NCBI RefSeq assembly: GCF_022760925.1 | Contig: NZ_JAKTNT010000006.1 | Location: forward strand, 62,001-126,000 | DNA: 64,000 bases | Reading direction: 5' to 3' | From: Thermus hydrothermalis | GTDB lineage: Bacteria; Deinococcota; Deinococci; Deinococcales; Thermaceae | Shown: positions 1 to 64,000 of the stretch, in pieces | Numbering within the stretch: the stretch's first letter is position 1 | Layout of the letters: each line of letters opens with the position of its first letter | The notes under the pieces: generated by a model | The model's database searches: none | The model's input: only the letters and a program-made list of their open reading frames with translations | What the model was told of the DNA's origin: nothing | Position numbers and translations under genes: made by a program

Positions 1-1
1 C

Positions 2-367
2 AGCGAAACCTTCGGCGAGGAAGCCTTGGTGGTTTCCCAAATACCCCTGCAACTCTCCGAGGTGTCGGAACCCGAACCCGATCTCCTGCTCCTGATGCCC
101 CCCGAAGACCGCTACGACCGCCGCCCCCCTACCGCCAAGGATGCCCTCTTGGTGGTGGAAATCGCCGACACCACCTTGGTCCAAGACCGCACCCTGAAGC
201 TTCCCCTCTACCAGAAGGCAGGGGTGCCGGAAATCTGGATCGTGAACCTGGTGGAGGAGGTCCTGGAGGTCTTCGCCTTCCCCCATTACTTGGAAGAGCG
301 TTACCCCAAAGGGGAGAGGGTAGCCCCCAAGGCCTTCCCCAAGAGGCCCCTCGCCTGGTGGGTTTAG
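2..367 (+). CDS. Uma2 family (DUF820) putative endonuclease, 5'-truncated by window edge
   Basis: Only the C-terminal ~120 residues are present; the frame is open to the first base of the window, so the start lies upstream. The visible part has the Uma2/DUF820 PD-(D/E)XK-like core: a 'PEPDLLLL' strand, then 'ALLVVEIADTTLVQDRTLKLPLYQKAG' spread over about 27 residues, then 'VPEIWIVN'. These supply the PD, the VVE and the downstream K expected of the fold. Family members are about 180-200 aa and occur in many copies in cyanobacteria and Thermus; their biological role is unproven. A second, complete copy lies at 34233. It converges on the acyl-CoA gene that follows, with a 4-base overlap. The family call is good; function is unknown. 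Confidence 0.8.
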   Translation, partial: SETFGEEALVVSQIPLQLSEVSEPEPDLLLLMPPEDRYDRRPPTAKDALLVVEIADTTLVQDRTLKLPLYQKAGVPEIWIVNLVEEVLEVFAFPHYLEERYPKGERVAPKAFPKRPLAWWV

Positions 368-1197
368 CCCCGCACCGCCCGCAAGGGAAGCCCCTCCGCC
401 CTGGCCCAGGCCTCCCAGGCCTCAGGGGACTTCTCCCGGAAAAAGTCCAAAAGCTTCCGATAAGCCGGGTTTTCCGGGGTAGCGGGGGAAAAGGCCATGC
501 CCAAGAGCTCCGGAAGCCCTGCCTTTTCGCAAAAGCGCGCCCAAAGGTGGGGCTCCAGGGCGGCCAGGGCCACCTCGCCCCCTTGGGCGGGGTAGACGCC
601 GTAGCAGAGGACCGAGCCGTCCAGGAAGGGGATGGGCGGGTAGGCCACGGCCCGCACCGCCTCGGAGAGGGCCACCTCGTACACCCCGCCCCCCAGGAGA
701 AGCCCCTTGAGGGCGGCGAGGGCCAGGGCGTAGGCCCCGGCCAGGTCGGCGAACTGGAAGGCCCGCCAGGGAAAGCGGCCCAAAAGCCCCGCCTCCGCCA
801 GATAGGTGAGGTCGTGCCCGGGATCTTCGCCTTCCGGGTAGCCGCGAAGCCGGGCGTAGACCAAGCGTGGGTTCCGCTTGAGGAGGACCTCCGGGCCCAG
901 GCCGAGCCGCTCCATCGCCCCGGGGCGGTTGGACTCTAAGAGGATGGCCGCCTCCGCCGCCAGGGCAAGGAGCGCCTCCCGTCCCTCCGCGGCCTTCAGG
1001 TCCAGGACCCGCACCTCCTTCCCCCCATTCAGGAAGCGGTAGGCCTCGGGGGCCAGGGCCCGCAAGGGGTCGCCCCCCGGGGGCTCCACCTTGACCACGG
1101 GGAAGCCCAGGTCTAGGAGGAGCTTTCCCGCCAAAGGCCCCGGCAGGAGGCGGGTGAGGTCCAGGACCTTACCGGGGGGCCATGCGCAAGGCGCCAT
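364..1197 (-). CDS. CaiB/BaiF-type CoA-transferase family protein (alpha-methylacyl-CoA racemase-like)
   Basis: About 277 aa. The N-terminus has the family hallmark '[14 protein letters not shown]' followed by '[17 protein letters not shown]' and '[13 protein letters not shown]', the CoA-binding Rossmann half of the class III CoA-transferase/racemase fold. The protein is shorter than typical CaiB members (350-400 aa) and closer in size to compact racemase-like forms. I chose the ATG at 1197 because GGGAGGTGG sits 8-10 bases upstream; this makes a 29-base overlap with the end of the upstream SDR gene. It is the last gene of a thiolase-SDR-CaiB operon, so epimerisation of 2-methyl-branched acyl-CoA or CoA transfer between such acids is the likely job. 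Racemase versus transferase cannot be decided from the sequence. Confidence 0.8.
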
Positions 1198-1897
1198 CCA
1201 ACCGGACCACCTCCCCATTCAGCATGGGGTTTTCCAGGATGTGGAGGACCAGAAGGGCGTACTCCTCCGGGCGCCCCAGGCGCCTTGGGAAGGGCACCTG
1301 CTCCGCCAAGGAGGCCTTGGCCTTCTCGGGAAGGCCCTGAAGGAGGGGGGTGTCAAAGAGGCCCGGGGCGATGGCCACCACCCGGATGCCCCATTCGGCG
1401 AGCTCCCGGGCGGCGGGCAGGGTGAGGGCCACCACGCCCCCCTTGCTGGCGGCGTAGGCCGCCTGGCCGATCTGCCCCTCGTAGGCGGCCACGCTGGCGG
1501 TGTTTACGATGACGCCCCGTTGCCCCTCCCCGTCGGGCGGGTTCTCCCGCATGGCCCAGGCCGCCAGGCGGAGGACGTTGAAGGTGCCCACCAGGTTCAC
1601 CTCCAGCACCTTCCGGAAGGCCTCGAGGTCATGGGGGCCCTCCCGGCCCAGGATCTTCTGGGCAAGGCCGATGCCCGCGGCGTTCACCACGGCGAAAAGG
1701 GGCCCGCCCTCCCCCGCCAGGGCCACCGCCCTCGCCACGTCCGCCTCCTCCCGCACGTCCCCTTCCACATAGAGGAGGTCCTCCTCCCCCCGCTTGAGGT
1801 CCAGGACCACCACCCGGTAGCCCCTCGCCCTCAGGGCCAAGGCGGCGGCCCACCCAAGCCCCGAGGCCCCACCCGTCACCAAGGCGCTCCGCTCCAT
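1169..1897 (-). CDS. Type II 3-hydroxyacyl-CoA dehydrogenase-like SDR
   Basis: 242 aa classical short-chain dehydrogenase. It has the NAD-binding glycine motif TGGASGLG (residues 8-15), acidic D33 after beta-2 (prefers NAD over NADP), the NAAG motif near 72, and the catalytic set S135, Y148 and K152 (YAASK). The C-terminal '[13 protein letters not shown]' is typical of HSD10-like type II 3-hydroxyacyl-CoA dehydrogenases, and from memory a T. thermophilus HB8 homologue of this class has been crystallised. It should oxidise 3-hydroxyacyl-CoA (including 2-methyl-3-hydroxybutyryl-CoA) to the 3-ketoacyl-CoA used by the neighbouring thiolase. It lies 9 bases after the thiolase stop with AGGAGGCGGGT before the ATG. 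Confidence 0.88.
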
Positions 1898-1906
1898 ACC
1901 CGCCTC

Positions 1907-3061
1907 CTAAAGCCTCTGGATCACCGTGGCCGTGGCCTGGCCGTGGCCGATGCACATCACCTGGAGGCCGAGTTCCCCGTCCCGCCTCTCCAGCTCGTGG
2001 AGGAGCTTGGTCATGAGGATAGCCCCCGTGGCCCCCAGGGGGTGGCCCAAGGCGATGGCCCCCCCGTTGGGGTTCACCCTCTCGGGGTCCGGGTTGAACT
2101 CCTTGAGAAAGGCCAGGACCACGCTGGCGAAGGCCTCGTTCACCTCTATCACGTCCAGGTCACGGAGGGAAAGCCCCGCCCGCTCCAGGGCCTTCCGGGT
2201 GGCGGGGAGGATCTCCAAAAGTTGCAGGGTGGGGTCCCCCGCCACCACCACCCGGGCGAGGAAGCGGGCCCGGGGCCTAAGGCCCAAGGCCTGGGCCCTT
2301 TCCTTTTCCCCCAGGAGGAGGGCCGCCGCCCCGTCGGAGATCTGGCTGCTATTGCCAGCGGTGATGAGGCCATCTTCCAGGAAGGCGGGCTTGAGGGCTA
2401 AGAGCTTCTCCAGGCTCGTGTCCGGGCGGATGCCCTCGTCCCGATCTAGGAGAAAAGGCTTTCCCTCGGGGTCCAGGCCGGTGAGGGGGACCAGCTGCCC
2501 AAGGAAGCGGCCCTCCTCCGTGGCCCTTTGCGCCCGGCGGTGGGAGAGGAGGCTCCACTCATCCAGGTCCCGCCGGGAAAACCCGTAAAGCCGGGCGATG
2601 CGCTCGGCGCTTTCCCCTTGGTGGATGAGCGCATACTTCTGGAAAAGGGCGGGGTTTAGCGTGTGGAAGCCGCCCCCGATGTCCGAGAACATGGGGGCCC
2701 GGGTCATGCTCTCCACCCCACCGGCGATGGCGAAGTCCAGGTCCCCGGCGGCGATGGCCTGGGCGGCGAAGTGCACCGCCTGCTGGCTTGAGCCGCACAT
2801 GCGGTTGAGGGTCACCGCCGGCACCTCCTTGGGCAGGCGGGAAAGGAGCACCCCAAGCCGCCCCACGTTGGCCCCCTGTTCCCCCGCCTGGGTCACGCAC
2901 CCCGTGACCACGTCCTCCACCCGGGTGGGGTCCAGGCCGCTTCGCGCCAGGAGGGCGTTCAGGACCTCGGCGTACAGGGCATCGGGCCGCCACTCCCTAA
3001 GGGCCCCGTTCCGCTTGCCGATGGGGGTGCGCACCGCCTCGAGGATCACCGCTTCCCTCAT
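1907..3061 (-). CDS. Thiolase (acetyl-CoA C-acyltransferase)
   Basis: 384 aa, normal length for a thiolase. It cleaves 3-ketoacyl-CoA with CoA, or runs in reverse to condense acetyl-CoA. Catalytic residues are visible: nucleophile C89 in 'NRMCGSSQQA', the 'NEAFA' motif, H340 in 'GGAIALGHPLGATG', and C370 near the C-terminus. The last motif reads CIGHGQA rather than the usual CxGGGxG. It heads the operon with the SDR and CaiB genes, suggesting degradation of branched or straight acyl-CoAs, for example the 2-methylacetoacetyl-CoA step of isoleucine catabolism (inference). The ATG is preceded by a strong AGGAGG site. Confidence 0.92.
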   Translation of the reverse strand: MREAVILEAVRTPIGKRNGALREWRPDALYAEVLNALLARSGLDPTRVEDVVTGCVTQAGEQGANVGRLGVLLSRLPKEVPAVTLNRMCGSSQQAVHFAAQAIAAGDLDFAIAGGVESMTRAPMFSDIGGGFHTLNPALFQKYALIHQGESAERIARLYGFSRRDLDEWSLLSHRRAQRATEEGRFLGQLVPLTGLDPEGKPFLLDRDEGIRPDTSLEKLLALKPAFLEDGLITAGNSSQISDGAAALLLGEKERAQALGLRPRARFLARVVVAGDPTLQLLEILPATRKALERAGLSLRDLDVIEVNEAFASVVLAFLKEFNPDPERVNPNGGAIALGHPLGATGAILMTKLLHELERRDGELGLQVMCIGHGQATATVIQRL

Positions 3062-3087
3062 GTCCGCCTCCTATGCCCCTCCCCTCC

Positions 3088-3114
3088 TCTATATGCCCAA
3101 CATCCGCCTGTAAA
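3088..3114 (-). promoter_or_regulatory. Possible promoter of thiolase operon
   Basis: TTTACA (positions 3114-3109) and TATAGA (3093-3088) on the minus strand are separated by only 15 bases, so this is a weak candidate. The rest of 3115-3265 shows no gene; it is AT-richer spacer between the operon and the tRNA. Confidence 0.35.
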
Positions 3115-3265
3115 GCTGCCCTACTTAGGAGCCCAGTCTACCAGAAGCCCGCCCGGAGCACCTTGAACTAAAATCCCCCGATCAGCCCCTCCCCTAGCCC
3201 GCCTAGAGTTTTTAGGAATGCCAGTGAACCAACCCCTTCTCTCAACCCCTGGATGCGCCCACCTC

Positions 3266-3294
3266 TTGACGCTCCCTGCCTCGGGTACTACACT
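3266..3294 (+). promoter_or_regulatory. Promoter of tRNA-Pro
   Basis: TTGACG, 17-base spacer, TACACT: a near-consensus sigma-A promoter whose expected start site is about 6 bases before the mature tRNA. Confidence 0.8.
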
Positions 3295-3307
3295 AACCCT
3301 TGCGCGC

Positions 3308-3384
3308 CGGGGAGTAGCGCAGCCTGGTAGCGCACACGCTTGGGGTGCGTGTGGTCGTCGGTTCAAATCCGGCCTCCCCGACCA
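3308..3384 (+). tRNA. tRNA-Pro(GGG)
   Basis: 77 nt with CCA encoded. The acceptor arms CGGGGAG and CTCCCCG pair fully; the D arm begins GCGC and the T loop reads GGTTCAAATCC. The anticodon stem CACGC/GCGTG closes loop TTGGGGT, giving anticodon GGG (reads CCC/CCU proline codons). Confidence 0.96.
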
Positions 3385-3387
3385 AAA

Positions 3388-3409
3388 GGCCCCGCCCAAG
3401 GGCGGGGCC
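3388..3409 (-). terminator. Hairpin terminator of rpe (and possibly tRNA-Pro)
   Basis: GGCCCCGCCC, AA loop, GGGCGGGGCC is a perfect 10-bp stem. On the minus strand it is followed by TTTT, so it terminates rpe; on the plus strand the following bases (CAAGCTTATTT) are less T-rich but it sits directly after tRNA-Pro. The same stem recurs at 27638, 49462 and 57389. Confidence 0.85.
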
Positions 3410-3414
3410 CAAGC

Positions 3415-4065
3415 TTATTTCAAAGCCTCGCGCAAAACCCGCAGGTTGTCCGCCACAGGCCTTTCGTTGAAGAGGGCGCTCCCCGCCACCGCCACGTCGG
3501 CACCTGCCTGGTACACCTCCCCCACGGTCTTTGGGTTCACCCCTCCGTCCACCTCGAGGAGGCAGGCGGGGTTCAGCCTATCCCTAAGGGCCTTGAGCCT
3601 TCTAAGCCGCTCGGTGGAGGTGGGGATATACTTCTGCCCGCCAAACCCCGGGTTCACGCTCATGAGGAGGGCCAGGTCCAGGTAGGGGAGAAGGGGTTCA
3701 AAGGCCTCGAGGGGGGTTCCGGGGTTGATGGCGAGCCCGGCCTTCTTGCCCAGTTCCTTGATGCGCTCCACCGCCCGGTGGGGGTGGTAGGTGGCCTCCA
3801 CGTGGACGGTGATGTGGTCCGCCCCCGCCTGGGCGAAGTCCTCGAGGTAGCGCTCGGGGTTCACGATCATAAGGTGCACATCCAAGGGCAAGGAGGTCGC
3901 CCGGCGCACCGCCTCCACCACAAGGGGGCCAAAGGTGAGGTTGGGGACGAAAACCCCGTCCATCACGTCCAGGTGTATCCAGTCCACCCCAGCCCTCTCC
4001 GCCTCCTGGACGACCTCCTTCAACCTACCGAAATCGGCTGTGAGAATAGAAACGGCGAAGCGCAC
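3415..4065 (-). CDS. rpe: Ribulose-phosphate 3-epimerase
   Basis: 216 aa TIM-barrel enzyme interconverting D-ribulose 5-phosphate and D-xylulose 5-phosphate in the pentose phosphate pathway. Visible motifs: 'SILTADF' at the N-terminus, 'HLDVMDG' with H31, D33 and D36 (metal and acid/base residues), 'HLMIVNPERY', 'MSVNPGFGGQKY' and the phosphate-binding 'VDGGVNPKT'. I chose the GTG at 4065 because the homology begins there and a -10 (TATAGT) ends 6 bases upstream with no ribosome site, a leaderless arrangement. The longer frame to 4101 would run through the promoter. Transketolase, which uses its product, is encoded 0.5 kb away on the same strand. Confidence 0.95.
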   Translation of the reverse strand: MRFAVSILTADFGRLKEVVQEAERAGVDWIHLDVMDGVFVPNLTFGPLVVEAVRRATSLPLDVHLMIVNPERYLEDFAQAGADHITVHVEATYHPHRAVERIKELGKKAGLAINPGTPLEAFEPLLPYLDLALLMSVNPGFGGQKYIPTSTERLRRLKALRDRLNPACLLEVDGGVNPKTVGEVYQAGADVAVAGSALFNERPVADNLRVLREALK

Positions 4066-4101
4066 GAAAAAACTATACCCCCTCCTCAGCGACGCACCCA
4101 A
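4066..4101 (-). promoter_or_regulatory. Leaderless promoter of rpe
   Basis: On the minus strand TTGGGT (4101-4096), 18-base spacer, TATAGT (4077-4072), then 6 bases to the GTG start. No Shine-Dalgarno sequence. Confidence 0.75.
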
Positions 4102-4517
4102 CGGTACGCCAAGGCCAAAGCCAAAATCATTAGCGAAAGCAAGAGGAGCTCCGCCAAAACCGCCTGAAAACCTGGATGGTCCAGGGAAAAGGGAAACTTC
4201 TGGAGCCCCTCGGCAGTCACCACCAAGATGCGCCGTACCCCCGCAATCACCCCGATGATAAGGAAGGGTTCCACCTGAAGTTGACCTTCCTTGGCAAAAC
4301 GCACCAGGGTGTAAAGGATTTCCGCCATCATTAGGGCGAGGAGAACGCGGTCCAAAAGAAAAACAGCCAGCTTGCCCCCTTCACCACCCAGGAGAAGCGC
4401 AACCCCCTCCACCACCGCTGCGGCCAAAAGGTAGGCTGCACCCAAAACGACCAATACCCCCGCAAAGAGGTAAATCACTGCCTCCGCGCGGGGGAAAAAG
4501 CGATAAAACCCCTCCAT
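4086..4517 (-). CDS. PsiE-like (phosphate-starvation-inducible PsiE family) membrane protein
   Basis: 143 aa, with four hydrophobic segments at about residues 14-40, 48-68, 85-100 and 115-137, and a loop 'KEGQLQVEPFLIIGVIAGVRRILVV' (more than 20 residues, split here by position 75-100) typical of the PsiE/DUF family. In E. coli PsiE is induced by phosphate starvation and cAMP-CRP but its activity is unknown. The gene stands alone between tkt and rpe and its last 16 bases overlap the rpe promoter region. A second PsiE-like gene is at 57927. The family assignment is fair; function unknown. Confidence 0.7.
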   Translation of the reverse strand: MEGFYRFFPRAEAVIYLFAGVLVVLGAAYLLAAAVVEGVALLLGGEGGKLAVFLLDRVLLALMMAEILYTLVRFAKEGQLQVEPFLIIGVIAGVRRILVVTAEGLQKFPFSLDHPGFQAVLAELLLLSLMILALALAYRWVRR

Positions 4518-4529
4518 GGAGAAAGGATA
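4518..4529 (-). promoter_or_regulatory. Leaderless -10 of PsiE-like gene
   Basis: TATCCT (4529-4524) ends 6 bases before the ATG at 4517, with no ribosome site. No convincing -35 is visible. Confidence 0.55.
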
Positions 4530-4572
4530 GCCTCGAGGACACCCTTCACCTAGGAGGGAGAAGCTCGTGTGA

Positions 4573-6528
4573 TTACACCAGCTCTAGAAGGGCTTCCGCC
4601 ACCCGCTCTGGCGTAAAGCCCAGGCGCTCGTAGACCTCGGGGTAAGGGGCGCTGGCCCCGAAGCGGTCCAGGCCCACCACCTTGTGGGCGTACCGCTCCC
4701 AACCCAAGGAGGCCCCCGCCTCCACCGCCACCACGGGGAGGCCCGGGGGCAGGACCGCCCTGCGGTACGCCTCGGGCTGGGCCTCAAAGAGCTCCAGGCA
4801 AGGCAGGCTCACCACCCGCACCCCAACGCCCTGCTCCCTCAGAAGGTCCCTCGCCTTCAAGGCCAGGTGGACCTCGCTCCCCGTGGCCAAAAGCACCCCT
4901 TGGGGCTTCTCGGCGTCTTCCAGGACGTACCCGCCCCGCAAAAGCCCCTTGGCCTTCTCGGGGGAAAGGAGGGGCACCGCCTGGCGGGTGAGGACCAAGG
5001 CGGTGGGGCCCTCCTTCCTTTTCAGGGCCACCTGCCAGGCGTAAAAGGTCTCGTAGGCGTCGGCGGGACGGACCACCCAAAGCCCCGGCATGGCCCTAAG
5101 GCTCATCAGGTGCTCTATGGGCTGGTGGGTGGGCCCGTCCTCCCCTAAGGCGATGGAGTCGTGGGTGAAGACGAACACCGTGGGGGTTTCCATGAGGGCG
5201 GCGAGGCGGATGGCGGGGCGCATGTAGTCGGAAAAGACCAGAAAGGTGCCCCCATAGGCCCGGTAGCCCCCGTGGAGGTTAAGCCCGTTCAGGATGGCCC
5301 CCATCCCGTGCTCCCGCACCCCAAAGCGCAGGTAGCGCCCCGTGGGGTTTTGCGGGGAGAAGTCCTCCATGCCCTCGGCCTTGGTGTTGTTGGAGGGGGT
5401 AAGGTCGGCGCTACCCCCCAGGAGTTCGGGCATGCGGGGAGCGAGGAGGTCCAGGACCTTGCCGCTCGCCGCCCGGGTGGCCAGGGGTTTGTCAAAGGTA
5501 GGGGGCTCCTCCGGCAACGGGGGAAGCTCCCCTTGGAGGCGGCGGAGAAGCTCTTGGTACAGGTCCGGGTACGCCCGGGCGTAGGCCTCTAAGGCGCGTT
5601 CCCACGCCTCCTGCCAGGCCTTGCCCTGGGCGCGCATGTCCATGTGCTGGTAGACCTCCTCGGGCACCACGAAGGGCGGGTAGGGCCAGCCCAGGTTCTT
5701 GCGGGTGGCCTCCACCGCCTCCGGGCCCAAGGGCTCCCCATGGGCCTTGTGGGAGTCCTGCTTGGGCGAGCCGTAGCCGATATGGCTCCGCACGGCGATG
5801 AGGGTGGGGCGCTCGTCCAGTTGGGCGAGCCTTAGAGCGTGGCGGAGGGCGTTGAGGTCGTTGGCGTCCTCCACCCTGAGGGTCTGCCAGCCGTAGGCGC
5901 GGTAACGCAGGAGGACGTCCTCCTTAAAGGCCAGGTCCGTGGGGCCGTCTATGGAGATGCGGTTATCGTCCCAGAAGACGATGAGCTTGGAAAGCCCCCA
6001 CTGCCCTGCCAAGGAGCTCGCCTCCCCCGAAACCCCCTCCATCAGGTCCCCGTCCGAGGCCAGGACGTAGGTGTAGTGGTCCACCACGGGATGGCCCGGG
6101 CGGTTGAACTCGGCGGCAAGCTTCTTTTCCGCCAGAGCCAGGCCCACCGCCGTGGCAATCCCCTGGCCCAGGGGCCCCGTGGTCACCTCCACCCCAGGAG
6201 TGTGGCCCCGCTCGGGGTGGCCCGGGGTCTTGGAGCCCCACTGGCGGAAGCGCTTAAGCTCCTCCAGGGGGAGGTCGTACCCCGTGAGGTGGAGGGCGGC
6301 GTAAAGGAGCATGGACCCGTGGCCGGCGGAAAGGACGAACCGGTCCCGGTTGGGCCAGGCGGGGTCCAGGGGGTTATGCCGCATCACCTCCCGGAAGAGG
6401 AGGTAGGCCAAGGGGGCCATGGCCATGGGCATACCCGGATGGCCGCTTTTGGCCTTTTCCACGGCATCTATGGCCAGGAAGCGGATGGCGTTCACGGATA
6501 GGGCGGTGAGGTCCTGGGTCTTGGTCAT
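4573..6528 (-). CDS. tkt: Transketolase
   Basis: 651 aa, full length. It transfers two-carbon units between sugar phosphates using thiamine diphosphate (pentose phosphate pathway). The N-terminal ThDP domain has H30 in 'KSGHPG', '[11 protein letters not shown]' (67-77), 'TTGPLGQGI' and the ThDP/Mg motif 'SDGDLMEGV' at about 158-166 followed by '[11 protein letters not shown]'. The middle domain has '[14 protein letters not shown]' (the conserved REH) and '[17 protein letters not shown]'. An AGGGAAC/GGAGG site precedes the ATG. It sits next to rpe, and the window also carries the thiamine operon that makes its cofactor. Confidence 0.97.
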
Positions 6529-6629
6529 GTTCCCTCCAGGGTAGGCTCCCCAAAGCGCGAGCGCAAGGAAGCCTGGGGCATTCGTGCATAAAGGGGGACT
6601 TATGGAACGCCCCTCATCCCCCGCGAAAG

Positions 6630-6635
6630 ACTATA
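6630..6635 (-). promoter_or_regulatory. Probable tkt promoter -10
   Basis: TATAGT on the minus strand, giving a leader of about 95 nt before tkt. Upstream TGGCAA lies only 15 bases away, so the -35 is uncertain. It is back-to-back with the tRNA-Arg promoter. Confidence 0.5.
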
Positions 6636-6650
6636 CCGGACCGGGGGCGG

Positions 6651-6679
6651 TTGCCATGGCCTCCAAGGGGTGCTAAAAT
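6651..6679 (+). promoter_or_regulatory. Promoter of tRNA-Arg
   Basis: TTGCCA, 17-base spacer, TAAAAT; predicted start about 7 bases before the tRNA. Confidence 0.82.
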
Positions 6680-6692
6680 CCCAAGGGCGTGG

Positions 6693-6769
6693 GCGCCCGT
6701 AGCTCAGCAGGATAGAGCGGGGGCTTCCTAAGCCCTAGGTCGGGGGTTCGAATCCCTCCGGGCGCACCA
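6693..6769 (+). tRNA. tRNA-Arg(CCT)
   Basis: 77 nt including encoded CCA. Acceptor GCGCCCG pairs with CGGGCGC, D stem GCTC/GAGC, anticodon stem GGGGC/GCCCT around loop TTCCTAA (anticodon CCT, reads AGG), T arm GGGGGTTCGAATCCCTC. Confidence 0.96.
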
Positions 6770-6775
6770 GAAGGC

Positions 6776-6805
6776 CTCCCCCCTCCCAGGAGGGGGGAGT
6801 TTTTT
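6776..6805 (+). terminator. Terminator of tRNA-Arg, also facing the end of thiD
   Basis: CTCCCCCCT, 6-base loop, AGGGGGGAG, then TTTTTT on the plus strand. It is a textbook intrinsic terminator for the tRNA. The hairpin immediately follows the thiD stop on the minus strand, where the U-tract is missing. Confidence 0.9.
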
Positions 6806-7580
6806 AGGCCCAGTGGTTGAGGGGCCCATGCCCGTGGCCCACGGGAGGGGCCGTTTTTAAGGCGCGGGTGAGGTAGGCCTTGGCCTCCGCCACCGCCTCC
6901 TCGAGGGGCTTGCCCAAGGCCAGAAGGGCAGCAATGGCGGCGGAAAGGGTACAGCCCGTGCCGTGGGTGTTCCGGGTGTTCACCCTCGGGGCCCGGTAGG
7001 CCCGCACCCCCTCCCGGGTGGCGAGGAGGTCCACCGCCTCCTCCCCCTCCAGATGCCCCCCTTTGAGGAGGACCGCCTTGGGCCCTAGGGCCAAAAGGGC
7101 TCTAGCAGCCTCCTCCGCTTCCTTTAGGGTCCGGATGGGGCTTCCCAAGAGGGCTTCGGCCTCGAGGCGGTTTGGGGTGATGAGGAGGGCTAAGGGAAAA
7201 AGCGCTACCTTCAGGGCCTCCACCGCCTCGGGGGCGAGGAGAGAGTCCCCGCCCTTGGCCACCATCACCGGGTCCACCACCAAGGGAGCGATGCCGAAGC
7301 GCCGCACCCCCTCCGCCACTGCCTGGACGATCTCGGCATTCCCCAAGGCCCCGGTTTTAGCGGCATGGATGGGCAGGTCCTGGGCCACGCTTTGGATCTG
7401 GGCGTAGACCAGGCCGGGCGGCAGGGGGTAGACGGCCTGCACCCCCAGGGTGTTCTGGGCCGTGACCAAGGTGAGGGCGCTCGTCCCGTAGACCCCGAAG
7501 CGGAAGAAGACCTTGAGGTCCGCCTGCACCCCCGCCCCGCCCCCAGAGTCCGAGCCGGCGATGCTAAGGGCCACCCTCAT
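6804..7580 (-). CDS. thiD: Hydroxymethylpyrimidine/phosphomethylpyrimidine kinase
   Basis: About 258 aa ribokinase-fold enzyme that phosphorylates HMP and HMP-P to HMP-PP for thiamine synthesis. N-terminal '[18 protein letters not shown]' and C-terminal anion hole '[17 protein letters not shown]' are the family signatures; '[15 protein letters not shown]' and 'VLLKGGHL' lie between. The ATG chosen overlaps the stop of the upstream MFS gene (ATGA), pointing to coupled translation; a frame extending 36 codons further upstream has no family similarity. It is the last gene of the riboswitch-led thi operon. Confidence 0.95.
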
Positions 7581-8878
7581 GTTTCCTCCAAGGGCCTTCC
7601 CCGGGTCTCTACCCCCACCCCCAAGGCAAAAAGTCCCGCCAGAAGGAGGAGCCCCCCGTGAAGGGCAAGCACCCCGCCCGGCCCCCAAGCGGGGAGGAGG
7701 GCCCCGGTGGCGTAGGGCGCCAGGATACCCCCCACCCGGCCTACGGCAGCGGCTAGCCCCGCTCCGCTTCCCCGCAACGTTGTGGGGGAAAGCTCAGGGG
7801 TATAGGCGTAGATGGCCCCCCAAGCCCCCAGGTTGAAGAAAGAGAGAAGGCTTCCAAAAAGAAGGAGCTCTCCGGGAGAGGAGGCCTGGGCCAAGAGGTA
7901 GGCGGAGAGGGCCGACAGGGCCAAGAAGCCCACCAAAACGGGCCTCCGCCCCAGACGCTCTACCAGGAAGGCGGCCGTCAAGTAGCCCGGCACCTGGGCC
8001 AGGGTCATGAGGAGCACATACTCCAAGGAGCGCACCAGGGTATACCCCTGGGCCACGAGCAGGGAGGGAAGCCATATGAAGGCCCCGTAGTAGCCAGCGT
8101 TTAAGGCGAACCAAGCCAGCGAGAGGAAAAGGGTGCGGCGGAGAAGGGGCGGGCGGAAGAGGGCGGCGTAAGGGTAAGCCTTCGGGGCGGGGACAGGGGA
8201 CGGCAGAGGCAAGGGGTGGGGAAAGGCCCTCTCCCAAGCGGTCACCAGGGCCTCCGCCTCCTTCAAACGCCCCTGGGCCACAAGCCAGCGGGGGGACTCG
8301 GGCAAGGAAAGCCGCAGGTAGGCGGCGTAGAGGGCAGGGAGGGCCCCCACCAAAAAGGCCGCCCGCCAACCCAGGTCCGGCACCAAAAGGTACCCCACCA
8401 AGGCAGCAAGAAGCCACCCCACCGCCCAAAAGGCCTCCAAGAGAACCACCATCCGCCCCCGGTGGACCCGGGGGCTAAACTCCCCCATGAGGCTTGCCGC
8501 CACGGGAAGCTCCGCCCCCAGGCCGACCCCCGTGAGGAAGCGGAAGAGGTAGATCCACCCAAGACCCGGAGCCCAGGCGGTGAAGAGGCTCCCGAGACCC
8601 GCCAGAAAAAGGCTATACCCCACCACCGCCTTACGCCCCAAACGGTCGGCAAGCCGTCCGCCCAGGGCGGCCCCCAGGAGCATGCCCAAAAGCCCAGCGC
8701 TCCCCAAAAGGCCCGCCTGGACAGGGCTAAGGCCAAACTCCCGGGAAAGGGCGGGCAGGGTGAAGCTGATGAGGCCCACGTCCATGGCATCCAAGGCCCA
8801 GCCCAGGCCCAGGAGGAAGAGCAAACGGTAATGGGGCCTGCCCAGGGGCAGGCGCTCCAAACGGGAAAGCACGTCCAT
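7577..8878 (-). CDS. MFS transporter (sugar/organic-acid porter type) inside the thi operon
   Basis: 433 aa with about 12 hydrophobic segments. It has the MFS loop 2-3 signature '[13 protein letters not shown]', the inter-domain '[12 protein letters not shown]' and a second '[13 protein letters not shown]' between helices 8 and 9, all typical of the sugar porter/NiaP-like branch. Its position between thiC (5 bases downstream of the thiC stop) and thiD (ATGA overlap), under a TPP riboswitch, predicts transport of thiamine, a precursor such as HMP or thiazole, or a breakdown product. Substrate and direction cannot be read from the sequence. Confidence 0.85.
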
Positions 8879-8882
8879 GCCC

Positions 8883-10190
8883 TTAGGCTACCGGAAGCTC
8901 GAGGCGCTCCCGACCCCGCAGCACCGCCTCCACCAGGTTCATGGGGCAGAAGGGGCCGCACATGCTGCAGGCCTTGGTGCGGCTTCCCCGCTCCTCCTTA
9001 AGCCGCCTGGCCTCCTCGGGAAAGAGGGCGAGGGCGAACTGGGCCTCCCAGTCCAGGCGGTAGCGGGCCTCGGACATCCGCCGGTTCCGCTCCAGCGCCC
9101 TCGGGTTCCCCCGGGCCACGTCGGCGGCGTGGGCGGCGATCTTGAAGGCGATCACCCCTTCCTTCACGTGCTCCGCCGTGGGCAGGCCCAGGTGCTCCGC
9201 CGGGGTCAGGTAGCAGAGCATGTCCGCCCCCATCCAGCCCGCCAAGGCCCCGCCGATGGCCCCGGCGATGTGGTCAAAGCCGGCGGCGGTGTCCACGGGG
9301 AGCATGCCAAGGATGTAAAAGGGGGCATGCCCCGTGAGCTTCTTCTGGATCTGGACGTTGGTGGCCACCTCGTTCAGGGGGATGTGGCCTGGCCCTTCCA
9401 CCATGGCCTGGACCCCAGCCCGCCTGGCCCTTTCCACCAGCTCGCCGATGGTGAGGAGCTCGGCGATCTGGGCCCGGTCGGTGCTGTCCGCCAGGGAGCC
9501 CGGCCTAAGCCCATCCCCCAGGGAGAGGGTCATATCGTAGGTGCGGGCGATGTCCAAGAGGTCGTCAAAGCGGGCGTAAAGGGGGTTCTCCTCCCCGCGG
9601 TGGAGCATCCAGGCGGCCATGAGCCCCCCGCCCCGGCTTACGATGCCCGTGGTGCGGGGGGCATGCCGGTAGACCTCTAGGTTCTTTAGGGTGACGCCCA
9701 CGTGCACCGTGATGTAGTCCACCCCCTCCTTCCCGTGCTCCTCAATGACCTCAAAGAGCTCATCGGGGGACATGTCAAAGAAGTTCTTGCGCTTGGCGGC
9801 CCGGAACTCCGCCTCGTAGATGGGCACGGTGCCCAGGGGAACGGTGGCCACCTCGAGGATGCGCCGCCTTATCTCCTTCAAGTCCCCCCCGGTGGAGAGA
9901 TCCATGACGGTGTCCGCCCCGTAACGGATGGCCACCCGGGCCTTCTCCACCTCCTCCTCCACGTCCACGTAATCGTAGGAGGTGCCCAGGTTGGCGTTCA
10001 CCTTCACGGAAAGCCCCTCCCCGATCCCCTTGAAGTCCCTCAGGGTGCGGTGGTTGGGGTTCCTCGGAATCACGATCCTTCCCGCCGCCACCCCTTCCCG
10101 CACGAACTCGGGGGAAACCCCCTCCTGCTCCGCCACGTAAGCCATCTCCTCGGTGACGATCCCTTTCCTTGCCGCCTCCAACTGCGTCAT
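8883..10190 (-). CDS. thiC: Phosphomethylpyrimidine synthase
   Basis: About 435 aa, the short ThiC form without the extra N-terminal region of proteobacterial enzymes. It is the radical-SAM enzyme converting aminoimidazole ribotide to HMP-P. The core motifs 'VKVNANLGTS', 'GADTVMDLSTGGD', 'VGVTLKN' and 'EGPGHIPLNEV' are present. The C-terminal cluster ligands are C408, C411 and C415 (CSMCGPFC), one residue tighter than the commonly quoted CX2CX4C. The ATG overlaps the thiO stop by 4 bases (ATGA). Confidence 0.96.
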   Translation of the reverse strand: MTQLEAARKGIVTEEMAYVAEQEGVSPEFVREGVAAGRIVIPRNPNHRTLRDFKGIGEGLSVKVNANLGTSYDYVDVEEEVEKARVAIRYGADTVMDLSTGGDLKEIRRRILEVATVPLGTVPIYEAEFRAAKRKNFFDMSPDELFEVIEEHGKEGVDYITVHVGVTLKNLEVYRHAPRTTGIVSRGGGLMAAWMLHRGEENPLYARFDDLLDIARTYDMTLSLGDGLRPGSLADSTDRAQIAELLTIGELVERARRAGVQAMVEGPGHIPLNEVATNVQIQKKLTGHAPFYILGMLPVDTAAGFDHIAGAIGGALAGWMGADMLCYLTPAEHLGLPTAEHVKEGVIAFKIAAHAADVARGNPRALERNRRMSEARYRLDWEAQFALALFPEEARRLKEERGSRTKACSMCGPFCPMNLVEAVLRGRERLELPVA

Positions 10191-11116
10191 CCTTCCACCT
10201 CCATGAGCTTCAAAAGCCGCCTCGCCGTCCAAGGGGCGAGGAGGACCCCGTTGCGGCCATGCCCCGTGGCCGCGTAGACCCCCTCCCCCACCTCCCCCAC
10301 GAAGACCTCCCCCATGGGCCTATACCCCCAAACCGCCTCCCGGAAGCGGGCCCCCTCCAGGAGGGGAAAGCGCTCGTGGGCGTAGTCCGCAAGCCACCGA
10401 AGCCCGAAGAGGTCCACCCCTGCCCCCCACCCCTCCCGGCCCGTGGCCCCCACGTAGACCCCACCCTCCCGGGGCAGGAGGTACCCTTCCCCGGCGAAGA
10501 GCGGGCCGGGGGGAGGAGGTCCCTGGAGGAGGAGGGCCTCCCCCCTGAGGGGGCGCACCCCGAGGCCAAACCGCTCCCCCCAGGCCCCCACGGCGAGGAG
10601 GATGCGCCGGGCCCGCACCTCCCCTTCGGGAAGGACCACCCGCCCCTCCCGCACCCCCTGGGCCTCGGCCTTCAGGTAGGGCACCCCCATGCCCCGAAGC
10701 GAGGCCAAAAGGGCCTCCCTAAGGGCCCGTGGGTGGACATACCCCCCGGGGAAAGCCCTGGCCCCCAAAGCTCCCCGCACCGGGTAGGGCGGGGGGCCTT
10801 CTGCCTCCCAGGCCTCCTTCTCCCCTGGGCTCAAGGCGGCCACGTAGGTGCCGGAAAAGCCCGCTTCTACGGCAAAGCCCTTCTCCCCAAGCTCCGCCAA
10901 GAGGTCCCGGTAATACTCCAGGGCGAAAAGCCCCGCCTCCAAGAGCTCCCCCGAAAGGCCCTCGGGGTAAGGGGCGAGCATCCCGGCGCTCGCCAGGGTG
11001 GCGGCCCCGGGCTTCTCCGCATCCAGGAGGAGGACCTCGAGGCCCCGCTTGGCAAGCTCATAGGCGGCGAGGGTTCCGATGATGCCCGCCCCCACCACCG
11101 CCACCTCGGCCCTCAC
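10187..11116 (-). CDS. thiO: Glycine oxidase ThiO (FAD-dependent)
   Basis: 309 aa DAO-fold flavoprotein. The N-terminal FAD motif '[21 protein letters not shown]' occupies residues 5-25; '[10 protein letters not shown]' follows, and the C-terminal '[35 protein letters not shown]' region (residues ~265-300) is the second FAD-binding segment. ThiO oxidises glycine to iminoglycine for thiazole formation, replacing the radical enzyme ThiH; no thiH is seen here, so this is the aerobic pathway. It overlaps thiG and thiC by 4 bases at each end. Confidence 0.93.
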
Positions 11117-11895
11117 CCCGGCCTCCCCAAGGGCACCCCTTCCGTGGGGCTTGAGGGGCTCGCCCCCTCCCTAGGCCGCATGGGCCCCGCCCGGTAGGCC
11201 TTCCTGCCCGCCTCCACCGCCAGGCGGAAGGCCTCGGCCATGGCGGGCGGGTCCTGGGCCTCGGCGATGGCGGTGTTCACCAAAACGGCGTCCAGCCCCA
11301 GTTCCATGACCTCCGCCGCATGGGAGGGAAGCCCAAGCCCCGCATCCACCACCACGGGCGGGAGGCTTGGGCGCTCCCGGGCGAAGAGCTCCAAAAGGGC
11401 CCGCGTCTTTACCCCCCATCCCGAGCCGATGGGCGCGGCCAAGGGCATCACCGTGGCCGTGCCCAAAGCGGCGAGCTTTTTGGCCAGGACCAGGTCCGGC
11501 CCCATGTAGGGCAGGACAAAGAAGCCCTCCTGGAGGAGGATCTCCGCCGCCTTCAGCGTCTCCACGGGGTCGGGGAGGAGGTAGGCGGGGTCGGGGATGA
11601 CCTCCAGCTTCACCCAGTTCTCCCCCGTGAGGAGGCGGCCGAGCCGGGCCAGCCGCACCGCCTCCTCCGCCGTGCGTGCCCCGGCGGTGTTGGGGAGGAG
11701 GCGCACCCCCTCTAAAGCCTCCAAAAGCCCCACGTGTCCCGGGGCCCCCACCTCCACCCGGCGCACGGAAACCGTCACCACCTCCGCCCTCGCCGCCTTT
11801 AGGGCCTCCCGCATCACCCCGAAGTCGCGAAACTTCCCCGAGCCCAGGATGAGGCGGCTCGTGAGCGTTATGGGTCCCACCTGCCAAGCGTCCAT
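11113..11895 (-). CDS. thiG: Thiazole synthase
   Basis: 260 aa TIM-barrel enzyme that builds thiazole phosphate from deoxyxylulose phosphate, iminoglycine and ThiS thiocarboxylate. It starts '[20 protein letters not shown]' and shows '[19 protein letters not shown]', '[17 protein letters not shown]' (Schiff-base lysine near residue 97), '[13 protein letters not shown]', '[18 protein letters not shown]' and 'VNTAIAEA'. The ATG at 11895 follows a GGAGG-type site; the frame extends upstream over thiS but without homology. The C-terminus overlaps thiO by 4 bases. Confidence 0.96.
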
Positions 11896-11914
11896 CCCTC
11901 CTCCTTTACCCCCT

Positions 11915-12109
11915 TTACCCCCCTTGCACCAGGGCCACCACCTCCACCTCGTCCCCCTCCTGGAGGACACGGGGCGGAAGCTCCTTGCCGGGGTAAGCCT
12001 CCCCGTTGAGGAGGACGGCCACCCGTTCCGGCTCCACCCCCAAGGCTTCCAACACCTCCTTTAGGGTCTTCCCCTCCAAGGGCTTGGGCTCGCCGTTAAG
12101 CCACACCAT
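11915..12109 (-). CDS. thiS: Sulfur carrier protein ThiS
   Basis: 64 aa ubiquitin-fold sulfur carrier, the usual size. It begins MVWLNGEPK and ends with the required Gly-Gly (VALVQGG), which is adenylated and converted to thiocarboxylate. '[10 protein letters not shown]' and 'NGEAYPG' match the family. The start overlaps the end of thiE by 14 bases; the GTG one codon later is an alternative start. No thiF homologue is visible nearby, so the activating enzyme must be encoded elsewhere or shared with molybdopterin synthesis. Confidence 0.93.
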
Positions 12110-12716
12110 AAAGCCTCTCCCTGAAGGCCCGGGCCGCCCGCTCGGGGTCCTCCGCATCCAGGATGGCGCGCACCACCACCACCCGCCGGGCCCCCGCCTC
12201 GAGGACCTCCGGCAGGTTCTTCAGGTCAATGCCCCCGATGGCGAACCAGGGCTTCTCTCCGAGGTTCTCCGCGGCAAAGCGGACGTAGCCAAGCCCCGCC
12301 GCCTTACGCCCGGGCTTGGTAGGGGTTTCCCACACCGGCCCCACGGACAGGTAGTCTGCCCCCTCCTCCAGGGCCTTTAGGGCCTGCTCGGGAGCGTGGG
12401 TGGAGCGGCCCACCAGGCCCTGAAAGAAGCGCCTGGCCTCCCTGGGCGTGAGGTCCCCCTGGCCCAGGTGCACCCCATCCGCCCCCAGGAGGGCAGCAAG
12501 GTCCGGGCGATCGTTGAGGAAGAAGGGGACCCCGTAGCGCCGGGCCAAGGCCAGCATCTTTTCCCCTAGCTCCAGAATGGGCCTCGCCTCCCAGTCCTTG
12601 GCCCTGAGCTGCAAAACCTCCACCCCGCCCGCCAGGGCCCGCTCGGTGCGGGAAAGGACCTCCTCCCACGTCCAGGAAGGCCGTGGGGTCACCACCAGGT
12701 AGAGCCTGCCGAGCAA
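12096..12716 (-). CDS. thiE: Thiamine-phosphate synthase
   Basis: 206 aa TIM-barrel enzyme joining HMP-PP and thiazole phosphate. Motifs: 'YLVVTPR', 'VEVLQLRAKDW', 'FFLNDRPDLAALLGADGVHLGQGDL' (residues ~60-85), 'GRSTHAPEQALKALEEGADYLSVGPVWETPTK' (~100-132) and 'FAIGGID'. The start is a TTG, positioned 5-12 bases after AAGGGGGTGA; I see no better ATG. That ribosome site lies in one arm of a hairpin downstream of the riboswitch. First gene of the thi operon. Confidence 0.94.
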   Translation of the reverse strand: MLGRLYLVVTPRPSWTWEEVLSRTERALAGGVEVLQLRAKDWEARPILELGEKMLALARRYGVPFFLNDRPDLAALLGADGVHLGQGDLTPREARRFFQGLVGRSTHAPEQALKALEEGADYLSVGPVWETPTKPGRKAAGLGYVRFAAENLGEKPWFAIGGIDLKNLPEVLEAGARRVVVVRAILDAEDPERAARAFRERLYGVA

Positions 12717-12721
12717 CCTTT

Positions 12722-12766
12722 CACCCCCTTAGGCCAGCGGAAAAGGCCCACGCGGCCCAAGGGGTG
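12722..12766 (-). promoter_or_regulatory. Sequestering hairpin over the thiE ribosome-binding site
   Basis: On the minus strand CACCCC-TTGGGCC (12766-12754) can pair with GGCCTAAGGGGGTG (12735-12722), with one bulge and one mismatch. The 3' arm holds the AAGGGGGTGA ribosome site of thiE. The 5' arm is also perfectly complementary (7 nt) to AGGGGTG at 12885-12879 in the aptamer, so the two pairings exclude each other. Confidence 0.65.
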
Positions 12767-12795
12767 TTGGGTTTTGGGGATTGGGGATCTTCCGC

Positions 12796-12892
12796 ATAGG
12801 CTTCCCTCCGCCGGCATTACCCGGATCAGGTTCCAAGGGTTGCTGGGAAGGACCCAGCTCTCAGCCCCTCCATTGGGGCACCCCTAGCCTGC
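12796..12892 (-). ncRNA. TPP riboswitch (THI element)
   Basis: Read on the minus strand it contains the conserved thi-box segments: AGGGGTGCC, GGGGCTGAGAG, ACCCTTGGAACCTGATCC, GGGTAATGCCGGCG and GGAGGGAAGCC. P1 is formed by GCAGGCT with AGCCTATGC. It lies 80 nt upstream of thiE and should repress the operon when thiamine diphosphate is abundant, probably at translation initiation because a ribosome-site hairpin follows and no U-tract terminator is seen. Confidence 0.97.
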
Positions 12893-12899
12893 AAGGGTT

Positions 12900-12905
12900 A
12901 CTTTA
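12900..12905 (-). promoter_or_regulatory. Probable -10 of the thi operon
   Basis: TAAAGT on the minus strand, 7-8 bases before the first base of the riboswitch. No clear -35 at 16-18 bases. Confidence 0.5.
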
Positions 12906-12956
12906 CCACGAGGAGTCCCAGGGAATGGAAGGGGGGGCACAAAGGGCCTTATACCC

Positions 12957-12986
12957 TTGACATTCATGGGCTCAATGGTATACCAT
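12957..12986 (+). promoter_or_regulatory. Promoter and palindromic site of the sulfate assimilation operon
   Basis: TTGACA (12957-12962), 16-base spacer, TATACC (12979-12984). The -10 lies within a perfect 12-base palindrome ATGGTATACCAT (12975-12986), a possible repressor operator. The leader to the first gene is about 35 nt. Together with the riboswitch this accounts for the gene-free stretch 12717-13027. Confidence 0.7.
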
Positions 12987-13027
12987 GCCGGGCAACCCTC
13001 CCTCCGGGAGGGGACGAGGAGGCGAAG

Positions 13028-14758
<1,731 letters not shown>

Positions 14759-14776
14759 ACGGCATAGGAGGCCACC

Positions 14777-15538
14777 ATGCGCATCGCCTACGCTGGCCTA
14801 AGGCGGAGGGAGGAGTTCAAGGCCCTGGCGGAAAAGCTAGGCTTCACCCCCCTGCTCCTCCCTGCCCAGACCACGGAGAAGGTACCCGTACCCGAGTACC
14901 AGGACCGCCTCCGGGAGCTTTCCCGAGGGGTGGACCTTTTCCTCGCCACCACCGGGGTTGGGGTCCGGGACCTCCTGGAAGCGGGCAAAGCCCTGGGCCT
15001 GGACCTCAAAGACCCCTTGGCCCAAGCCCACCGCCTGGCCCGGGGCGCCAAGGCGGCCCGCATCCTGCGGGAGGAAGGCCTCCCCCCCCACGCCACGGGG
15101 GACGGCACGAGCCCAAGCCTCATCCCCCTAATCCCCCAAGGCCCAGGCAGGGCAGCGCTGCAGCTTTACGGCAAACCCTTACCCCTCCTAGAGGCTGCCC
15201 TGGAGGAAAGGGGGTACCAGGTCCTCCCCCTCCTGCCCTACCGCCACCTGCCTAACCCTGAGGGCATCCGGGCCCTGGAGGAGGCCATCCGGGAAAGGGC
15301 CGTGGACGCCGTGGCCTTCGTGGCCGCCATCCAGGTGGAGTTCCTCTTTGAGGGCGCGGAGAACCCCGAAGCGCTCCGGGAAGCCCTGAACGCCCAGGTG
15401 AAGGCGGTGGCCGTGGGCCGGGTCACGGGGGATGCCCTGAGGGAATGGGGGGTAAAGCCCTTCTACGTGGACGAAACCGAGCGCTTAGGGAGCATGCTCC
15501 AGGGCTTCAAGAAAGCCCTTTTCCAGGAGGCGGTATGA
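14777..15538 (+). CDS. hemD: Uroporphyrinogen-III synthase
   Basis: 253 aa. It closes hydroxymethylbilane to uroporphyrinogen III, the precursor of siroheme. The family is poorly conserved; the bilobed pattern is visible ('MRIAYAGLRRREEFKALAEKLG' start region, 'FLATTGVGVRDLLEAG' near 55-70, 'LPLLPYRHLPNPEG', 'VDAVAFVAAIQVEFLFEGA' near 180-198, 'VAVGRVTGDALREWGVKP' near 215-232). Its place between sulfite reductase and precorrin-2 dehydrogenase supports the role. AGGAGG precedes the ATG; it overlaps the next gene by 4 bases. Confidence 0.9.
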   Translation: MRIAYAGLRRREEFKALAEKLGFTPLLLPAQTTEKVPVPEYQDRLRELSRGVDLFLATTGVGVRDLLEAGKALGLDLKDPLAQAHRLARGAKAARILREEGLPPHATGDGTSPSLIPLIPQGPGRAALQLYGKPLPLLEAALEERGYQVLPLLPYRHLPNPEGIRALEEAIRERAVDAVAFVAAIQVEFLFEGAENPEALREALNAQVKAVAVGRVTGDALREWGVKPFYVDETERLGSMLQGFKKALFQEAV

Positions 15539-16179
15539 CCTACTTCCCCCTGATGCTAGACCTCAAGGACCGCCCTGTCCTTCTCATCGCCGGGGGTCCC
15601 GAGACCGAGGCCAAGCTCCACGCCCTCCTCCAGGCCGGGGCCCGGGTCACGGTCCTGGCCGAGGAGGACGCCTGGGGCCTCGCCGCTTTGGAAAGGGAAG
15701 GGAGGATCCGCTGGCTCCGGCGGGGCTACCGGGAGGGGGACCTCGAGGGCTACTTCCTGGTCGTAAGCCACCCCAAGGACAAGGCCATCCATCCCCGGGT
15801 GCGCCGGGAAGCGGAGGAAAGGCGCATCTTCCTGGTGGCGGTGGACGATCCAGAACACGCCAGCGCCATCCTCCCCGCCGTCCTCCGCCGGGGAGATTTC
15901 CTCGTGGCCCTTTCCACCTCCGGCGCAGCCCCGGCCCTAGCGGTGCGCCTTAAAGAGCGCCTTGCCCAGCTTTTCCCCGAAACCTATGGGGAACTTGTGG
16001 CCTTTCTCCGCACCCTAAGGCCTAAAATCGCCCAGATCCCGAGCTTTGAGGAAAGGAAGCGGCTTTGGTACCGCATCGTGGACCAGGCCCTGGAGGAACT
16101 GGACCTGGACCCCAAGGACGGCCTGGCCAAGGCCAAAGCCAAAGCAGAGGAAACCCTGGAGGAAGTATGGACAAGGTAA
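15535..16179 (+). CDS. Precorrin-2 dehydrogenase/sirohydrochlorin ferrochelatase (Met8/CysG N-domain type)
   Basis: About 214 aa. It oxidises precorrin-2 to sirohydrochlorin and may insert iron to make siroheme. 'YFPLMLDLKDRPVLLIAGG' with 'GARVTVLAEE' forms an NAD-binding Rossmann fold; 'VAVDDPEHASAILPAVLRRGDFLVALSTSGAAPALAVRLKE' (~residues 101-141) is the Met8/CysG motif region. The ATG overlaps the hemD stop. Methyltransferase CobA is encoded separately in the same operon, so this is a split CysG. The 3' end overlaps cysH by 13 bases. Confidence 0.93.
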   Translation: MTYFPLMLDLKDRPVLLIAGGPETEAKLHALLQAGARVTVLAEEDAWGLAALEREGRIRWLRRGYREGDLEGYFLVVSHPKDKAIHPRVRREAEERRIFLVAVDDPEHASAILPAVLRRGDFLVALSTSGAAPALAVRLKERLAQLFPETYGELVAFLRTLRPKIAQIPSFEERKRLWYRIVDQALEELDLDPKDGLAKAKAKAEETLEEVWTR

Positions 16180-16835
16180 GGGCTGCCAAGAGCTTGGTTC
16201 AAGAAGCTTTGGCCCATAGCCAAAACCCTTGCTTCACCTGCAGCTTCCAAGCGGAGGACGTGGTGGTGCTCCACCTCCTCCTGGAAGCCAAGCCCGACAT
16301 CCCCGTCCTCTTCCTGGACACCGGCTACCACTTCCCCGAGGTCTACGCCTACCGGGACGAGATGCAAAAGCTTCTCGGCTTTCGCCTCGTAAACCTGACC
16401 CCCGCCCTCTCCCGAGAGGAACAAGAAGCCCGCTTTGGGCGGCTTTACGAGAGCGACCCCCACCGCTGCTGCCAGATCCGCAAGGTGGAGCCGCTCTTCC
16501 AAGCCCTGGAAGGGTACGACACCTGGTTCACGGGGCTTAGGCGGGAGCAGTCCCCCACCCGGGCCAATCTCCAACCTTTGGAAGAAGCGGTGCTCCCTAC
16601 GGGCCACCGGCTTAGGAAGGTGAGCCCCCTCTACGACTGGACGCTCAAGGAGGTCTTCGCCTACCTGGCGGTGCAGGACCTGCCCTACCTTCCCCTCTAC
16701 GACCAAGGCTACCTCTCCATCGGTTGCGCCCCCTGCACCGCAAAGCCCCTGGATCCAAACGATCCGCGTTCGGGGCGTTGGGCGGGCAAGGGCAAGCTGG
16801 AGTGCGGCATCCACCTGCACGGGAAGGAGGGGTAG
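16167..16835 (+). CDS. cysH: Adenylyl-sulfate (APS) reductase, assimilatory
   Basis: 222 aa PP-loop family protein. It reduces APS to sulfite using thioredoxin. The [4Fe-4S] ligands CC (101-102) and C187/C190 mark the APS-reducing rather than PAPS-reducing type; the catalytic cysteine is C213 in 'LECGIHLHG'. 'FSFQAED..', 'FLDTGYHFPE' and 'GLRREQSPTRA' complete the family pattern. No APS kinase is present in the operon, in agreement. The start chosen gives a 13-base overlap with the preceding gene. Confidence 0.93.
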   Translation: MDKVRAAKSLVQEALAHSQNPCFTCSFQAEDVVVLHLLLEAKPDIPVLFLDTGYHFPEVYAYRDEMQKLLGFRLVNLTPALSREEQEARFGRLYESDPHRCCQIRKVEPLFQALEGYDTWFTGLRREQSPTRANLQPLEEAVLPTGHRLRKVSPLYDWTLKEVFAYLAVQDLPYLPLYDQGYLSIGCAPCTAKPLDPNDPRSGRWAGKGKLECGIHLHGKEG

Positions 16836-16836
16836 C

Positions 16837-17577
16837 ATGGCCTTTCTCCTGGGCTTTCTCATCGCCTTCGCCATCGGGGTCACGGGGGTAGGCGCGGGGA
16901 CCATCACCGCCCCGCTTCTCATCCTGGCCCTAGGCCTCCCCCCGGAGGTGGCGGTGGGCACCGCCCTCCTTTTCGGTTTCCTGGTGAAGATCCCGGCAGG
17001 CGGGGTTTACCTCGCCCGGAGGCAGGTGGCGCCTAGGGCGCTTGCGCTCCTCCTCCTCGGGGGGGTACCCGGGGTGCTCCTGGGAAGCCTCCTCCTCACC
17101 GGGCTCAAAGGGGCCAAGGACCTCGTCCTCCTCCTGGTGGGGCTTACCGTGGTGGCTTCCGCCGCCTTGGGGCTTTGGCGGAGCTTCCGGAAGCACGCTG
17201 CGGGCAGGGAAAGGCCCAAGCTCCTTCCCCCCGCGGCCTTCGGGATTGGCCTCGAGGTGGGCTTCTCCTCCGCCGGGGCCGGGGCCTTGGGCACCCTCCT
17301 CCTCCTCTACGCCACCCGGCTTTCCCCCCAGCAGGTGGTGGGCACGGACCTCCTCTTCGGCCTGGTCCTCTCCCTCCTGGGGGGCGGGGTGCACCTCCTC
17401 TTCGGCCAGGTGGACCCAGGCCTCCTCCTCGCCTTGGGCACCGGGGGCATCCTGGGCGCCACCCTGGGGGCCCTCTTCGCCACCCGCTTACCCCGGGAGC
17501 CCCTGCGGCTCGCCCTCCTCCTCTGGCTCCTCTTCATCGGGGGGCAACTCATCTACCGGGGGGTGGCGCATGGGTAA
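16837..17577 (+). CDS. TauE/SafE (TSUP) family membrane carrier, probably sulfate or sulfite
   Basis: 246 aa with about seven to eight hydrophobic helices and two TSUP repeats: 'GVGAGTITAPLLILALGLPPEVAVGTAL' region (~14-45) and 'SAGAGALGTLLLLYATRLSPQQVVGTDLLFGL' region (~145-178), each with the conserved Gly-rich turn and the V-GT motif. TSUP proteins move sulfite, sulfoacetate or related anions. Position between APS reductase and cobA suggests sulfate uptake or sulfite export to protect the cell. Starts 1 base after cysH with a GGAGGGG site; overlaps cobA by 8 bases. Confidence 0.88.
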   Translation: MAFLLGFLIAFAIGVTGVGAGTITAPLLILALGLPPEVAVGTALLFGFLVKIPAGGVYLARRQVAPRALALLLLGGVPGVLLGSLLLTGLKGAKDLVLLLVGLTVVASAALGLWRSFRKHAAGRERPKLLPPAAFGIGLEVGFSSAGAGALGTLLLLYATRLSPQQVVGTDLLFGLVLSLLGGGVHLLFGQVDPGLLLALGTGGILGATLGALFATRLPREPLRLALLLWLLFIGGQLIYRGVAHG

Positions 17578-18289
17578 GGTCTACCTGGTGGGGGCAGGCC
17601 CGGGGGACCCCGAGCTCCTCACCCTCAAGGCCCACCGCCTCCTCCAGGAGGCCCCCGTGGTCCTTCACGACCGCCTGGTGGACGGGCGCATCCTGGACCT
17701 CGCCCCGGGGAAGAAGGTCTACGTGGGGAAGGAGGAGGGGGAAAGCGGGAAGCAGGCCGCCATCCACCGCCTCCTCCTCCACTACGCCCGCCGCTACCCC
17801 TTTGTGGTGCGCCTGAAGGGCGGGGACCCCTTCGTCTTCGGCCGGGGCGGGGAGGAAGCGCTTTTCCTTCTGCGGCACGGGATCCCCGTGGAGGTGGTAC
17901 CGGGGGTGAGCAGCCTGCTCGCTACGGGCCTGCCCCTCACCCACCGGGGCCTGGCCCACGGCTTCGCCGCCGTGTCCGGCGTGGTGGAAGGGGGCGGCTA
18001 CCCCGACCTCCGGCCCTTCGCCCAGGCTCCCACCCTGGTGGTGCTCATGGGGGTAAAAAGGCGGGTCTGGATCGCCCAGGAACTCCTACGTCTAGGCCGG
18101 AATCCAGAAGAGCCCACCCTCTTCGTGGAACAGGCCACCACGCCTAAGGAGCGCCGCATCCCCGCCCGCCTGGGCGAGGTAGCCCAAGGCAAGGTGGCCG
18201 TGGAAGCCCCCGCCCTCTGGATCCTGGGAGAAGCGGTGCGGGTCTTTGAGGAGGCCCGCTTAGAAGCCGAAGCGCTTCTACGGAGGTAG
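17570..18289 (+). CDS. cobA: Uroporphyrinogen-III C-methyltransferase (SUMT)
   Basis: 239 aa, single-domain SUMT that methylates uroporphyrinogen III twice with SAM to give precorrin-2. Signatures: 'VYLVGAGPGDPELLTLKA' (4-21), 'VVLHDRLVD', 'VRLKGGDPFVFGRGGEEA' (~81-98), 'EVVPGVSSLLA', 'GLPLTHRGLA' and 'LVVLMGVKR'. The ATG lies within the end of the carrier gene with GGGGGGTGG upstream. Here it feeds siroheme for sulfite reductase. Confidence 0.96.
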   Translation: MGKVYLVGAGPGDPELLTLKAHRLLQEAPVVLHDRLVDGRILDLAPGKKVYVGKEEGESGKQAAIHRLLLHYARRYPFVVRLKGGDPFVFGRGGEEALFLLRHGIPVEVVPGVSSLLATGLPLTHRGLAHGFAAVSGVVEGGGYPDLRPFAQAPTLVVLMGVKRRVWIAQELLRLGRNPEEPTLFVEQATTPKERRIPARLGEVAQGKVAVEAPALWILGEAVRVFEEARLEAEALLRR

Positions 18290-18292
18290 CCC

Positions 18293-19342
18293 ATGGTGGA
18301 TACGCTTCCCACGTTGGAGATTGGCGAGGACGAGCGCCTGGACCTGGAAAACCTGGCCACGGGGGCCTTCGCCCCCCTCCAAGGCTTCTTGACCCGGGAG
18401 GAGGCCCTGAGCGTGGCCGAAACCATGCGCCTGCCCACGGGGGAGGTCTGGACCCTTCCCATCCTCCTGCAGACCCCCGAGAAACCCCGGGTGGGCCCAG
18501 GGGACACCGTGGCCCTGGTCCACGGAGGGGAACGGGTGGCGCTCCTACACGTGCAGGATGTGTACGCCTTGGACCTGAGGCGCCTGGCCAAGCAGGTCTT
18601 CGGCACGGAAAGCGAGGCCCACCCCGGGGTGGCCCGGCTCTACGCCAAAGGCCCTTATGCCCTGGGGGGGAAGGTGGAAGTCCTAAAGTTCAGGGCGCGT
18701 AGCCCTCTGGAGAAAACCCCCGAGGAGGCCAAGGCCCTCTTCCGGGAATGGGGGTGGAGGCGGGTGGTGGCCTTCCAGACCCGCAACGCCCCCCACCGGG
18801 CCCACGAGTACCTGATCCGGCTCGGCCTGGAGCTGGCGGACGGGGTTCTCGTCCACCCCATCCTGGGGGCCAAGAAGGCGGACGACTTCCCCACGGAGGT
18901 GATCCTCCAGGCCTACCAGGCCCTCATCCATGGGTTTCTCCCCCAAAACCGGGTGGCCCTCTTCGGCCTCGCCACCCCCATGCGCTACGCCGGGCCCAAA
19001 GAAGCGGTCTTCCACGCCCTGGTGCGCAAGAACTTCGGGGCCACCCACTTCCTGGTGGGCCGGGACCACGCCGGGGTGGGGGACTTCTACGATCCCTACG
19101 CCGCCCACCGCATCTTTGACGAGCTTCCCCCCTTGGGCATAGAGATCCTCCGGGTGGGGGCCGTCTTCCATTGCGCCCTCTGCGGCGGCATCGCCTCGGA
19201 AAGGACCTGCCCCGAAGCGCACCGGGAAAAGCGCCTTTCCATCAGCATGACCAAGGTGCGCGCCCTCCTGCGGGAAGGGAAGGCTCCACCCCCCGAGCTG
19301 GTGCGGCCCGAACTCCTCCCTATCCTGCGGCAGGGGGTGTAG
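18293..19342 (+). CDS. sat: Sulfate adenylyltransferase (ATP sulfurylase)
   Basis: 349 aa homo-oligomeric Sat type. It makes APS from ATP and sulfate. Active-site motifs: '[10 protein letters not shown]' (QxRNxxHxxH, ~162-171), 'LLAKK'-like '[11 protein letters not shown]', '[12 protein letters not shown]' and 'GRDHAGVG' (~258-265). A CxxC...C-x3-H pattern ('[17 protein letters not shown]') near residue 290 matches the zinc site reported for the T. thermophilus enzyme. Last gene of the operon; its 3' end overlaps the convergent LLM gene by 23 bases. Confidence 0.96.
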
Positions 19343-20363
19343 CGAGGGCTTTCCGCACCCGGGGCAGGACCTCTCCGCCCAAAAGCTCAATGGCCCGAAG
19401 CACCTTAGTGTGGGGCAGGGTGCCCACGGTGAGCTGGAGCACGAGCCCTTCAGGGCGGAAGAGCTCGTACCAGTAAAGGGCCTTCTCCGCCACCCTAAGG
19501 GGGTCGCCGATGAAGTCGGCCCCCTCGAGGCCCCGGGACCAGGCGAAGTAGCTGAGGTCCACAGGCCGCCAGCCCCGCTCCCGCCCGATCCGGTTCATCA
19601 CCTCCAGGAAGGCGGGAGCGGCAAGGCGGAAGGCCTCGGCGTCGTCCTCGGCCAAGAAGCCGTGGGCCGCAAGGGCGAGCCTGGAGGTGTGGCCGTGTTC
19701 CAGGGCCGTTTTCCGGTAAAGCTCCACGAAGGGCAGGAAGCGCTTGGGGCTTCCGGCGATGATGGCGAGGACCAAGGGAAGCCCGAGCTTCCCGGCGCGC
19801 ACCGCCGACTCGGGGCTCCCCCCCGCCGCCACCCAAAGGGGCAGGGGGTTCTGCTTGGGTCTCGGGTACACCCCAAGGCCGGGGATGGGCTTGGTGAAGC
19901 GCCCCCCGGGCCAAAAGACCCTTTCCTCTTCCCGGAGCTTCAGGAGAAGGGCAAGCTTCTCCTCAAAAAGGGCCTCGTAGTCCCGGAGGTCGTACCCAAA
20001 AAGCGGGAAGGACTCCACAAACGAACCCCGCCCCACCCAAAGCTCCGCCCTGCCCCCCGAGAGGAGGTCCAAGGTGGCAAACTGCTCAAATACCCGGATG
20101 GGGTCCTCGGAGGAAAGGACCACCACGGCGCTGGCAAGCCTTATGCGCCGCGTGCGGGCCGCTAGGGCGGCCAGCACCACCGCCGGGGCCGAAACCACGT
20201 AGTCCTCCCGGTGGTGCTCCCCCACGGCGAAGAGGGAAAGCCCCACTTCGTCGGCCAGCTCCGCCTCCTCCAAAAGGCGCTCTAGCCTTTCCTCCGCCGT
20301 GGGAGGGCGGCCCAGCCCGGGGTCAAAGGTGCGCTCGCCAAAGGTGTAAAGGCCCAGCTCCAT
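19320..20363 (-). CDS. LLM-class (luciferase-like) flavin-dependent oxidoreductase
   Basis: 347 aa TIM-barrel of the bacterial luciferase family. '[13 protein letters not shown]' start, '[27 protein letters not shown]' region (~46-72) and '[32 protein letters not shown]' (~83-114) are the standard conserved segments, including the G-R-x-x-L-W-V-G-R-G strand. Such enzymes are FMN/F420-dependent monooxygenases or reductases with varied substrates; none can be assigned here. It stands alone, starts from a leaderless promoter, and converges on sat. Confidence 0.88.
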
Positions 20364-20375
20364 GCCCTGAGGATA
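20364..20375 (-). promoter_or_regulatory. Leaderless -10 of LLM oxidoreductase
   Basis: TATCCT (20375-20370) ends 6 bases before the ATG, no ribosome site. Upstream, CGCTTT-N7-AAAGCG (about 20380-20400) is an inverted repeat that could end hera transcription or act as an operator. Confidence 0.6.
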
Positions 20376-20419
20376 GGCGAACGCTTTATTTTTGAAAGCG
20401 CCCTAGGCCACCCTGGGCC

Positions 20420-21955
20420 CTACGCCCGTGCCCGGCGCCGGCTGGGTGCGGCCTCGGGCAAGGCCTCCACCCGCTTGGCCCTTTCCAGCTTGATCCCCTG
20501 CACCTCGGCCAGCCGGGGCAGGTCCTGGGGACGGAGGTCCACGTAGAAACCCTCCTCCCCTTGGGCGATCTTCCCCACCTCGAGGCCCCGCTCCTTCAAG
20601 AGGGCCACAAGCCGGGGCAGGGTAAGCCGGGGCCCTGTAGCCTTGAAGGTGAGCCAGCCCTCCTCCCCCGTGAGGAGGCTTTTCTCCTTGGGCGCCCCGC
20701 CCAAGAGGAGGGCCATGATGGCGGCCACCACCTCCACCCGCCCCTCGGCGAAAAGCCTCCCGGCAAAGTCCAGATAGGGCTTGTAGTCCCGCTCCGGCAC
20801 CCGGGCCAGGCGGGCCAGGAGGTGGTGCCACTTGGCCTCCAGCACCTCCTCGGGGGTGGGGGGGTTCACCCGCTTGAAGGTGCGGCCCACCGCCCGCTCC
20901 AGCTCCGAGAGCTCCCGCTTCTCCCGGGCCCCGTAAAGGACCACCACCTCGCCCCCTCGCCCGGCCCGGCCCGTGCGTCCCGAACGGTGCTGGTAGGTTT
21001 CCACCTTGTCGGGCAGGCGGTAGTGGACCACCAGGTCCACCTCGGGGATGTCCAGGCCCCGGGCGGCCACGTCCGTGGCCACCAGAACCCGCACCTCCCC
21101 CTCGCGGAAGGCCCGCATGACCCGCTCCCGGTCCGTCTGGGAAAGGTCCCCGTGGATGGCCCGGGCCGGATGGCCCAGGCGCAGGAGCCCCGTGGCCACC
21201 TCCTCGGTTTCCGCCTTGGTGCGGGTGAAGACGATGGCCCGCTTGGGCGCCTTCACGTAAAGGAGGTCGGAAAGCAGGGCCAGCCGGTCCCCCGGGGCCA
21301 GGATGGCCTCCTCCTGGTAGGTAACCCCCTCCTCCCGCACCACGTTGATGACCACGGGGGCTTTCATGTAGCGCTCGGCGAGCCTCCGGGCCCAGGAAGG
21401 CAGGGTGGCGGAGAAGAGGAGGGTCTGCCGCGCGGGAGGGGTAGCGGAAAGGATGGCCTCCACCTCTTCCTCAAAGCCCATGGAAAGCATCTCGTCCGCC
21501 TCGTCCAAGACGGCGATCTTCACCTCGGAAAGGTCCAAGACCCCTTGCCTTAGGTAGTCCAGGGCCCGCCCCGGGGTGGCCACCACCACGTCCGCCCCCC
21601 GGGCCAGCTCCTCCTTCTGCTTGCCGTAGCCGGTGCCCCCGTAGACCGCCACCACCTTGAGGTGGGGGGCCACCGCCGCCACCTCCCCCGCCACTTGGAG
21701 GGCAAGCTCCCGGGTGGGGGTGAGGATGAGGGCCCTGGGCTTCCTTCCCCGCACGGGGCTCAGCTCCAGGGCCTGGGCGATGGGCAGGGCGAAGGCCAGG
21801 GTCTTGCCGGTGCCCGTGCGGGCCTGGCCGATGAGGTCCTTGCCCTCCAGGGCCAAGGGGAGGGCGGCCGCCTGAATGGGGGTAGGGGCGGTAATGCCCC
21901 GCCGGGCCAAGGCTTCCTTGATCTCTTCCTTCAGGGGAAAGTCTTTGAACTCCAT
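20420..21955 (-). CDS. hera: DEAD-box RNA helicase Hera
   Basis: 511 aa. ATP-dependent RNA helicase with all motifs in order: Q motif (PTPIQ, Q28), Walker A ARTGTGKT (45-52), 'PTRELALQ', 'TPGRALDYL', DEAD in 'VLDEADEML', SAT in 'LLFSATLP', and 'HRSGRTGRAG' in the second RecA domain. The ~150-residue C-terminal extension, ending in a basic tail (RRRARA), corresponds to the dimerisation and RRM-like RNA-binding domains of T. thermophilus Hera, which binds 23S rRNA and RNase P RNA. The ATG at 21955 fits this length. It follows moeA by 76 bases. Confidence 0.93.
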   Translation of the reverse strand: MEFKDFPLKEEIKEALARRGITAPTPIQAAALPLALEGKDLIGQARTGTGKTLAFALPIAQALELSPVRGRKPRALILTPTRELALQVAGEVAAVAPHLKVVAVYGGTGYGKQKEELARGADVVVATPGRALDYLRQGVLDLSEVKIAVLDEADEMLSMGFEEEVEAILSATPPARQTLLFSATLPSWARRLAERYMKAPVVINVVREEGVTYQEEAILAPGDRLALLSDLLYVKAPKRAIVFTRTKAETEEVATGLLRLGHPARAIHGDLSQTDRERVMRAFREGEVRVLVATDVAARGLDIPEVDLVVHYRLPDKVETYQHRSGRTGRAGRGGEVVVLYGAREKRELSELERAVGRTFKRVNPPTPEEVLEAKWHHLLARLARVPERDYKPYLDFAGRLFAEGRVEVVAAIMALLLGGAPKEKSLLTGEEGWLTFKATGPRLTLPRLVALLKERGLEVGKIAQGEEGFYVDLRPQDLPRLAEVQGIKLERAKRVEALPEAAPSRRRARA

Positions 21956-22031
21956 TCTCGCTCGCTTCCCGGGCCCCACCCGCGCCCGAAAAGGAGGGGT
22001 AAAGCCCGTAAAACCTTTTGAGTTTAGTGAA

Positions 22032-23252
22032 CTAAAGCACGAGCACGCATGTCAAGGGGATGACCTCCACCACCTCCCCCTCCCGGGCGTCCTGGTCCGG
22101 GGGGAGGACCACCAAGGCGTTGCCGAAGGCCATGGAGCGGAGGACCCCGCTGCTTTGGTTGCCCGTGGTGCGCACCACGAGCTCCTCCTCAAAGGAGAGC
22201 ACCCCCCGCCGGAAGACCTTCTTCCCCTTGGCCCCCTTGAAGGGGGTGAGGGCCTTGGCCTTCAGGGAGCGGTAAGGGGGGTCGGTGCGCTCCTGGAGGC
22301 GGAAGAGGAAGGGCCTCCCGTAGAGGAAGAAGGTGACCATGCTGGACACGGGGTTGCCCGGGAGGCCCAAGACGGGCAGGCCCCCAAGCCGGGCAAGGAG
22401 CAAGGGCCCTCCGGGTTGCTGCTTCACCTTCCAGAAGACCACCTCCCCCCTTTCCTCCAAGACCTTGCGCACCACATCGTATTCCCCCATGGAAACCCCG
22501 CCTGAGGTGAGGAGGAGGTCCAAAGGCCCCGCCGCCTCCAAGCGGGCCAGCACCTCCTCGGGGCGGTCCGCCACCTTGCCCAGGAGGACGGGCTCGCCCC
22601 CCGCCTCGAGGACCAACCCCAGGAGGCTATAGGCGTTGGAGTTGTACACCCCACCAAAGGGCAAGGGCTCCCCCGGTTCCACCACCTCGTCCCCCGTGGA
22701 GAGGATCCCCACCCGGGGCCGGCGGAAGACCCTGAGGCGGGGGTAGCCCATGGCCGCCGCCAGGCCCAGCCTCCCGGGCGTGAGGAAATCCCCCCGCCTC
22801 AGGTAGACCTCTCCCCGCTTCAGGTCATCCCCCTTGGGCCGGATGTCCTTGGGGCTCGCCGGGGCGAAGAGGAGGACGTCCTCCCCTTCCCGCCGCGTGT
22901 CCTCCACCCGAACAACGGCGTTGGCCCCCTGGGGAATGGGGGCTCCCGTGTACACCGCCACCGCCTCCCCCTTCCCCACTCTGCCCCCGAAGGGCCGCCC
23001 CGCCGGGGACTCCCCGATGACCCGAAGGCGCACGGGGTTCGCCTGCGAAGCCCCAAGGGTGTCCTCCTCCCGGCAGGCGTAGCCGTCCACGGCGGTATCG
23101 TCCTGGTCCGGGTGGTCCACCCGGGAGGCGAGGTCCTCCGCCAGGACCCGGCCGTAGGCCTCCCTTAAGGGAACCTCCTCCACGGGCAAAGGCGCCTTGG
23201 CCTCCGAAAGCACCAGGGCTAGGGCTTCCTCCACGCTGAGGTTCGCGCGCAT
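22032..23252 (-). CDS. moeA: Molybdopterin molybdenumtransferase
   Basis: 406 aa. It inserts molybdate into adenylated molybdopterin. 'DHPDQDDTAVDGYACRE' (~46-62) is the N-terminal domain signature (xxDxSAMDGYA-like), 'YTGAPIPQGANAVVRVE' and the MoaB/Mog-like domain 'VGILSTGDEVVEPG...GVYNSNAYSL' (~191-225) with 'LLTSGGVSMGEYD' and 'LPGNPVSSMVTF' follow. It starts from a -10 embedded in the stop of the subtilase gene. No other molybdenum cofactor gene is present in the window. Confidence 0.95.
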   Translation of the reverse strand: MRANLSVEEALALVLSEAKAPLPVEEVPLREAYGRVLAEDLASRVDHPDQDDTAVDGYACREEDTLGASQANPVRLRVIGESPAGRPFGGRVGKGEAVAVYTGAPIPQGANAVVRVEDTRREGEDVLLFAPASPKDIRPKGDDLKRGEVYLRRGDFLTPGRLGLAAAMGYPRLRVFRRPRVGILSTGDEVVEPGEPLPFGGVYNSNAYSLLGLVLEAGGEPVLLGKVADRPEEVLARLEAAGPLDLLLTSGGVSMGEYDVVRKVLEERGEVVFWKVKQQPGGPLLLARLGGLPVLGLPGNPVSSMVTFFLYGRPFLFRLQERTDPPYRSLKAKALTPFKGAKGKKVFRRGVLSFEEELVVRTTGNQSSGVLRSMAFGNALVVLPPDQDAREGEVVEVIPLTCVLVL

Positions 23253-23265
23253 AACCCAAAGTTTA
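23253..23265 (-). promoter_or_regulatory. Leaderless -10 of moeA overlapping the subtilase stop codon
   Basis: TAAACT (23265-23260) begins with the TAA stop of the subtilase gene and ends 7 bases before the moeA ATG. No Shine-Dalgarno sequence. Confidence 0.65.
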
Positions 23266-24612
23266 AGGTAGGCGCAAAGCCCCCGCCCCCACCGCCTCCT
23301 CGGGATAGGGAAGGGGCTTGGCCCAGGATTTGAGAAGCTCCTCGTAGGCTCTAGGAGGCAAGCCTGGCCTTTCCTCCATGAGGAGGGCCAAGGCTCCCGC
23401 TACCCAAGGCGCGGCAAAGGAGCTTCCCCGGCACACCGCCTCCTTGCCCCCCGGCCCCCGGCAAGCCAACCCTTCCCCCGGGGCAAGGAGGTCCAGGTAT
23501 GGCCCCCAGGTGCTGAAGGCCGCAGGCCCTTGGAAGCGGGCGTCCAAGGCGCCCACGGCCAAAAGCCCTGGGAGGTCAAAGGCGGCGGGGTAGTGGGCGG
23601 GGCCCCGAGGCCCCTGGTTGCCCCCCGCCGCCACCACCCCCACCCCTTCCGCCAAGGCCCTGCGCAACAGGCCTTCCAGGGCTTCCACCGGCGTGTCTCC
23701 CCCTAGGCTCAGGTTGAGGACCAGGGGCCTAGGCCCCCCAAGGGCGTAGCAGATCCCCTGGATCACGCGGCTTGCCCGGCATACCCCTTGGCTGTCGCAC
23801 ACCCGCACGGGCATGATTTGGGCCTCCGGGGCCACCCGCAGGACCAGGGAGGCCACCTGCGTGCCGTGCCCACCGGGAAAGGCGTCCTGGGGGAGGGCAT
23901 CCCCTTCCACGAAGTCGTACCCGGGGAGGAACCGCCCTTCGGGAAGAGCCTCCACCCCGGTGTCCAGCACCGCCACCGCCACGCTTCCCCCTCGGAAGCC
24001 CCGCACCCAAAAGCCGCCTGCCCCAACAGGTTCAACCCCCTCCAGGTCCAACGACCAGAGGCTTTCCGGATCCGCCTTGTACATGGGGTCTTGGGCCTCG
24101 AGGGTTTCTAGGGCAAGGCCCAAGGGAAGGCCCCCCACACCCAACCGGTAGAACCGCAGGCCGCACGGTCCTAAGCTTCCCTCCTCCAACACCCGAAAGC
24201 CAGGGGGCAGGCTCACTGGCTTCCCCTCCGGCAGGAAGAGGAGCGCCTCTTCCCGCACCACCTGGCCCAAGACCACCAGCTCCGCCTCCACCGCGGGGCT
24301 CCCCTGCGCCCGGACCCGCCGCTTTCCCCCGGGAACCCCTGGAACCCGGAAACGCACCTCCCCGGGCCGCCGCTCCACCACCGCGGCCTCCACCCCATCC
24401 ACGGTCACGCGGACCCTCTCTGGGGAAAGCTCCCCAATACCCAGGCGCACCTCCTCCCCCACCATAGCCCTGCGGGGATAAAGGACCCCCGGAGGCAAGG
24501 AGGCAACCTTCTCCTGGAAAAGACCTAGGGCGAAAAGAAAGGCCCCGCCCAAAAGCAGCAGCAACCCCCCCAACAAGCCCCAGGGCACATCGGGGGCAGG
24601 TTTGGTCTCCAT
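23263..24612 (-). CDS. Membrane-anchored subtilisin-like serine peptidase (S8)
   Basis: 449 aa. A hydrophobic segment at about 11-32 (no cleavage site apparent) anchors it; residues ~40-115 look like a beta-sandwich (IPT/TIG-like) domain. The catalytic triad is D217 (AVLDTG), H249 (GGHGTQVA) and S398 (GSSFAAP), with the oxyanion Asn in 'AAGGNQGP'. Two cysteine pairs in the protease domain (VCDSQGVC, and CRGPGGKEAVC) could form disulfides outside the membrane. It lies directly after a SARP-like regulator gene and before moeA. Substrate unknown; a role at the cell envelope with the divergent lipoprotein is a guess. Confidence 0.9.
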   Translation of the reverse strand: METKPAPDVPWGLLGGLLLLLGGAFLFALGLFQEKVASLPPGVLYPRRAMVGEEVRLGIGELSPERVRVTVDGVEAAVVERRPGEVRFRVPGVPGGKRRVRAQGSPAVEAELVVLGQVVREEALLFLPEGKPVSLPPGFRVLEEGSLGPCGLRFYRLGVGGLPLGLALETLEAQDPMYKADPESLWSLDLEGVEPVGAGGFWVRGFRGGSVAVAVLDTGVEALPEGRFLPGYDFVEGDALPQDAFPGGHGTQVASLVLRVAPEAQIMPVRVCDSQGVCRASRVIQGICYALGGPRPLVLNLSLGGDTPVEALEGLLRRALAEGVGVVAAGGNQGPRGPAHYPAAFDLPGLLAVGALDARFQGPAAFSTWGPYLDLLAPGEGLACRGPGGKEAVCRGSSFAAPWVAGALALLMEERPGLPPRAYEELLKSWAKPLPYPEEAVGAGALRLP

Positions 24613-24624
24613 AGGGGAATTTTA
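24613..24624 (-). promoter_or_regulatory. Leaderless -10 of subtilase overlapping the regulator stop codon
   Basis: TAAAAT (24624-24619) starts with the TAA stop of the SARP-like gene and ends 6 bases before the ATG. No ribosome site. Confidence 0.7.
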
Positions 24625-26286
24625 TCCAAGGCGGGCCATGCGCTCCCGGTACCGCTCGGCAAGGGCCTCGTGCCCCGCTTCCGCCAGGAGGGCCACCGCC
24701 TCCTCCAGGAAAGCCCCCTCCCCCCGTAGCTCGGCCAAGTTCGCCAGCACCGCCGCCGTGAGCACCACCTCCCCCGCCTCCCGGGCTAGGAGAAGGGCCC
24801 TTTGGTAGGCATCCTCCGCCTCTTCCCTGCGCCCCTGGCGATGGTAGAGGGCGCCCAGGTTGTTCCAGGCCCGGCCCAGCACCTCGAGGCTTCCCCCCTC
24901 CTCCCCAAGTTCCAAAGCCTCACGGTAGAGGCTTTCCGCAACGGCAACGTCGCCCAGCCGCTCCCGGAAAACCCCCAGGTTGAGGAGGAGTCTAGCGCGG
25001 GCCAAGGCCCCCTTGGCCCCCGAAAGCGCCTCCTGAAAGGCCCGTTCTACCACCTCGCGCGCCACCTGGCCCTCGGCCAGAGCCAGGGCGCGGTTGCCCA
25101 AAGCCCCCGCATAGCGCTCCTCCTCCCCCTGGGCCAGGAAACGCACCGCCGCCCGGGCAAAGGCCTCCGCCGCCTCCTGGAACCTGCCTTCCCCAAGGAG
25201 GAGATACCCCCTTAGGTTCCAAGCCTCCGCCGAGCCCTCCTTCGCACCCTCCAGGACCCGCCAGGCCTCTTCTCGCCGACCCAGACGGAAGGCGATGATG
25301 CCCCTCAAGAGGCGCACCTCTTCGGTTTCGGGAAGGCCCCTCAAGAGCTCCAGGGCTTCCCTGAAGCGCCCAAGCCGCTCCAACGCCCGGGCGCGCTGAA
25401 GGCGGATGGGAGGAAGGTCGGGGGCGCCCTCCAAAAGGCGCAACACGTCTTTGGGATTGCGGGAGAGAAGGGCCTGGGCCTCCGCCAAAAAGGCCTCCAC
25501 CGCCCGCCCCAGGTCCTCTCCTCGGAGCAAGGGCGAAGCCAGGCGGTACAGGTACGCCGCCTCCCTCAACGGGCGCCTTCGCGCCAACACGAGGGCTTCT
25601 TCCCGGGCCTCGAGGCCTAAAGGGGGCTCCAGGAGAGGCCTGCCCCTGGCGTCCACAAGGCCCCGAAGCCGCAGCCGGACCAGGGTTTCCCCCCCAGGTA
25701 TCTCCCCACCAAGGAGTAGGCGGAAGAAGGCCCGCCGGTCCTCCTCAGGCAAGAGGAACCGCGCCAAGCGGGGTAGGCGCGGGGGCTCAAGCAGCCCGGG
25801 TAGGGAAGCGAGGCGCTCCCAAAGGGCCTCCGCTTCCTCCCAAAAGCCTAGGGCGGCTAAACCCGTGGCAGCGCGCTTGACCCCCTGGGCCACCTTTCGC
25901 GCCACCGCTTCCCGTTTGCGCCACACCCACTCCTCCAGTTCCTCCGGAAGCCTTAGGGTAAGGCGTTCCAGGAAAGCCCCGCGGTAAAGACGCAGGGCCT
26001 CCTCTACCCTCCCCTCCTTAAGGGCCTGGAAGACGAGGGGCAGGTCTAGGTCCACCCGGGCGGCCAACACCTCCTCCCCCACCACCACCCCAAGCGGGCG
26101 AAGCTGCAACAAGGCCACGGCCAGGCTGTTGAGGGCATCCCGGGCCCGGGGCCAGAAGAGCTCCGCCAGGTGGCGGCGGGGCTTAGGGCCCTCCACCGCC
26201 AGGTAGGCCAGGAGGAGCAGGGGCTTCTCCCGGCCAAACCGCATCCCTTCAAGCTCGGGCCCTCCCAAGGTGCGGAGAAGGGGCAT
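24622..26286 (-). CDS. SARP-like transcriptional regulator with BTAD and TPR repeats
   Basis: 554 aa. Residues 1-70 ('LRTLGGPELEGMRFGREKPLLLLAYLAVEG' then 'LAELFWPRARDALNSLAVALLQLRP') resemble the winged-helix DNA-binding domain of SARP-type activators, followed by a short BTAD-like helical segment with 'GRVEEALRLYRGAFLE'. From ~290 to the end there are repeated TPR helices ('RYAGALGNRALAL', 'LGRAWNNLGALYHRQGRREEAEDAYQRALLLA'). No ATP-binding domain is visible. It is first in the regulator-subtilase-moeA run and divergent from a lipoprotein, so those are candidate targets. DNA contacts unproven. Confidence 0.75.
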   Translation of the reverse strand: MPLLRTLGGPELEGMRFGREKPLLLLAYLAVEGPKPRRHLAELFWPRARDALNSLAVALLQLRPLGVVVGEEVLAARVDLDLPLVFQALKEGRVEEALRLYRGAFLERLTLRLPEELEEWVWRKREAVARKVAQGVKRAATGLAALGFWEEAEALWERLASLPGLLEPPRLPRLARFLLPEEDRRAFFRLLLGGEIPGGETLVRLRLRGLVDARGRPLLEPPLGLEAREEALVLARRRPLREAAYLYRLASPLLRGEDLGRAVEAFLAEAQALLSRNPKDVLRLLEGAPDLPPIRLQRARALERLGRFREALELLRGLPETEEVRLLRGIIAFRLGRREEAWRVLEGAKEGSAEAWNLRGYLLLGEGRFQEAAEAFARAAVRFLAQGEEERYAGALGNRALALAEGQVAREVVERAFQEALSGAKGALARARLLLNLGVFRERLGDVAVAESLYREALELGEEGGSLEVLGRAWNNLGALYHRQGRREEAEDAYQRALLLAREAGEVVLTAAVLANLAELRGEGAFLEEAVALLAEAGHEALAERYRERMARLG

Positions 26287-26298
26287 GCCCCCATGCTA
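26287..26298 (-). promoter_or_regulatory. Leaderless -10 of SARP-like regulator
   Basis: TAGCAT (26298-26293) ends 6 bases before the ATG; no ribosome site. Confidence 0.55.
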
Positions 26299-26373
26299 CC
26301 CAACCCGTTCACCCTCCGCTCAGGCGCCGTTCACGCCCCCTTTGCTCTCCTAAAAGCCGGGAGGTGATCCCAG

Positions 26374-27621
26374 GTGCAAAGGCTTTGGCAGGCACTGGCT
26401 CTTGGAAGCGCCCTCCTTGCCGCTTGCAATGGGGGAGGGCCCAGCGGTACCCAGGTACAGGTCCAGCTGGTGAACGGGCTTAGCGAGCCCATCAACGCCA
26501 CCGCCGCCGCCTACCGGGTGGGCAACGGCCCCTTCCAACCCCTAAATCCCAGCGGGCTCGGCATCTACACCTTCACCGTCCCCGCAGGGCAGGACCGCTA
26601 CACCGTGGTCTTCCGTTGCCCTACCTTTGGCACGCTAAGCTCCCAGCAGGTACAGGCCGTAAGCTACGAGCTTACCCTGCAGGAAGCCACCTCTTTCAAA
26701 GTGCGCTGTTACGGGGGGTACGCGGGCCCGGAGGCCAATCTAAACCAACCCGACGACAACACCAGCAGCCGGGATTTTAGCGGAGGGTACGCCACAGCTT
26801 ACTCAGCCACAACAATGGCGTCCCTTTCGGACGAAGGAACAGACGGCTCAATCAACGATATTGATAACGCCTTCCGTGTCCCCGTGGGCCAGAACCGGGA
26901 AGTGGCCATCTTCGGGGAAGTGGGAGGTACCTACTACTTTGGACGGGGCTTCTTCAACATCACCCCCACCACCACGGGCATCCCCCCGATCAACGTGAGC
27001 CCGGTGAGCGCAACCTTCACCACCTCCAGCCCCGCCCAGGCCAACCTTCTGGGCAGGGAGGTGAACATCTTCTTGGGTACAGGCTCCTCCTTCCCCAAAC
27101 CTAGCTCCCTTTCAAGCGACCTCTACCAGGTTCTAACCTTTAGCGGTTCTAGCGCCGCTCTGAAGCGCATCCCCGCCCCGAACCTACCCTCCACGGTGAA
27201 CATCAGCGCGCCAAGCCTCACCTTCACCCCCACCGTGCCCACACCGGCCCCAGGAGACCTTCCCACCTTCCAGGCCCTCTCCGCAAGCGGCTTCTCCGGG
27301 GGAATAGACCTCCGGGGCTACCTCCTGGTGCTGAGCTGGCCCACCGGGTCCTCCTGGCAGCACTTCGTGAGCCAGGGGGCCCTGGGAGGAACCAACTACG
27401 CCCTGCCTGACCCCACAAGCATCGCTGGGCTTAGCGCCCTCAAGCCCGCAAGCGGAGACCCGGTCAACTGGCAAGCGGTAGCCCTGGGTGTGGACCAACC
27501 CCTTGGCCACCTCCTGGCCGCCGACCCCATTCCCCAAGGGTTTGGCTTTGACCTCGTGGACCGCGGCACCGCCCTGGAGCTAGAAGCCGAAAGCGCAGGC
27601 GGCTCCTACACCCAACCTTAG
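26374..27621 (+). CDS. Putative secreted lipoprotein, function unknown
   Basis: 415 aa beginning at a GTG with a good GGGAGGTGA site. Residues 1-18 form a lipoprotein signal with lipobox LAAC (C18). The mature part is rich in Thr, Ser, Asn, Gly and Pro, with beta-strand-like stretches, e.g. 'VNGLSEPINATAAAYRVG' and 'PTPAPGDLPTF'; four cysteines are few (C78 and C97 region). No known domain is recognised. Codon use is less GC-rich than in neighbours, especially 26740-26900, suggesting a faster-evolving or acquired surface protein. It is divergent from the SARP-like regulator and followed by its own terminator. Confidence 0.75.
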   Translation: MQRLWQALALGSALLAACNGGGPSGTQVQVQLVNGLSEPINATAAAYRVGNGPFQPLNPSGLGIYTFTVPAGQDRYTVVFRCPTFGTLSSQQVQAVSYELTLQEATSFKVRCYGGYAGPEANLNQPDDNTSSRDFSGGYATAYSATTMASLSDEGTDGSINDIDNAFRVPVGQNREVAIFGEVGGTYYFGRGFFNITPTTTGIPPINVSPVSATFTTSSPAQANLLGREVNIFLGTGSSFPKPSSLSSDLYQVLTFSGSSAALKRIPAPNLPSTVNISAPSLTFTPTVPTPAPGDLPTFQALSASGFSGGIDLRGYLLVLSWPTGSSWQHFVSQGALGGTNYALPDPTSIAGLSALKPASGDPVNWQAVALGVDQPLGHLLAADPIPQGFGFDLVDRGTALELEAESAGGSYTQP

Positions 27622-27634
27622 GCGGCACCCTCCC

Positions 27635-28777
27635 CTAGGCCCCGCCTCCAGGCGGGGCCTTTTGCCGGAAGGCCCAGGGCCAGAGGGCGATGCCCAGGGC
27701 GTAAAGGGCCAAGGTGGCCCCAAAGAGGTAGTGGAAGGCACCAAGCCCTAGGGCGGCCTGGAGCTTGCCGGAAAGGGCGCTTCCTAGGGCGAAGAGGAGG
27801 CTCCAAAGGGCCGACTCCACCAGGAAGAAGCCCGCGCGCTCCTCCTCGGGTAAGTAGTCCATGACCAAGGCGGCGTAGACGGGCCCGGCAGCGTTCATCA
27901 GGGCCCCCCGCACCAAAAGGGCCAAGGTGACCACGGGAAGCCAAGGGGCCCAGGCCAAAAGGGCGAGGAAGGGAAGGGAGAGGGCCTGCACCCAGACGAT
28001 GGCCCCAAGCTTCCCCACCCTATGGACCAAGAGGGGCTGGAGGAGCATGGCCCCGCCCGTGGCCAAGGAGGAAAGGGCGAAGACGAGGCCCGTGGCCCCG
28101 TAGGTGAGCCCGAACTTCTCCTTCAGGTAAAGGTTCAAAAAGGGGATGACGAGCCCCGCCCCAAAGCCGATGACCACCTGGGGCACGAGGAGGCGAAGCC
28201 ACACCCCAAACCGCCCCTTTAGCCGCGGGACCTTCCCCTCCCCTTCCGGCAAGCCCAGCGCCAAGGGCACGGCCAGGAGGAAGAAGGGCAGGGCGAAAAG
28301 GAGGACGTGCCTGGCCCCCACCCACTCGGAGAGGAGGCCGGCGAGCAGGGTGGAGAAAAAGCCGCTCGCCGTGGTGAGGGCCGCCTGCAGGCTGAAAAGG
28401 GCCACCCGCCTTTCCGGGGGCACGAGCCGCGCCATGAGGGGGGCCGCCGCCCCCTGCAAGAGCGCCCCCGCCAGGCCGTACCCCCCGAGGGCGGGAAAGA
28501 CCAAAAGGCCAAGCCCGAGGAGCACCCCGCTCCCCGCCGCCAGGAAGAAGGCCAAGTAAAGGCTTTTCAGGTAGCCCAGGCGGGGGATGAGGTAGGCAAG
28601 GGGCAGGGCGGACACCACCCCCACGAGGAGGAGGAGTGCCTGGGCGTAGCCGATGTGGGCCCGGGTGTACCCCAGGGCCTCGAGGTGAAAGTTCAGGAAA
28701 AAGTAAACCAGGTTGGCCCCGAAGGACCAAAGAAAGCTCGCCAGCACAAAGCGGTACGCGGGGGAAAGCCCCTTCAA
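27635..28777 (-). CDS. MFS transporter, substrate unknown
   Basis: 380 aa with about 12 hydrophobic helices, typical of small-molecule exporters. Recognisable points are 'LPLAYLIPRLGYLKSLYLAFFLAAGSG' (~56-82, the loop 2-3 region), the basic cytoplasmic loop 'PEGEGKVPRLKGRFG' (~185-199) between the halves, and 'LPEEERAGFFLVESALWSLLFALGSA' (~313-338). The last resembles the 'R..a..' pattern of drug/sugar-type MFS carriers that remodel after proline-rich ends. It follows nth by 16 bases with an AAGGAGGTA site, so it is the second gene of an nth operon. No substrate can be proposed. Confidence 0.82.
   Translation of the reverse strand: MKGLSPAYRFVLASFLWSFGANLVYFFLNFHLEALGYTRAHIGYAQALLLLVGVVSALPLAYLIPRLGYLKSLYLAFFLAAGSGVLLGLGLLVFPALGGYGLAGALLQGAAAPLMARLVPPERRVALFSLQAALTTASGFFSTLLAGLLSEWVGARHVLLFALPFFLLAVPLALGLPEGEGKVPRLKGRFGVWLRLLVPQVVIGFGAGLVIPFLNLYLKEKFGLTYGATGLVFALSSLATGGAMLLQPLLVHRVGKLGAIVWVQALSLPFLALLAWAPWLPVVTLALLVRGALMNAAGPVYAALVMDYLPEEERAGFFLVESALWSLLFALGSALSGKLQAALGLGAFHYLFGATLALYALGIALWPWAFRQKAPPGGGA
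27638..27663 (+). terminator. Terminator of the lipoprotein gene
   Basis: GGCCCCGCC, TCCA loop, GGCGGGGCC, TTTT. It lies inside the 3' end of the convergent MFS gene. Confidence 0.88.
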
Positions 28778-28793
28778 CGAATACCTCCTTGGC

Positions 28794-29447
28794 CTAAGCC
28801 TCCCGGCTTGGGCAAAAGGGGGCGAGGACGCAGGCGCCGCAACGGGGCTTCCTCGCCGTGCACACGTAGCGGCCGTGGAGGACCAAGGCGTGGTGGACGA
28901 AAACCCAGTCCTCCCTGGGGAAAAGCCTTTCCAGGTCAGCCCCGATCCTCTCCGGGCGCTTGGCTTCCGTGAGGCAAAGCCTCCGGCTTAGCCGCGCCAC
29001 GTGGGTGTCCACGGCGATGCCGGGGATGCCGAAGGCCGCCCCCAGGACCACCGTGGCCGTCTTCCAGCCCACCCCGGGAAGCCGCATGAGGGCCTCCTTG
29101 TCCTTAGGCACCTCGCCCCCATACTCCGCCACAAGCCGCTTCGCCAAGGCCACCAGGTTCTTGGCCTTGGTCTTGTAAAGCCCGATGCGCCTGATATAGG
29201 GCTCCACCTCCTCCGGGGTGGCCTCCGCCAGGGCCCGGGCGTCGGGGAAGCGGGCGAAGAGGGCCGGGGTGGCCTCGTTCACGCTTTTGTCCGTGGCCTG
29301 GGCGGAAAGGACCGTGGCCACGAGGAGTTGGAAGGGGCTATTATGCCGAAGCTCCGTGCGGGCACCGGGATAGGCCTCCTTGAGGGCCTTCAGGATGGCG
29401 AGGGCCCTAGCCTTCTTCTCCTTTTCGCCTTCCCTCGGACAACCCAC
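28794..29447 (-). CDS. nth: Endonuclease III (DNA glycosylase/AP lyase)
   Basis: 217 aa. It removes oxidised pyrimidines in base excision repair. The helix-hairpin-helix 'LPGVGWKTATVVL' carries catalytic K129, and D147 lies in 'VDTHVAR'. The C-terminal [4Fe-4S] ligands are C196, C203, C206 and C212 (C-x6-C-x2-C-x5-C), all intact. I take the GTG at 29447 as start because a -10 (TAGAGT) ends 7 bases upstream. It is divergent from an ASCH gene, and the two -10 elements overlap. Confidence 0.96.
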   Translation of the reverse strand: MGCPREGEKEKKARALAILKALKEAYPGARTELRHNSPFQLLVATVLSAQATDKSVNEATPALFARFPDARALAEATPEEVEPYIRRIGLYKTKAKNLVALAKRLVAEYGGEVPKDKEALMRLPGVGWKTATVVLGAAFGIPGIAVDTHVARLSRRLCLTEAKRPERIGADLERLFPREDWVFVHHALVLHGRYVCTARKPRCGACVLAPFCPSREA

Positions 29448-29470
29448 GCCCCCTACTCTACAATGGGGCC
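29435..29470 (+). promoter_or_regulatory. Leaderless promoter of the ASCH gene
   Basis: TCGGAC (29435-29440), 18-base spacer, TACAAT (29459-29464), 6 bases to the GTG. Its -10 shares two bases with the -10 of nth on the other strand. Confidence 0.72.
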
Positions 29471-29484
29471 GTGGAAAGGCCCAA
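29448..29484 (-). promoter_or_regulatory. Leaderless promoter of nth
   Basis: TTGGGC (29484-29479), 18-base spacer, TAGAGT (29460-29455), 7 bases to the GTG. Confidence 0.72.
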
Positions 29485-29836
29485 AATCGGGCTCATCGTG
29501 CGCGAGCCCTACGCCAGCCTCATCGTGGACGGCAAGAAGACCTGGGAGATCCGCAAGCGCTACGCCCGCCACCGAGGTCCCTTGGGCATCGTCACGGGAG
29601 GGAGGCTCATTGGCCAGGCGGACCTGGTGGGGGTGGAAGGCCCTTTCAGCGTGGAAGAGCTCCTGCCCCACTTCGCCAAGCACCAAGCGGAGGAGGCCTT
29701 CCTCCGGGCCTACGCCGAAGATGCCCCCCTCTACGCCTGGGTCTTGGAGAACGCCTTCCGCTACGAGAAGCCCCTCTGGGTTCCCCGGCGCAAGGGCCGG
29801 GTCATGTTCGTGGACCTGTCCGAGGTACCGTGGTGA
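29471..29836 (+). CDS. ASCH-domain protein (putative RNA-binding)
   Basis: 121 aa single-domain protein with a GTG start. 'GLIVREPYASLIVDGKKTWEIR' region (residues 7-28) with the K-x-x-E-x-R pattern and 'GRLIGQADLVGVEGPFS' are the ASCH (PUA-like beta-barrel) signature; 'PLWVPRRKGRVMFVDL' forms the C-terminal strands. ASCH proteins bind RNA or modified nucleosides (some are amidohydrolases of N4-acetylcytidine), but which applies here is unknown. It converges on the GNAT-ABC gene with a 35-base overlap. Good domain call, unknown function. Confidence 0.85.
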   Translation: MERPKIGLIVREPYASLIVDGKKTWEIRKRYARHRGPLGIVTGGRLIGQADLVGVEGPFSVEELLPHFAKHQAEEAFLRAYAEDAPLYAWVLENAFRYEKPLWVPRRKGRVMFVDLSEVPW

Positions 29837-31538
29837 GCCCCCCGTAGCCCACGAAGACCAGAAGGTCGGGGTCCAAGGCAGCGATGACCTCGGGGCGGTG
29901 GGTAGCGGCCACCAAGGTGATCCCCGCTTCCCGGCACAACTTCCCTAGGCCCAGGGCCACCCGCCGGGCGGTGGGCACGTCCAGGTGGGCGGCGAACTCG
30001 TCTATGAGGACAAGGTCGGGCCTCTCAGCCAAGAGGAGGGCCAGGCGGAAGCGCTCCCTCTGCCCCGTGGAAAGCTCCTTGGGCCTTGCCCGGTAGAGCA
30101 CGGCGTCGGAAAGCCCCACGCGGTTCAGGACCTCAATGGCCGCCCCCACGTCCCCGAGCTTCCGGTAGACCGCCTCGAGGACCGCCCCCTCCCCCAGCGC
30201 CACCTCCCGCTCCCCCGGGATGTACGCCACGCGCCTGCCCGGGGGAAGGACCACCCGGCCCAGGTCCGGGGGCTCGCCCAGGAGGAGGCGGAGCAGGGTG
30301 GTCTTCCCCGCCCCGCTCGCCCCCGCCAGGACCACCAGGCTTCCCGGGGGGATTTCCAAATCCGCACCCCTTAGCACCGCCCGCTCCACCACCCGGGCCC
30401 TTACCCCGAAGGCGGCCAAGGCCTCCTGCACCTCCGGAGGGAGGCCCTCCAGGTCTAAGTGGCTCCGGTAGGCCTTGTGGACCCCTTGGAGCCTTATGGG
30501 CCCCTTTAGCCCCGCCACCCGCCCAAACCGGGGCCGGAAGAGCCGCCCCCCGTGGGCCCGGGCGTAGGGGTCCTCCCGGAGGAAGCACTCCAAGTAGGCC
30601 TTCGCCTCCTCGGTTAGGGGATAGAAGAGCACGGGCCGCCCCGAGGCGGTTTCAAAGAGGTAGCGGAAGCCCACCTTTTCAAAGAAGGGGTGGTAGCGGG
30701 CCATCTGGGCGATGGTGTAGACGAGGTGCTTCTCCCGCCTCCCCTCGGGGGCACCCCGCTCCTTGGCCCACGCCAAGGCCATCTCCACGAGAAGCTTCCC
30801 AAAGCCCTCCGAGCGGTAGTCGGGGTGGACCACCACCCGGGCGATGCGGGCGGCGGCGGTATTGACCCGGTCTAAAGCCTCCTCCCAGTCGCCTCCCCCC
30901 TCGTAGGTGGGGTGGAACCAGTCCTTGGGAAAAATCCTTTCCCGGATGTCCCGCTCCACCCCTTCGGGGGTCTTGCGGTGCATGCGGGGGATGGGCGGGT
31001 CTAGGCGCAGGTAGCCGAGGATTTTGGGCTCAAAGGGGAGGCGCTCCAAGAGTTCCAGCACCAGAAAGCGGCTTGCCGGGGTGGAGCCCCGAATCTCCTT
31101 AAGCCGCGCCTCTCCCCCGCAGTCGCAAACGGGCTTGGTGTTGGCCAGAAGGGTTTTCTGGCACCGGGTGCAGACCCAAAGGGCCACCACCTCCTTCTCC
31201 GAGGCGTAGTGGAACTGCTCCAGCTCGGCGATGGCCTCAAAGTCCCCCTCGTACGTGGCCTCCCGCACCCTAAGGCGGTAGCGGTAGGCCTCCCCGCCCA
31301 AGGGGCTTTCCCGCACGTGCACGAGTTCCCGGCTAAAGGGGGGCCAGATGGGGAAGGCCCCCTCCAGGGCGTACTCGTCAAAGCCCAGGAGGGGCTTCTT
31401 GAACTCCGTGCTTAGGCGCACCCGGTCCCCCGGGCGAAGCCACTTGGCGGCGTCCCCCGACATGCGGAGGACGGTGCCCCCTTCCAGGAGCACCTCCCCG
31501 TACCAGCGCCAGTAGACCCTGCGCCCCAGGACCCGCAC
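29802..31538 (-). CDS. Predicted GNAT acetyltransferase fused to ABC-type ATPase, with zinc ribbon
   Basis: 578 aa three-part protein. Residues ~105-140 hold a zinc ribbon (CTRC...CDC). A GNAT-like domain follows with 'RIARVVVHPDYRSEGFGKLLVEMAL' region (~236-262, acetyl-CoA loop RxxGxG-like). The C-terminal half is a soluble ABC ATPase: Walker A GASGAGKTT, signature LSTGQRERFRLAL, Walker B LVLIDEFAAHLD, and an H-loop 'AATHRPEV'. This layout matches the COG2401 class (ABC ATPase fused to a predicted acetyltransferase), best known in archaea. The GTG start is 1 base after the proS stop, so it is co-transcribed with prolyl-tRNA synthetase. Substrate unknown. Confidence 0.85.
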   Translation of the reverse strand: MRVLGRRVYWRWYGEVLLEGGTVLRMSGDAAKWLRPGDRVRLSTEFKKPLLGFDEYALEGAFPIWPPFSRELVHVRESPLGGEAYRYRLRVREATYEGDFEAIAELEQFHYASEKEVVALWVCTRCQKTLLANTKPVCDCGGEARLKEIRGSTPASRFLVLELLERLPFEPKILGYLRLDPPIPRMHRKTPEGVERDIRERIFPKDWFHPTYEGGGDWEEALDRVNTAAARIARVVVHPDYRSEGFGKLLVEMALAWAKERGAPEGRREKHLVYTIAQMARYHPFFEKVGFRYLFETASGRPVLFYPLTEEAKAYLECFLREDPYARAHGGRLFRPRFGRVAGLKGPIRLQGVHKAYRSHLDLEGLPPEVQEALAAFGVRARVVERAVLRGADLEIPPGSLVVLAGASGAGKTTLLRLLLGEPPDLGRVVLPPGRRVAYIPGEREVALGEGAVLEAVYRKLGDVGAAIEVLNRVGLSDAVLYRARPKELSTGQRERFRLALLLAERPDLVLIDEFAAHLDVPTARRVALGLGKLCREAGITLVAATHRPEVIAALDPDLLVFVGYGGLTTVPRTGPRT

Positions 31539-31539
31539 G

Positions 31540-32987
<1,448 letters not shown>

Positions 32988-32993
32988 CCCCAG

Positions 32994-33005
32994 TAAAATG
33001 GCCCC
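32994..33005 (+). promoter_or_regulatory. Leaderless -10 of apgM
   Basis: TAAAAT (32994-32999), then 6 bases to the ATG at 33006; divergent from the proS -10 only 6 bases away. Confidence 0.65.
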
Positions 33006-34223
33006 ATGGACCTTATCCCCGTTCTCAAGGAGCTTCACCAACCCGGCGGCAAGATCCTCCTCGTGGTCCTGGACGGCGTGGGGGGGCTTCCCCTGGAGCT
33101 GGGAGGCCCCACGGAGCTGGAGGCAGCCCAAACCCCCAACCTGGACCGGCTAGCCCAGGAAAGCGCCCTGGGCCTTCTCACCCCCGTCCACCCGGGCCTC
33201 GCCCCGGGCTCGGGCCCCGGGCACCTGGCCCTTTTCGGCTACGACCCCTTCCGCTACCTGGTAGGCCGGGGGGCCCTGAGCGCCTTGGGCCTGGGGGCGG
33301 ACTTCCGGGAAGGGGACATCGCCCTAAGGGGCAACTTCGCCACCTTGGACGCCGAGGGGAAGGTGGTGGACCGCCGGGCGGGCAGGCCCTCCACGGAGGA
33401 AAACCAAAGGGTCATCGCCAAGCTAAAGGAGGCCATCCCCCGGATAGAGGACGTGGAGGTCCACTTCTACACGGAAAGCGAGCACCGCTTCTTGGTGATC
33501 CTACGGGGCGAGGGCCTGGGGGATGGCGTGACGGACACCGACCCGCAGAAGGCGGGCCTTCCCCCCTTGGAGGCCAAGCCCCTGGACGAGGCCTCCCAGA
33601 AGACCGCCCACGTCCTCAACCTCCTCTCCCAGCGCATCCGGGAGGTGCTCAAGGACGAACCCCGCCTCAACGGGGCCCTCTTCCGCGGGGCCTCCAAGAG
33701 GCCCCGCTTCCCCGGCTTCCAGGAGGTGTATGGTCTAAAGGCCGCCGCCATCGCCAGCTACCCCATGTACAAGGGCCTCGCCGCCCTGGTGGGCATGGAG
33801 GTCCTCCCCGTGGAGGGGGAAGGGGACGCCCACGAGGGGAAAATCAAGGCCCTGCGGGAGAACTGGGAGCGGTACGAGTTCTTCTACCTCCACTTCAAGA
33901 AGACGGACGCCAAAGGGGAGGACGGGGACTTCTATGGCAAGGTGCGGGAGATTGAGCGCTTTGACGCCCTCCTGCCCGAGCTCCTCGCCCTAAAGCCCGA
34001 GGTCCTCGCCCTCACCGGGGACCACTCCACCCCCGCCCTCCTCAAGGCCCACTCCTGGCACCCCGTGCCCCTCCTCCTCAAGGCCCCCTACCTGCGGCGG
34101 GACGAGGCGAGGCGCTTCACGGAGGCCGAGGCCCTGAAGGGAAGCCTCGGCCACCTAAGGGGGGTGGAGCTCATGCCCCTCCTCCTGGCCCACGCCGGGC
34201 GGCTATTGAAGTATGGGGCCTAA
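33006..34223 (+). CDS. apgM: Cofactor-independent phosphoglycerate mutase, archaeal type
   Basis: 405 aa alkaline-phosphatase superfamily enzyme interconverting 3- and 2-phosphoglycerate. '[13 protein letters not shown]' (D for metal) and '[31 protein letters not shown]' (~49-79, with the phosphorylated Ser in GSGPGH) are the ApgM signatures; 'LALFGYDP', '[11 protein letters not shown]', 'ALRGNFAT', '[17 protein letters not shown]' and '[22 protein letters not shown]' (~332-353) supply the remaining metal ligands. Leaderless start. Its TAA stop forms part of the promoter of the next gene. Confidence 0.95.
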
Positions 34224-34232
34224 AATGGAAGG
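34221..34232 (+). promoter_or_regulatory. Leaderless -10 of Uma2 gene overlapping the apgM stop codon
   Basis: TAAAAT (34221-34226) begins with the apgM TAA stop and ends 6 bases before the GTG start. Confidence 0.65.
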
Positions 34233-34781
34233 GTGATCCGGCACCGTTTGAGCCTCGAGGAGTTCCAAGCCCTTCTGGAAAAGGCTCCGGAAGGGGTGCG
34301 GTTGGAGCTTCTGGACGGCGAGGTGTACGAGATGGCCCCCATTGGTAGCGAACACGCCGGCTTGGTCACTTACCTAGCCAAACGCCTAGAGCTTTACTAC
34401 GGGGACCGGGCGCTGGTTTACGTGCAAAACCCTCTCCTTCTCTCCCCCACCTCCTTGCCCCAACCCGACCTGGCCCTCCTCCGTCCCCGGGAAGACTTCT
34501 ACCGAACCCGTCTCCCCCAGCCCGAGGACGTCCTATTGTTGGTGGAGGTAAGCCCCTCCACCCGGGAACTGGACGAAGGGGTGAAGCTCCCCCTTTACGC
34601 CCAGGCCGGCATCCCCGAGGTCTGGCTGGTGGGAACGGATACCCTGGAGGTCCACCGGGAGCCCAAGGGCAGCCGCTACCGCCTCCGCCTCCTCCTGGAG
34701 CTGGGGGAAGCGGTGGCGCCCCTCCTCCTGGGCGACCCACCCTTCCCCTTTGATCCTCCTAGAGGTACCCCGCCCGCCTAA
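34233..34781 (+). CDS. Uma2 family (DUF820) putative endonuclease
   Basis: 182 aa, complete. 'LSLEEFQALLEKAPEGVRLELLDGEVYEMAPIG' (~6-38) with the E-L-L-D-G-E-V-Y-E-M motif, 'LPQPDLALLRP' (PD), 'DVLLLVEVSPST' (E) and 'LPLYAQAGIPEVWLV' form the restriction-endonuclease-like core expected of the family. Starts at GTG from a leaderless promoter. Its end overlaps nrnA (convergent) by 23 bases. Same family as the truncated gene at the window start; sequence identity between them is visible in the core but they are not recent duplicates. Biological role unknown. Confidence 0.88.
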   Translation: MIRHRLSLEEFQALLEKAPEGVRLELLDGEVYEMAPIGSEHAGLVTYLAKRLELYYGDRALVYVQNPLLLSPTSLPQPDLALLRPREDFYRTRLPQPEDVLLLVEVSPSTRELDEGVKLPLYAQAGIPEVWLVGTDTLEVHREPKGSRYRLRLLLELGEAVAPLLLGDPPFPFDPPRGTPPA

Positions 34782-35745
34782 GCTCCTCCTGGACTGCCTC
34801 CAAAACGAGCTCGTAGGCCCGGTCCAGGTCTACCCCCTTAAGCGTGGCCCCGGCGGCGGGCACGTGCCCGCCGCCCCCAAGCTTCAGGGCGATGTTCTGG
34901 GCGGAAACCCCGCCCCGGGAACGGATGGACACCTTCACCCCCTCCTCCCGCTTGCGCAGGAAGACGGAGACCACGCTCCCCTCCACGTAGCGGATGAGGC
35001 CCACGAAGTCGTCGGAGTCCTCCTCCTCCCGCTTCGCCTCCTCGGGGAGGTGGGCGGTGACGAGGAGCCCCCCGAAGTGGAAGGCCACGGTGGAGAGCAC
35101 CTGGCCCATGAGGCGGAAGTAGGAGGGGGGGCGGAACTGGAGGCGGTCCGTGAGCTCGGCGAGCTTCACCCCGTAGCCCACGAGCTCCGCCGCCACCCGG
35201 AGCACCTCGGGGGTGGTGTTGGCGAAGCGGAAGTTGCCGGTGTCCGTGAGGATGCCGGTGAGCACGGGGGTGGCGATCTCCGCCGTCCAGGCCACTCCCA
35301 GGAGGTCAATGAGGTCCTTGACCATCTGGGCCGTGGCCGCCTTGGAGGGGTCCACCACGTGGAGGTGGCCGAAGCGGGGGTTGGTGCCGTGGTGGTCAAT
35401 GTTGATGACGAAGCCCTCCACCGGCACCCCCACCACCCTCGAGGGCTCGGCGCTGTCCAAGGCCACCAAAGTGGCCCCGGGAGGAAGCTTCTCCACGGGG
35501 TCGGAGTACTCCTCCTCCTTGGGGAGGAAGCGGAGGAAGCGGGGGGGCTCGGCCACCCAGCGGGCGTCCTTACCCAAGGCCTTGAGGGCCCGGTAAAGCC
35601 CCAAGGAGCTACCGATGGCGTCCCCATCGGGGTCCACGTGGGTGGCGATGTAGATGGGGCCCTCCACCGCTTTCAGGACCTCGGCCACAAGCCGCATCTT
35701 CTCCCAGTACTTGGGGTCAGGAGCGTTCCCGTCCACGAAGCCCAT
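34759..35745 (-). CDS. nrnA: DHH/DHHA1 phosphoesterase, nanoRNase/pAp phosphatase type
   Basis: 328 aa. It degrades very short RNA oligonucleotides and dephosphorylates pAp. DHH domain motifs: 'IATHVDPDGDAIGSS' (~32-46), 'VALDSAEP' (~94-101), 'INIDHHGTN' (DHH, ~114-122) and 'GILTDTGNFRFANT' (D). The DHHA1 end has 'IRSRGGVSAQNIALKLGGGGHVPAAGAT' (~271-298). pAp is a by-product of PAPS reduction, although this organism appears to use APS. The ATG follows the SDR stop by 1 base; M17 is a possible alternative start. Operon with SDR, Nudix and others upstream. Confidence 0.93.
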   Translation of the reverse strand: MGFVDGNAPDPKYWEKMRLVAEVLKAVEGPIYIATHVDPDGDAIGSSLGLYRALKALGKDARWVAEPPRFLRFLPKEEEYSDPVEKLPPGATLVALDSAEPSRVVGVPVEGFVINIDHHGTNPRFGHLHVVDPSKAATAQMVKDLIDLLGVAWTAEIATPVLTGILTDTGNFRFANTTPEVLRVAAELVGYGVKLAELTDRLQFRPPSYFRLMGQVLSTVAFHFGGLLVTAHLPEEAKREEEDSDDFVGLIRYVEGSVVSVFLRKREEGVKVSIRSRGGVSAQNIALKLGGGGHVPAAGATLKGVDLDRAYELVLEAVQEELRRAGYL

Positions 35746-35746
35746 C

Positions 35747-36451
35747 CTACAGGTTCCACCCCCCCGCCACCTCGAGGACCTGCCCCGTGAGGTAGGGCTC
35801 CCGGACGAAGAAGAGCACCGCCCGGGCCACCTCCTCTAGGAGGGCGAGCCGCCCCATGGGGATCTCCTGGAGGGGCTTGGAAACGGAGTTCTCCGCCACC
35901 CCGGGGGCCACCACGTTGGCGGTGATCCCCGCCTGGGCGAAGCGCTTGGCGATGGCCTTGGTGTAAAGAACCACCCCCATCTTGGCGATGGCGTAGGGGG
36001 TGATGTGGGGCCGGGCGATGGGGTTGGTGGCCCCGGCGTAGCCCAAGTTCACGATGCGCCCGTAGCCTTGGGCCACCATGAGGGGGAGGACCCTTTGGGT
36101 GAGGAGGAAGGTGGCGGTGAGGTTGGTGTCCATGATCCAGCGCCACTCCTCGAGGCCCACCTCCTCAATGGGCTTGTAGAGGTAGTCCCCCACGTTGTTC
36201 ACCAAGACCCCAATCCCCCCCAGGTGGTAGCGCACCTCCTCCACCAGGCCCGCCACCTCCTCCTCCCGGGTGAGGTCCGCCCGCACCTTGATGGCCTTTA
36301 CCCCCAGGGCCTCCGCCTCCTTCCGGGTGGCCTCCGCCAGGCCCTCGGAGGTGCGGTAGTGCACGGCCACGTTGAACCCTTCCTTGGCCAAGGCCAGGAG
36401 GATGGCCCGGCCAATCCCCTTGGCGCTTCCCGTGACCAGGGCTACCCGCAT
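35747..36451 (-). CDS. SDR family oxidoreductase (FabG-like), catalytic Ser apparently missing
   Basis: About 234 aa. The N-terminus has 'VALVTGSAKGIGRAI' (TGxxxGxG); the K in the glycine motif and a basic residue after beta-2 ('HYRTSEG') point to NADPH. 'LVNNVGDY' and 'YAIAKMG' (YxxxK) are present. At the place of the usual catalytic serine, 13 residues before Tyr, there is Gly in 'VNLGYAGATN'. The C-terminal 'LTGQVLEVAGGWNL' fits FabG-like reductases. The ATG overlaps the Nudix gene by 10 bases. Substrate unknown; a pteridine- or ketoacyl-reductase-like role is possible. Confidence 0.85.
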   Translation of the reverse strand: MRVALVTGSAKGIGRAILLALAKEGFNVAVHYRTSEGLAEATRKEAEALGVKAIKVRADLTREEEVAGLVEEVRYHLGGIGVLVNNVGDYLYKPIEEVGLEEWRWIMDTNLTATFLLTQRVLPLMVAQGYGRIVNLGYAGATNPIARPHITPYAIAKMGVVLYTKAIAKRFAQAGITANVVAPGVAENSVSKPLQEIPMGRLALLEEVARAVLFFVREPYLTGQVLEVAGGWNL

Positions 36452-36858
36452 GGCCCCTCCAGGTACCTTTCCAAAAGCCTCCGGGTGAAGGTGTTGAGGG
36501 GGTAGGCGAGGGCCGCCTCCGGGGGAAGCCAGGCCCACTCCAGGATCTCCTCGCCCGGCCGCACCTCCCCTTCCCCCTGGGCGACATAGTTGAAAAGGAG
36601 CATGTGGGTGGGCTTATGGAACTCCGGGCTAAAGAGGGCCTCCTGCACCAGGAGGAACCGGACCTCCTGGAGCGCTAACCCCACCTCCTCCCGTATCTCC
36701 CGCCTCAAGGCATCCTCCAGGCGCTCGCCCCACTCCACCTTTCCCCCCGGCACCCCCCATAGCCCCCGCCACTTGGCGGTGCGCACCAAGAGCACCTTGT
36801 CCCCTTGCGCCACTAAGGCCCCCACCGTGGGGATGGGATACTGCGGACGATCCTCCAT
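36442..36858 (-). CDS. Nudix hydrolase
   Basis: 138 aa. It carries a perfect Nudix box GX5EX7REUXEEXGU: 'GGKVEWGERLEDALRREIREEVGL' region (~42-65). Upstream 'TVGALVAQGDKVLLVRTAKWRGLWGVPGG' resembles MutT/ADP-sugar-type members that hydrolyse nucleoside diphosphates linked to X. The start at 36858 lies inside the end of the CDP-alcohol transferase gene (46-base overlap), so the two are tightly coupled. The substrate cannot be predicted; the neighbour suggests possible CDP-alcohol or nucleotide clean-up. Confidence 0.9.
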   Translation of the reverse strand: MEDRPQYPIPTVGALVAQGDKVLLVRTAKWRGLWGVPGGKVEWGERLEDALRREIREEVGLALQEVRFLLVQEALFSPEFHKPTHMLLFNYVAQGEGEVRPGEEILEWAWLPPEAALAYPLNTFTRRLLERYLEGPCG

Positions 36859-37595
36859 ACGTACCCAAGGCCAAGATACAGGGCCTGGAGGAGGACAAAG
36901 GTGAGGTACGCCCCAGGCTGGTGGAAGGCGAGGAAAACCCCGAGGAAGAGGAGCTGCGTGGTAAGCCCCAGGTTCACCACCCCCGCCAAAGCCCCCTCGT
37001 CCCAAAAACGCACGGGGTCCAGGCCCAAGCGCCTTTGCAGGGAAACCTCCAAGGCCCGGATGGCGCGGTCCTGGGGAAGGAAGAGGAGGGCGTAAACCCC
37101 CCGGAGAAGGCGGAGGAAGGGGGTTTCCGGGCCCTCCGGCTCAAGGGGAAGGGGAAGCCCCCGCGCCTCCCGGTAAAGCCTTTCCAGGTTGAAGTCAAAG
37201 GACTGGACCAGGGTGAAGACGAGGAAGGCGAGGACGGCTCGCTCCACCTCCCCCGTGCGCAGGGCCAGGGCGAGGAAGAGGGCGAGGTTGCCCAGGAAGT
37301 CCATCTCCGTGTCCAGGTAGCGGCCCAAGGCGCTCACCTCCCCCCTAAGCCGGGCAAGCTGCCCGTCGGCGTTGTCCAGAACGGTCTTGAGCTGGAGGAG
37401 AGAGGCGGCCCAAAGGTCCTCGCCCTGGTAAAGGAGCCAGGCGGCCAGGAGGACGAGGCCCGTGTGGAGGAGGACCAAATGGTGGGGGCGCACCGGGGTG
37501 GGGAGGAGGAGGCGGACCAGGAGGTGGGCCAGGGGGCGGAAGAGGAGGGCGTTTAAGAACTCCTGCACCGGCCTTTCCTTCGCCCCTGGCACCAT
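36813..37595 (-). CDS. CDP-alcohol phosphatidyltransferase family protein
   Basis: 260 aa integral membrane enzyme. The signature D-x2-D-G-x2-A-R-x8-G-x3-D-x3-D is visible as 'LDNADGQLARLRGEVSALGRYLDTEMD' (residues ~73-99). Hydrophobic segments flank it (~27-60, 100-135, 215-250). The family transfers the phosphatidyl or phosphoinositol group from CDP-alcohols in phospholipid synthesis; the exact alcohol (glycerol phosphate, inositol or other) is unclear. The long loop (~140-200) is unusual for PgsA. Follows cmk by 2 bases. plsC lies 7 kb away on the other strand. Confidence 0.87.
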   Translation of the reverse strand: MVPGAKERPVQEFLNALLFRPLAHLLVRLLLPTPVRPHHLVLLHTGLVLLAAWLLYQGEDLWAASLLQLKTVLDNADGQLARLRGEVSALGRYLDTEMDFLGNLALFLALALRTGEVERAVLAFLVFTLVQSFDFNLERLYREARGLPLPLEPEGPETPFLRLLRGVYALLFLPQDRAIRALEVSLQRRLGLDPVRFWDEGALAGVVNLGLTTQLLFLGVFLAFHQPGAYLTFVLLQALYLGLGYVWRIVRSIPSPRWGP

Positions 37596-37597
37596 GG

Positions 37598-38221
37598 CTA
37601 GTCCTTAAGGTGCTCCAGGACCCAGGCCACCACCTCGTCCAGGGTCATCCCGCTGGTGTCCAGGACCAAGGCGTCGGGAGCGGGGGCGCTTTGGGCCTTG
37701 TCCTTCTCGTCCCGCTCCAGGAGGTCCTTGAGCACCGCCTCGTAGGTTTCGGGCCGCTCCTTGGCCCGCCTTCTCGCCCTAACCTCGGGGCTTGCCGTGA
37801 GGTAGAACTTGTGGGGGGCCTCGGGGAAGACCTTTGTGCCCATGTCCCGCCCCTCGGCCACGAAGGGCGGGGGCACTTCCTTGAGCCTCGCGTTCACCCA
37901 GGCCCTCACCCCCGGGTGGCGGGCCACCTCCGAGACCACCCGGTCCACCTCGAGGGTGTGGAGGAAGGGCGTGAGGTCCTCCCCGTCCGCCAAGACCCGG
38001 TTTTCCCGCCCCGGCACGAGGCGCACCTCGTGGGCCCCAAGAAGCCGCAGAAGCCCCTCCTCGTCCCTGGGGTCCACCCCGGCCCTCAGGGCCAAAAGGG
38101 CCGCCCCCCGGTAGAGGAGGCCGCTAGAGAGGTAGGGCACCCCCAAAGCCTCCGCCACCCGCCTCGCCACGGAGCTCTTCCCGGAGGCGGAAGGCCCGTC
38201 TAGGGTCACGATCCCCCGCAT
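37598..38221 (-). CDS. cmk: Cytidylate kinase
   Basis: 207 aa, somewhat shorter than the usual ~220 aa. It phosphorylates CMP and dCMP. Walker A '[14 protein letters not shown]' (7-20), 'LSSGLLYRG' (usually 'DTGAMYR', here changed), '[36 protein letters not shown]' (~120-155) with the R-D-(I/M)-G-T-x-V-F-P motif and basic lid. It sits downstream of aroA with a 16-base overlap and no ribosome site, so its translation is probably coupled; the cmk-aroA pairing is common in bacteria. Confidence 0.94.
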
Positions 38222-39495
38222 AGCCCAAGGAGGTCCCGGAAGAAGCCGGGATAGGAGATTTCCGCCCACTCGGGCTCGTGGACCCGCACGCCCACGGGGA
38301 GGCCCGCCACGGCGAAGGCCATGGCGATGCGGTGGTCGTGGAAGGGCTCCACCTCTCCCCCTCGCACCCCACCCCCCCGGATGCGGAGCCAGTCCGGGCC
38401 CTCCTCCACCTCCACCCCCAAGGCCCGCAGGTTGTGGGCGATGGCGGCTACCCGGTCCGACTCCTTCACCCTGAGCTCGGAAAGGTTGGGGATAAAGGTC
38501 TCCCCCTCCGCCCAGGCGGCGGCGGCGGCCAGAACGGGCACCTCGTCCACCATGAGGGGAATGAGGCCAGGGTCCACGGAAACCCCCTTGAGGGGGCTAT
38601 ACCGGGCCCGGACGTAGCCCACGGGCTCCCCCGCCTCCCCCTCCAGGACCTGCCACTCCAGGTCGGCCCCCATGGAGGAAAGCACCTGCAAGAGCCCCGT
38701 GCGGGTGGGGTTTAGGCCCACCCCCTCCACCACCACCTCCGAGCCCGGGACGATGAGGGCCGCCACCAGGAAGAAGGCGGCGGAGGAGAAATCCCCCGGC
38801 ACCAGGAGGTCCTTGGCGGGAAAGGGGGAGGCCTTCTCGGTCTGGACCCGGTTCCCCTCCACCCTCAGGGGCAGGCCGAAATGGCGGAAGAGCCTTTCCG
38901 TGTGGTCCCGGGTGGGGACCGGCTCCTCCACCTCCGTGACCCCCTCGGCGAAGAGGCCGGCGAGGAGGAGGGCGCTCTTTACCTGGGCGCTGGGGACGGG
39001 AAGGGCGTAGCGGATGCCCCGCAAGGGACCGCCCCGCACCGCCAGAGGGGCCCTTCTCCCCCCCTCCCGCCCGTCCACCTGGGCCCCCATGGCCCGCAAA
39101 GGCTCCACCACCCGGCCCATGGGGCGGCGGCGGAGGGAACTATCCCCGGTTAGGACGGCAAAGACCCCCTCCTGCCCCGCCAGGATGCCCAGGAGGAGGC
39201 GCATGAGGGTCCCGGCGTTCCCGCAGTCCAAGACGTCCTCGGGCTCCTTGAGGCGAAGGCCCCGGCCCCGCACGCGGAAGTGCGGGCCTTCCTCCACGAT
39301 CTCCGCCCCCAAGGCCTTCAGGACCCGGGCGGTGGAGAGGGTATCCCCGGCCTTCAAGGGGTAAAAAAGCCTTCCCTCTCCCTCCGCCAGGGCGAGGAGC
39401 ATGAGGCCCCGGTGGGTCACGGACTTGTCCCCGGGCACCCTCAAGGCCCCCCGCAAGGGGCCACAGGGCCTAAGGTCCAGGTGGGCGCGGTCCAT
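38206..39495 (-). CDS. aroA: 3-phosphoshikimate 1-carboxyvinyltransferase (EPSP synthase)
   Basis: 429 aa shikimate-pathway enzyme. N-terminal '[22 protein letters not shown]' (~18-39) holds the substrate K/S and R; '[19 protein letters not shown]' (~88-106, class II-like NAGTxMR) and the PEP-binding '[24 protein letters not shown]' (~114-137) follow; later '[19 protein letters not shown]', '[19 protein letters not shown]' and '[15 protein letters not shown]'. The D/E pair near 310 and the terminal '[16 protein letters not shown]' are present. Leaderless promoter with TTGACC at -35. Divergent from the BTAD regulator. Confidence 0.96.
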
Positions 39496-39532
39496 GCCCC
39501 CTAGTCTTGGGCGGGAGGGGGCCTTCGGTCAA
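39496..39532 (-). promoter_or_regulatory. Leaderless promoter of aroA
   Basis: TTGACC (39532-39527), 18-base spacer, AAGACT (39508-39503, weak), 7 bases to the ATG. Back-to-back with the next promoter. Confidence 0.55.
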
Positions 39533-39535
39533 GGC

Positions 39536-39564
39536 TTGGAAGAAAGGGGGGGCTTTTCTAGAAT
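39536..39564 (+). promoter_or_regulatory. Promoter of the ATPase-BTAD regulator
   Basis: TTGGAA (39536-39541), 17-base spacer, TAGAAT (39559-39564). The start codon is 11 bases further on, giving a leader of about 5 nt at most. Confidence 0.75.
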
Positions 39565-39575
39565 GGGGGACAAGC

Positions 39576-42182
39576 ATGGCCCTGGCCTGGCAAAGCCCGG
39601 TGTACCTGGAAAGGGCCCGCCTTTTGGACCTGCTCCCCGAGGAGGTGGGCTTCGCCGTTCTCCTGCAGGCCCCGGCGGGCTTCGGCAAAAGCGTCTTGGC
39701 CGGGCAACTTTCCGCACGGCTTGGGATGCGCACCCTTTGGGGAAGCGCCCTCTTAGGGGAACCCCGGGCCCTCTTGGCGAGGGGCCTGGGCCTACCCGAA
39801 GAGGCCCCTTGGGGGGTCATCCTGGAGGCCTTAAGGGCCGAGCCTACCTTGGTGGTCCTCGAGGACCTCACCGGGGAGGAGGCCCTCTCCCCCCTCCTCC
39901 GCACCCTCCCCTGCCTCCTGGTCCTGGCGAGCCGCAAGCCCCTCCCCTACCCCGAGCTCCCCAAGCTCCTGGCCGAGGGCAGGCTTCTGCGCCTGGGGCC
40001 CGAGGACCTCGCCTTCACCCTCGAGGAGGCCAAGGCCCTCTTTGGGGGCCGGGGGCCCTGGGAGGAGGCCCACCGGGCCACGGGGGGGTGGCCCCTGCCC
40101 CTCTTCCTCTCCGCCCTCACGGGGAAGCCCCCGGAGGCGGAGGCCCTCCTCCAGGGCCTAAGGGAAAGCCTGAGCGAAGGGGAGTTCCGCGAAGGGCTTC
40201 TCCTGGCCGCCCTCCCCTTCCTCCCCCAAGCCCACGCCACCCCCGAAACGGAAAGCCTTTTCCAAAAAGGGCTTCTGCGGCTTACCCCAGAGGGGTTCCG
40301 CCTCCACGACCTCATGCGGGAGATGGCCCTGCGAAGCCTCCTCCCCGAGGTACAGAAGGCGGTGCGGGAGGCAGAGGGAAGGCTTCCCCCAGAGCTTTTG
40401 GCCGAGGCCTACTTCGCCTCGGGCCTCACGGAAGACCTCCTCGCCCTTATGGAAAAGCCCATCCCCATCAACCTCCCGGCGGAGCGCCTCGTCGCCTGGG
40501 AGGGGCTTTTGCGCAAGGGGGGAAAGCGGGCGAGGCTACGCCTGGGGGAAGCCCTCCTCCAGTGCGGCAAGAAGGAGGGGTTCCCCCTTTTGGAAGCGCT
40601 TGTGGAGGCGGAAGACCCCAGGCTCGCCCTAATCGCCATGGGCCACCTCGCCTACTACCTGGCCGAGCCCATGCTGGGAAAGGACCTCCCCCGGGCGCGG
40701 GCCTATCTGGAGAGGGGCCTCGCCCTTTTGGAAAGGGTGCCCGGGGAGCTTGCGGGGCGCTTCCTCAACGACGTGGCCCGCGTGCCCTACGAGGAGGGGA
40801 AGCCCGAGGAGGCCATGGGGCTCCTGGAGGAGGCCCTAAGGCGCCTGCCCCCCGAAAGCCCCTACCGCATCGCCCCCCTCACCAACCTGGCCTTCCTCCG
40901 CTTTGAGCTCCAAGGGGACTTCCTGGGGCGCATGGCCGCCCTGGAGGAGGCCCTGAAGAAGGCCCACCCCGCCAACCGCCCCGGCCAACTGCGGGACCTG
41001 GGGCGGCTTTACCTCCTCCTCGGGGAACGGGAGAGGGCCAAGGCCTACTTCCGCCAGGCGGCGGAGGCCCCCGGGAACCCCTTGGCCGCCCTCGAGGCCC
41101 AGATGCTCCTCGCCCACCTGGAAGGGGATGCGGAAACCCTGGCCCGCCTGGTAGCCCAGGCGGAGCTATGGGAAAACCCCTACCTGGTGGCCCGGGGAAG
41201 GGCCCTGTGGGCGGAGGTCCAGGGGGACCCGGGCCTGGTGGAGGGCCTGGAGGGCTTCCTCCCCCGCCTCACCCTGGCCCTCCTGAAGGGGGATGCCCGC
41301 CTCCTCCCCCCCTATCCCGAGGAACGGGAGGAGCGGCTTTACTGGCACGCCGCCCGCTATCGCCTTTTGGGGAAGGAGGAGGACCTCCAAGCCCTCCTCG
41401 CCCTCACCCAAGCGGGAGGGCGCCTCCTTCCCGGGCTCATCCCCCTAGAACGCCTTCCCCGGAACCAGCCCGAACTCGCCCGGGCCTACCCCTTGGAGGA
41501 GGTCCTGCGCTCGGGGTGGAAGGAGGCCCTCCTCCTCCGCCACGCCGAGATCCCCCCGTTACGGGTGGAGGTCCTGGGAAGGTTCCGCATAGAAGGCCCC
41601 TTGGGGCCGGTGGAGCTCAAGGGGAAGGCCAAGGAGGTCTTCGCCCTCCTCCTCCTAGGGCTTCCCCGGGAGGAGGTGGCCTTCGCCCTCTGGCCCGACC
41701 TGCCCGAGGAGGCCGCCCTCAACAACCTGTACGTGTGGCTTGCCCGGCTTCGCAAAACCCTGGAGCCCTGGGGGGTGGCCACCTACCTCCAGGAGGAGGG
41801 CCTCGTTCGGGTGGAGGCGGACCTCTTCGCCCTGGAAAGGGCTTTGGCGGAGGAAAGGGCCGAGGAGGCGCTCAGGCTCTACCGCGAACCCCTCTTCCCC
41901 GGCCTGGACCACCCCCTCTTGGACCGGAAGCGGGAGGAGGTCTATCACCGGGTACGGGCCCTGTTCCTGCAAAAGGGCGAACCCCCCTACCTGGAGCGCC
42001 TCCTGGAGCTAGACCCCCTGGACGAGGAGGCCCTCCTTCCCTTGGTGGAAGCCTGCCTCCAAAGGGGGCAGAGGGCCCGGGCCCTAAGGTTTTTGGAGAG
42101 CTACCGCAAGCGGCTATGGGAGGAGCTTGGGGAAAGGCCTTCGCCCCGCCTACAAGCCCTCCTTAGCCGCCTCTTGGGCTAG
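39576..42182 (+). CDS. Large ATPase-TPR-BTAD transcriptional regulator (MalT/SARP-like)
   Basis: 868 aa. The N-terminus is an STAND/AAA-type ATPase with Walker A APAGFGKSVLA (~32-42) and a Walker B-like 'PTLVVLEDLTGEEALSPLL' (~90-108). The middle (~300-650) is TPR-like ('FLNDVARVPYEEGKPEEAMGLLEEALRRL', 'LRDLGRLYLLLGERERAKAYFRQAAE'). The C-terminal 'LRVEVLGRFRIEGPLGPVELKGKAKEVFALLLLG' (~670-703) starts a winged-helix DNA-binding domain of the SARP type, followed by a BTAD with 'ARLRKTLEPWG' and 'GELGERPSPRLQALL'-like end. SARPs normally have this pair at the N-terminus, so the order is reversed. It converges on manA (20-base overlap). Target unknown. Confidence 0.82.
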   Translation: MALAWQSPVYLERARLLDLLPEEVGFAVLLQAPAGFGKSVLAGQLSARLGMRTLWGSALLGEPRALLARGLGLPEEAPWGVILEALRAEPTLVVLEDLTGEEALSPLLRTLPCLLVLASRKPLPYPELPKLLAEGRLLRLGPEDLAFTLEEAKALFGGRGPWEEAHRATGGWPLPLFLSALTGKPPEAEALLQGLRESLSEGEFREGLLLAALPFLPQAHATPETESLFQKGLLRLTPEGFRLHDLMREMALRSLLPEVQKAVREAEGRLPPELLAEAYFASGLTEDLLALMEKPIPINLPAERLVAWEGLLRKGGKRARLRLGEALLQCGKKEGFPLLEALVEAEDPRLALIAMGHLAYYLAEPMLGKDLPRARAYLERGLALLERVPGELAGRFLNDVARVPYEEGKPEEAMGLLEEALRRLPPESPYRIAPLTNLAFLRFELQGDFLGRMAALEEALKKAHPANRPGQLRDLGRLYLLLGERERAKAYFRQAAEAPGNPLAALEAQMLLAHLEGDAETLARLVAQAELWENPYLVARGRALWAEVQGDPGLVEGLEGFLPRLTLALLKGDARLLPPYPEEREERLYWHAARYRLLGKEEDLQALLALTQAGGRLLPGLIPLERLPRNQPELARAYPLEEVLRSGWKEALLLRHAEIPPLRVEVLGRFRIEGPLGPVELKGKAKEVFALLLLGLPREEVAFALWPDLPEEAALNNLYVWLARLRKTLEPWGVATYLQEEGLVRVEADLFALERALAEERAEEALRLYREPLFPGLDHPLLDRKREEVYHRVRALFLQKGEPPYLERLLELDPLDEEALLPLVEACLQRGQRARALRFLESYRKRLWEELGERPSPRLQALLSRLLG

Positions 42183-42924
42183 CCCCAAGGAGAAGCCCCT
42201 CCCCCTCCCAACCGGCCTCCTCCCCCGCCTCGAGGAGGAGGGTGGCGGGAGGCTTCAGGACCTCACCCCCAAGCCTCGCCTCCCCTTCAAGCAGGGTAAG
42301 GACGAGGGGGGCCTCCGCCCGCAAGGAAAGCCGCCCCGCCAAGGGATAGCGGAAGAGGTCAAAAAAGGGGGTGGCGAGGAGCCTTTCCCCTCCCTCCACG
42401 GGTTCAGGCCGTACCTCGGGAAGCGGCACGGGCTCCAGGAGGGCCACGGCCAGGGCCTTTTCCAGGTGCAACTCCCGGGGGCGGCCGTAATCGTAAAGCC
42501 GGTAGGTGAGGTCCGAGGGGGTCTGGACCTCGTAGACCCGCACCCCGGGCCCCAAGGCATGGACCAGGCCGGCGGGGAGGTAGACCACCTGCCCCGGCCG
42601 CACCTGTACCCGGTTCAGGACCTCGTCCAGGGTGCCCTCCTTGGCCCTCGCCGCCACCTCCGCAGGGGCCACGGGACGGCGGAAGCCGTAGACGATCTCC
42701 CCCGGGGCGAGCACGTACCAGGCCTCGTACTTGCCCGGCTTCCCCTCCACCGCCAGGGCGTAGGCGTGGGGCGGGTGCACCTGGACGGAGAGCCAGGCCT
42801 CGGGGTCCAAGAGCTTCACCAAAAGGGGCGCCTCGCAAAGCCACACCTCCCCGATCCCAGGGCCGAAGCCCAAGGCGCTTCCCCCCCAGATGCGGGCCAC
42901 GGGTTTGGGCGGGCAGGGCCGCAT
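42163..42924 (-). CDS. manA: Mannose-6-phosphate isomerase, class I-like, short form
   Basis: About 253 aa cupin enzyme interconverting mannose 6-phosphate and fructose 6-phosphate. Zinc ligands appear in 'LSVQVHPPHAYA' (Q-x-H), 'GKYEAWYVL' (E) and 'PAGLVHALGPGVRVYEVQTPSDLTYRLYDYGR' (~126-157, H, and catalytic R). It lacks the helical insertion of the long eukaryote-like forms. I prefer the inner ATG at 42924: a -10 TATGCT ends 7 bases before it, while the outer ATG at 42936 lies within that -10. Divergent from a phosphoglucose isomerase-like gene that works on related sugars. Confidence 0.92.
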   Translation of the reverse strand: MRPCPPKPVARIWGGSALGFGPGIGEVWLCEAPLLVKLLDPEAWLSVQVHPPHAYALAVEGKPGKYEAWYVLAPGEIVYGFRRPVAPAEVAARAKEGTLDEVLNRVQVRPGQVVYLPAGLVHALGPGVRVYEVQTPSDLTYRLYDYGRPRELHLEKALAVALLEPVPLPEVRPEPVEGGERLLATPFFDLFRYPLAGRLSLRAEAPLVLTLLEGEARLGGEVLKPPATLLLEAGEEAGWEGEGLLLGASPRGG

Positions 42925-42937
42925 GGGGGTTAGCATA
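42925..42937 (-). promoter_or_regulatory. Leaderless -10 of manA, overlapping the divergent -10
   Basis: TATGCT (42937-42932) then 7 bases to the inner ATG. Shares five bases with TAGCAT of the opposite strand. Confidence 0.6.
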
Positions 42938-42943
42938 AGGGGT
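42931..42943 (+). promoter_or_regulatory. Leaderless -10 of the PGI-like gene, overlapping manA -10
   Basis: TAGCAT (42931-42936) then 7 bases to the ATG at 42944. The sequence TTAGCATAA reads as a -10 on both strands. Confidence 0.6.
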
Positions 42944-43816
42944 ATGCGCGACCTGGACCGGGAGGAAACCTATCTGGTGGACCGACAAGGGCTAGCCCTG
43001 GAGCTTAGGGACCTGGTGGGCTCCGGGCCCGTGCCCCAGGAGGCCTACCCCGCCCCCTTCGCCGCCCTCGCCTACGGGGAAGGCCACTTCGCTGCCAAGG
43101 CCTTGGGCCTGCCCGACTGGACGGAAACGGGCACCCTCTTCCTCTTGGAAGGCGGCTACGACCTCGGGGAGGCCTCGGCCATGGGCCTTTTGGCGGAGTC
43201 GGGGCGGGTTAGGGTGGTGCGGGTGGGCTTCCGCCCGGGCGTGGACGTCTACCTGCCCCCAAGCCCCTTGAGCCCCTACCGCTACCTGCGCTTCCTCCTC
43301 CTCGCCATGGGGGAGGAAAAGGCCCTTAAGGAGGTGGACGAGGCCCTCCTCCTGGAAAGGCGCCGCCTCACCCCCGAGGTGCCCCTGGAGGAAAACCCCG
43401 CCAAGTTCCTGGCCTACACCCTCTTGGAGAGGCTTCCCCTCTTCTATTGCCCCTTTTTCCGCCCCCTGGAGGAGGCGGCGCAAAGCCTCCTCGCCCGCAT
43501 CGGGAAAAGCCTCTCCCTAACCCCGCCCTTTAGCGCCCTGGAGTTCTTCCTCACGGGCCTCGAGGCCCGCCACGAGCAGGGAGACCCCTTAGCGGCGGTC
43601 CTCTTGGGCGGAGGGGAGGCCTCGGCCCTGGCCAAGGAGATCCTGGAAACCCGGGTGGACGCCATCGCCAAGGTACCCCTCCCCGAAGGAAGCCGCCTGG
43701 CCCAGGCCATGGCCCTCTGGTACCGCCTGGCTTGGACCGCCTACTACCTCGCCCTCCTTTACGGCACCGACCCCTCGGACCAGGAGGTCCTGGAAAGGCT
43801 CCGGGAGATCACCTGA
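42944..43816 (+). CDS. Phosphoglucose/phosphomannose isomerase-like protein (SIS domain)
   Basis: 290 aa. 'TLFLLEGGYDLGEASAMGLLAESGRVRVVRVGFRPG' (~63-98) forms an SIS-like Rossmann lobe, and the C-terminal half ('LSLTPPFSALEFFLTGLEARHEQGDPLAAVLLGGGEASALAKEILETRVDAI', ~186-236) is a second one. I recall a T. thermophilus HB8 structural-genomics protein of this family described as glucose-6-phosphate isomerase-like. Compared with dual-specificity PGI/PMI, the catalytic Glu/His regions are not obvious, so activity is uncertain. Head of a run with nfi (1-base overlap) and plsC. Confidence 0.75.
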   Translation: MRDLDREETYLVDRQGLALELRDLVGSGPVPQEAYPAPFAALAYGEGHFAAKALGLPDWTETGTLFLLEGGYDLGEASAMGLLAESGRVRVVRVGFRPGVDVYLPPSPLSPYRYLRFLLLAMGEEKALKEVDEALLLERRRLTPEVPLEENPAKFLAYTLLERLPLFYCPFFRPLEEAAQSLLARIGKSLSLTPPFSALEFFLTGLEARHEQGDPLAAVLLGGGEASALAKEILETRVDAIAKVPLPEGSRLAQAMALWYRLAWTAYYLALLYGTDPSDQEVLERLREIT

Positions 43817-44496
43817 TGGAGGTGCCCCCCTTTCCCAGGCCGGAGAGCCTCGAGGCGGCCATCGCCCTGCAAAAGGCCCTCGCGAAGCGCGTGGTCCTTT
43901 CCGGAAGCCTGGAGGGCACGAAGCTCCTCGCCGCCTTGGACGCCTCCCACAAGCGGGGGAGGCCCCTGGTGGCCGTGGCGCTCCTTTACCATTTGGAAAA
44001 AGGCCCCCTTTTCGTGGGTAAGGGCCTGGTACCGGAAGAGGCGCTCTTCCCCTACGTGCCCGGCCTCCTTTCCTTCCGCGAGGCCCCCGCCTACCTGGAG
44101 GCCCTAAAATCCCTCCCCGAGGCCCCCGAGGTCCTCCTGGTGGACGGCCAGGGCATCGCCCATCCCCGGGGCCTGGGCATCGCCAGCCACCTGGGGGTCC
44201 ACCTGGACCTCCCCAGCGTGGGGGTGGCCAAAAGCCTCCTCTTTGGCCGCCTGGAAAAACCCCTCCCTCAGGAGGCGGGAAGCGCCGTGCGCCTCCTCGC
44301 CCCCGATGGCCGCCCCATAGGCTACGCCTACCGGAGCCGCACTGGGGTAAAGCCCCTTTACATCTCCCCAGGCCACCGCGTGGGCCTGGAAGAGGCCTTG
44401 GCCTTCGTGCGCCGCCTACCCACCCGTTTCCGCCTACCCGAACCCTTGCGGCTCGCCCACCTGGAGGCGGGCCGGGCCCTGGCCGCCTTAGACTAG
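43816..44496 (+). CDS. nfi: Endonuclease V (deoxyinosine 3' endonuclease)
   Basis: 226 aa. It nicks DNA one base 3' of deaminated adenine (inosine). Motifs: 'LAALDASHKRG' (metal Asp ~43; the usual DVSY is changed to DASH), 'VALLYHLEKGPLFVGKGLVPEEALFPYVPGLLSFREAPAYLEAL' (~55-98, with PYIPG-like PYVPG), 'LLVDGQGIAHPRGLGIASHLGVHLDLPSVGVAKSLL' (~108-143) and 'GYAYRSRTGVKPLYISPGH' (~173-191). The ATG overlaps the TGA of the PGI-like gene by one base (TGATG). High-temperature deamination makes this repair important here. Confidence 0.92.
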   Translation: MEVPPFPRPESLEAAIALQKALAKRVVLSGSLEGTKLLAALDASHKRGRPLVAVALLYHLEKGPLFVGKGLVPEEALFPYVPGLLSFREAPAYLEALKSLPEAPEVLLVDGQGIAHPRGLGIASHLGVHLDLPSVGVAKSLLFGRLEKPLPQEAGSAVRLLAPDGRPIGYAYRSRTGVKPLYISPGHRVGLEEALAFVRRLPTRFRLPEPLRLAHLEAGRALAALD

Positions 44497-44502
44497 AGCC
44501 CT

Positions 44503-45138
44503 GTGGAAGCCTCCAAGCCCAACCCCGTCTACCGGGCCGCTTGGTATGTGGGCCGCTTCCTCCTCCACGCCCTCTTCGGCTACCGGGCGGAGGGCGCAGA
44601 GAACGTGCCCCAGGAAGGCCCCGTGATCCTGGCCGCCAACCACCTCTCCATCCTGGACCCCATCGCCATCGGGGCCGGGGTGCGGCGGCCCGTGAGCTTT
44701 CTGGCCCGGGCCGACGTCTTCCAGCTTCCCGTGCTCGCTTGGCTTCTCCCCCGGCTCTACGCCATCCCCGTGGAACGGGGGCAGAGCGACCTCTCCGCCA
44801 TCAAGAGCGCCCTCCGGGCCTTGGAAAGGGGCATGGCCTTCGGCATCTTCCCCGAGGGCACCCGAAGCCGCACGGGCAAGCTCCAGCCCTTCAAGACCGG
44901 GGTAGCGGCCATCGCCCTAAGGACGGGGAGCCCCGTGGTGCCCGTGGCGGTCATCGGCACCGATAAAGCCTGGCCCGTGGGCCGCAAGCTCTTCCGCCTG
45001 CGCCGCCCCATCCGGGTGGTTTACGGCAACCCCATTCCCGTTCCAAGGGCCGAGAGGATTTCCCGCCAGGAGCTAGAAACCCTCACCCGGGAGATAGAGG
45101 CTAGGGTACGGGAACTTCTCCCCCCCGAGTACCGCTAG
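44503..45138 (+). CDS. plsC: 1-acyl-sn-glycerol-3-phosphate acyltransferase
   Basis: 211 aa. It makes phosphatidic acid from lysophosphatidic acid. The HX4D motif is 'NHLSILDP' (~46-53), followed by 'RADVFQLPVLAWLLPRLYAIPVERG' (~75-99) and the substrate motif 'FGIFPEGTRSRTGKLQPFKTG' split as EGTRS (~121-125); the last conserved block is 'PVVPVAVIGT'. An N-terminal hydrophobic segment (~9-24) may bind the membrane. GTG start, 6 bases after nfi. Confidence 0.93.
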   Translation: MEASKPNPVYRAAWYVGRFLLHALFGYRAEGAENVPQEGPVILAANHLSILDPIAIGAGVRRPVSFLARADVFQLPVLAWLLPRLYAIPVERGQSDLSAIKSALRALERGMAFGIFPEGTRSRTGKLQPFKTGVAAIALRTGSPVVPVAVIGTDKAWPVGRKLFRLRRPIRVVYGNPIPVPRAERISRQELETLTREIEARVRELLPPEYR

Positions 45139-45196
45139 AGCCAATGCTTTCGTTATCACACATTGCTATATATGGCGATAGAAATAGGTCAGGCTA

Positions 45197-45226
45197 TTGC
45201 ACCAAAGCTTTGAGGCGTGATATAGT
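45197..45226 (+). promoter_or_regulatory. Promoter of HU gene
   Basis: TTGCAC, 18-base spacer, TATAGT. The upstream stretch 45145-45195 is unusually AT-rich for this genome and may be an UP element; it also holds the near-palindrome CTATATATGGCGATAG. Confidence 0.78.
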
Positions 45227-45260
45227 CCCTGCGGAAGGGAAAAGAGGAAGGAGGTGAGGA

Positions 45261-45554
45261 ATGGCAGCAAAGAAAACGGTGACCAAAGCGGATCTGGTGG
45301 ACCAGGTGGCCTCGGCCACGGGCCTCAAGAAGAAGGACGTGAAGGCGGCGGTGGATGCCTTCTTGGCCAAGGTGGAAGAGGCGCTCTCCGCCGGCAACAA
45401 GGTGCAGCTCACCGGCTTCGGCACCTTTGAGGTGCGCAAGCGGAAGGCCCGCACCGGCGTGAAGCCCGGCACCAAGGAGAAGATCAAGATCCCCGCCACC
45501 CAGTACCCCGCCTTCAAGCCGGGCAAGGCCCTCAAGGAGAAGGTCAAGAAGTAA
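45261..45554 (+). CDS. hup: DNA-binding protein HU
   Basis: 97 aa nucleoid protein that bends and compacts DNA. 'VTKADLVDQVASATGLKKKDVKAAVDAFLAKVEEALSAGNKVQLTGFGTFEVRKRKARTGVKPGT' is spread over residues 7-71 and contains the helical dimerisation region and the beta arm (FGTFEVRKRKAR). A basic, lysine-rich N- and C-terminus is as in the T. thermophilus protein. A strong AAGGAGGTGAGGA site precedes the ATG. Single-gene unit with its own promoter and terminator. Confidence 0.97.
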   Translation: MAAKKTVTKADLVDQVASATGLKKKDVKAAVDAFLAKVEEALSAGNKVQLTGFGTFEVRKRKARTGVKPGTKEKIKIPATQYPAFKPGKALKEKVKK

Positions 45555-45566
45555 GTATTCCCTTCC

Positions 45567-45599
45567 CCCAGGGGGCTTTAGCCCCCTGGGTTTATCCTT
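45567..45599 (+). terminator. Terminator between HU and ftsH
   Basis: CCCAGGGGGC, TTTA loop, GCCCCCTGGG, then TTTATCCTTT. Perfect 10-bp stem; ftsH ends at the same place on the other strand, so it may work both ways. Confidence 0.9.
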
Positions 45600-47476
45600 T
45601 ACGCTCCGCCCAGGGCCCCGCCCGGCTTGATCTTGGGCACCACCCTGGGCGCTTCCCTTTCCTCCCGTTCCTGGGGCTTTTCCTCCTCCAGGGGCAGGCC
45701 CTCCACCACCTTTTGGAACTCCTCGGCGGTGAGGGTTTCCCGCTCCAAGAGGGTTTCCGCCACCCGTTCCAAGACCTCCCGCTTTTCCTCTAGAAGGCGC
45801 TTCACCCGGGCGTACTGCTCCTCAATGAGGCGGCGCACCGCCTCGTCAATGCGCTTGGCGGTCTCCTCGGAGTACTGGCGGACGTCGTACCCCCCGAGGT
45901 AGGTATCCTCCCGCACGGCGTAGGCCACGGGGCCGAACTCGGGGTGCATGCCCCACTCCGTGATCATGCGCCGGGCCAACTCCGTGGCCTGGCGGAAGTC
46001 GTTCTCCGCCCCCGTGGTCACGTCCTCAAAGACGAGCTCCTCCGCCGCCCGCCCGGCCAGGGCCACGGCGATCTGGTCCAGAAGCCGCTTCCTGGACCAA
46101 TGGAGCATGTCCTCCCGCCGGGGCATCATGAAGCCCAAGGCCCGCCCCCGGGGAACGATGGTCACCTTGTGCACCCCGTCGGCGTGCTCCAGGAAGTGGG
46201 CGGCCAGGGCGTGCCCCGCCTCGTGGTAGGCGGTGATCTGCCGGTCACGGGGCGTGAGGACCAGGCTCTTCTTGGCGGGGCCCATCATCACCCGGTCCGC
46301 CGCCTCCTCGAGGTCTTTCATGGTGATCTTCTTCCGCCCCTCCCGGGCGGCGAGGAGGGCCGCCTCGTTCAGGAGGTTCTCCAAGTCCGCCCCCACAAAG
46401 CCGGGGGTGCGCTTGGCCAGGAGGGCCAGGTCCACGTCCTCCGCCAAGGGCTTACCCCGGGCGTGGATGCGCAGGATCTGTTCCCGCCCCCGCACGTCCG
46501 GAGCGTCTATGGCCACCTGCCGGTCAAAGCGGCCGGGGCGGAGAAGGGCGGGGTCCAGGACGTCCGGGCGGTTGGTGGCCGCCATGACGATGATGGTGGA
46601 GTCCTTCTCAAAGCCGTCCATCTCCACCAAGAGTTGGTTTAGGGTCTGCTCCCGCTCGTCGTTCCCCCCGCCCACCCCGGCGCCCCGCCGCCGGCCCACG
46701 GCGTCTATCTCGTCAATGAAGACGATGCAGGGGGCGTGGCGCTTAGCCGTTTCAAAGAGGTCCCGCACCCGGGCCGCCCCCACCCCCACGAACATCTCCA
46801 CGAAGTCGGACCCCGAGGCGGTGATGAAGGGTACCTTGGCCTCCCCCGCCACCGCCCGGGCGATGTGGGTCTTCCCCACCCCGGGCGGCCCCACCAGGAG
46901 GACCCCTTTGGGGATGCGGGCCCCCATCTCGTGGAAGCGGCTCGGGTTTTTCAGGAACTCCACGATCTCCCTAAGCTCCTCCTTGGCCTCCTCCGCCCCA
47001 GCCACGTCCTTGAAGGTCACCTTGGGGGCCTCGGTGAGCACCTTGGCCCGGCTTTTGGTGAAGCTAAAGGCGGAATCGGAAGGCCCCGCCCTGCCCGTGC
47101 GGGAGAAGTAGAAAAGCGCCCCGATGAGTAGGCCCACCAGCAACAAGGGCCAGAGGAAGCCCAAGGGGCTTTGCCCCTGGGGAGGCTCCACCCGCACGCT
47201 CACCCCCCGCTTCATCCAGGCCTCCAAGGTGTCGTTGTCGGGGGGGCTTGCGGCGTAGGTGGTGAAGGTGGACCCGTCCACCAGGGTCCCCTGGATGCGG
47301 GTGTCCCCGGCGCGCACCACCACCTCCTTGACCCGGCCCGCCTGCAGGTCCTCGAGGAAGGTGGTGTAGTTCACCGCCCCGCCGGCGCTGCCCATGGTGC
47401 CCGCCAAGCTAAACGCCCAGGCCAGGAGGAGCAAGCCCAGGACGAAAACCAGGAAATTCAAAGGAAGCCGGGACAT
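45599..47476 (-). CDS. ftsH: ATP-dependent zinc metalloprotease FtsH
   Basis: 625 aa membrane AAA protease. Two transmembrane helices (~5-26 and ~105-123) enclose a periplasmic domain; the AAA module has Walker A GPPGVGKT (~195), '[15 protein letters not shown]' (Walker B) and the SRH '[20 protein letters not shown]' (~304-323); the zinc site is HEAGH, with the third ligand in '[11 protein letters not shown]'. It degrades membrane and misfolded proteins. I chose ATG 47476 (AGGAGAAG upstream); a frame extending 125 codons further would overlap dnaK antisense and has no homology. Divergent from the dnaK operon. Confidence 0.97.
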
Positions 47477-47552
47477 GTCTTCTCCTAGGGTACACGCAAG
47501 GCCCGGCTTCAGGGTAGCCCGCGGCACTATGACAAAACCTTGCTCAACTCTC

Positions 47553-47581
47553 TTGACTGAAAAGAATGGAGGCCTTATGCT
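47553..47581 (+). promoter_or_regulatory. Promoter of the dnaK operon
   Basis: TTGACT, 17-base spacer, TATGCT: near-consensus. The -35 is preceded by C, giving a CTTGACT half-site like the one in clpB, but there is no matching downstream half and no CIRCE. CTCAAC (47543) and GTTGAG (47586) form a loose inverted repeat around it. Confidence 0.82.
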
Positions 47582-47600
47582 TGAGGTTGAGAGGTGAGCT

Positions 47601-49448
<1,848 letters not shown>

Positions 49449-49461
49449 GGGTAAACCGCTA

Positions 49462-49485
49462 GGCCCCGCCCCCACGGGCGGGGCC
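49462..49485 (+). terminator. Intra-operon hairpin between dnaK and grpE
   Basis: GGCCCCGCCC, CCAC loop, GGGCGGGGCC: same stem as the terminators at 3388 and 57389, but followed by CCCC and no U-tract. Probably a partial terminator or 3' mRNA-stabilising hairpin that raises DnaK over GrpE and DnaJ. Confidence 0.6.
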
Positions 49486-49505
49486 CCCCACCCTCGGGAG
49501 GAAAG

Positions 49506-50039
49506 ATGGAAGAGAGGAAAGAAAGCGCTCTAGAACAAGACCTCCAGGCGATGGAGAAGGAGGCGGAAGCTTTAGAAAGCCGCCTCCAAGCGGCGGAGGA
49601 AGAGCTTAAGCGCTTCAAGGACCAGTACCTCCGCCTCCTCGCCGACTTTGACAACTACCGCAAGCGCATGGAGGAAGAGCTTAGGCTTCGGGAACGGGAA
49701 GGGGTTTTGAAGGCGGTGCGGGCGCTCCTCCCCATCCTGGACGACCTGGAACGGGCCCTGGAGTTCGCCGAGGCCAGGCCAGAAAGCATCCTCCAAGGGG
49801 TGAAGGCCGTGCGGGAAGGCTTTTTCCGCATCCTGGCCGGGCTTGGGGTGGAGGAGGTGCCTGGGGAAGGCGAGCGCTTTGACCCCCGGTACCACGAGGC
49901 CATCGGCCTCCTGCCCGGGGAGCCCGGCAAGGTGGCCCGGGTCTTCCAGCGGGGCTTCCGCCTGGGGGAGGCCCTGGTGCGCCCGGCCCGGGTGGCGGTG
50001 GGCGAGGAGAAAAGCCCGGAGGCAGAGGGCGTGGAGTAA
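49506..50039 (+). CDS. grpE: Nucleotide exchange factor GrpE
   Basis: 177 aa. It accelerates ADP release from DnaK. Residues ~5-60 form a long coiled coil ('LQAMEKEAEALESRLQAAEEELKRFKDQYLRLLADFDNYRKR'). 'DFDNYRKRMEEE' is the family signature and 'VLPILDDLERALE'-like 'LLPILDDLERALEFA' follows; the C-terminal beta wing has 'RFDPRYHEAIGLLPG' and 'VFQRGFRLGEALVRPARVAVG'. It follows dnaK by 57 bases with GGGAGGAAAG before the ATG. Confidence 0.97.
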   Translation: MEERKESALEQDLQAMEKEAEALESRLQAAEEELKRFKDQYLRLLADFDNYRKRMEEELRLREREGVLKAVRALLPILDDLERALEFAEARPESILQGVKAVREGFFRILAGLGVEEVPGEGERFDPRYHEAIGLLPGEPGKVARVFQRGFRLGEALVRPARVAVGEEKSPEAEGVE

Positions 50040-50042
50040 GCC

Positions 50043-50870
50043 ATGAAGGACTACTACGCCATTTTGGGCGTCCCGAGAAACGCCACGCAGGAGGAGATCA
50101 AGAGGGCCTACAAGCGCCTGGCCCGCCAGTACCACCCCGACGTCAACAAGAGCCCCGAGGCGGAGGAGAAGTTCAAGGAGATCAACGAGGCCTACGCCGT
50201 CCTCTCCGACCCGGAAAAGCGGAAGCTTTACGATACCTATGGCACCACCCAAGCCCCCCCACCCCCACCCCCCGGCGGATACGATTTCTCGGGCTTTGAC
50301 GTGGAGGACTTCTCCGACTTCTTCCAAGAGCTCTTCGGCGGGGGGCTTTTCGGCCGTAGGGGACGCAGGCGGGGCCGGGACGTGCGGGCCGAGCTTCCCC
50401 TCACCCTGGAAGAGGCCTTCCACGGGGGGGAAAAGGTCTTGGAGGTGGGGGGGCGCCGGGTTTCCGTGCGCATCCCCCCCGGGGTGCAGGAGGGAAGCGT
50501 GATCCGCCTGCCGGGGATGGGCGGCCCTGGGGAGCCCCCGGGGGACCTCCTCCTCCACGTGCGCCTTCTCCCCCACCCCTACTTCCGCCTCGAGGGCCAA
50601 GACCTCTACGCCACCTTGGACGTGCCCGCCCCCATCGCCGTGGTGGGGGGCAAGGTGCGGGCAAAGACCTTGGAAGGCCCCGTGGAGGTCACCATCCCCC
50701 CAAGGACCCAGGCGGGGCGGAAGCTACGGCTAAGGGGCAAGGGCTTCCCCGGACCTTCAGGCCGGGGCGACCTCTACCTGGAGGTGCGCCTCACCATCCC
50801 CGAGCGCCTCACCCCCGAGGAAGAAGCCCTCTGGAAAAAGCTCGCGGAGGCGTACTATGCTCGTGCGTAG
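50043..50870 (+). CDS. dnaJ: Molecular chaperone DnaJ, type II (no zinc finger)
   Basis: 275 aa co-chaperone. The J domain covers residues 3-68 with HPD at 31-33. A short proline- and Gly/Phe-rich linker (APPPPPPGG...[10 protein letters not shown]) follows. The two C-terminal substrate domains ('[22 protein letters not shown]', '[22 protein letters not shown]', '[25 protein letters not shown]') are intact but the four CXXCXGXG repeats are missing, as known for the Thermus DnaJ. It overlaps dafA by 14 bases. Confidence 0.97.
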
Positions 50871-51093
50871 CGGGTGGATTTCCCTGGACGCCTTGGCGGA
50901 GTACGGCCTCACCCTAAGCGCCGTGCAGGCCTACGTGGAGATCGGCTTCGTGGAGCCTTTGGTGGTGGGGGATACCTGGTACTTCCGCCAAGAAGACCTC
51001 CAGCGCATGGCCAAGGCTGAGCGCATCCGTAAGGACCTCGGGGCCAACCTCATCGGGGCCGCCCTGGTGGTGGAGATCCTAGAGAGGCGGTAG
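50857..51093 (+). CDS. dafA: DnaK-DnaJ assembly factor DafA (MerR-like/CbpM-like)
   Basis: 78 aa, the size of Thermus DafA, which holds DnaK and DnaJ in a complex. The sequence '[27 protein letters not shown]' (~9-35) looks like the helix-turn-helix start of MerR-type proteins, and '[38 protein letters not shown]' (~41-78) is close in style to CbpM, the modulator of the DnaJ homologue CbpA, and to the HspR repressor N-half. So DafA is probably a CbpM relative. Translation is coupled to dnaJ. Confidence 0.93.
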
Positions 51094-51174
51094 GTCCGCT
51101 GGGACATCCTTACCCCCCTTTTCCTGCTAAACTCCAGACAAAGCGCTCCCTTCTCTCCGTATCCCCGACGCCGG

Positions 51175-51196
51175 CCCGATCGGGTTTGGGTTTTCG
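51175..51196 (+). terminator. Weak terminator after dafA
   Basis: The palindrome CCCGATCGGG (51175-51184) is followed by TTTGGGTTTTC. Short stem, so read-through into clpB is possible. Confidence 0.45.
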
Positions 51197-51208
51197 CTTC
51201 TCAATCTT

Positions 51209-51238
51209 CTTGACACAATTTATGTCAAGTGATATGCT
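51209..51238 (+). promoter_or_regulatory. HAIR-like operator and promoter of the clpB operon
   Basis: A perfect inverted repeat CTTGACA-N7-TGTCAAG spans 51209-51229. It contains the -35 TTGACA (51210-51215); TATGCT (51233-51238) follows after 17 bases. The spacing and outer bases match the HspR-associated inverted repeat (CTTGAGT-N7-ACTCAAG), so a repressor bound here would cover the promoter. The leader to clpB is about 18 nt with AGGAGG. Confidence 0.8.
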
Positions 51239-51261
51239 TAGCTTAGCAGGAGGTAAGGGGC

Positions 51262-53826
51262 ATGAACCTGGAACGCTGGACGCAAGCTGCCCGCGAAGCC
51301 CTGGCCCAGGCGCAGGTCCTGGCCCGGGAGATGAAGCACCAGGCCATTGACCTGCCCCATCTCTGGGTGGTTCTCCTCAAAGACCCCAAGGGCCTGGCTT
51401 GGCGCCTCCTGGAAAAGGCGGGGGCCGACCCCAAGGCCCTTAAGGAACTCCAGGAAAGGGAGCTCGCCCGGCTACCCAAGGTGGAAGGGGCGGAAGGGGG
51501 GCAGTACCTCACGAGCCGCCTCTCGGGCGCCTTCCACCGGGCCGAGGCCCTGATGGCGGAGCTCAAGGACCGCTTCGTGGCCCTGGACACCCTGGTCCTG
51601 GCCTTGAGCGAGGCCACCCCGGGGCTTCCCGGCCTAGAGCCCCTGAAAAAAGCCTTACAAGACCTAAGAGGAGGGAAGACCGTGCAGACGGAACACGCAG
51701 AAAGCACCTACAACGCTTTGGAGCAGTACGGCATTGACCTGACCCAGATGGCCGCCGAGGGGAAACTGGACCCCGTGATCGGCCGGGACGAGGAGATCCG
51801 GCGGGTCATCCAGATCCTCCTCCGGCGCACCAAGAACAACCCGGTCCTCATCGGCGAGCCCGGCGTGGGGAAGACCGCCATCGTGGAGGGGTTAGCCCAG
51901 CGCATCGTCAAGGGGGACGTGCCCGAAGGCCTCAAGGGCAAGCGCATCATCTCCTTGCAGATGGGCTCCCTCCTGGCCGGGGCCAAGTACCGGGGCGAGT
52001 TTGAGGAGCGCCTGAAGGCGGTGATCCAGGAGGTGGTGCAGTCCCAAGGGGAGATCATCCTCTTCATTGACGAGCTCCACACCGTGGTGGGGGCGGGCAA
52101 GGCGGAGGGCGCCGTGGACGCCGGGAACATGCTCAAACCCGCCTTGGCCCGGGGCGAACTCAGGCTCATCGGGGCCACCACCTTGGACGAGTACCGGGAG
52201 ATTGAGAAGGACCCCGCCCTGGAGCGGCGCTTCCAGCCCGTATACGTGGACGAGCCCAGCGTGGAGGACACCATCTCCATCCTCCGGGGCATCAAGGAGA
52301 AGTACGAGGTGCACCACGGGGTGCGCATCTCCGACCCCGCCATCGTGGCGGCGGCCGTCCTCTCCCACCGCTACATCACGGAAAGGCGCCTCCCGGACAA
52401 GGCCATTGACCTCATTGACGAGGCGGCGGCGAGGCTCCGCATGGCTTTGGAAAGCGCCCCGGAGGAGATAGACACCCTGGAGCGGAAGAAGCTCCAGCTG
52501 GAGATTGAAAGGGAGGCCTTGAAAAAGGAGAAGGACCCCGACTCCCTGGAGCGCCTTAAGGCCATTGAGGCGGAGATCGCCGAGCTCACCAAGGAGATAG
52601 AAAAGCTCCGGGCGGAGTGGGAGGCGGAGCGGGAAATCCTGAAGAAGCTCCGCGAAGCGCAGCAACGCCTGGACGAGGTGCGGCGGCAGATAGAGCTTGC
52701 GGAAAGGCAGTACGACCTGAACCGGGCGGCGGAGCTCCGCTACGGGGAGTTGCCCCGCCTCGAGGCCGAGGTGGAGGCGCTTTCCGAGAAGCTAAGGGGC
52801 GCCAGGTTCGTCCGCCTGGAGGTCACGGAGGAGGACATCGCCGAGATCGTCTCCCGCTGGACCGGCATCCCCGTGGCCAAGCTCCTGGAGGGCGAGCGGG
52901 AAAAGCTTTTGCGGCTTGAAGAGGAGCTCCACAAGCGGGTGGTGGGCCAGGAGGAGGCCATACGGGCCGTGGCCGACGCCATCCGCCGCGCCCGGGCCGG
53001 GCTCAAGGACCCGAACCGCCCCATCGGGAGCTTCCTCTTCCTGGGCCCCACGGGGGTGGGCAAGACGGAGCTGGCCAAGACCCTGGCCGCCACCCTCTTT
53101 GACACCGAGGAGGCCATGGTGCGCATTGACATGACCGAGTACATGGAAAAGCACGCCGTCTCCCGCCTCATCGGGGCCCCGCCGGGCTACGTGGGCTACG
53201 AGGAGGGGGGCCAGCTCACCGAGGCGGTGCGGCGCAGGCCTTACACCGTCATCCTCTTTGACGAGATTGAGAAGGCCCACCCCGACGTCTTCAACATCCT
53301 CCTGCAAATCCTGGACGATGGCCGCCTCACGGACAGCCACGGGCGCACCGTGGATTTCCGCAACACGGTCATCATCCTCACCTCCAACCTGGGTAGCCCC
53401 CTCATCCTCGAGGGCATCCAGAAGGGCCTGCCCTACGAGAGGATCCGGGAGGAGGTCTTCGGGGTCTTGCAGAAGCACTTCCGCCCCGAGTTCCTGAACC
53501 GCTTGGACGAGATCGTGGTCTTCCGGCCCCTCTCGCAGGAGCAAATTCGGGCCATCGTGGAGATCCAGCTTGGGAACCTCCGGGCCCGGCTTGCGGAAAA
53601 GCGCATCACCCTGGAGCTCACCGAGGCGGCCAAGGACTTCCTGGCCCAAAGGGGCTACGACCCCGTCTTCGGCGCCCGGCCCCTGAAGCGCGTGATCCAA
53701 CGGGAGCTGGAAACCCCCTTGGCCAAGAAGATCCTGGCCGGGGAGGTGAAGGAGGGGGACCGGGTGGTGGTGGACGCCACGCCCCAAGGCCTGGTGTTCC
53801 ACACCGCCACCCGGGTAGAGGCCTAA
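51262..53826 (+). CDS. clpB: ATP-dependent disaggregase ClpB
   Basis: 854 aa, the size of T. thermophilus ClpB. N-domain (~1-140), NBD1 with Walker [11 protein letters not shown] (~198-207) and '[15 protein letters not shown]', the coiled-coil M-domain (~400-520, '[20 protein letters not shown]...'), NBD2 with Walker [13 protein letters not shown] (~594-605), '[16 protein letters not shown]' and sensor 2 GARPLKR. It resolubilises aggregated proteins with DnaK. First gene of a seven-gene stress operon. Confidence 0.98.
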
Positions 53827-53838
53827 AGGAGGGAGAAG

Positions 53839-54228
53839 ATGGACGTGCTGGAGGTGTTGCGGCAGGCTTACCAGGACGAGCTCCTGGACGCCCTAAGGGC
53901 CGAGCGGGCGGCGGAAGGGGTGCCCTACCCCCACGTCCGGGCCCTCCTCCAGGAGGTGGCTTCCCGGGAGCGGGCCCACGCGGAGGCCCTGGCCGAGGCC
54001 CTGCGGAAGCGGGGGGCCTCCCTGCCCCCCGCCCCCAAGGCCGGGGAGGAGGGTTGGGAGGCCATGCTCCGCCTCCTCTCCGAGGAGGGGTTTGACCGGG
54101 CCTATTACCTGGAGAGCACCTTCCCCGACCCCGAGCTGGAAAGCCTTTTCACCCGCCTCGGCCAGGAGGAGCGGTTGAACCAGGAAGCGGTACGGAAAGC
54201 GGTGGCGCTTATCGGAGGTAACCTATGA
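53839..54228 (+). CDS. Ferritin-like/rubrerythrin-like small helical protein
   Basis: 129 aa, all helical in appearance. 'AYQDELLDALRAERAAEGVPYPHVRALLQEVASRERAHAEALAEAL' (~10-55) has the E...E-x2-H pattern of a ferritin-like di-iron half-site (E-R-A-H). The second half ('YLESTFPDPELESLFTRLGQEERLNQEAVRKAVALI') shows E but an Asn where a His would be expected, so metal binding may be incomplete. It follows clpB by 12 bases with AAAGGAGGGAGA and overlaps the next gene by ATGA. A DUF2202-like or erythrin-vacuolar-iron-transport-type protein is possible. Function unknown. Confidence 0.6.
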   Translation: MDVLEVLRQAYQDELLDALRAERAAEGVPYPHVRALLQEVASRERAHAEALAEALRKRGASLPPAPKAGEEGWEAMLRLLSEEGFDRAYYLESTFPDPELESLFTRLGQEERLNQEAVRKAVALIGGNL

Positions 54229-55409
54229 TCTCTAAGGAAGAAGTCAAACGGCTACGCGAGGCCATCGGCAAGGCGGAAGGTCCCGTGCTCTCCCTGTACC
54301 TGGACGTGAACCCGGCCAAGCCGGAAAACGCTTCCAGGGCCTACGCCCTGAGGGCCAAGGACGCCATGAAGGCCCTTAAGGTCCCCGAGGACCTGGCGGA
54401 GAAGGTGCTGGAGGTCCTTAAGAACCAGGTCCTCGAGGCCAAGACCGCCGTCTTCTTCGCCGGGGAAGACCTCTTTGAGGTCCTTCTCCTGCAGGTGGAA
54501 CTCCCCTTGGTGAGCGCTCTGAAGACCCACTTCCTGGACGAAAAGGAAAGCCGCCTCCTTAGCGGCGGCGTCCTGGCCCACTACGGCCCTCCCTTCCTCC
54601 TCCCCCTGGTCTACGCCCTGGACGAGTACGAGCGCTACGGGGTGGTCTACGTGGACCAGGAGCGCTGGCGGGTCTTTGAGGTCTTCCTGGGGGAGATTGA
54701 GGAGGTCCAGGACGCCTTCTTGGCCCTGGACACCGAGGCCTGGCGCCGCCTCAGCCTGGACGCCCCTGGCCGCCGCTTCAACCTGGGGGGCATCGCCCGG
54801 GGCGGGGCGGGGCAAGACCTCTTCGCCAAGCGCCTCGAGGCCTGGGAAGAGCGGTTTTACAAGGCCTTGGCCCATGACCTGGAAAAGCTCGTGGAGGGCC
54901 GGGGCTTCACCCGCCTTGTCCTCATGGGCCCCGAGGAGCACACCAAGCTTTTCTTGGGCTACCTGCCCAAGCGCCTGAAGGAGAAGGTGGTGGCCCTCCT
55001 CCCCTCCCTCCCCCACCCCGGGGCCACCCCCGGCCAGGTGCTAAAGCGCCTGGAGCCGGAGCTTTCCGCCATTGAGCGGGCCAAGGAGGTGGAGCTTCTC
55101 AAGAGCCTGGAAGAGGCCTACCCCAAGGCGGTCTTCGGCCCTGAGGTGCTGGAGAGGGTGCAGGAAGGGCGGGTGGAGGTCTGGGTCCTGCCCTGGACCC
55201 TGGACCAGGGGGTTTACGCCTGCGATGGCCTCTACTTCGCCGAGGAAGCCAAGGTCCTGGCCTTCTGCGAGCGCCCCGAGGCCAAGCCCTTGGCCGTGGT
55301 GCTGCCCGAGCTCGCCGCAGGCTACGCCACCAAGCTGGAGTTCGTGCGCGGCGAGGCGGAAAAAAGGCTTCTTGAGCGCGGGGGGATGGCCGCGCTCTTG
55401 AGGTGGTAA
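54225..55409 (+). CDS. eRF1-like (baeRF-type) protein, putative ribosome-associated factor
   Basis: 394 aa. 'VLSLYLDVNPAKPENASRAYALRAKDA' (~21-47) is the start typical of bacterial archaeo-eukaryotic release factor-like (baeRF) proteins. A middle domain resembles the eRF1/Vms1 RNase H-like fold, with a glycine-rich loop 'LGGIARGGAGQDLFAKRLE' (~187-205) where Vms1/eRF1 have GGQ; then 'EERFYKALAHDLEKLVEGRGFTRLVLMGPEEHTKLFLGYLPKRL' (~208-251) and an L7Ae-like C-terminal lobe ('VYACDGLYFAEEAKVLAFC'). Overlaps the previous gene by 4 bases. The baeRF identity is my reading of the pattern; no activity is proven. Confidence 0.65.
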   Translation: MISKEEVKRLREAIGKAEGPVLSLYLDVNPAKPENASRAYALRAKDAMKALKVPEDLAEKVLEVLKNQVLEAKTAVFFAGEDLFEVLLLQVELPLVSALKTHFLDEKESRLLSGGVLAHYGPPFLLPLVYALDEYERYGVVYVDQERWRVFEVFLGEIEEVQDAFLALDTEAWRRLSLDAPGRRFNLGGIARGGAGQDLFAKRLEAWEERFYKALAHDLEKLVEGRGFTRLVLMGPEEHTKLFLGYLPKRLKEKVVALLPSLPHPGATPGQVLKRLEPELSAIERAKEVELLKSLEEAYPKAVFGPEVLERVQEGRVEVWVLPWTLDQGVYACDGLYFAEEAKVLAFCERPEAKPLAVVLPELAAGYATKLEFVRGEAEKRLLERGGMAALLRW

Positions 55410-55423
55410 GGAGGTGATGGGAG

Positions 55424-55840
55424 ATGTTGCGGTTTGATCCTTTTAGGGAGCTGGAGGAGCTTCAGGAAAGGCTGGCGCGGGCCTTCGTTCCCCAGGCCCA
55501 GCAGGGCCCCCGGGTCTACGCCCCGCCGGTGGATGTGATGGAGGACGCCGAAGGGCTCCACCTCCTCGTCTACCTCCCGGGGGTGGATCCTGCCAAGGTG
55601 GAGGTGGTGGCGGAAGAGGGCGTCCTCTCCGTGAAGGCGGAGCGGCCCCTGGAGAAGCAAGAGGGGGTGGCGTACCACCGGCTCGAGGGCCCCTACGGCA
55701 CCTTCGCCCGGAGCTTCAACGTGCCCAGCACCTACGACCTCTCCCGGGTACAGGCCCGGTTCCGCCACGGCGTCTTGCACCTTCTCGTGCCCAAGGCGGA
55801 GGCCACGAAGCCCAAAAAGATCCAGGTCCAGGTGGAGTAA
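55424..55840 (+). CDS. Small heat-shock protein (Hsp20/alpha-crystallin)
   Basis: 138 aa. 'MLRFDPFRELEELQERLARAF' N-terminal arm, alpha-crystallin domain ~37-120 ('PPVDVMEDAEGLHLLVYLPGVDPAKVEVVAEEGVLSVKAERP', then 'GTFARSFNVPSTYDLSRVQARFRHGVLHLLVPKAE'), with the A-x-x-x-n-G-V-L motif (QARFRHGVLHL). The C-terminal IXI-like motif is IQV-Q-V. It holds unfolding proteins for ClpB/DnaK. TAAGGAGGTGAT before the ATG. Confidence 0.95.
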   Translation: MLRFDPFRELEELQERLARAFVPQAQQGPRVYAPPVDVMEDAEGLHLLVYLPGVDPAKVEVVAEEGVLSVKAERPLEKQEGVAYHRLEGPYGTFARSFNVPSTYDLSRVQARFRHGVLHLLVPKAEATKPKKIQVQVE

Positions 55841-55851
55841 GGAGGTGAGGT

Positions 55852-56538
55852 ATGCGGCGCACGGTAAGGTACATCCTGGCCACCTCTAACCCCATGGGAG
55901 ACCTCGAGGCCCTGGAGAAGTTCGTCAAGGTGGCCCCGGACACGGGGGCGGACGCCATCGCCGTCATCGGCAACCTCATGCCCAAGACGGCCAAAAGCCG
56001 CGACTACGCTGCCTTCTTCCGCATCCTGTCCGAGGCGCACCTCCCCACCGTCTACATCCCCGGCCCCGAGGACGCCCCCATCTGGGAGTACCTGCGGGAG
56101 GCGGCCAACATTGAGCTGGTCCGGCCCGAGATGCGGAGCGTCCACGAAACCTTCACCTTCTGGAAAGGCCCCTACCTGGTGGCGGGGCTAGGCGGTACCA
56201 TCACCGAGGACGGGGAGCCCGAGGAGCACGAGGCCCTGCGCTACCCTGCCTGGGTGGCGGAGTACCACCTGAAGGCCCTTTGGGAGCTTAAGGACTACCC
56301 CCGGATCTTCCTCTTCCACACCGCCCCCTACCACAAGGGCCTGGGCGAGGGGGGCTCCCACGAGGTGGCCCACCTCATCAAGACCCACAACCCCCTCCTC
56401 GCCATCGTGGCCGGTAGGGGCCAGAAGCACGAAATGCTGGGCGCAAGCTGGGTGGTGGTCCCCGGGGACCTTTCCGAAGGAGAGTATAGCCTCCTAGACC
56501 TCCGCGCCCGCAAGCTGGAAACGGGCAACGTGCGCTGA
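55852..56538 (+). CDS. Metallophosphoesterase-fold protein with degenerate active site
   Basis: 228 aa. The fold order of calcineurin-like phosphoesterases can be followed, but the metal motifs are altered: DxH is SNP (12-14), GDxxD is GNLMP (40-44), GNHD is GPED (71-74), and GHxH is GRGQKH (near residue 185); 'LFHTAPYH' keeps a His. I recall a T. thermophilus HB8 structural-genomics protein of this family. It probably cannot bind two metals normally and may act as a binding or scaffold protein. AAGGAGGTGAGGT precedes the ATG; it overlaps thioredoxin by one base. Confidence 0.8.
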
Positions 56539-56960
56539 TGGACAAGGTGGTGGTCTGCCCCAACTGCGGCGCCAAGAACCGGCTTGGGACGCCCCCGCCC
56601 GGCCAGGTACCTGTTTGCGGGGCCTGCAAGTCTCCCCTGCCCTGGATCGTGGAGGCGGACGAGCGGAGCTTCCCGGAGGAGGTGGCGGGGGCGCCCCTGG
56701 TGCTGGTGGACTTCTGGGCGCCCTGGTGCGGACCCTGCCGGATGGTGGCCCCCCTTTTGGAAGCCCTGGCCCAGGAGCACGCCGGCAAGCTCAAGGTGGT
56801 GAAGGTGAACACCGACTTTAACCCGGGGCTTGCCGCCCGGTACGGGGTGAGGAGCATCCCCACCCTGGTGCTCTTCCAACGAGGCCACCCGGTGGCCACC
56901 TGGGTGGGGGCAAGCCCCAAGCGGGTCCTGGTGGAGCGCCTTAAGCCCTACCTGGCCTGA
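56538..56960 (+). CDS. Thioredoxin-2-like protein with N-terminal zinc ribbon
   Basis: 140 aa TrxC-type. The N-terminal zinc ribbon uses C7, C10, C27 and C30 (CPNC...CGAC). The thioredoxin domain has the active site WCGPC (63-67) and '[15 protein letters not shown]' with cis-Pro. Family members reduce disulfides and respond to oxidative stress; the zinc ribbon is a redox switch in E. coli Trx2. In this operon it probably supports refolding of oxidised proteins; it could also serve APS reductase. Confidence 0.93.
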
Positions 56961-56972
56961 AGGAGGTGGAAG

Positions 56973-57383
56973 ATGCTGGAAAAGCTTTGGCCCTTTGGCA
57001 AGAACCGGGTGCGCAAGGCCTTTGAAGAGGCCCTGGAGAAGGCCTTCCAGGAAACCGAGGTTTTGGAACCCCTCTCCGAGCTGGAGGAGCACGAGGACCA
57101 CTACCTCCTCCGGGTGGAGGTGCCCGGGCTCGGCCCCGAGAACCTCGAGGTGCGCCTGGAGGGGGACCAGCTCGTGGTGGAGGGGGAGAAGCGGGAGGAA
57201 AAGCGCACCAAGCACCTGGCGGAAATCGTCTACGGCAGGATCTACCGCGCTTACCTCCTGCCCAAGGACGCCAAGAAGGAGGGCATTGAGGCCCGCCTCC
57301 GCAAGGGGGTGTTGGAGGTGAGGATCCCGCGGGAAAAGCGCCCCGCCGAGCCCCCGGTGAAGATCCCCGTGAAGGAGGCCTAG
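56973..57383 (+). CDS. Small heat-shock protein (Hsp20), second copy
   Basis: 136 aa. The N-terminal arm is different from the first copy (MLEKLWPFGKNRVRKAFEEA). The alpha-crystallin domain includes 'EHEDHYLLRVEVPGLGPENLEVRLEGDQLVVEGEKREEKR' (~44-83), 'GRIYRAYLLPKDAKKEGIEARLRKGVLEVRIPREKR' (~90-125), and the IXI-like end is 'VKIPVKE'. The two copies share an operon but not much sequence, so hetero-oligomers or different clients are possible. AAGGAGGTGGAAG before the ATG; last gene before a strong terminator. Confidence 0.95.
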   Translation: MLEKLWPFGKNRVRKAFEEALEKAFQETEVLEPLSELEEHEDHYLLRVEVPGLGPENLEVRLEGDQLVVEGEKREEKRTKHLAEIVYGRIYRAYLLPKDAKKEGIEARLRKGVLEVRIPREKRPAEPPVKIPVKEA

Positions 57384-57388
57384 AGGGT

Positions 57389-57419
57389 GCCCCGCCTCCC
57401 ACGGCGGGGCCTTCTTTTA
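57389..57419 (+). terminator. Terminator of the clpB operon
   Basis: GCCCCGCC, TCCCAC loop, GGCGGGGC, then CTTCTTTTAT. Same stem family as at 3388, 27638 and 49462. Confidence 0.88.
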
Positions 57420-57428
57420 TCAACTAAC

Positions 57429-57458
57429 TTGACAAGCACATGCGCAATTCTTTACCAT
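57429..57458 (+). promoter_or_regulatory. Promoter of histone-fold/antiporter operon
   Basis: TTGACA (57429-57434), 18-base spacer, TACCAT (57453-57458). The -35 sits in CTTGACA as in clpB, but there is no second half of the repeat. Confidence 0.7.
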
Positions 57459-57477
57459 GACACACGGAGGGATGGCT

Positions 57478-57924
57478 ATGCTGATGAAAGTAGCCGAGTT
57501 TGAGAAGCTTTTCCGCCTGGCCGCAGGCCTGGACGTGGACAAAAACGACCTCAAGCGGCTTTCCGATTTCCTCAGGAACAAGCTCTACGACCTCTTGGTG
57601 GTGGCCGAAAGGAACGCCAAGTACAACGGGCGGGACATCATCTTTGAACCCGACCTGCCCGTGACCAAGGGCCTCCAGGAAACCCTTAGGGCGTTCCGCC
57701 AAATGGACACCCAGCTGGAGCTCAAGCCCGTCCTGGACGCCCTAGCCGCTTTGCCGCCTCTGGACCTAGCGGTGTCGGAGGACGTGCAAAACCTCCTCCC
57801 CGAGCTCGCCGGGGCCTTGGTGGTGGCCTACGCCCGGGTGCTCAAGGAGCTGGACCCCGCCCTCAAGAACCCGGAAACCTCCCACCACGAACGGGCGGAG
57901 CGGGTCTTCAACCTCCTCCTCTAG
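57478..57924 (+). CDS. DUF1931 histone-fold protein (putative DNA-binding)
   Basis: 148 aa. From memory it closely matches a T. thermophilus HB8 structural-genomics protein of the DUF1931 family, in which one chain carries two histone-fold-like units. 'MLMKVAEFEKLFRLAAGLDVDKNDLKRLSDFLRNKLYDLLVVAERNAKYNGRD' (split here; residues 1-53) is the first, with the L-x-D-L-R-R-like loop, and 'FEPDLPVTKGLQETLRAFRQ' begins the second. It may bind DNA but is not shown to. I prefer this ATG because GGAGG is 7 bases upstream. First gene of a run with PsiE-like and antiporter genes. Confidence 0.85.
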   Translation: MLMKVAEFEKLFRLAAGLDVDKNDLKRLSDFLRNKLYDLLVVAERNAKYNGRDIIFEPDLPVTKGLQETLRAFRQMDTQLELKPVLDALAALPPLDLAVSEDVQNLLPELAGALVVAYARVLKELDPALKNPETSHHERAERVFNLLL

Positions 57925-57926
57925 CC

Positions 57927-58343
57927 ATGCAGGAAGCCCTCCTCGCCCTTTACCGGAGGGCCACCCGCCTGGTCTTCAACCTGGTGGTGGTGGCCCTCCT
58001 GGTGGGCCTCTTCGTGGGGGTAGGGCGCACCTTCTTGGAGCTTGGGCTCACCCTCAGCGAGCCCACGGTGCGCCTGGGCCTGAAAGAGCTCGTTACCAAC
58101 GTCCTAAGCCTGATTATCGTTCTGGAGCTAGTCCGGGTTTTTGTGGAATATTTTGAGTTTGAGCGGGTGCGCCTCGAGGTCCTCCTGGAGATCGGCGTGG
58201 CCCTAGCCCTAAGGGAGCTCCTCCTCCTGCTCTTTGCGGAGAAGATAGGGGGGCTAGACCTCTTCCTCTGGGCCCTGGGAATCCTCGCCCTGGTGGCGGG
58301 GCGCACCCTGGCCGTCCAGTTTTCCCCAAGGAGGGCGCGATGA
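57927..58343 (+). CDS. PsiE-like membrane protein, second copy
   Basis: 138 aa with four hydrophobic helices (~14-36, ~53-70, ~84-103, ~108-128). 'TNVLSLIIVLELVRVFVEYFEFERVRLEVLLEIGVALALREL' (~52-93) is the PsiE-like core, with conserved Glu and Arg residues in the membrane. Starts 3 bases after the histone-fold gene; overlaps the KhtT-like gene by ATGA. The location hints at a role with potassium/proton or phosphate stress. Only distant from the copy at 4086; family call fair. Confidence 0.72.
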   Translation: MQEALLALYRRATRLVFNLVVVALLVGLFVGVGRTFLELGLTLSEPTVRLGLKELVTNVLSLIIVLELVRVFVEYFEFERVRLEVLLEIGVALALRELLLLLFAEKIGGLDLFLWALGILALVAGRTLAVQFSPRRAR

Positions 58344-58813
58344 AGGTGGAAGAAGTGGTGCTTCCTGGCGTAGGGCGCAAGTTCACCGTCACCGTGGGCA
58401 GTGGGGACCGGCTCGTCATCGTGGTCCACCACTCGGGCAAGCGGGAACTCCAGTACTTTGAGGCCGGGGAGGAGGACGAGCCCACCGCCACCCTGGACCT
58501 CACCGACGAGGAGGCCCGGGAACTCGGGGCCATCCTGGCCGGGGTCCTCTTCCACCCCGAGGCGGTGGGGGATACCCAGAGCAAGCTGGGGGCCAAGGTC
58601 ATTGAGTGGATCAAGGTCCTCCCCGGCTCGAAGCTTGCCGGTCGCAAGGTGGGAGAGCTTCCCTTGCCGCCCGGAGCCCACCTCCTGGCCGTGGACCGGC
58701 CCGGGGCTCCCTTGATCCCCAACCCGGACCCCGAAGTGATGTTGGAGGTGGGGGACACCCTGGTGGTAGCGGGAAGCCGCGAGGCGGTGGAAGCCTTGAA
58801 GAGGAGCCTCTGA
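58340..58813 (+). CDS. TrkA-C domain regulator (KhtT-like) of cation/proton antiporter
   Basis: 157 aa. 'VEEVVLPGVGRKFTVTVGSGDRLVIVVHHSGKRELQYFEAGEED' (~3-46) is the KhtT N-terminal beta domain (VxLPGVGxKY); the C-terminal RCK-C/TrkA-C part is 'IEWIKVLPGSKLAGRKVGELPLPPGAHLLAVDRPGAPLIPNPDPEVMLEVGDTLVVAGS' (~88-146), including a P-x-P turn and G-D-x-L-V-V-A-G. In Bacillus KhtT binds c-di-AMP and controls KhtU. It is followed by the antiporter with a 1-base overlap (TGATG), suggesting a 1:1 partner. Confidence 0.87.
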   Translation: MKVEEVVLPGVGRKFTVTVGSGDRLVIVVHHSGKRELQYFEAGEEDEPTATLDLTDEEARELGAILAGVLFHPEAVGDTQSKLGAKVIEWIKVLPGSKLAGRKVGELPLPPGAHLLAVDRPGAPLIPNPDPEVMLEVGDTLVVAGSREAVEALKRSL

Positions 58814-59940
58814 TGCACCCCTCGGTGGAGGCCTTCGCCCTAGCCGCAGGGCTTCTCGCCCTGGGGGCAGCCCTGGTGCACCGCTTTGGCTTTCCTCCCC
58901 TTCCCGTCTACCTCCTCACAGGGCTTGCGGTGGGGGAAGGGCTTCCCGTGGAGGAGCTAGAGCCCCTGCCCTCCTTGGGGCTATTGCTCCTCCTCTTCTC
59001 CGTGGGCTTGGAGTTTGGACCAGACCGCCTTAGGGAGCTTTCCGGCAAGGCCACCCGGGCCGGGCTTTACGACGCCTTGGCCCTGCCCCTGGGGTTTCTC
59101 CTGGGGCTTCTCGCCGGGCTTGACCTGCGGGGGGCCGCCCTTTTGGCGGGGGTCATTTACATAAGCTCCAGCGCCGTCATCGTCAAGCTCATCATTGACC
59201 TGCGCCGGGCCGCCAACCCGGAAAGCGAGGTGGTCCTGGGGGTCTTGGTGCTGGAGGACCTGGTGGTGGCCTTCCTCCTCGCCCTCTTGGGCGGACACGG
59301 GGCAGCGGGCTTCCTGGGCGGGATCGCCCTCGCCACCCTTTACCTCCTCTTCGCCCGGTACTTGGGCCCGAGGCTTGTCCGGTTTATGGAGGGGCTTTCC
59401 GATGAGCTGGTCCTCCTCCTGGGCGCCGCCTTCACCGCCGGCACCGCCCTTCTCTTCCACGCCGTGGGCGCTTCCGAAGGCGTGGGGGCCTTCCTCTCCG
59501 GGGTCATCGCCGCTGGCCTTGGCCTTAGGGAAAGGCTAGAGCACCTCTTTGGCCCCGTGAGGGACCTGGGGGTGGCCCTTTTCTTCCTGGTGGTGGGGGC
59601 CGAGGCCCTGAAGCTCCTTAAGGGGCTTAGCCCCTTGGCGGTGGGGCTTGTGGTCCTGGGGCTTTTCCTCAAGCTCCCCCTCAACCACCTGGGCGGGGCC
59701 CAGGCCGGGCTTGGCCGCAAGCGGCGGCTCTATAGCGCCCTTTACCTGGTGCCCCGGGGCGAGTTCAACCTGGTCCTGGGAAGCCTGGCCCTGGCCCAAG
59801 GCTACCCCTTGGTGGCCCAGGTGGCGGTGCTTTTGGTGCTTCTCTCCATCCCCTTGGGGGCCCTCCTCATCCGCTACGCCCCGGAGCTGGGCGAACGCCT
59901 CTACCCAAGGGCCCCCAGGCCCAGGCGGGTAAGCTCCTAG
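58813..59940 (+). CDS. Cation:proton antiporter (CPA2, KhtU/KefB-like)
   Basis: 375 aa with about 12 hydrophobic helices. 'GFPPLPVYLLTGLAVGEGLPVEELEPL' (~30-56), 'LLLLLFSVGLEFGPDRLRELS' (split: ~59-79), 'SSAVIVKLIIDLRRAANPESEVVLGVLVLEDLVVAFLLALL' (~117-157; E-D pair as in KefB/KhtU, not DD) and 'VPRGEFNLVLGSLA' (~312-325) are CPA2 hallmarks. With the KhtT-like protein it probably exports K+ or Na+ in exchange for H+. It lacks any NAD-binding domain, the regulation being in the separate subunit. Confidence 0.9.
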   Translation: MHPSVEAFALAAGLLALGAALVHRFGFPPLPVYLLTGLAVGEGLPVEELEPLPSLGLLLLLFSVGLEFGPDRLRELSGKATRAGLYDALALPLGFLLGLLAGLDLRGAALLAGVIYISSSAVIVKLIIDLRRAANPESEVVLGVLVLEDLVVAFLLALLGGHGAAGFLGGIALATLYLLFARYLGPRLVRFMEGLSDELVLLLGAAFTAGTALLFHAVGASEGVGAFLSGVIAAGLGLRERLEHLFGPVRDLGVALFFLVVGAEALKLLKGLSPLAVGLVVLGLFLKLPLNHLGGAQAGLGRKRRLYSALYLVPRGEFNLVLGSLALAQGYPLVAQVAVLLVLLSIPLGALLIRYAPELGERLYPRAPRPRRVSS

Positions 59941-59957
59941 GCCCGGATAGGGGCCTT
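59939..59957 (+). terminator. Weak hairpin after the antiporter
   Basis: AGGCCC, 6-base loop, GGGCCT and then T; short and without a T-run, so probably inefficient. Confidence 0.3.
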
Positions 59958-59975
59958 GGGAAAGGCTTAGACTGG

Positions 59976-59981
59976 TAAACT
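59976..59981 (+). promoter_or_regulatory. Possible -10 of the SppA-like gene
   Basis: TAAACT, 18 bases before the ATG, with GGAGG between them. A -35 (TTGGGA at 59956) is only 14 bases away. Confidence 0.4.
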
Positions 59982-59999
59982 CCTCCTTGGAGGTCACCT

Positions 60000-60836
60000 A
60001 TGGACATTTTCTTCCAGCTTTTCTGGCTCTTCTTTATCCTCTCGGCCCTCTCCCCCTACTTCCAACAGCAGATGCTCTTGGGGGCCAGGGCCCGCAAGAT
60101 CGCCGAGCTGGAGAGGAAGCGGGGTAGCCGGGTCATCACCCTCATCCACCGCCAGGAGGCGGTGAGCTTCTTGGGCATCCCCATCAGCCGCTTCATCAAC
60201 ATTGACGACTCCGAGCAGGTCCTCCGGGCCATCCGCCTCACGGACAAGAACATGCCCATTGACCTCATCCTCCACACCCCAGGGGGCCTGGTCCTGGCGG
60301 CGGAGCAGATCGCCGAGGCCCTTCTGCGCCACCCGGCCAAGGTAACCGTCTTCGTCCCCCACTACGCCATGTCGGGGGGTACCCTCATCGCCCTGGCCGC
60401 CGACGAGATCGTCATGGACGAAAACGCCGTACTAGGCCCCGTGGACCCCCAGCTCGGCCAGTACCCGGCGGCGAGCGTCCTCAAGGTCCTGGAAAAGAAG
60501 CCCCTCTCGGAGATTGACGACCAGACCCTCATCCTGGCGGACATAGCGGAAAAGGCCCTCAAGCAGGTGAAGGCCACGGTGAAGAACCTCCTCCTCAAGC
60601 ACATGCCCGAGGAGAAGGCGGAGGAAGTGGCCCACCTCCTATCCCAAGGGACCTGGACCCACGACTACCCCATTGACGTGGCCCAGGCCAGGGGCTTGGG
60701 GCTCAACGTTTCCACGGACATGCCCCTGGAGGTCTACGAGCTCATGGACCTCTACCCTCAGGCCCAAGGCGGCAAGCCCAGCGTCCAGTACGTGCCCCTC
60801 CCCTACCGCCAGGAGCCCAAAGCCGGGAGGTCCTAA
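60000..60836 (+). CDS. SppA-like/ClpP-fold membrane serine protease (SDH family)
   Basis: 278 aa. An N-terminal transmembrane segment (~3-20) precedes the ClpP-like fold. The nucleophile is S125 in 'HYAMSGGTLIALAADEIVMDENAVLGPVDPQLGQYPA' (~121-157), with H121 and D149 as possible partners, matching the SDH (Ser-Asp-His) proteases of thermophiles and archaea. 'MPIDLILHTPGGLVLAAEQI' gives the oxyanion glycines. It probably cleaves membrane proteins from the cytoplasmic side. CTTGGAGGTCACCT before the ATG. Followed within 2 bases by a rhomboid gene. Confidence 0.88.
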   Translation: MDIFFQLFWLFFILSALSPYFQQQMLLGARARKIAELERKRGSRVITLIHRQEAVSFLGIPISRFINIDDSEQVLRAIRLTDKNMPIDLILHTPGGLVLAAEQIAEALLRHPAKVTVFVPHYAMSGGTLIALAADEIVMDENAVLGPVDPQLGQYPAASVLKVLEKKPLSEIDDQTLILADIAEKALKQVKATVKNLLLKHMPEEKAEEVAHLLSQGTWTHDYPIDVAQARGLGLNVSTDMPLEVYELMDLYPQAQGGKPSVQYVPLPYRQEPKAGRS

Positions 60837-60838
60837 GC

Positions 60839-61471
60839 TTGTTTCCCCTTTACGACCTGAACCAGGCCCGCAGGCCCGCCCTGGTGGTTAAGGGGCTAGT
60901 TTTGGCCAACGCCCTGGTCTTCCTTTGGCAGCTCTCCGTGGGTCTAGAGGAAAGCGCCTACGCCCTAGGCTTCATCCCCGCCCGCTTCTTCGCCGACCCC
61001 CTGGGGGAAGGGTACCACCTTCTCACCAGCATGTTCCTCCATGGGAGCTTTTTCCACATTCTTTCCAACATGTGGTTCCTCTGGGTCTTCGGGGACAACG
61101 TGGAAGACCGCATGGGCCACGGGCGCTTCCTCCTCTTCTACCTTCTGGGCGGGGTGGCCGCTGCCCTGGCCCAGGGGCTTCTCACCCCCTTCTCCCCCGT
61201 ACCCATGATAGGGGCGAGCGGGGCCGTTTCCGCGGTGCTCGGCGCCTACTACGCCCTCTTCCCCAGGGCGTACGTGGTTTCCCTGGTCCTCTTCATCTTC
61301 CCCTTGTTCGTCACCTTCCCCGCCGGGTTTTACCTGGGGTACTGGGCCTTCCTCCAGCTCATCCAGGGGCTTTTGGGCCTCCCCGGGGTGGCCTGGTGGG
61401 CCCACCTGGGAGGCTTCCTCTACGGGGTCCTCCTGGCCCCGCGCTTGGCCCGGAGGTGGCGGCGCTGGTAA
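60839..61471 (+). CDS. Rhomboid family intramembrane serine protease
   Basis: 210 aa with six or seven hydrophobic helices. The catalytic dyad is S127 in 'GASGAVSAVLGAY' and H189 in 'WWAHLGGF'; the H-x3-N motif (H73...N77) in 'GSFFHILSNMWFLWVFGDNVED' (split, ~69-90) is intact. So it should be active. The start is a TTG with GGGAGGTCC upstream. It follows the SppA-like protease by 2 bases, a pair likely to work on the same membrane proteins. Its TAA stop is part of the promoter of the next gene. Confidence 0.93.
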   Translation: MFPLYDLNQARRPALVVKGLVLANALVFLWQLSVGLEESAYALGFIPARFFADPLGEGYHLLTSMFLHGSFFHILSNMWFLWVFGDNVEDRMGHGRFLLFYLLGGVAAALAQGLLTPFSPVPMIGASGAVSAVLGAYYALFPRAYVVSLVLFIFPLFVTFPAGFYLGYWAFLQLIQGLLGLPGVAWWAHLGGFLYGVLLAPRLARRWRRW

Positions 61472-61481
61472 ACTCTGGCCC
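61445..61481 (+). promoter_or_regulatory. Leaderless promoter of the CBS gene overlapping the rhomboid stop
   Basis: TTGGCC (61445-61450), 18-base spacer, TAAACT (61469-61474) beginning with the rhomboid TAA stop, then 7 bases to the ATG. Confidence 0.75.
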
Positions 61482-61934
61482 ATGAAGGTAGCCGAGCTCA
61501 TGACCCCAAGCCCGGATACCATCGGGCCCGAGGCCACCCTCGAGGAAGCCGCCCGGCGCATCCTGGAAAAGCGCTACGGGAGCCTTCCCGTGGTGGACCG
61601 GGAAGGATACCTCCTGGGGCTTCTCCAGGTGGAGGAGCTCCTACCCCGGCCCGAGAACATCCCCTTCTCCGACGTGGAGGCTTTGCAACTCTTTGGGGAG
61701 TGGGTAGATGAAAGCTTCCTGGAAGACATCTACCGCCGTTACCAAAAAACCCCGGTAAAGGCGGTCATGCGCACGGATATCCCCCGCGTCCACCCGGAGG
61801 ACCCCGCCGGTAAAGCCCTAGGGGTCCTCCTCACCACCGAGGTGCGCCACCTCCCCGTGGTGGACCGGGAGAACAAGGTGGTGGGCATCCTCACCCGGAG
61901 CGATTTCCTCAAGCTTTTCCTAAGGAGGGGCTGA
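61482..61934 (+). CDS. Two-CBS-domain protein, probable regulator of NapA
   Basis: 150 aa. It is a Bateman module: CBS1 'ELMTPSPDTIGPEATLEEAARRILEKRYGSLPVVDREGYLLGLL' (~5-48) and CBS2 'VMRTDIPRVHPEDPAGKALGVLLTTEVRHLPVVDRENKVVGILTRSDFLKLFL' (~94-147). CBS pairs bind adenosine nucleotides. It overlaps napA by one base (TGATG), so it may sense energy or nucleotides and control the antiporter, as the KhtT-like protein does for its own partner. This role is inference; the domain call is firm. Confidence 0.92.
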   Translation: MKVAELMTPSPDTIGPEATLEEAARRILEKRYGSLPVVDREGYLLGLLQVEELLPRPENIPFSDVEALQLFGEWVDESFLEDIYRRYQKTPVKAVMRTDIPRVHPEDPAGKALGVLLTTEVRHLPVVDRENKVVGILTRSDFLKLFLRRG

Positions 61935-63097
61935 TGCACGGGGCAGGGCACCTGCTCGAGGTCTTCTACCTCCTCCTCGCCGCCCAGGTCATGGCCTTCC
62001 TCTTCCGGCGGCTCAACCAGCCCGTGGTCATCGGGGAGGTCCTGGCGGGGGTACTGGTGGGACCTTCCCTCTTGGGCCTGGTGCACGAGGGGGAGATCCT
62101 GGAGTTTTTGGCCGAACTCGGGGCCATCTTCCTCCTCTTCATGGTGGGACTGGAAACCCGGCTAAGGGACATCCTGGCCGTGGGCAAGGAGGCCTTTTTG
62201 GTGGCCGTCTTGGGCGTGGCCTTTCCCTTTGTGGGGGGCTACCTCTTTGGCCTTCAAATCGGCTTCGCCACCCTCCCCTCCCTCTTCCTGGGCACCGCCC
62301 TGGTGGCCACCAGCGTGGGCATCACCGCCCGCGTGCTCCAGGAGCTTGGGGTGCTTTCCCGCCCCTACGCCCGCATCATCCTGGGGGCAGCGGTGATTGA
62401 CGACGTTCTAGGCCTCATCGTTCTGGCGGTGGTGAACGGGGTGGCCAAGACCGGGCAGGTGGAAACGGGGGCCATCCTAGAACTCATCCTCCTCTCCGTC
62501 CTTTTCGTGGGGGCTGCCATCCTCCTCTCCACCCTCTTCGTCCGGCTCCCCCTGGAGCGCCTGCCGGTGGGAAGCCCCTTGGGCTTCGCCCTGGCCCTCG
62601 GGGTGGGCATGGCCGCCCTGGCCGCCAGCATCGGCCTGGCCCCCATTGTGGGGGCCTTCCTGGGGGGGATGCTCCTTTCCGAGGTTCGGGAGAAGTACCG
62701 CCTGGAGGAGCCCATCTTCGCCGTGGAAAGCTTCCTCGCCCCCCTCTTCTTCGCCATGGTGGGGGTGCGGCTGGAGCTTTCCGCCCTCTTCTCCCCCGCC
62801 GTTTTGGTGGCGGGAAGCGTGGTCACGGTCATCGCCATCCTGGGCAAGGTTCTCGGGGGGTTCCTGGGGGCCCTCACCCAGGGGGTCCGGAGCGCCCTCA
62901 CCGTGGGGGTGGGCATGGCCCCCCGGGGGGAGGTGGGCCTCATCGTGGCCGCCTTGGGCCTGGCAGCGGGAGCGGTGAACGAGGAGGAGTACGCCATCGT
63001 GCTCTTCATGGTGGTCTTCACCACCCTCTTCGCCCCCTTCGCCCTGAAGCCCCTCATCGCCTGGACGGAGCGGGGGCTCCGCCAGGCTAAGGAATAG
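61934..63097 (+). CDS. napA: Na+/H+ antiporter NapA
   Basis: 387 aa CPA2 antiporter with about 13 transmembrane segments. The residues D156 and D157 in 'AAVIDDVLGLIV' (ion-binding aspartates) and K305 in 'AILGKVLGGF' fall at exactly the positions known for T. thermophilus NapA. 'NQPVVIGEVLAGVLVGPSLLG' and 'MAPRGEVGLIVAALGLA' also match. It exports Na+ using the proton gradient. Directly coupled to the CBS gene; its last 11 bases overlap the convergent transglycosylase gene. Confidence 0.95.
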   Translation: MHGAGHLLEVFYLLLAAQVMAFLFRRLNQPVVIGEVLAGVLVGPSLLGLVHEGEILEFLAELGAIFLLFMVGLETRLRDILAVGKEAFLVAVLGVAFPFVGGYLFGLQIGFATLPSLFLGTALVATSVGITARVLQELGVLSRPYARIILGAAVIDDVLGLIVLAVVNGVAKTGQVETGAILELILLSVLFVGAAILLSTLFVRLPLERLPVGSPLGFALALGVGMAALAASIGLAPIVGAFLGGMLLSEVREKYRLEEPIFAVESFLAPLFFAMVGVRLELSALFSPAVLVAGSVVTVIAILGKVLGGFLGALTQGVRSALTVGVGMAPRGEVGLIVAALGLAAGAVNEEEYAIVLFMVVFTTLFAPFALKPLIAWTERGLRQAKE

Positions 63098-64000
63098 CCT
63101 GGTAGGCGGCGTAGGCGGAAAGGACCTGGCCCAGGTACTCCCGGGGCTCGTCCCGCTCCTGGAAGCGGAGGAAGGCCCAAAGGTTGCCCTCCCGGGCGAT
63201 GCCCCGGGCGGTGTAGCCGATGCCCCCGTTGTAGGCGGTGAGGACGCAGACGAGCCCTTCCCTGTCCTTTAGGCCCAAAGCCTCGCACCGTTCCCCAAGC
63301 CAGCGCAGGTAACGGGCGGCGTAGCGGATGGCGCTTTCCGGGTCAAAGGGGTCGGCGGGGGGCTCCCCGAGCATCCGGGCCACGTCCGCCCAGGTGCTCC
63401 GTAGAAACTGGGCCAGGCCCAGGGCCCCCGTGGGGCTCACCGCCCGGGGGTCAAAGCGGCTTTCCACGTGGAGGAGGGCGAAAAGTAGGTTGGGGTCCAA
63501 TCCCTCCCTCTGGGCGTAGGCCTCCACCCAGTCCCGGTAGGCCCGGGGGTAGGCCAAGGCGGTGGGCCAGGCGGCGCGGATCCCCTCCCGGTACATCCCG
63601 AGGCGGTAGAAGAGGGGAACGAGCTCGGGCCAGGCCTCGGGCCGTTGCCAAAGGAGGTAGCGGGCCTCCCCCCGGGCCCAGGCCTCCCGGCCCCCCATGA
63701 GGAGGGCCTCCACCCGGGAGGCCTCCGGCACGGGGGGCGCAGGGGGTGGAGGAGGGGGCGGGCTTGGGCGCTTGCCCAAGAGGAGCCCCAAGCCCCCTTG
63801 GAGAAGGGCCAAGGCCGCCTCCTGCACCCCCACGTCCCCCAGGGTTCCCGCGAGGAAATAGGCCCGCAGGGCGGCGTCGTCGGCGTAGGGGCTTTCCGTG
63901 CGGGCAAGCTTTAGGTAGCGGACAAGGGCCTCCCCCTTGCGCCCAAGCCGCTCCAGGAGGGCCGTGGCCCGCCAAAGGCCCTCAGGGGTGCTCTCCTCAT
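63087..64000 (-). CDS. Soluble lytic murein transglycosylase (Slt type), 5' end beyond window
   Basis: At least 304 codons are present and the frame stays open to the window edge, so the N-terminus is missing. The upstream part ('ERLGRKGEALVRYLKLAR', 'DDAALRAYFLAGTLGD') is helical, TPR-like, as in the superhelical region of Slt70. The catalytic domain holds the glutamate in 'LFALLHVESRFDPRAVSPTGALGLAQFLRST' (split; E at the VES), 'SPTGALGLAQ' and 'CVLTAYNGGIG' (AYNxG). It cleaves peptidoglycan with anhydromuramic product. A proline run ('PSPPPPPPPAPP') precedes the catalytic part. Convergent with napA. Confidence 0.93.
   Translation of the reverse strand, partial: EESTPEGLWRATALLERLGRKGEALVRYLKLARTESPYADDAALRAYFLAGTLGDVGVQEAALALLQGGLGLLLGKRPSPPPPPPPAPPVPEASRVEALLMGGREAWARGEARYLLWQRPEAWPELVPLFYRLGMYREGIRAAWPTALAYPRAYRDWVEAYAQREGLDPNLLFALLHVESRFDPRAVSPTGALGLAQFLRSTWADVARMLGEPPADPFDPESAIRYAARYLRWLGERCEALGLKDREGLVCVLTAYNGGIGYTARGIAREGNLWAFLRFQERDEPREYLGQVLSAYAAYQAIP

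Follow-up and report, generated by a model that had tools for sequence, protein, structure and literature searches.

The gene at positions 54225-55409 (+ strand) of the window, the 64,000-nucleotide stretch of the Thermus hydrothermalis genome analysed here, very probably codes for a ribosome-hibernation factor of the Balon type. Computation establishes its family and fold, the register of its loop, its conservation and the layout of its operon. In its available text, the Balon report (Helena-Bueno et al. 2024, PMC10901736) already counts T. thermophilus as a species that has a Balon homologue, and it presents stress operons with Hsp20, DnaK and DnaJ in which Deinococcus-Thermus has an entry. 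The baeRF families have also been named, and a non-catalytic, Dom34-like role in the ribosomal A site was proposed for most of them (Burroughs and Aravind 2019, PMC6514570). The protein thus adds one more member to a kind already described. No report characterizing a Thermus Balon was found in the literature. TTHA1485, a tentative locus tag for the T. thermophilus orthologue, was dropped, as the only paper found to carry this tag concerns chlorite dismutase.

Results

Gene, family and fold

The open reading frame, confirmed as a real gene, encodes 394 amino acids. Its ATG start is preceded by a ribosome-binding site (GGAGGT) and overlaps the stop codon of the preceding ferritin-like gene (ATGA). 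The genome holds a single copy, an identical protein is present in Thermus brockianus YIM 77927, and full-length homologues occur both within the genus and outside it. In two cases, L099 (Thermus sp. JCM 17653) and G025, the gene and some of its neighbours are broken into several pieces, probably by draft-assembly frameshifts.

The protein shares a full middle-domain match with baeRF family 10. The Pfam model baeRF_family10 (PF18854) covers residues 123-277 with an E value of 2.1e-35 (122.5 bits, against a curated cutoff of 27.1), and other baeRF families give weaker Pfam matches. The best NCBIfam model is that of the MSMEG_1130 ribosome-hibernation family (E 8.5e-19), at 67.8 bits against an equivalog cutoff of 480, and the Rv2629 hibernation equivalog reaches 33.5 bits, below its cutoff of 320. 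The protein is therefore related to these two equivalogs but falls outside the named subfamilies.

A PDB search with a 47-sequence profile, listing matches to E ≤ 10, ranked Balon/MSMEG_1130 first (E 3.3e-37) over the full length (positions 6-377). Below it came aeRF1/aRF1 (4.4e-17), Rv2629 (1.1e-12), Pelota (3.5e-9) and the Balon of Psychrobacter urativorans (2.6e-5). The PDB sequence searches brought up no Thermus member. An AlphaFold2 model (mean pLDDT 83, pTM 0.75, with a disordered loop at residues 179-193) was compared with the PDB using Foldseek; the top two matches are again Balon/MSMEG_1130 (E 8e-21 and 1e-19, TM 0.67-0.72), and all Balon structures fall within the top 8. This is a three-domain aeRF1-type protein, with N, M and C domains at residues ~1-120, ~123-265 and ~270-394. 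Pfam, the PDB profile search and Foldseek agree, at the superfamily level, on the aeRF1/baeRF-type fold that the initial annotation had suggested from sequence patterns, and homology supports a ribosomal A-site factor. The kinship with eRF1 and Vms1 that it had proposed stood in part: eRF1 is matched, second to Balon, but Vms1 is not. No Vms1 chain appeared in the PDB profile search at E ≤ 10 and the acVLRF1 Pfam model had no match at E ≤ 1, and membership of the Vms1 (VLRF1) group was rejected on these grounds.

Balon (8rd8, 8rdv, 8rdw) and MSMEG_1130/Rv2629 (8v9j, 8v9k, 8v9l) share with the Thermus protein the three-domain aeRF1-type fold over its full length, the loop register to D178 and a stress operon with Hsp20 (PMC10901736). 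Identity to these proteins is, however, only about 13-20%, and the Thermus protein differs from Balon in having KP for HP, Gln for S177, a preceding Gly-Gly and an insert of ~20 amino acids at residues 95-116 (about 54507-54572). The insert is found only in Thermus, being absent or shorter in other homologues. It is modelled partly as short strands and is among the least conserved parts of the protein within the genus. The aeRF1/eRF1 proteins have the fold, the C-terminal LRW/LRY end and the place of the loop in common with it, but their match is much weaker than that of Balon.

The loop at the GGQ place

The loop R-G-G-A-G-Q-D (residues 192-198, codons at 54798-54818, + strand) contains GGAGQ at residues 193-197. 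Its location at the GGQ place of eRF1, recognized early from the letters, is borne out by the profile alignment, where R192-G-G-A-G-Q-D-L-F200 lies ungapped over eRF1 R-G-G-Q-S-A-L-R-F. The loop keeps GG but lacks GGQ: the catalytic Gln column of eRF1 is occupied by Ala195, and Gln197 lies two residues beyond it. Against P. urativorans Balon (hand count on the HMMER alignment), G196-Q197-D198 lies over G176-S177-D178, making D198 the equivalent of D178. The Balon residues G176-S177-D178 are reported to contact 23S A2451, and G176 and S177 also C2452 (PMC11317432). By the same count, Ala-Gly-Gln of MSMEG_1130 lies over eRF1 GGQ, and an Arg takes the place of Q197. This protein is nonetheless a hibernation factor that occupies the A site and inhibits translation, and the available text of PMC10901736 has no discussion of hydrolase activity for it. 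Given that a hibernation factor carries a loop Gln, the glutamine alone is no argument against hibernation. The GGxxQ spacing is typical of Vms1-like factors (PMC6514570), which leaves room for release activity in Thermus.

Conservation was compared across 26 Thermus-type sequences and 50 sister homologues with 33-75% identity. Q197 is invariant in the former (26/26), where residues 192-203 are 99% conserved. In the sister homologues, the same column holds K in 23, T in 14, R in 7, Q in 2 and other residues in 4. D198, R203 and R210 are invariant, including in all 50 sister homologues, and F200, W207 and F211 are nearly so. When the loop columns are left out of the tree (a quick one with several open forks), at least six changes between Q and non-Q are needed, and Thermus is placed among K, R and T lineages. 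On the column statistics and the tree, a conserved catalytic role for the loop Gln was rejected. Within the clade of the window protein, the Q197 column behaves as an exchangeable polar position. Because so few sister homologues have Gln and so many changes fall on the tree, Thermus probably regained this residue and did not retain it as a catalytic one. What is constrained is the Gly-rich loop together with the Asp and the arginines of the helix, a pattern more in keeping with binding to the ribosome than with catalysis.

In Chloroflexota and Acidobacteriota, most of the distant family-10 proteins retain the Gln, in a W-S/A-Q context, whereas the clade of the window protein is mostly without it. 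Loops of the W-S/A-Q or R-S-Q type were noted in Chloroflexota sequences L128, L129, L130, L132 and L133 and in L119-L127 (mainly Acidobacteriota). L129 also matches the acVLRF1 and aRF1 models. Judged by their loops, the W-S/A-Q members of these two phyla are stronger candidates than the window protein for hydrolysing peptidyl-tRNA. A point not found in the available text of the prior papers is that most of the Deinococcota clade has lost the family-10 Gln, which is present throughout Thermus.

On the side of the decoding centre, residues 21-35 (codons at 54285-54329, + strand) comprise the VLSLYLDVNP strand (residues 21-30) followed by AKPEN. When aligned by profile to PDB 8rd8, K32-P33-E34-N35 fall on the HP motif of Balon and its flank, H27-P28-A29-N30, with the Pro kept (P33) and the His replaced by K32. 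P33 is retained in 35 of the 50 sister homologues, and MSMEG_1130 is also without HP at the aligned place. Glu26 of Balon, beside the HP motif, contacts C1409 (PMC11317432).

A chaperone operon

The genes are ordered dnaK-grpE-dnaJ-dafA-like/clpB-ferritin-like-balon-hsp20-metallophosphoesterase-thioredoxin-hsp20. On the + strand, clpB (51262-53826; TIGR03346, 1340 bits) is followed by the gene for a ferritin/rubrerythrin-like protein of 129 aa (53839-54228) and the balon-type gene. Then come hsp20 (55424-55840), a calcineurin-like metallophosphoesterase (Metallophos_3, 55852-56538), a thioredoxin with N-terminal zinc-ribbon-like cysteines (56538-56960) and a second hsp20 (56973-57383). A promoter-like site, TTGACA-17-TATGCT, precedes clpB (51210-51238, + strand; 10/12, with TG before the -10) and is conserved in Thermus. 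An intrinsic-terminator-like hairpin with 8 G-C pairs (57389-57410, + strand), the best terminator in the region, closes the unit. Given this site before clpB and the hairpin after the second hsp20, the balon-type gene is most likely part of a transcription unit that runs from clpB to hsp20 and does not include dnaK. The chaperone neighbours, the promoter-like site and the conserved order uphold the heat-shock operon setting of the initial annotation. Its placement of the gene between clpB and hsp20 needs amending: hsp20 is directly downstream, but the ferritin-like gene intervenes on the clpB side.

A candidate heat-shock operator, the inverted repeat CTTGACA-N7-TGTCAAG (51209-51229, + strand), lies over the -35 of the clpB promoter. 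It is the sole perfect copy in the genome, and Calidithermus and roughly half of the named Thermus loci retain its half sites, CTTGA/TCAAG. We take its geometry to be reminiscent of an HspR operator. No HspR repressor was identified among the MerR_1 matches of the genome, which consist of two MerR-type regulators, one of 279 aa and one of 178 aa that scores below the HspR cutoff, and a third, weak match. Between dnaJ and clpB, at what is presumably the place of T. thermophilus dafA, a 78-aa MerR_2/CbpM-like open reading frame (50857-51093) could encode a regulator or a modulator of chaperones.

The clpB-ferritin-like-balon-hsp20-phosphoesterase order is conserved across the named Thermus loci. 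Among other Thermaceae, ferritin-like/balon/hsp20 occurs in several and balon-hsp20 in most, including Calidithermus, and in Meiothermus the hsp20 neighbour of balon is much weaker. In Chloroflexota L129, L132 and L135, the balon-type gene is near genes for an SDH-type serine protease and a rhomboid protein. A pair of this kind is also encoded in the window at 60000-61471, ~5 kb downstream of the balon-type gene.

The genome encodes other ribosome factors as well. The one HPF/RaiA gene is away from the balon-type locus, with none adjacent to it, and both tmRNA and SmpB are present. A second tmRNA-family match (G000:C21:22564-22904, L148) scores 63 bits, above the gathering score; the main match scores 169 bits. 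There are only two RF-1-domain proteins, the number expected for RF1 and RF2, and thus no ArfB.

Discussion

What might a Balon-type factor do in Thermus? By analogy with Balon and its mycobacterial homologues, the protein may bind ribosomes, cause hibernation, contact EF-Tu and be induced by heat. A stress-responsive operon would co-produce it with ClpB and Hsp20, and it would then enter 70S ribosomes at the A site when they are idle or stalled. There, the N domain would lie close to the decoding centre and the RGGAGQD loop of the M domain would point toward A2451 of the peptidyl-transferase centre, with the C domain in contact with the GTPase centre/EF-Tu. Translation would be blocked, and the ribosome and any nascent chain would be protected until the stress ends. 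Weighing against this reading are the Gly-Gly and Gln with Vms1-like spacing that all 26 Thermus-type loops retain, the possible hydrolysis suggested for family 10 (PMC6514570), the lack of an HPF/RaiA gene beside the locus and the lack of Thermus members among the PDB search matches.

The initial annotation had instead put release of stalled chains foremost: the GGAGQ loop would hydrolyse peptidyl-tRNA on heat-stalled ribosomes and pass the chains to ClpB and Hsp20. We now consider this unlikely, and it no longer stands as the leading function. The Vms1-like spacing of the loop and its near-complete conservation within Thermus speak for such an activity, as do the W-S/A-Q loops of distant relatives and the lack of ArfB, and family 10 was singled out as keeping the loop glutamine and possibly hydrolysing (PMC6514570). 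However, the Gln is offset from that of eRF1 and not conserved beyond Thermus, neither acVLRF1 nor Vms1 is matched, and tmRNA with SmpB is already available for rescue. The nearest solved relatives are Balon proteins, hibernation factors that block the A site and retain the nascent chain. A dual factor, in which a GGxxQ loop with Vms1 spacing, regained by Thermus on the Balon scaffold, would let the protein park heat-stalled ribosomes and under some conditions release the nascent chain, operon-coupled to ClpB/Hsp20, seems to us quite improbable. As a Pelota/Dom34-like factor, the protein could instead enter stalled ribosomes at the A site, hydrolyse nothing and promote their splitting, not their storage. 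Pelota belongs to the same superfamily, and the Dom34-like role proposed for baeRF proteins was non-catalytic (PMC6514570). In the PDB profile search, however, Pelota falls far behind Balon. We know of no Hbs1 or ABCE1 partners in bacteria, and this too argues against a Pelota-like role, which is very improbable.

Ribosomes for structural studies are routinely taken from Thermus. In this thermophile, which is open to genetic work, the location in a clpB-hsp20 operon ties the hibernation of ribosomes to the disaggregation of proteins, and the loop comparison makes it testable which bacterial aeRF1-type proteins are inert plugs and which still hydrolyse.
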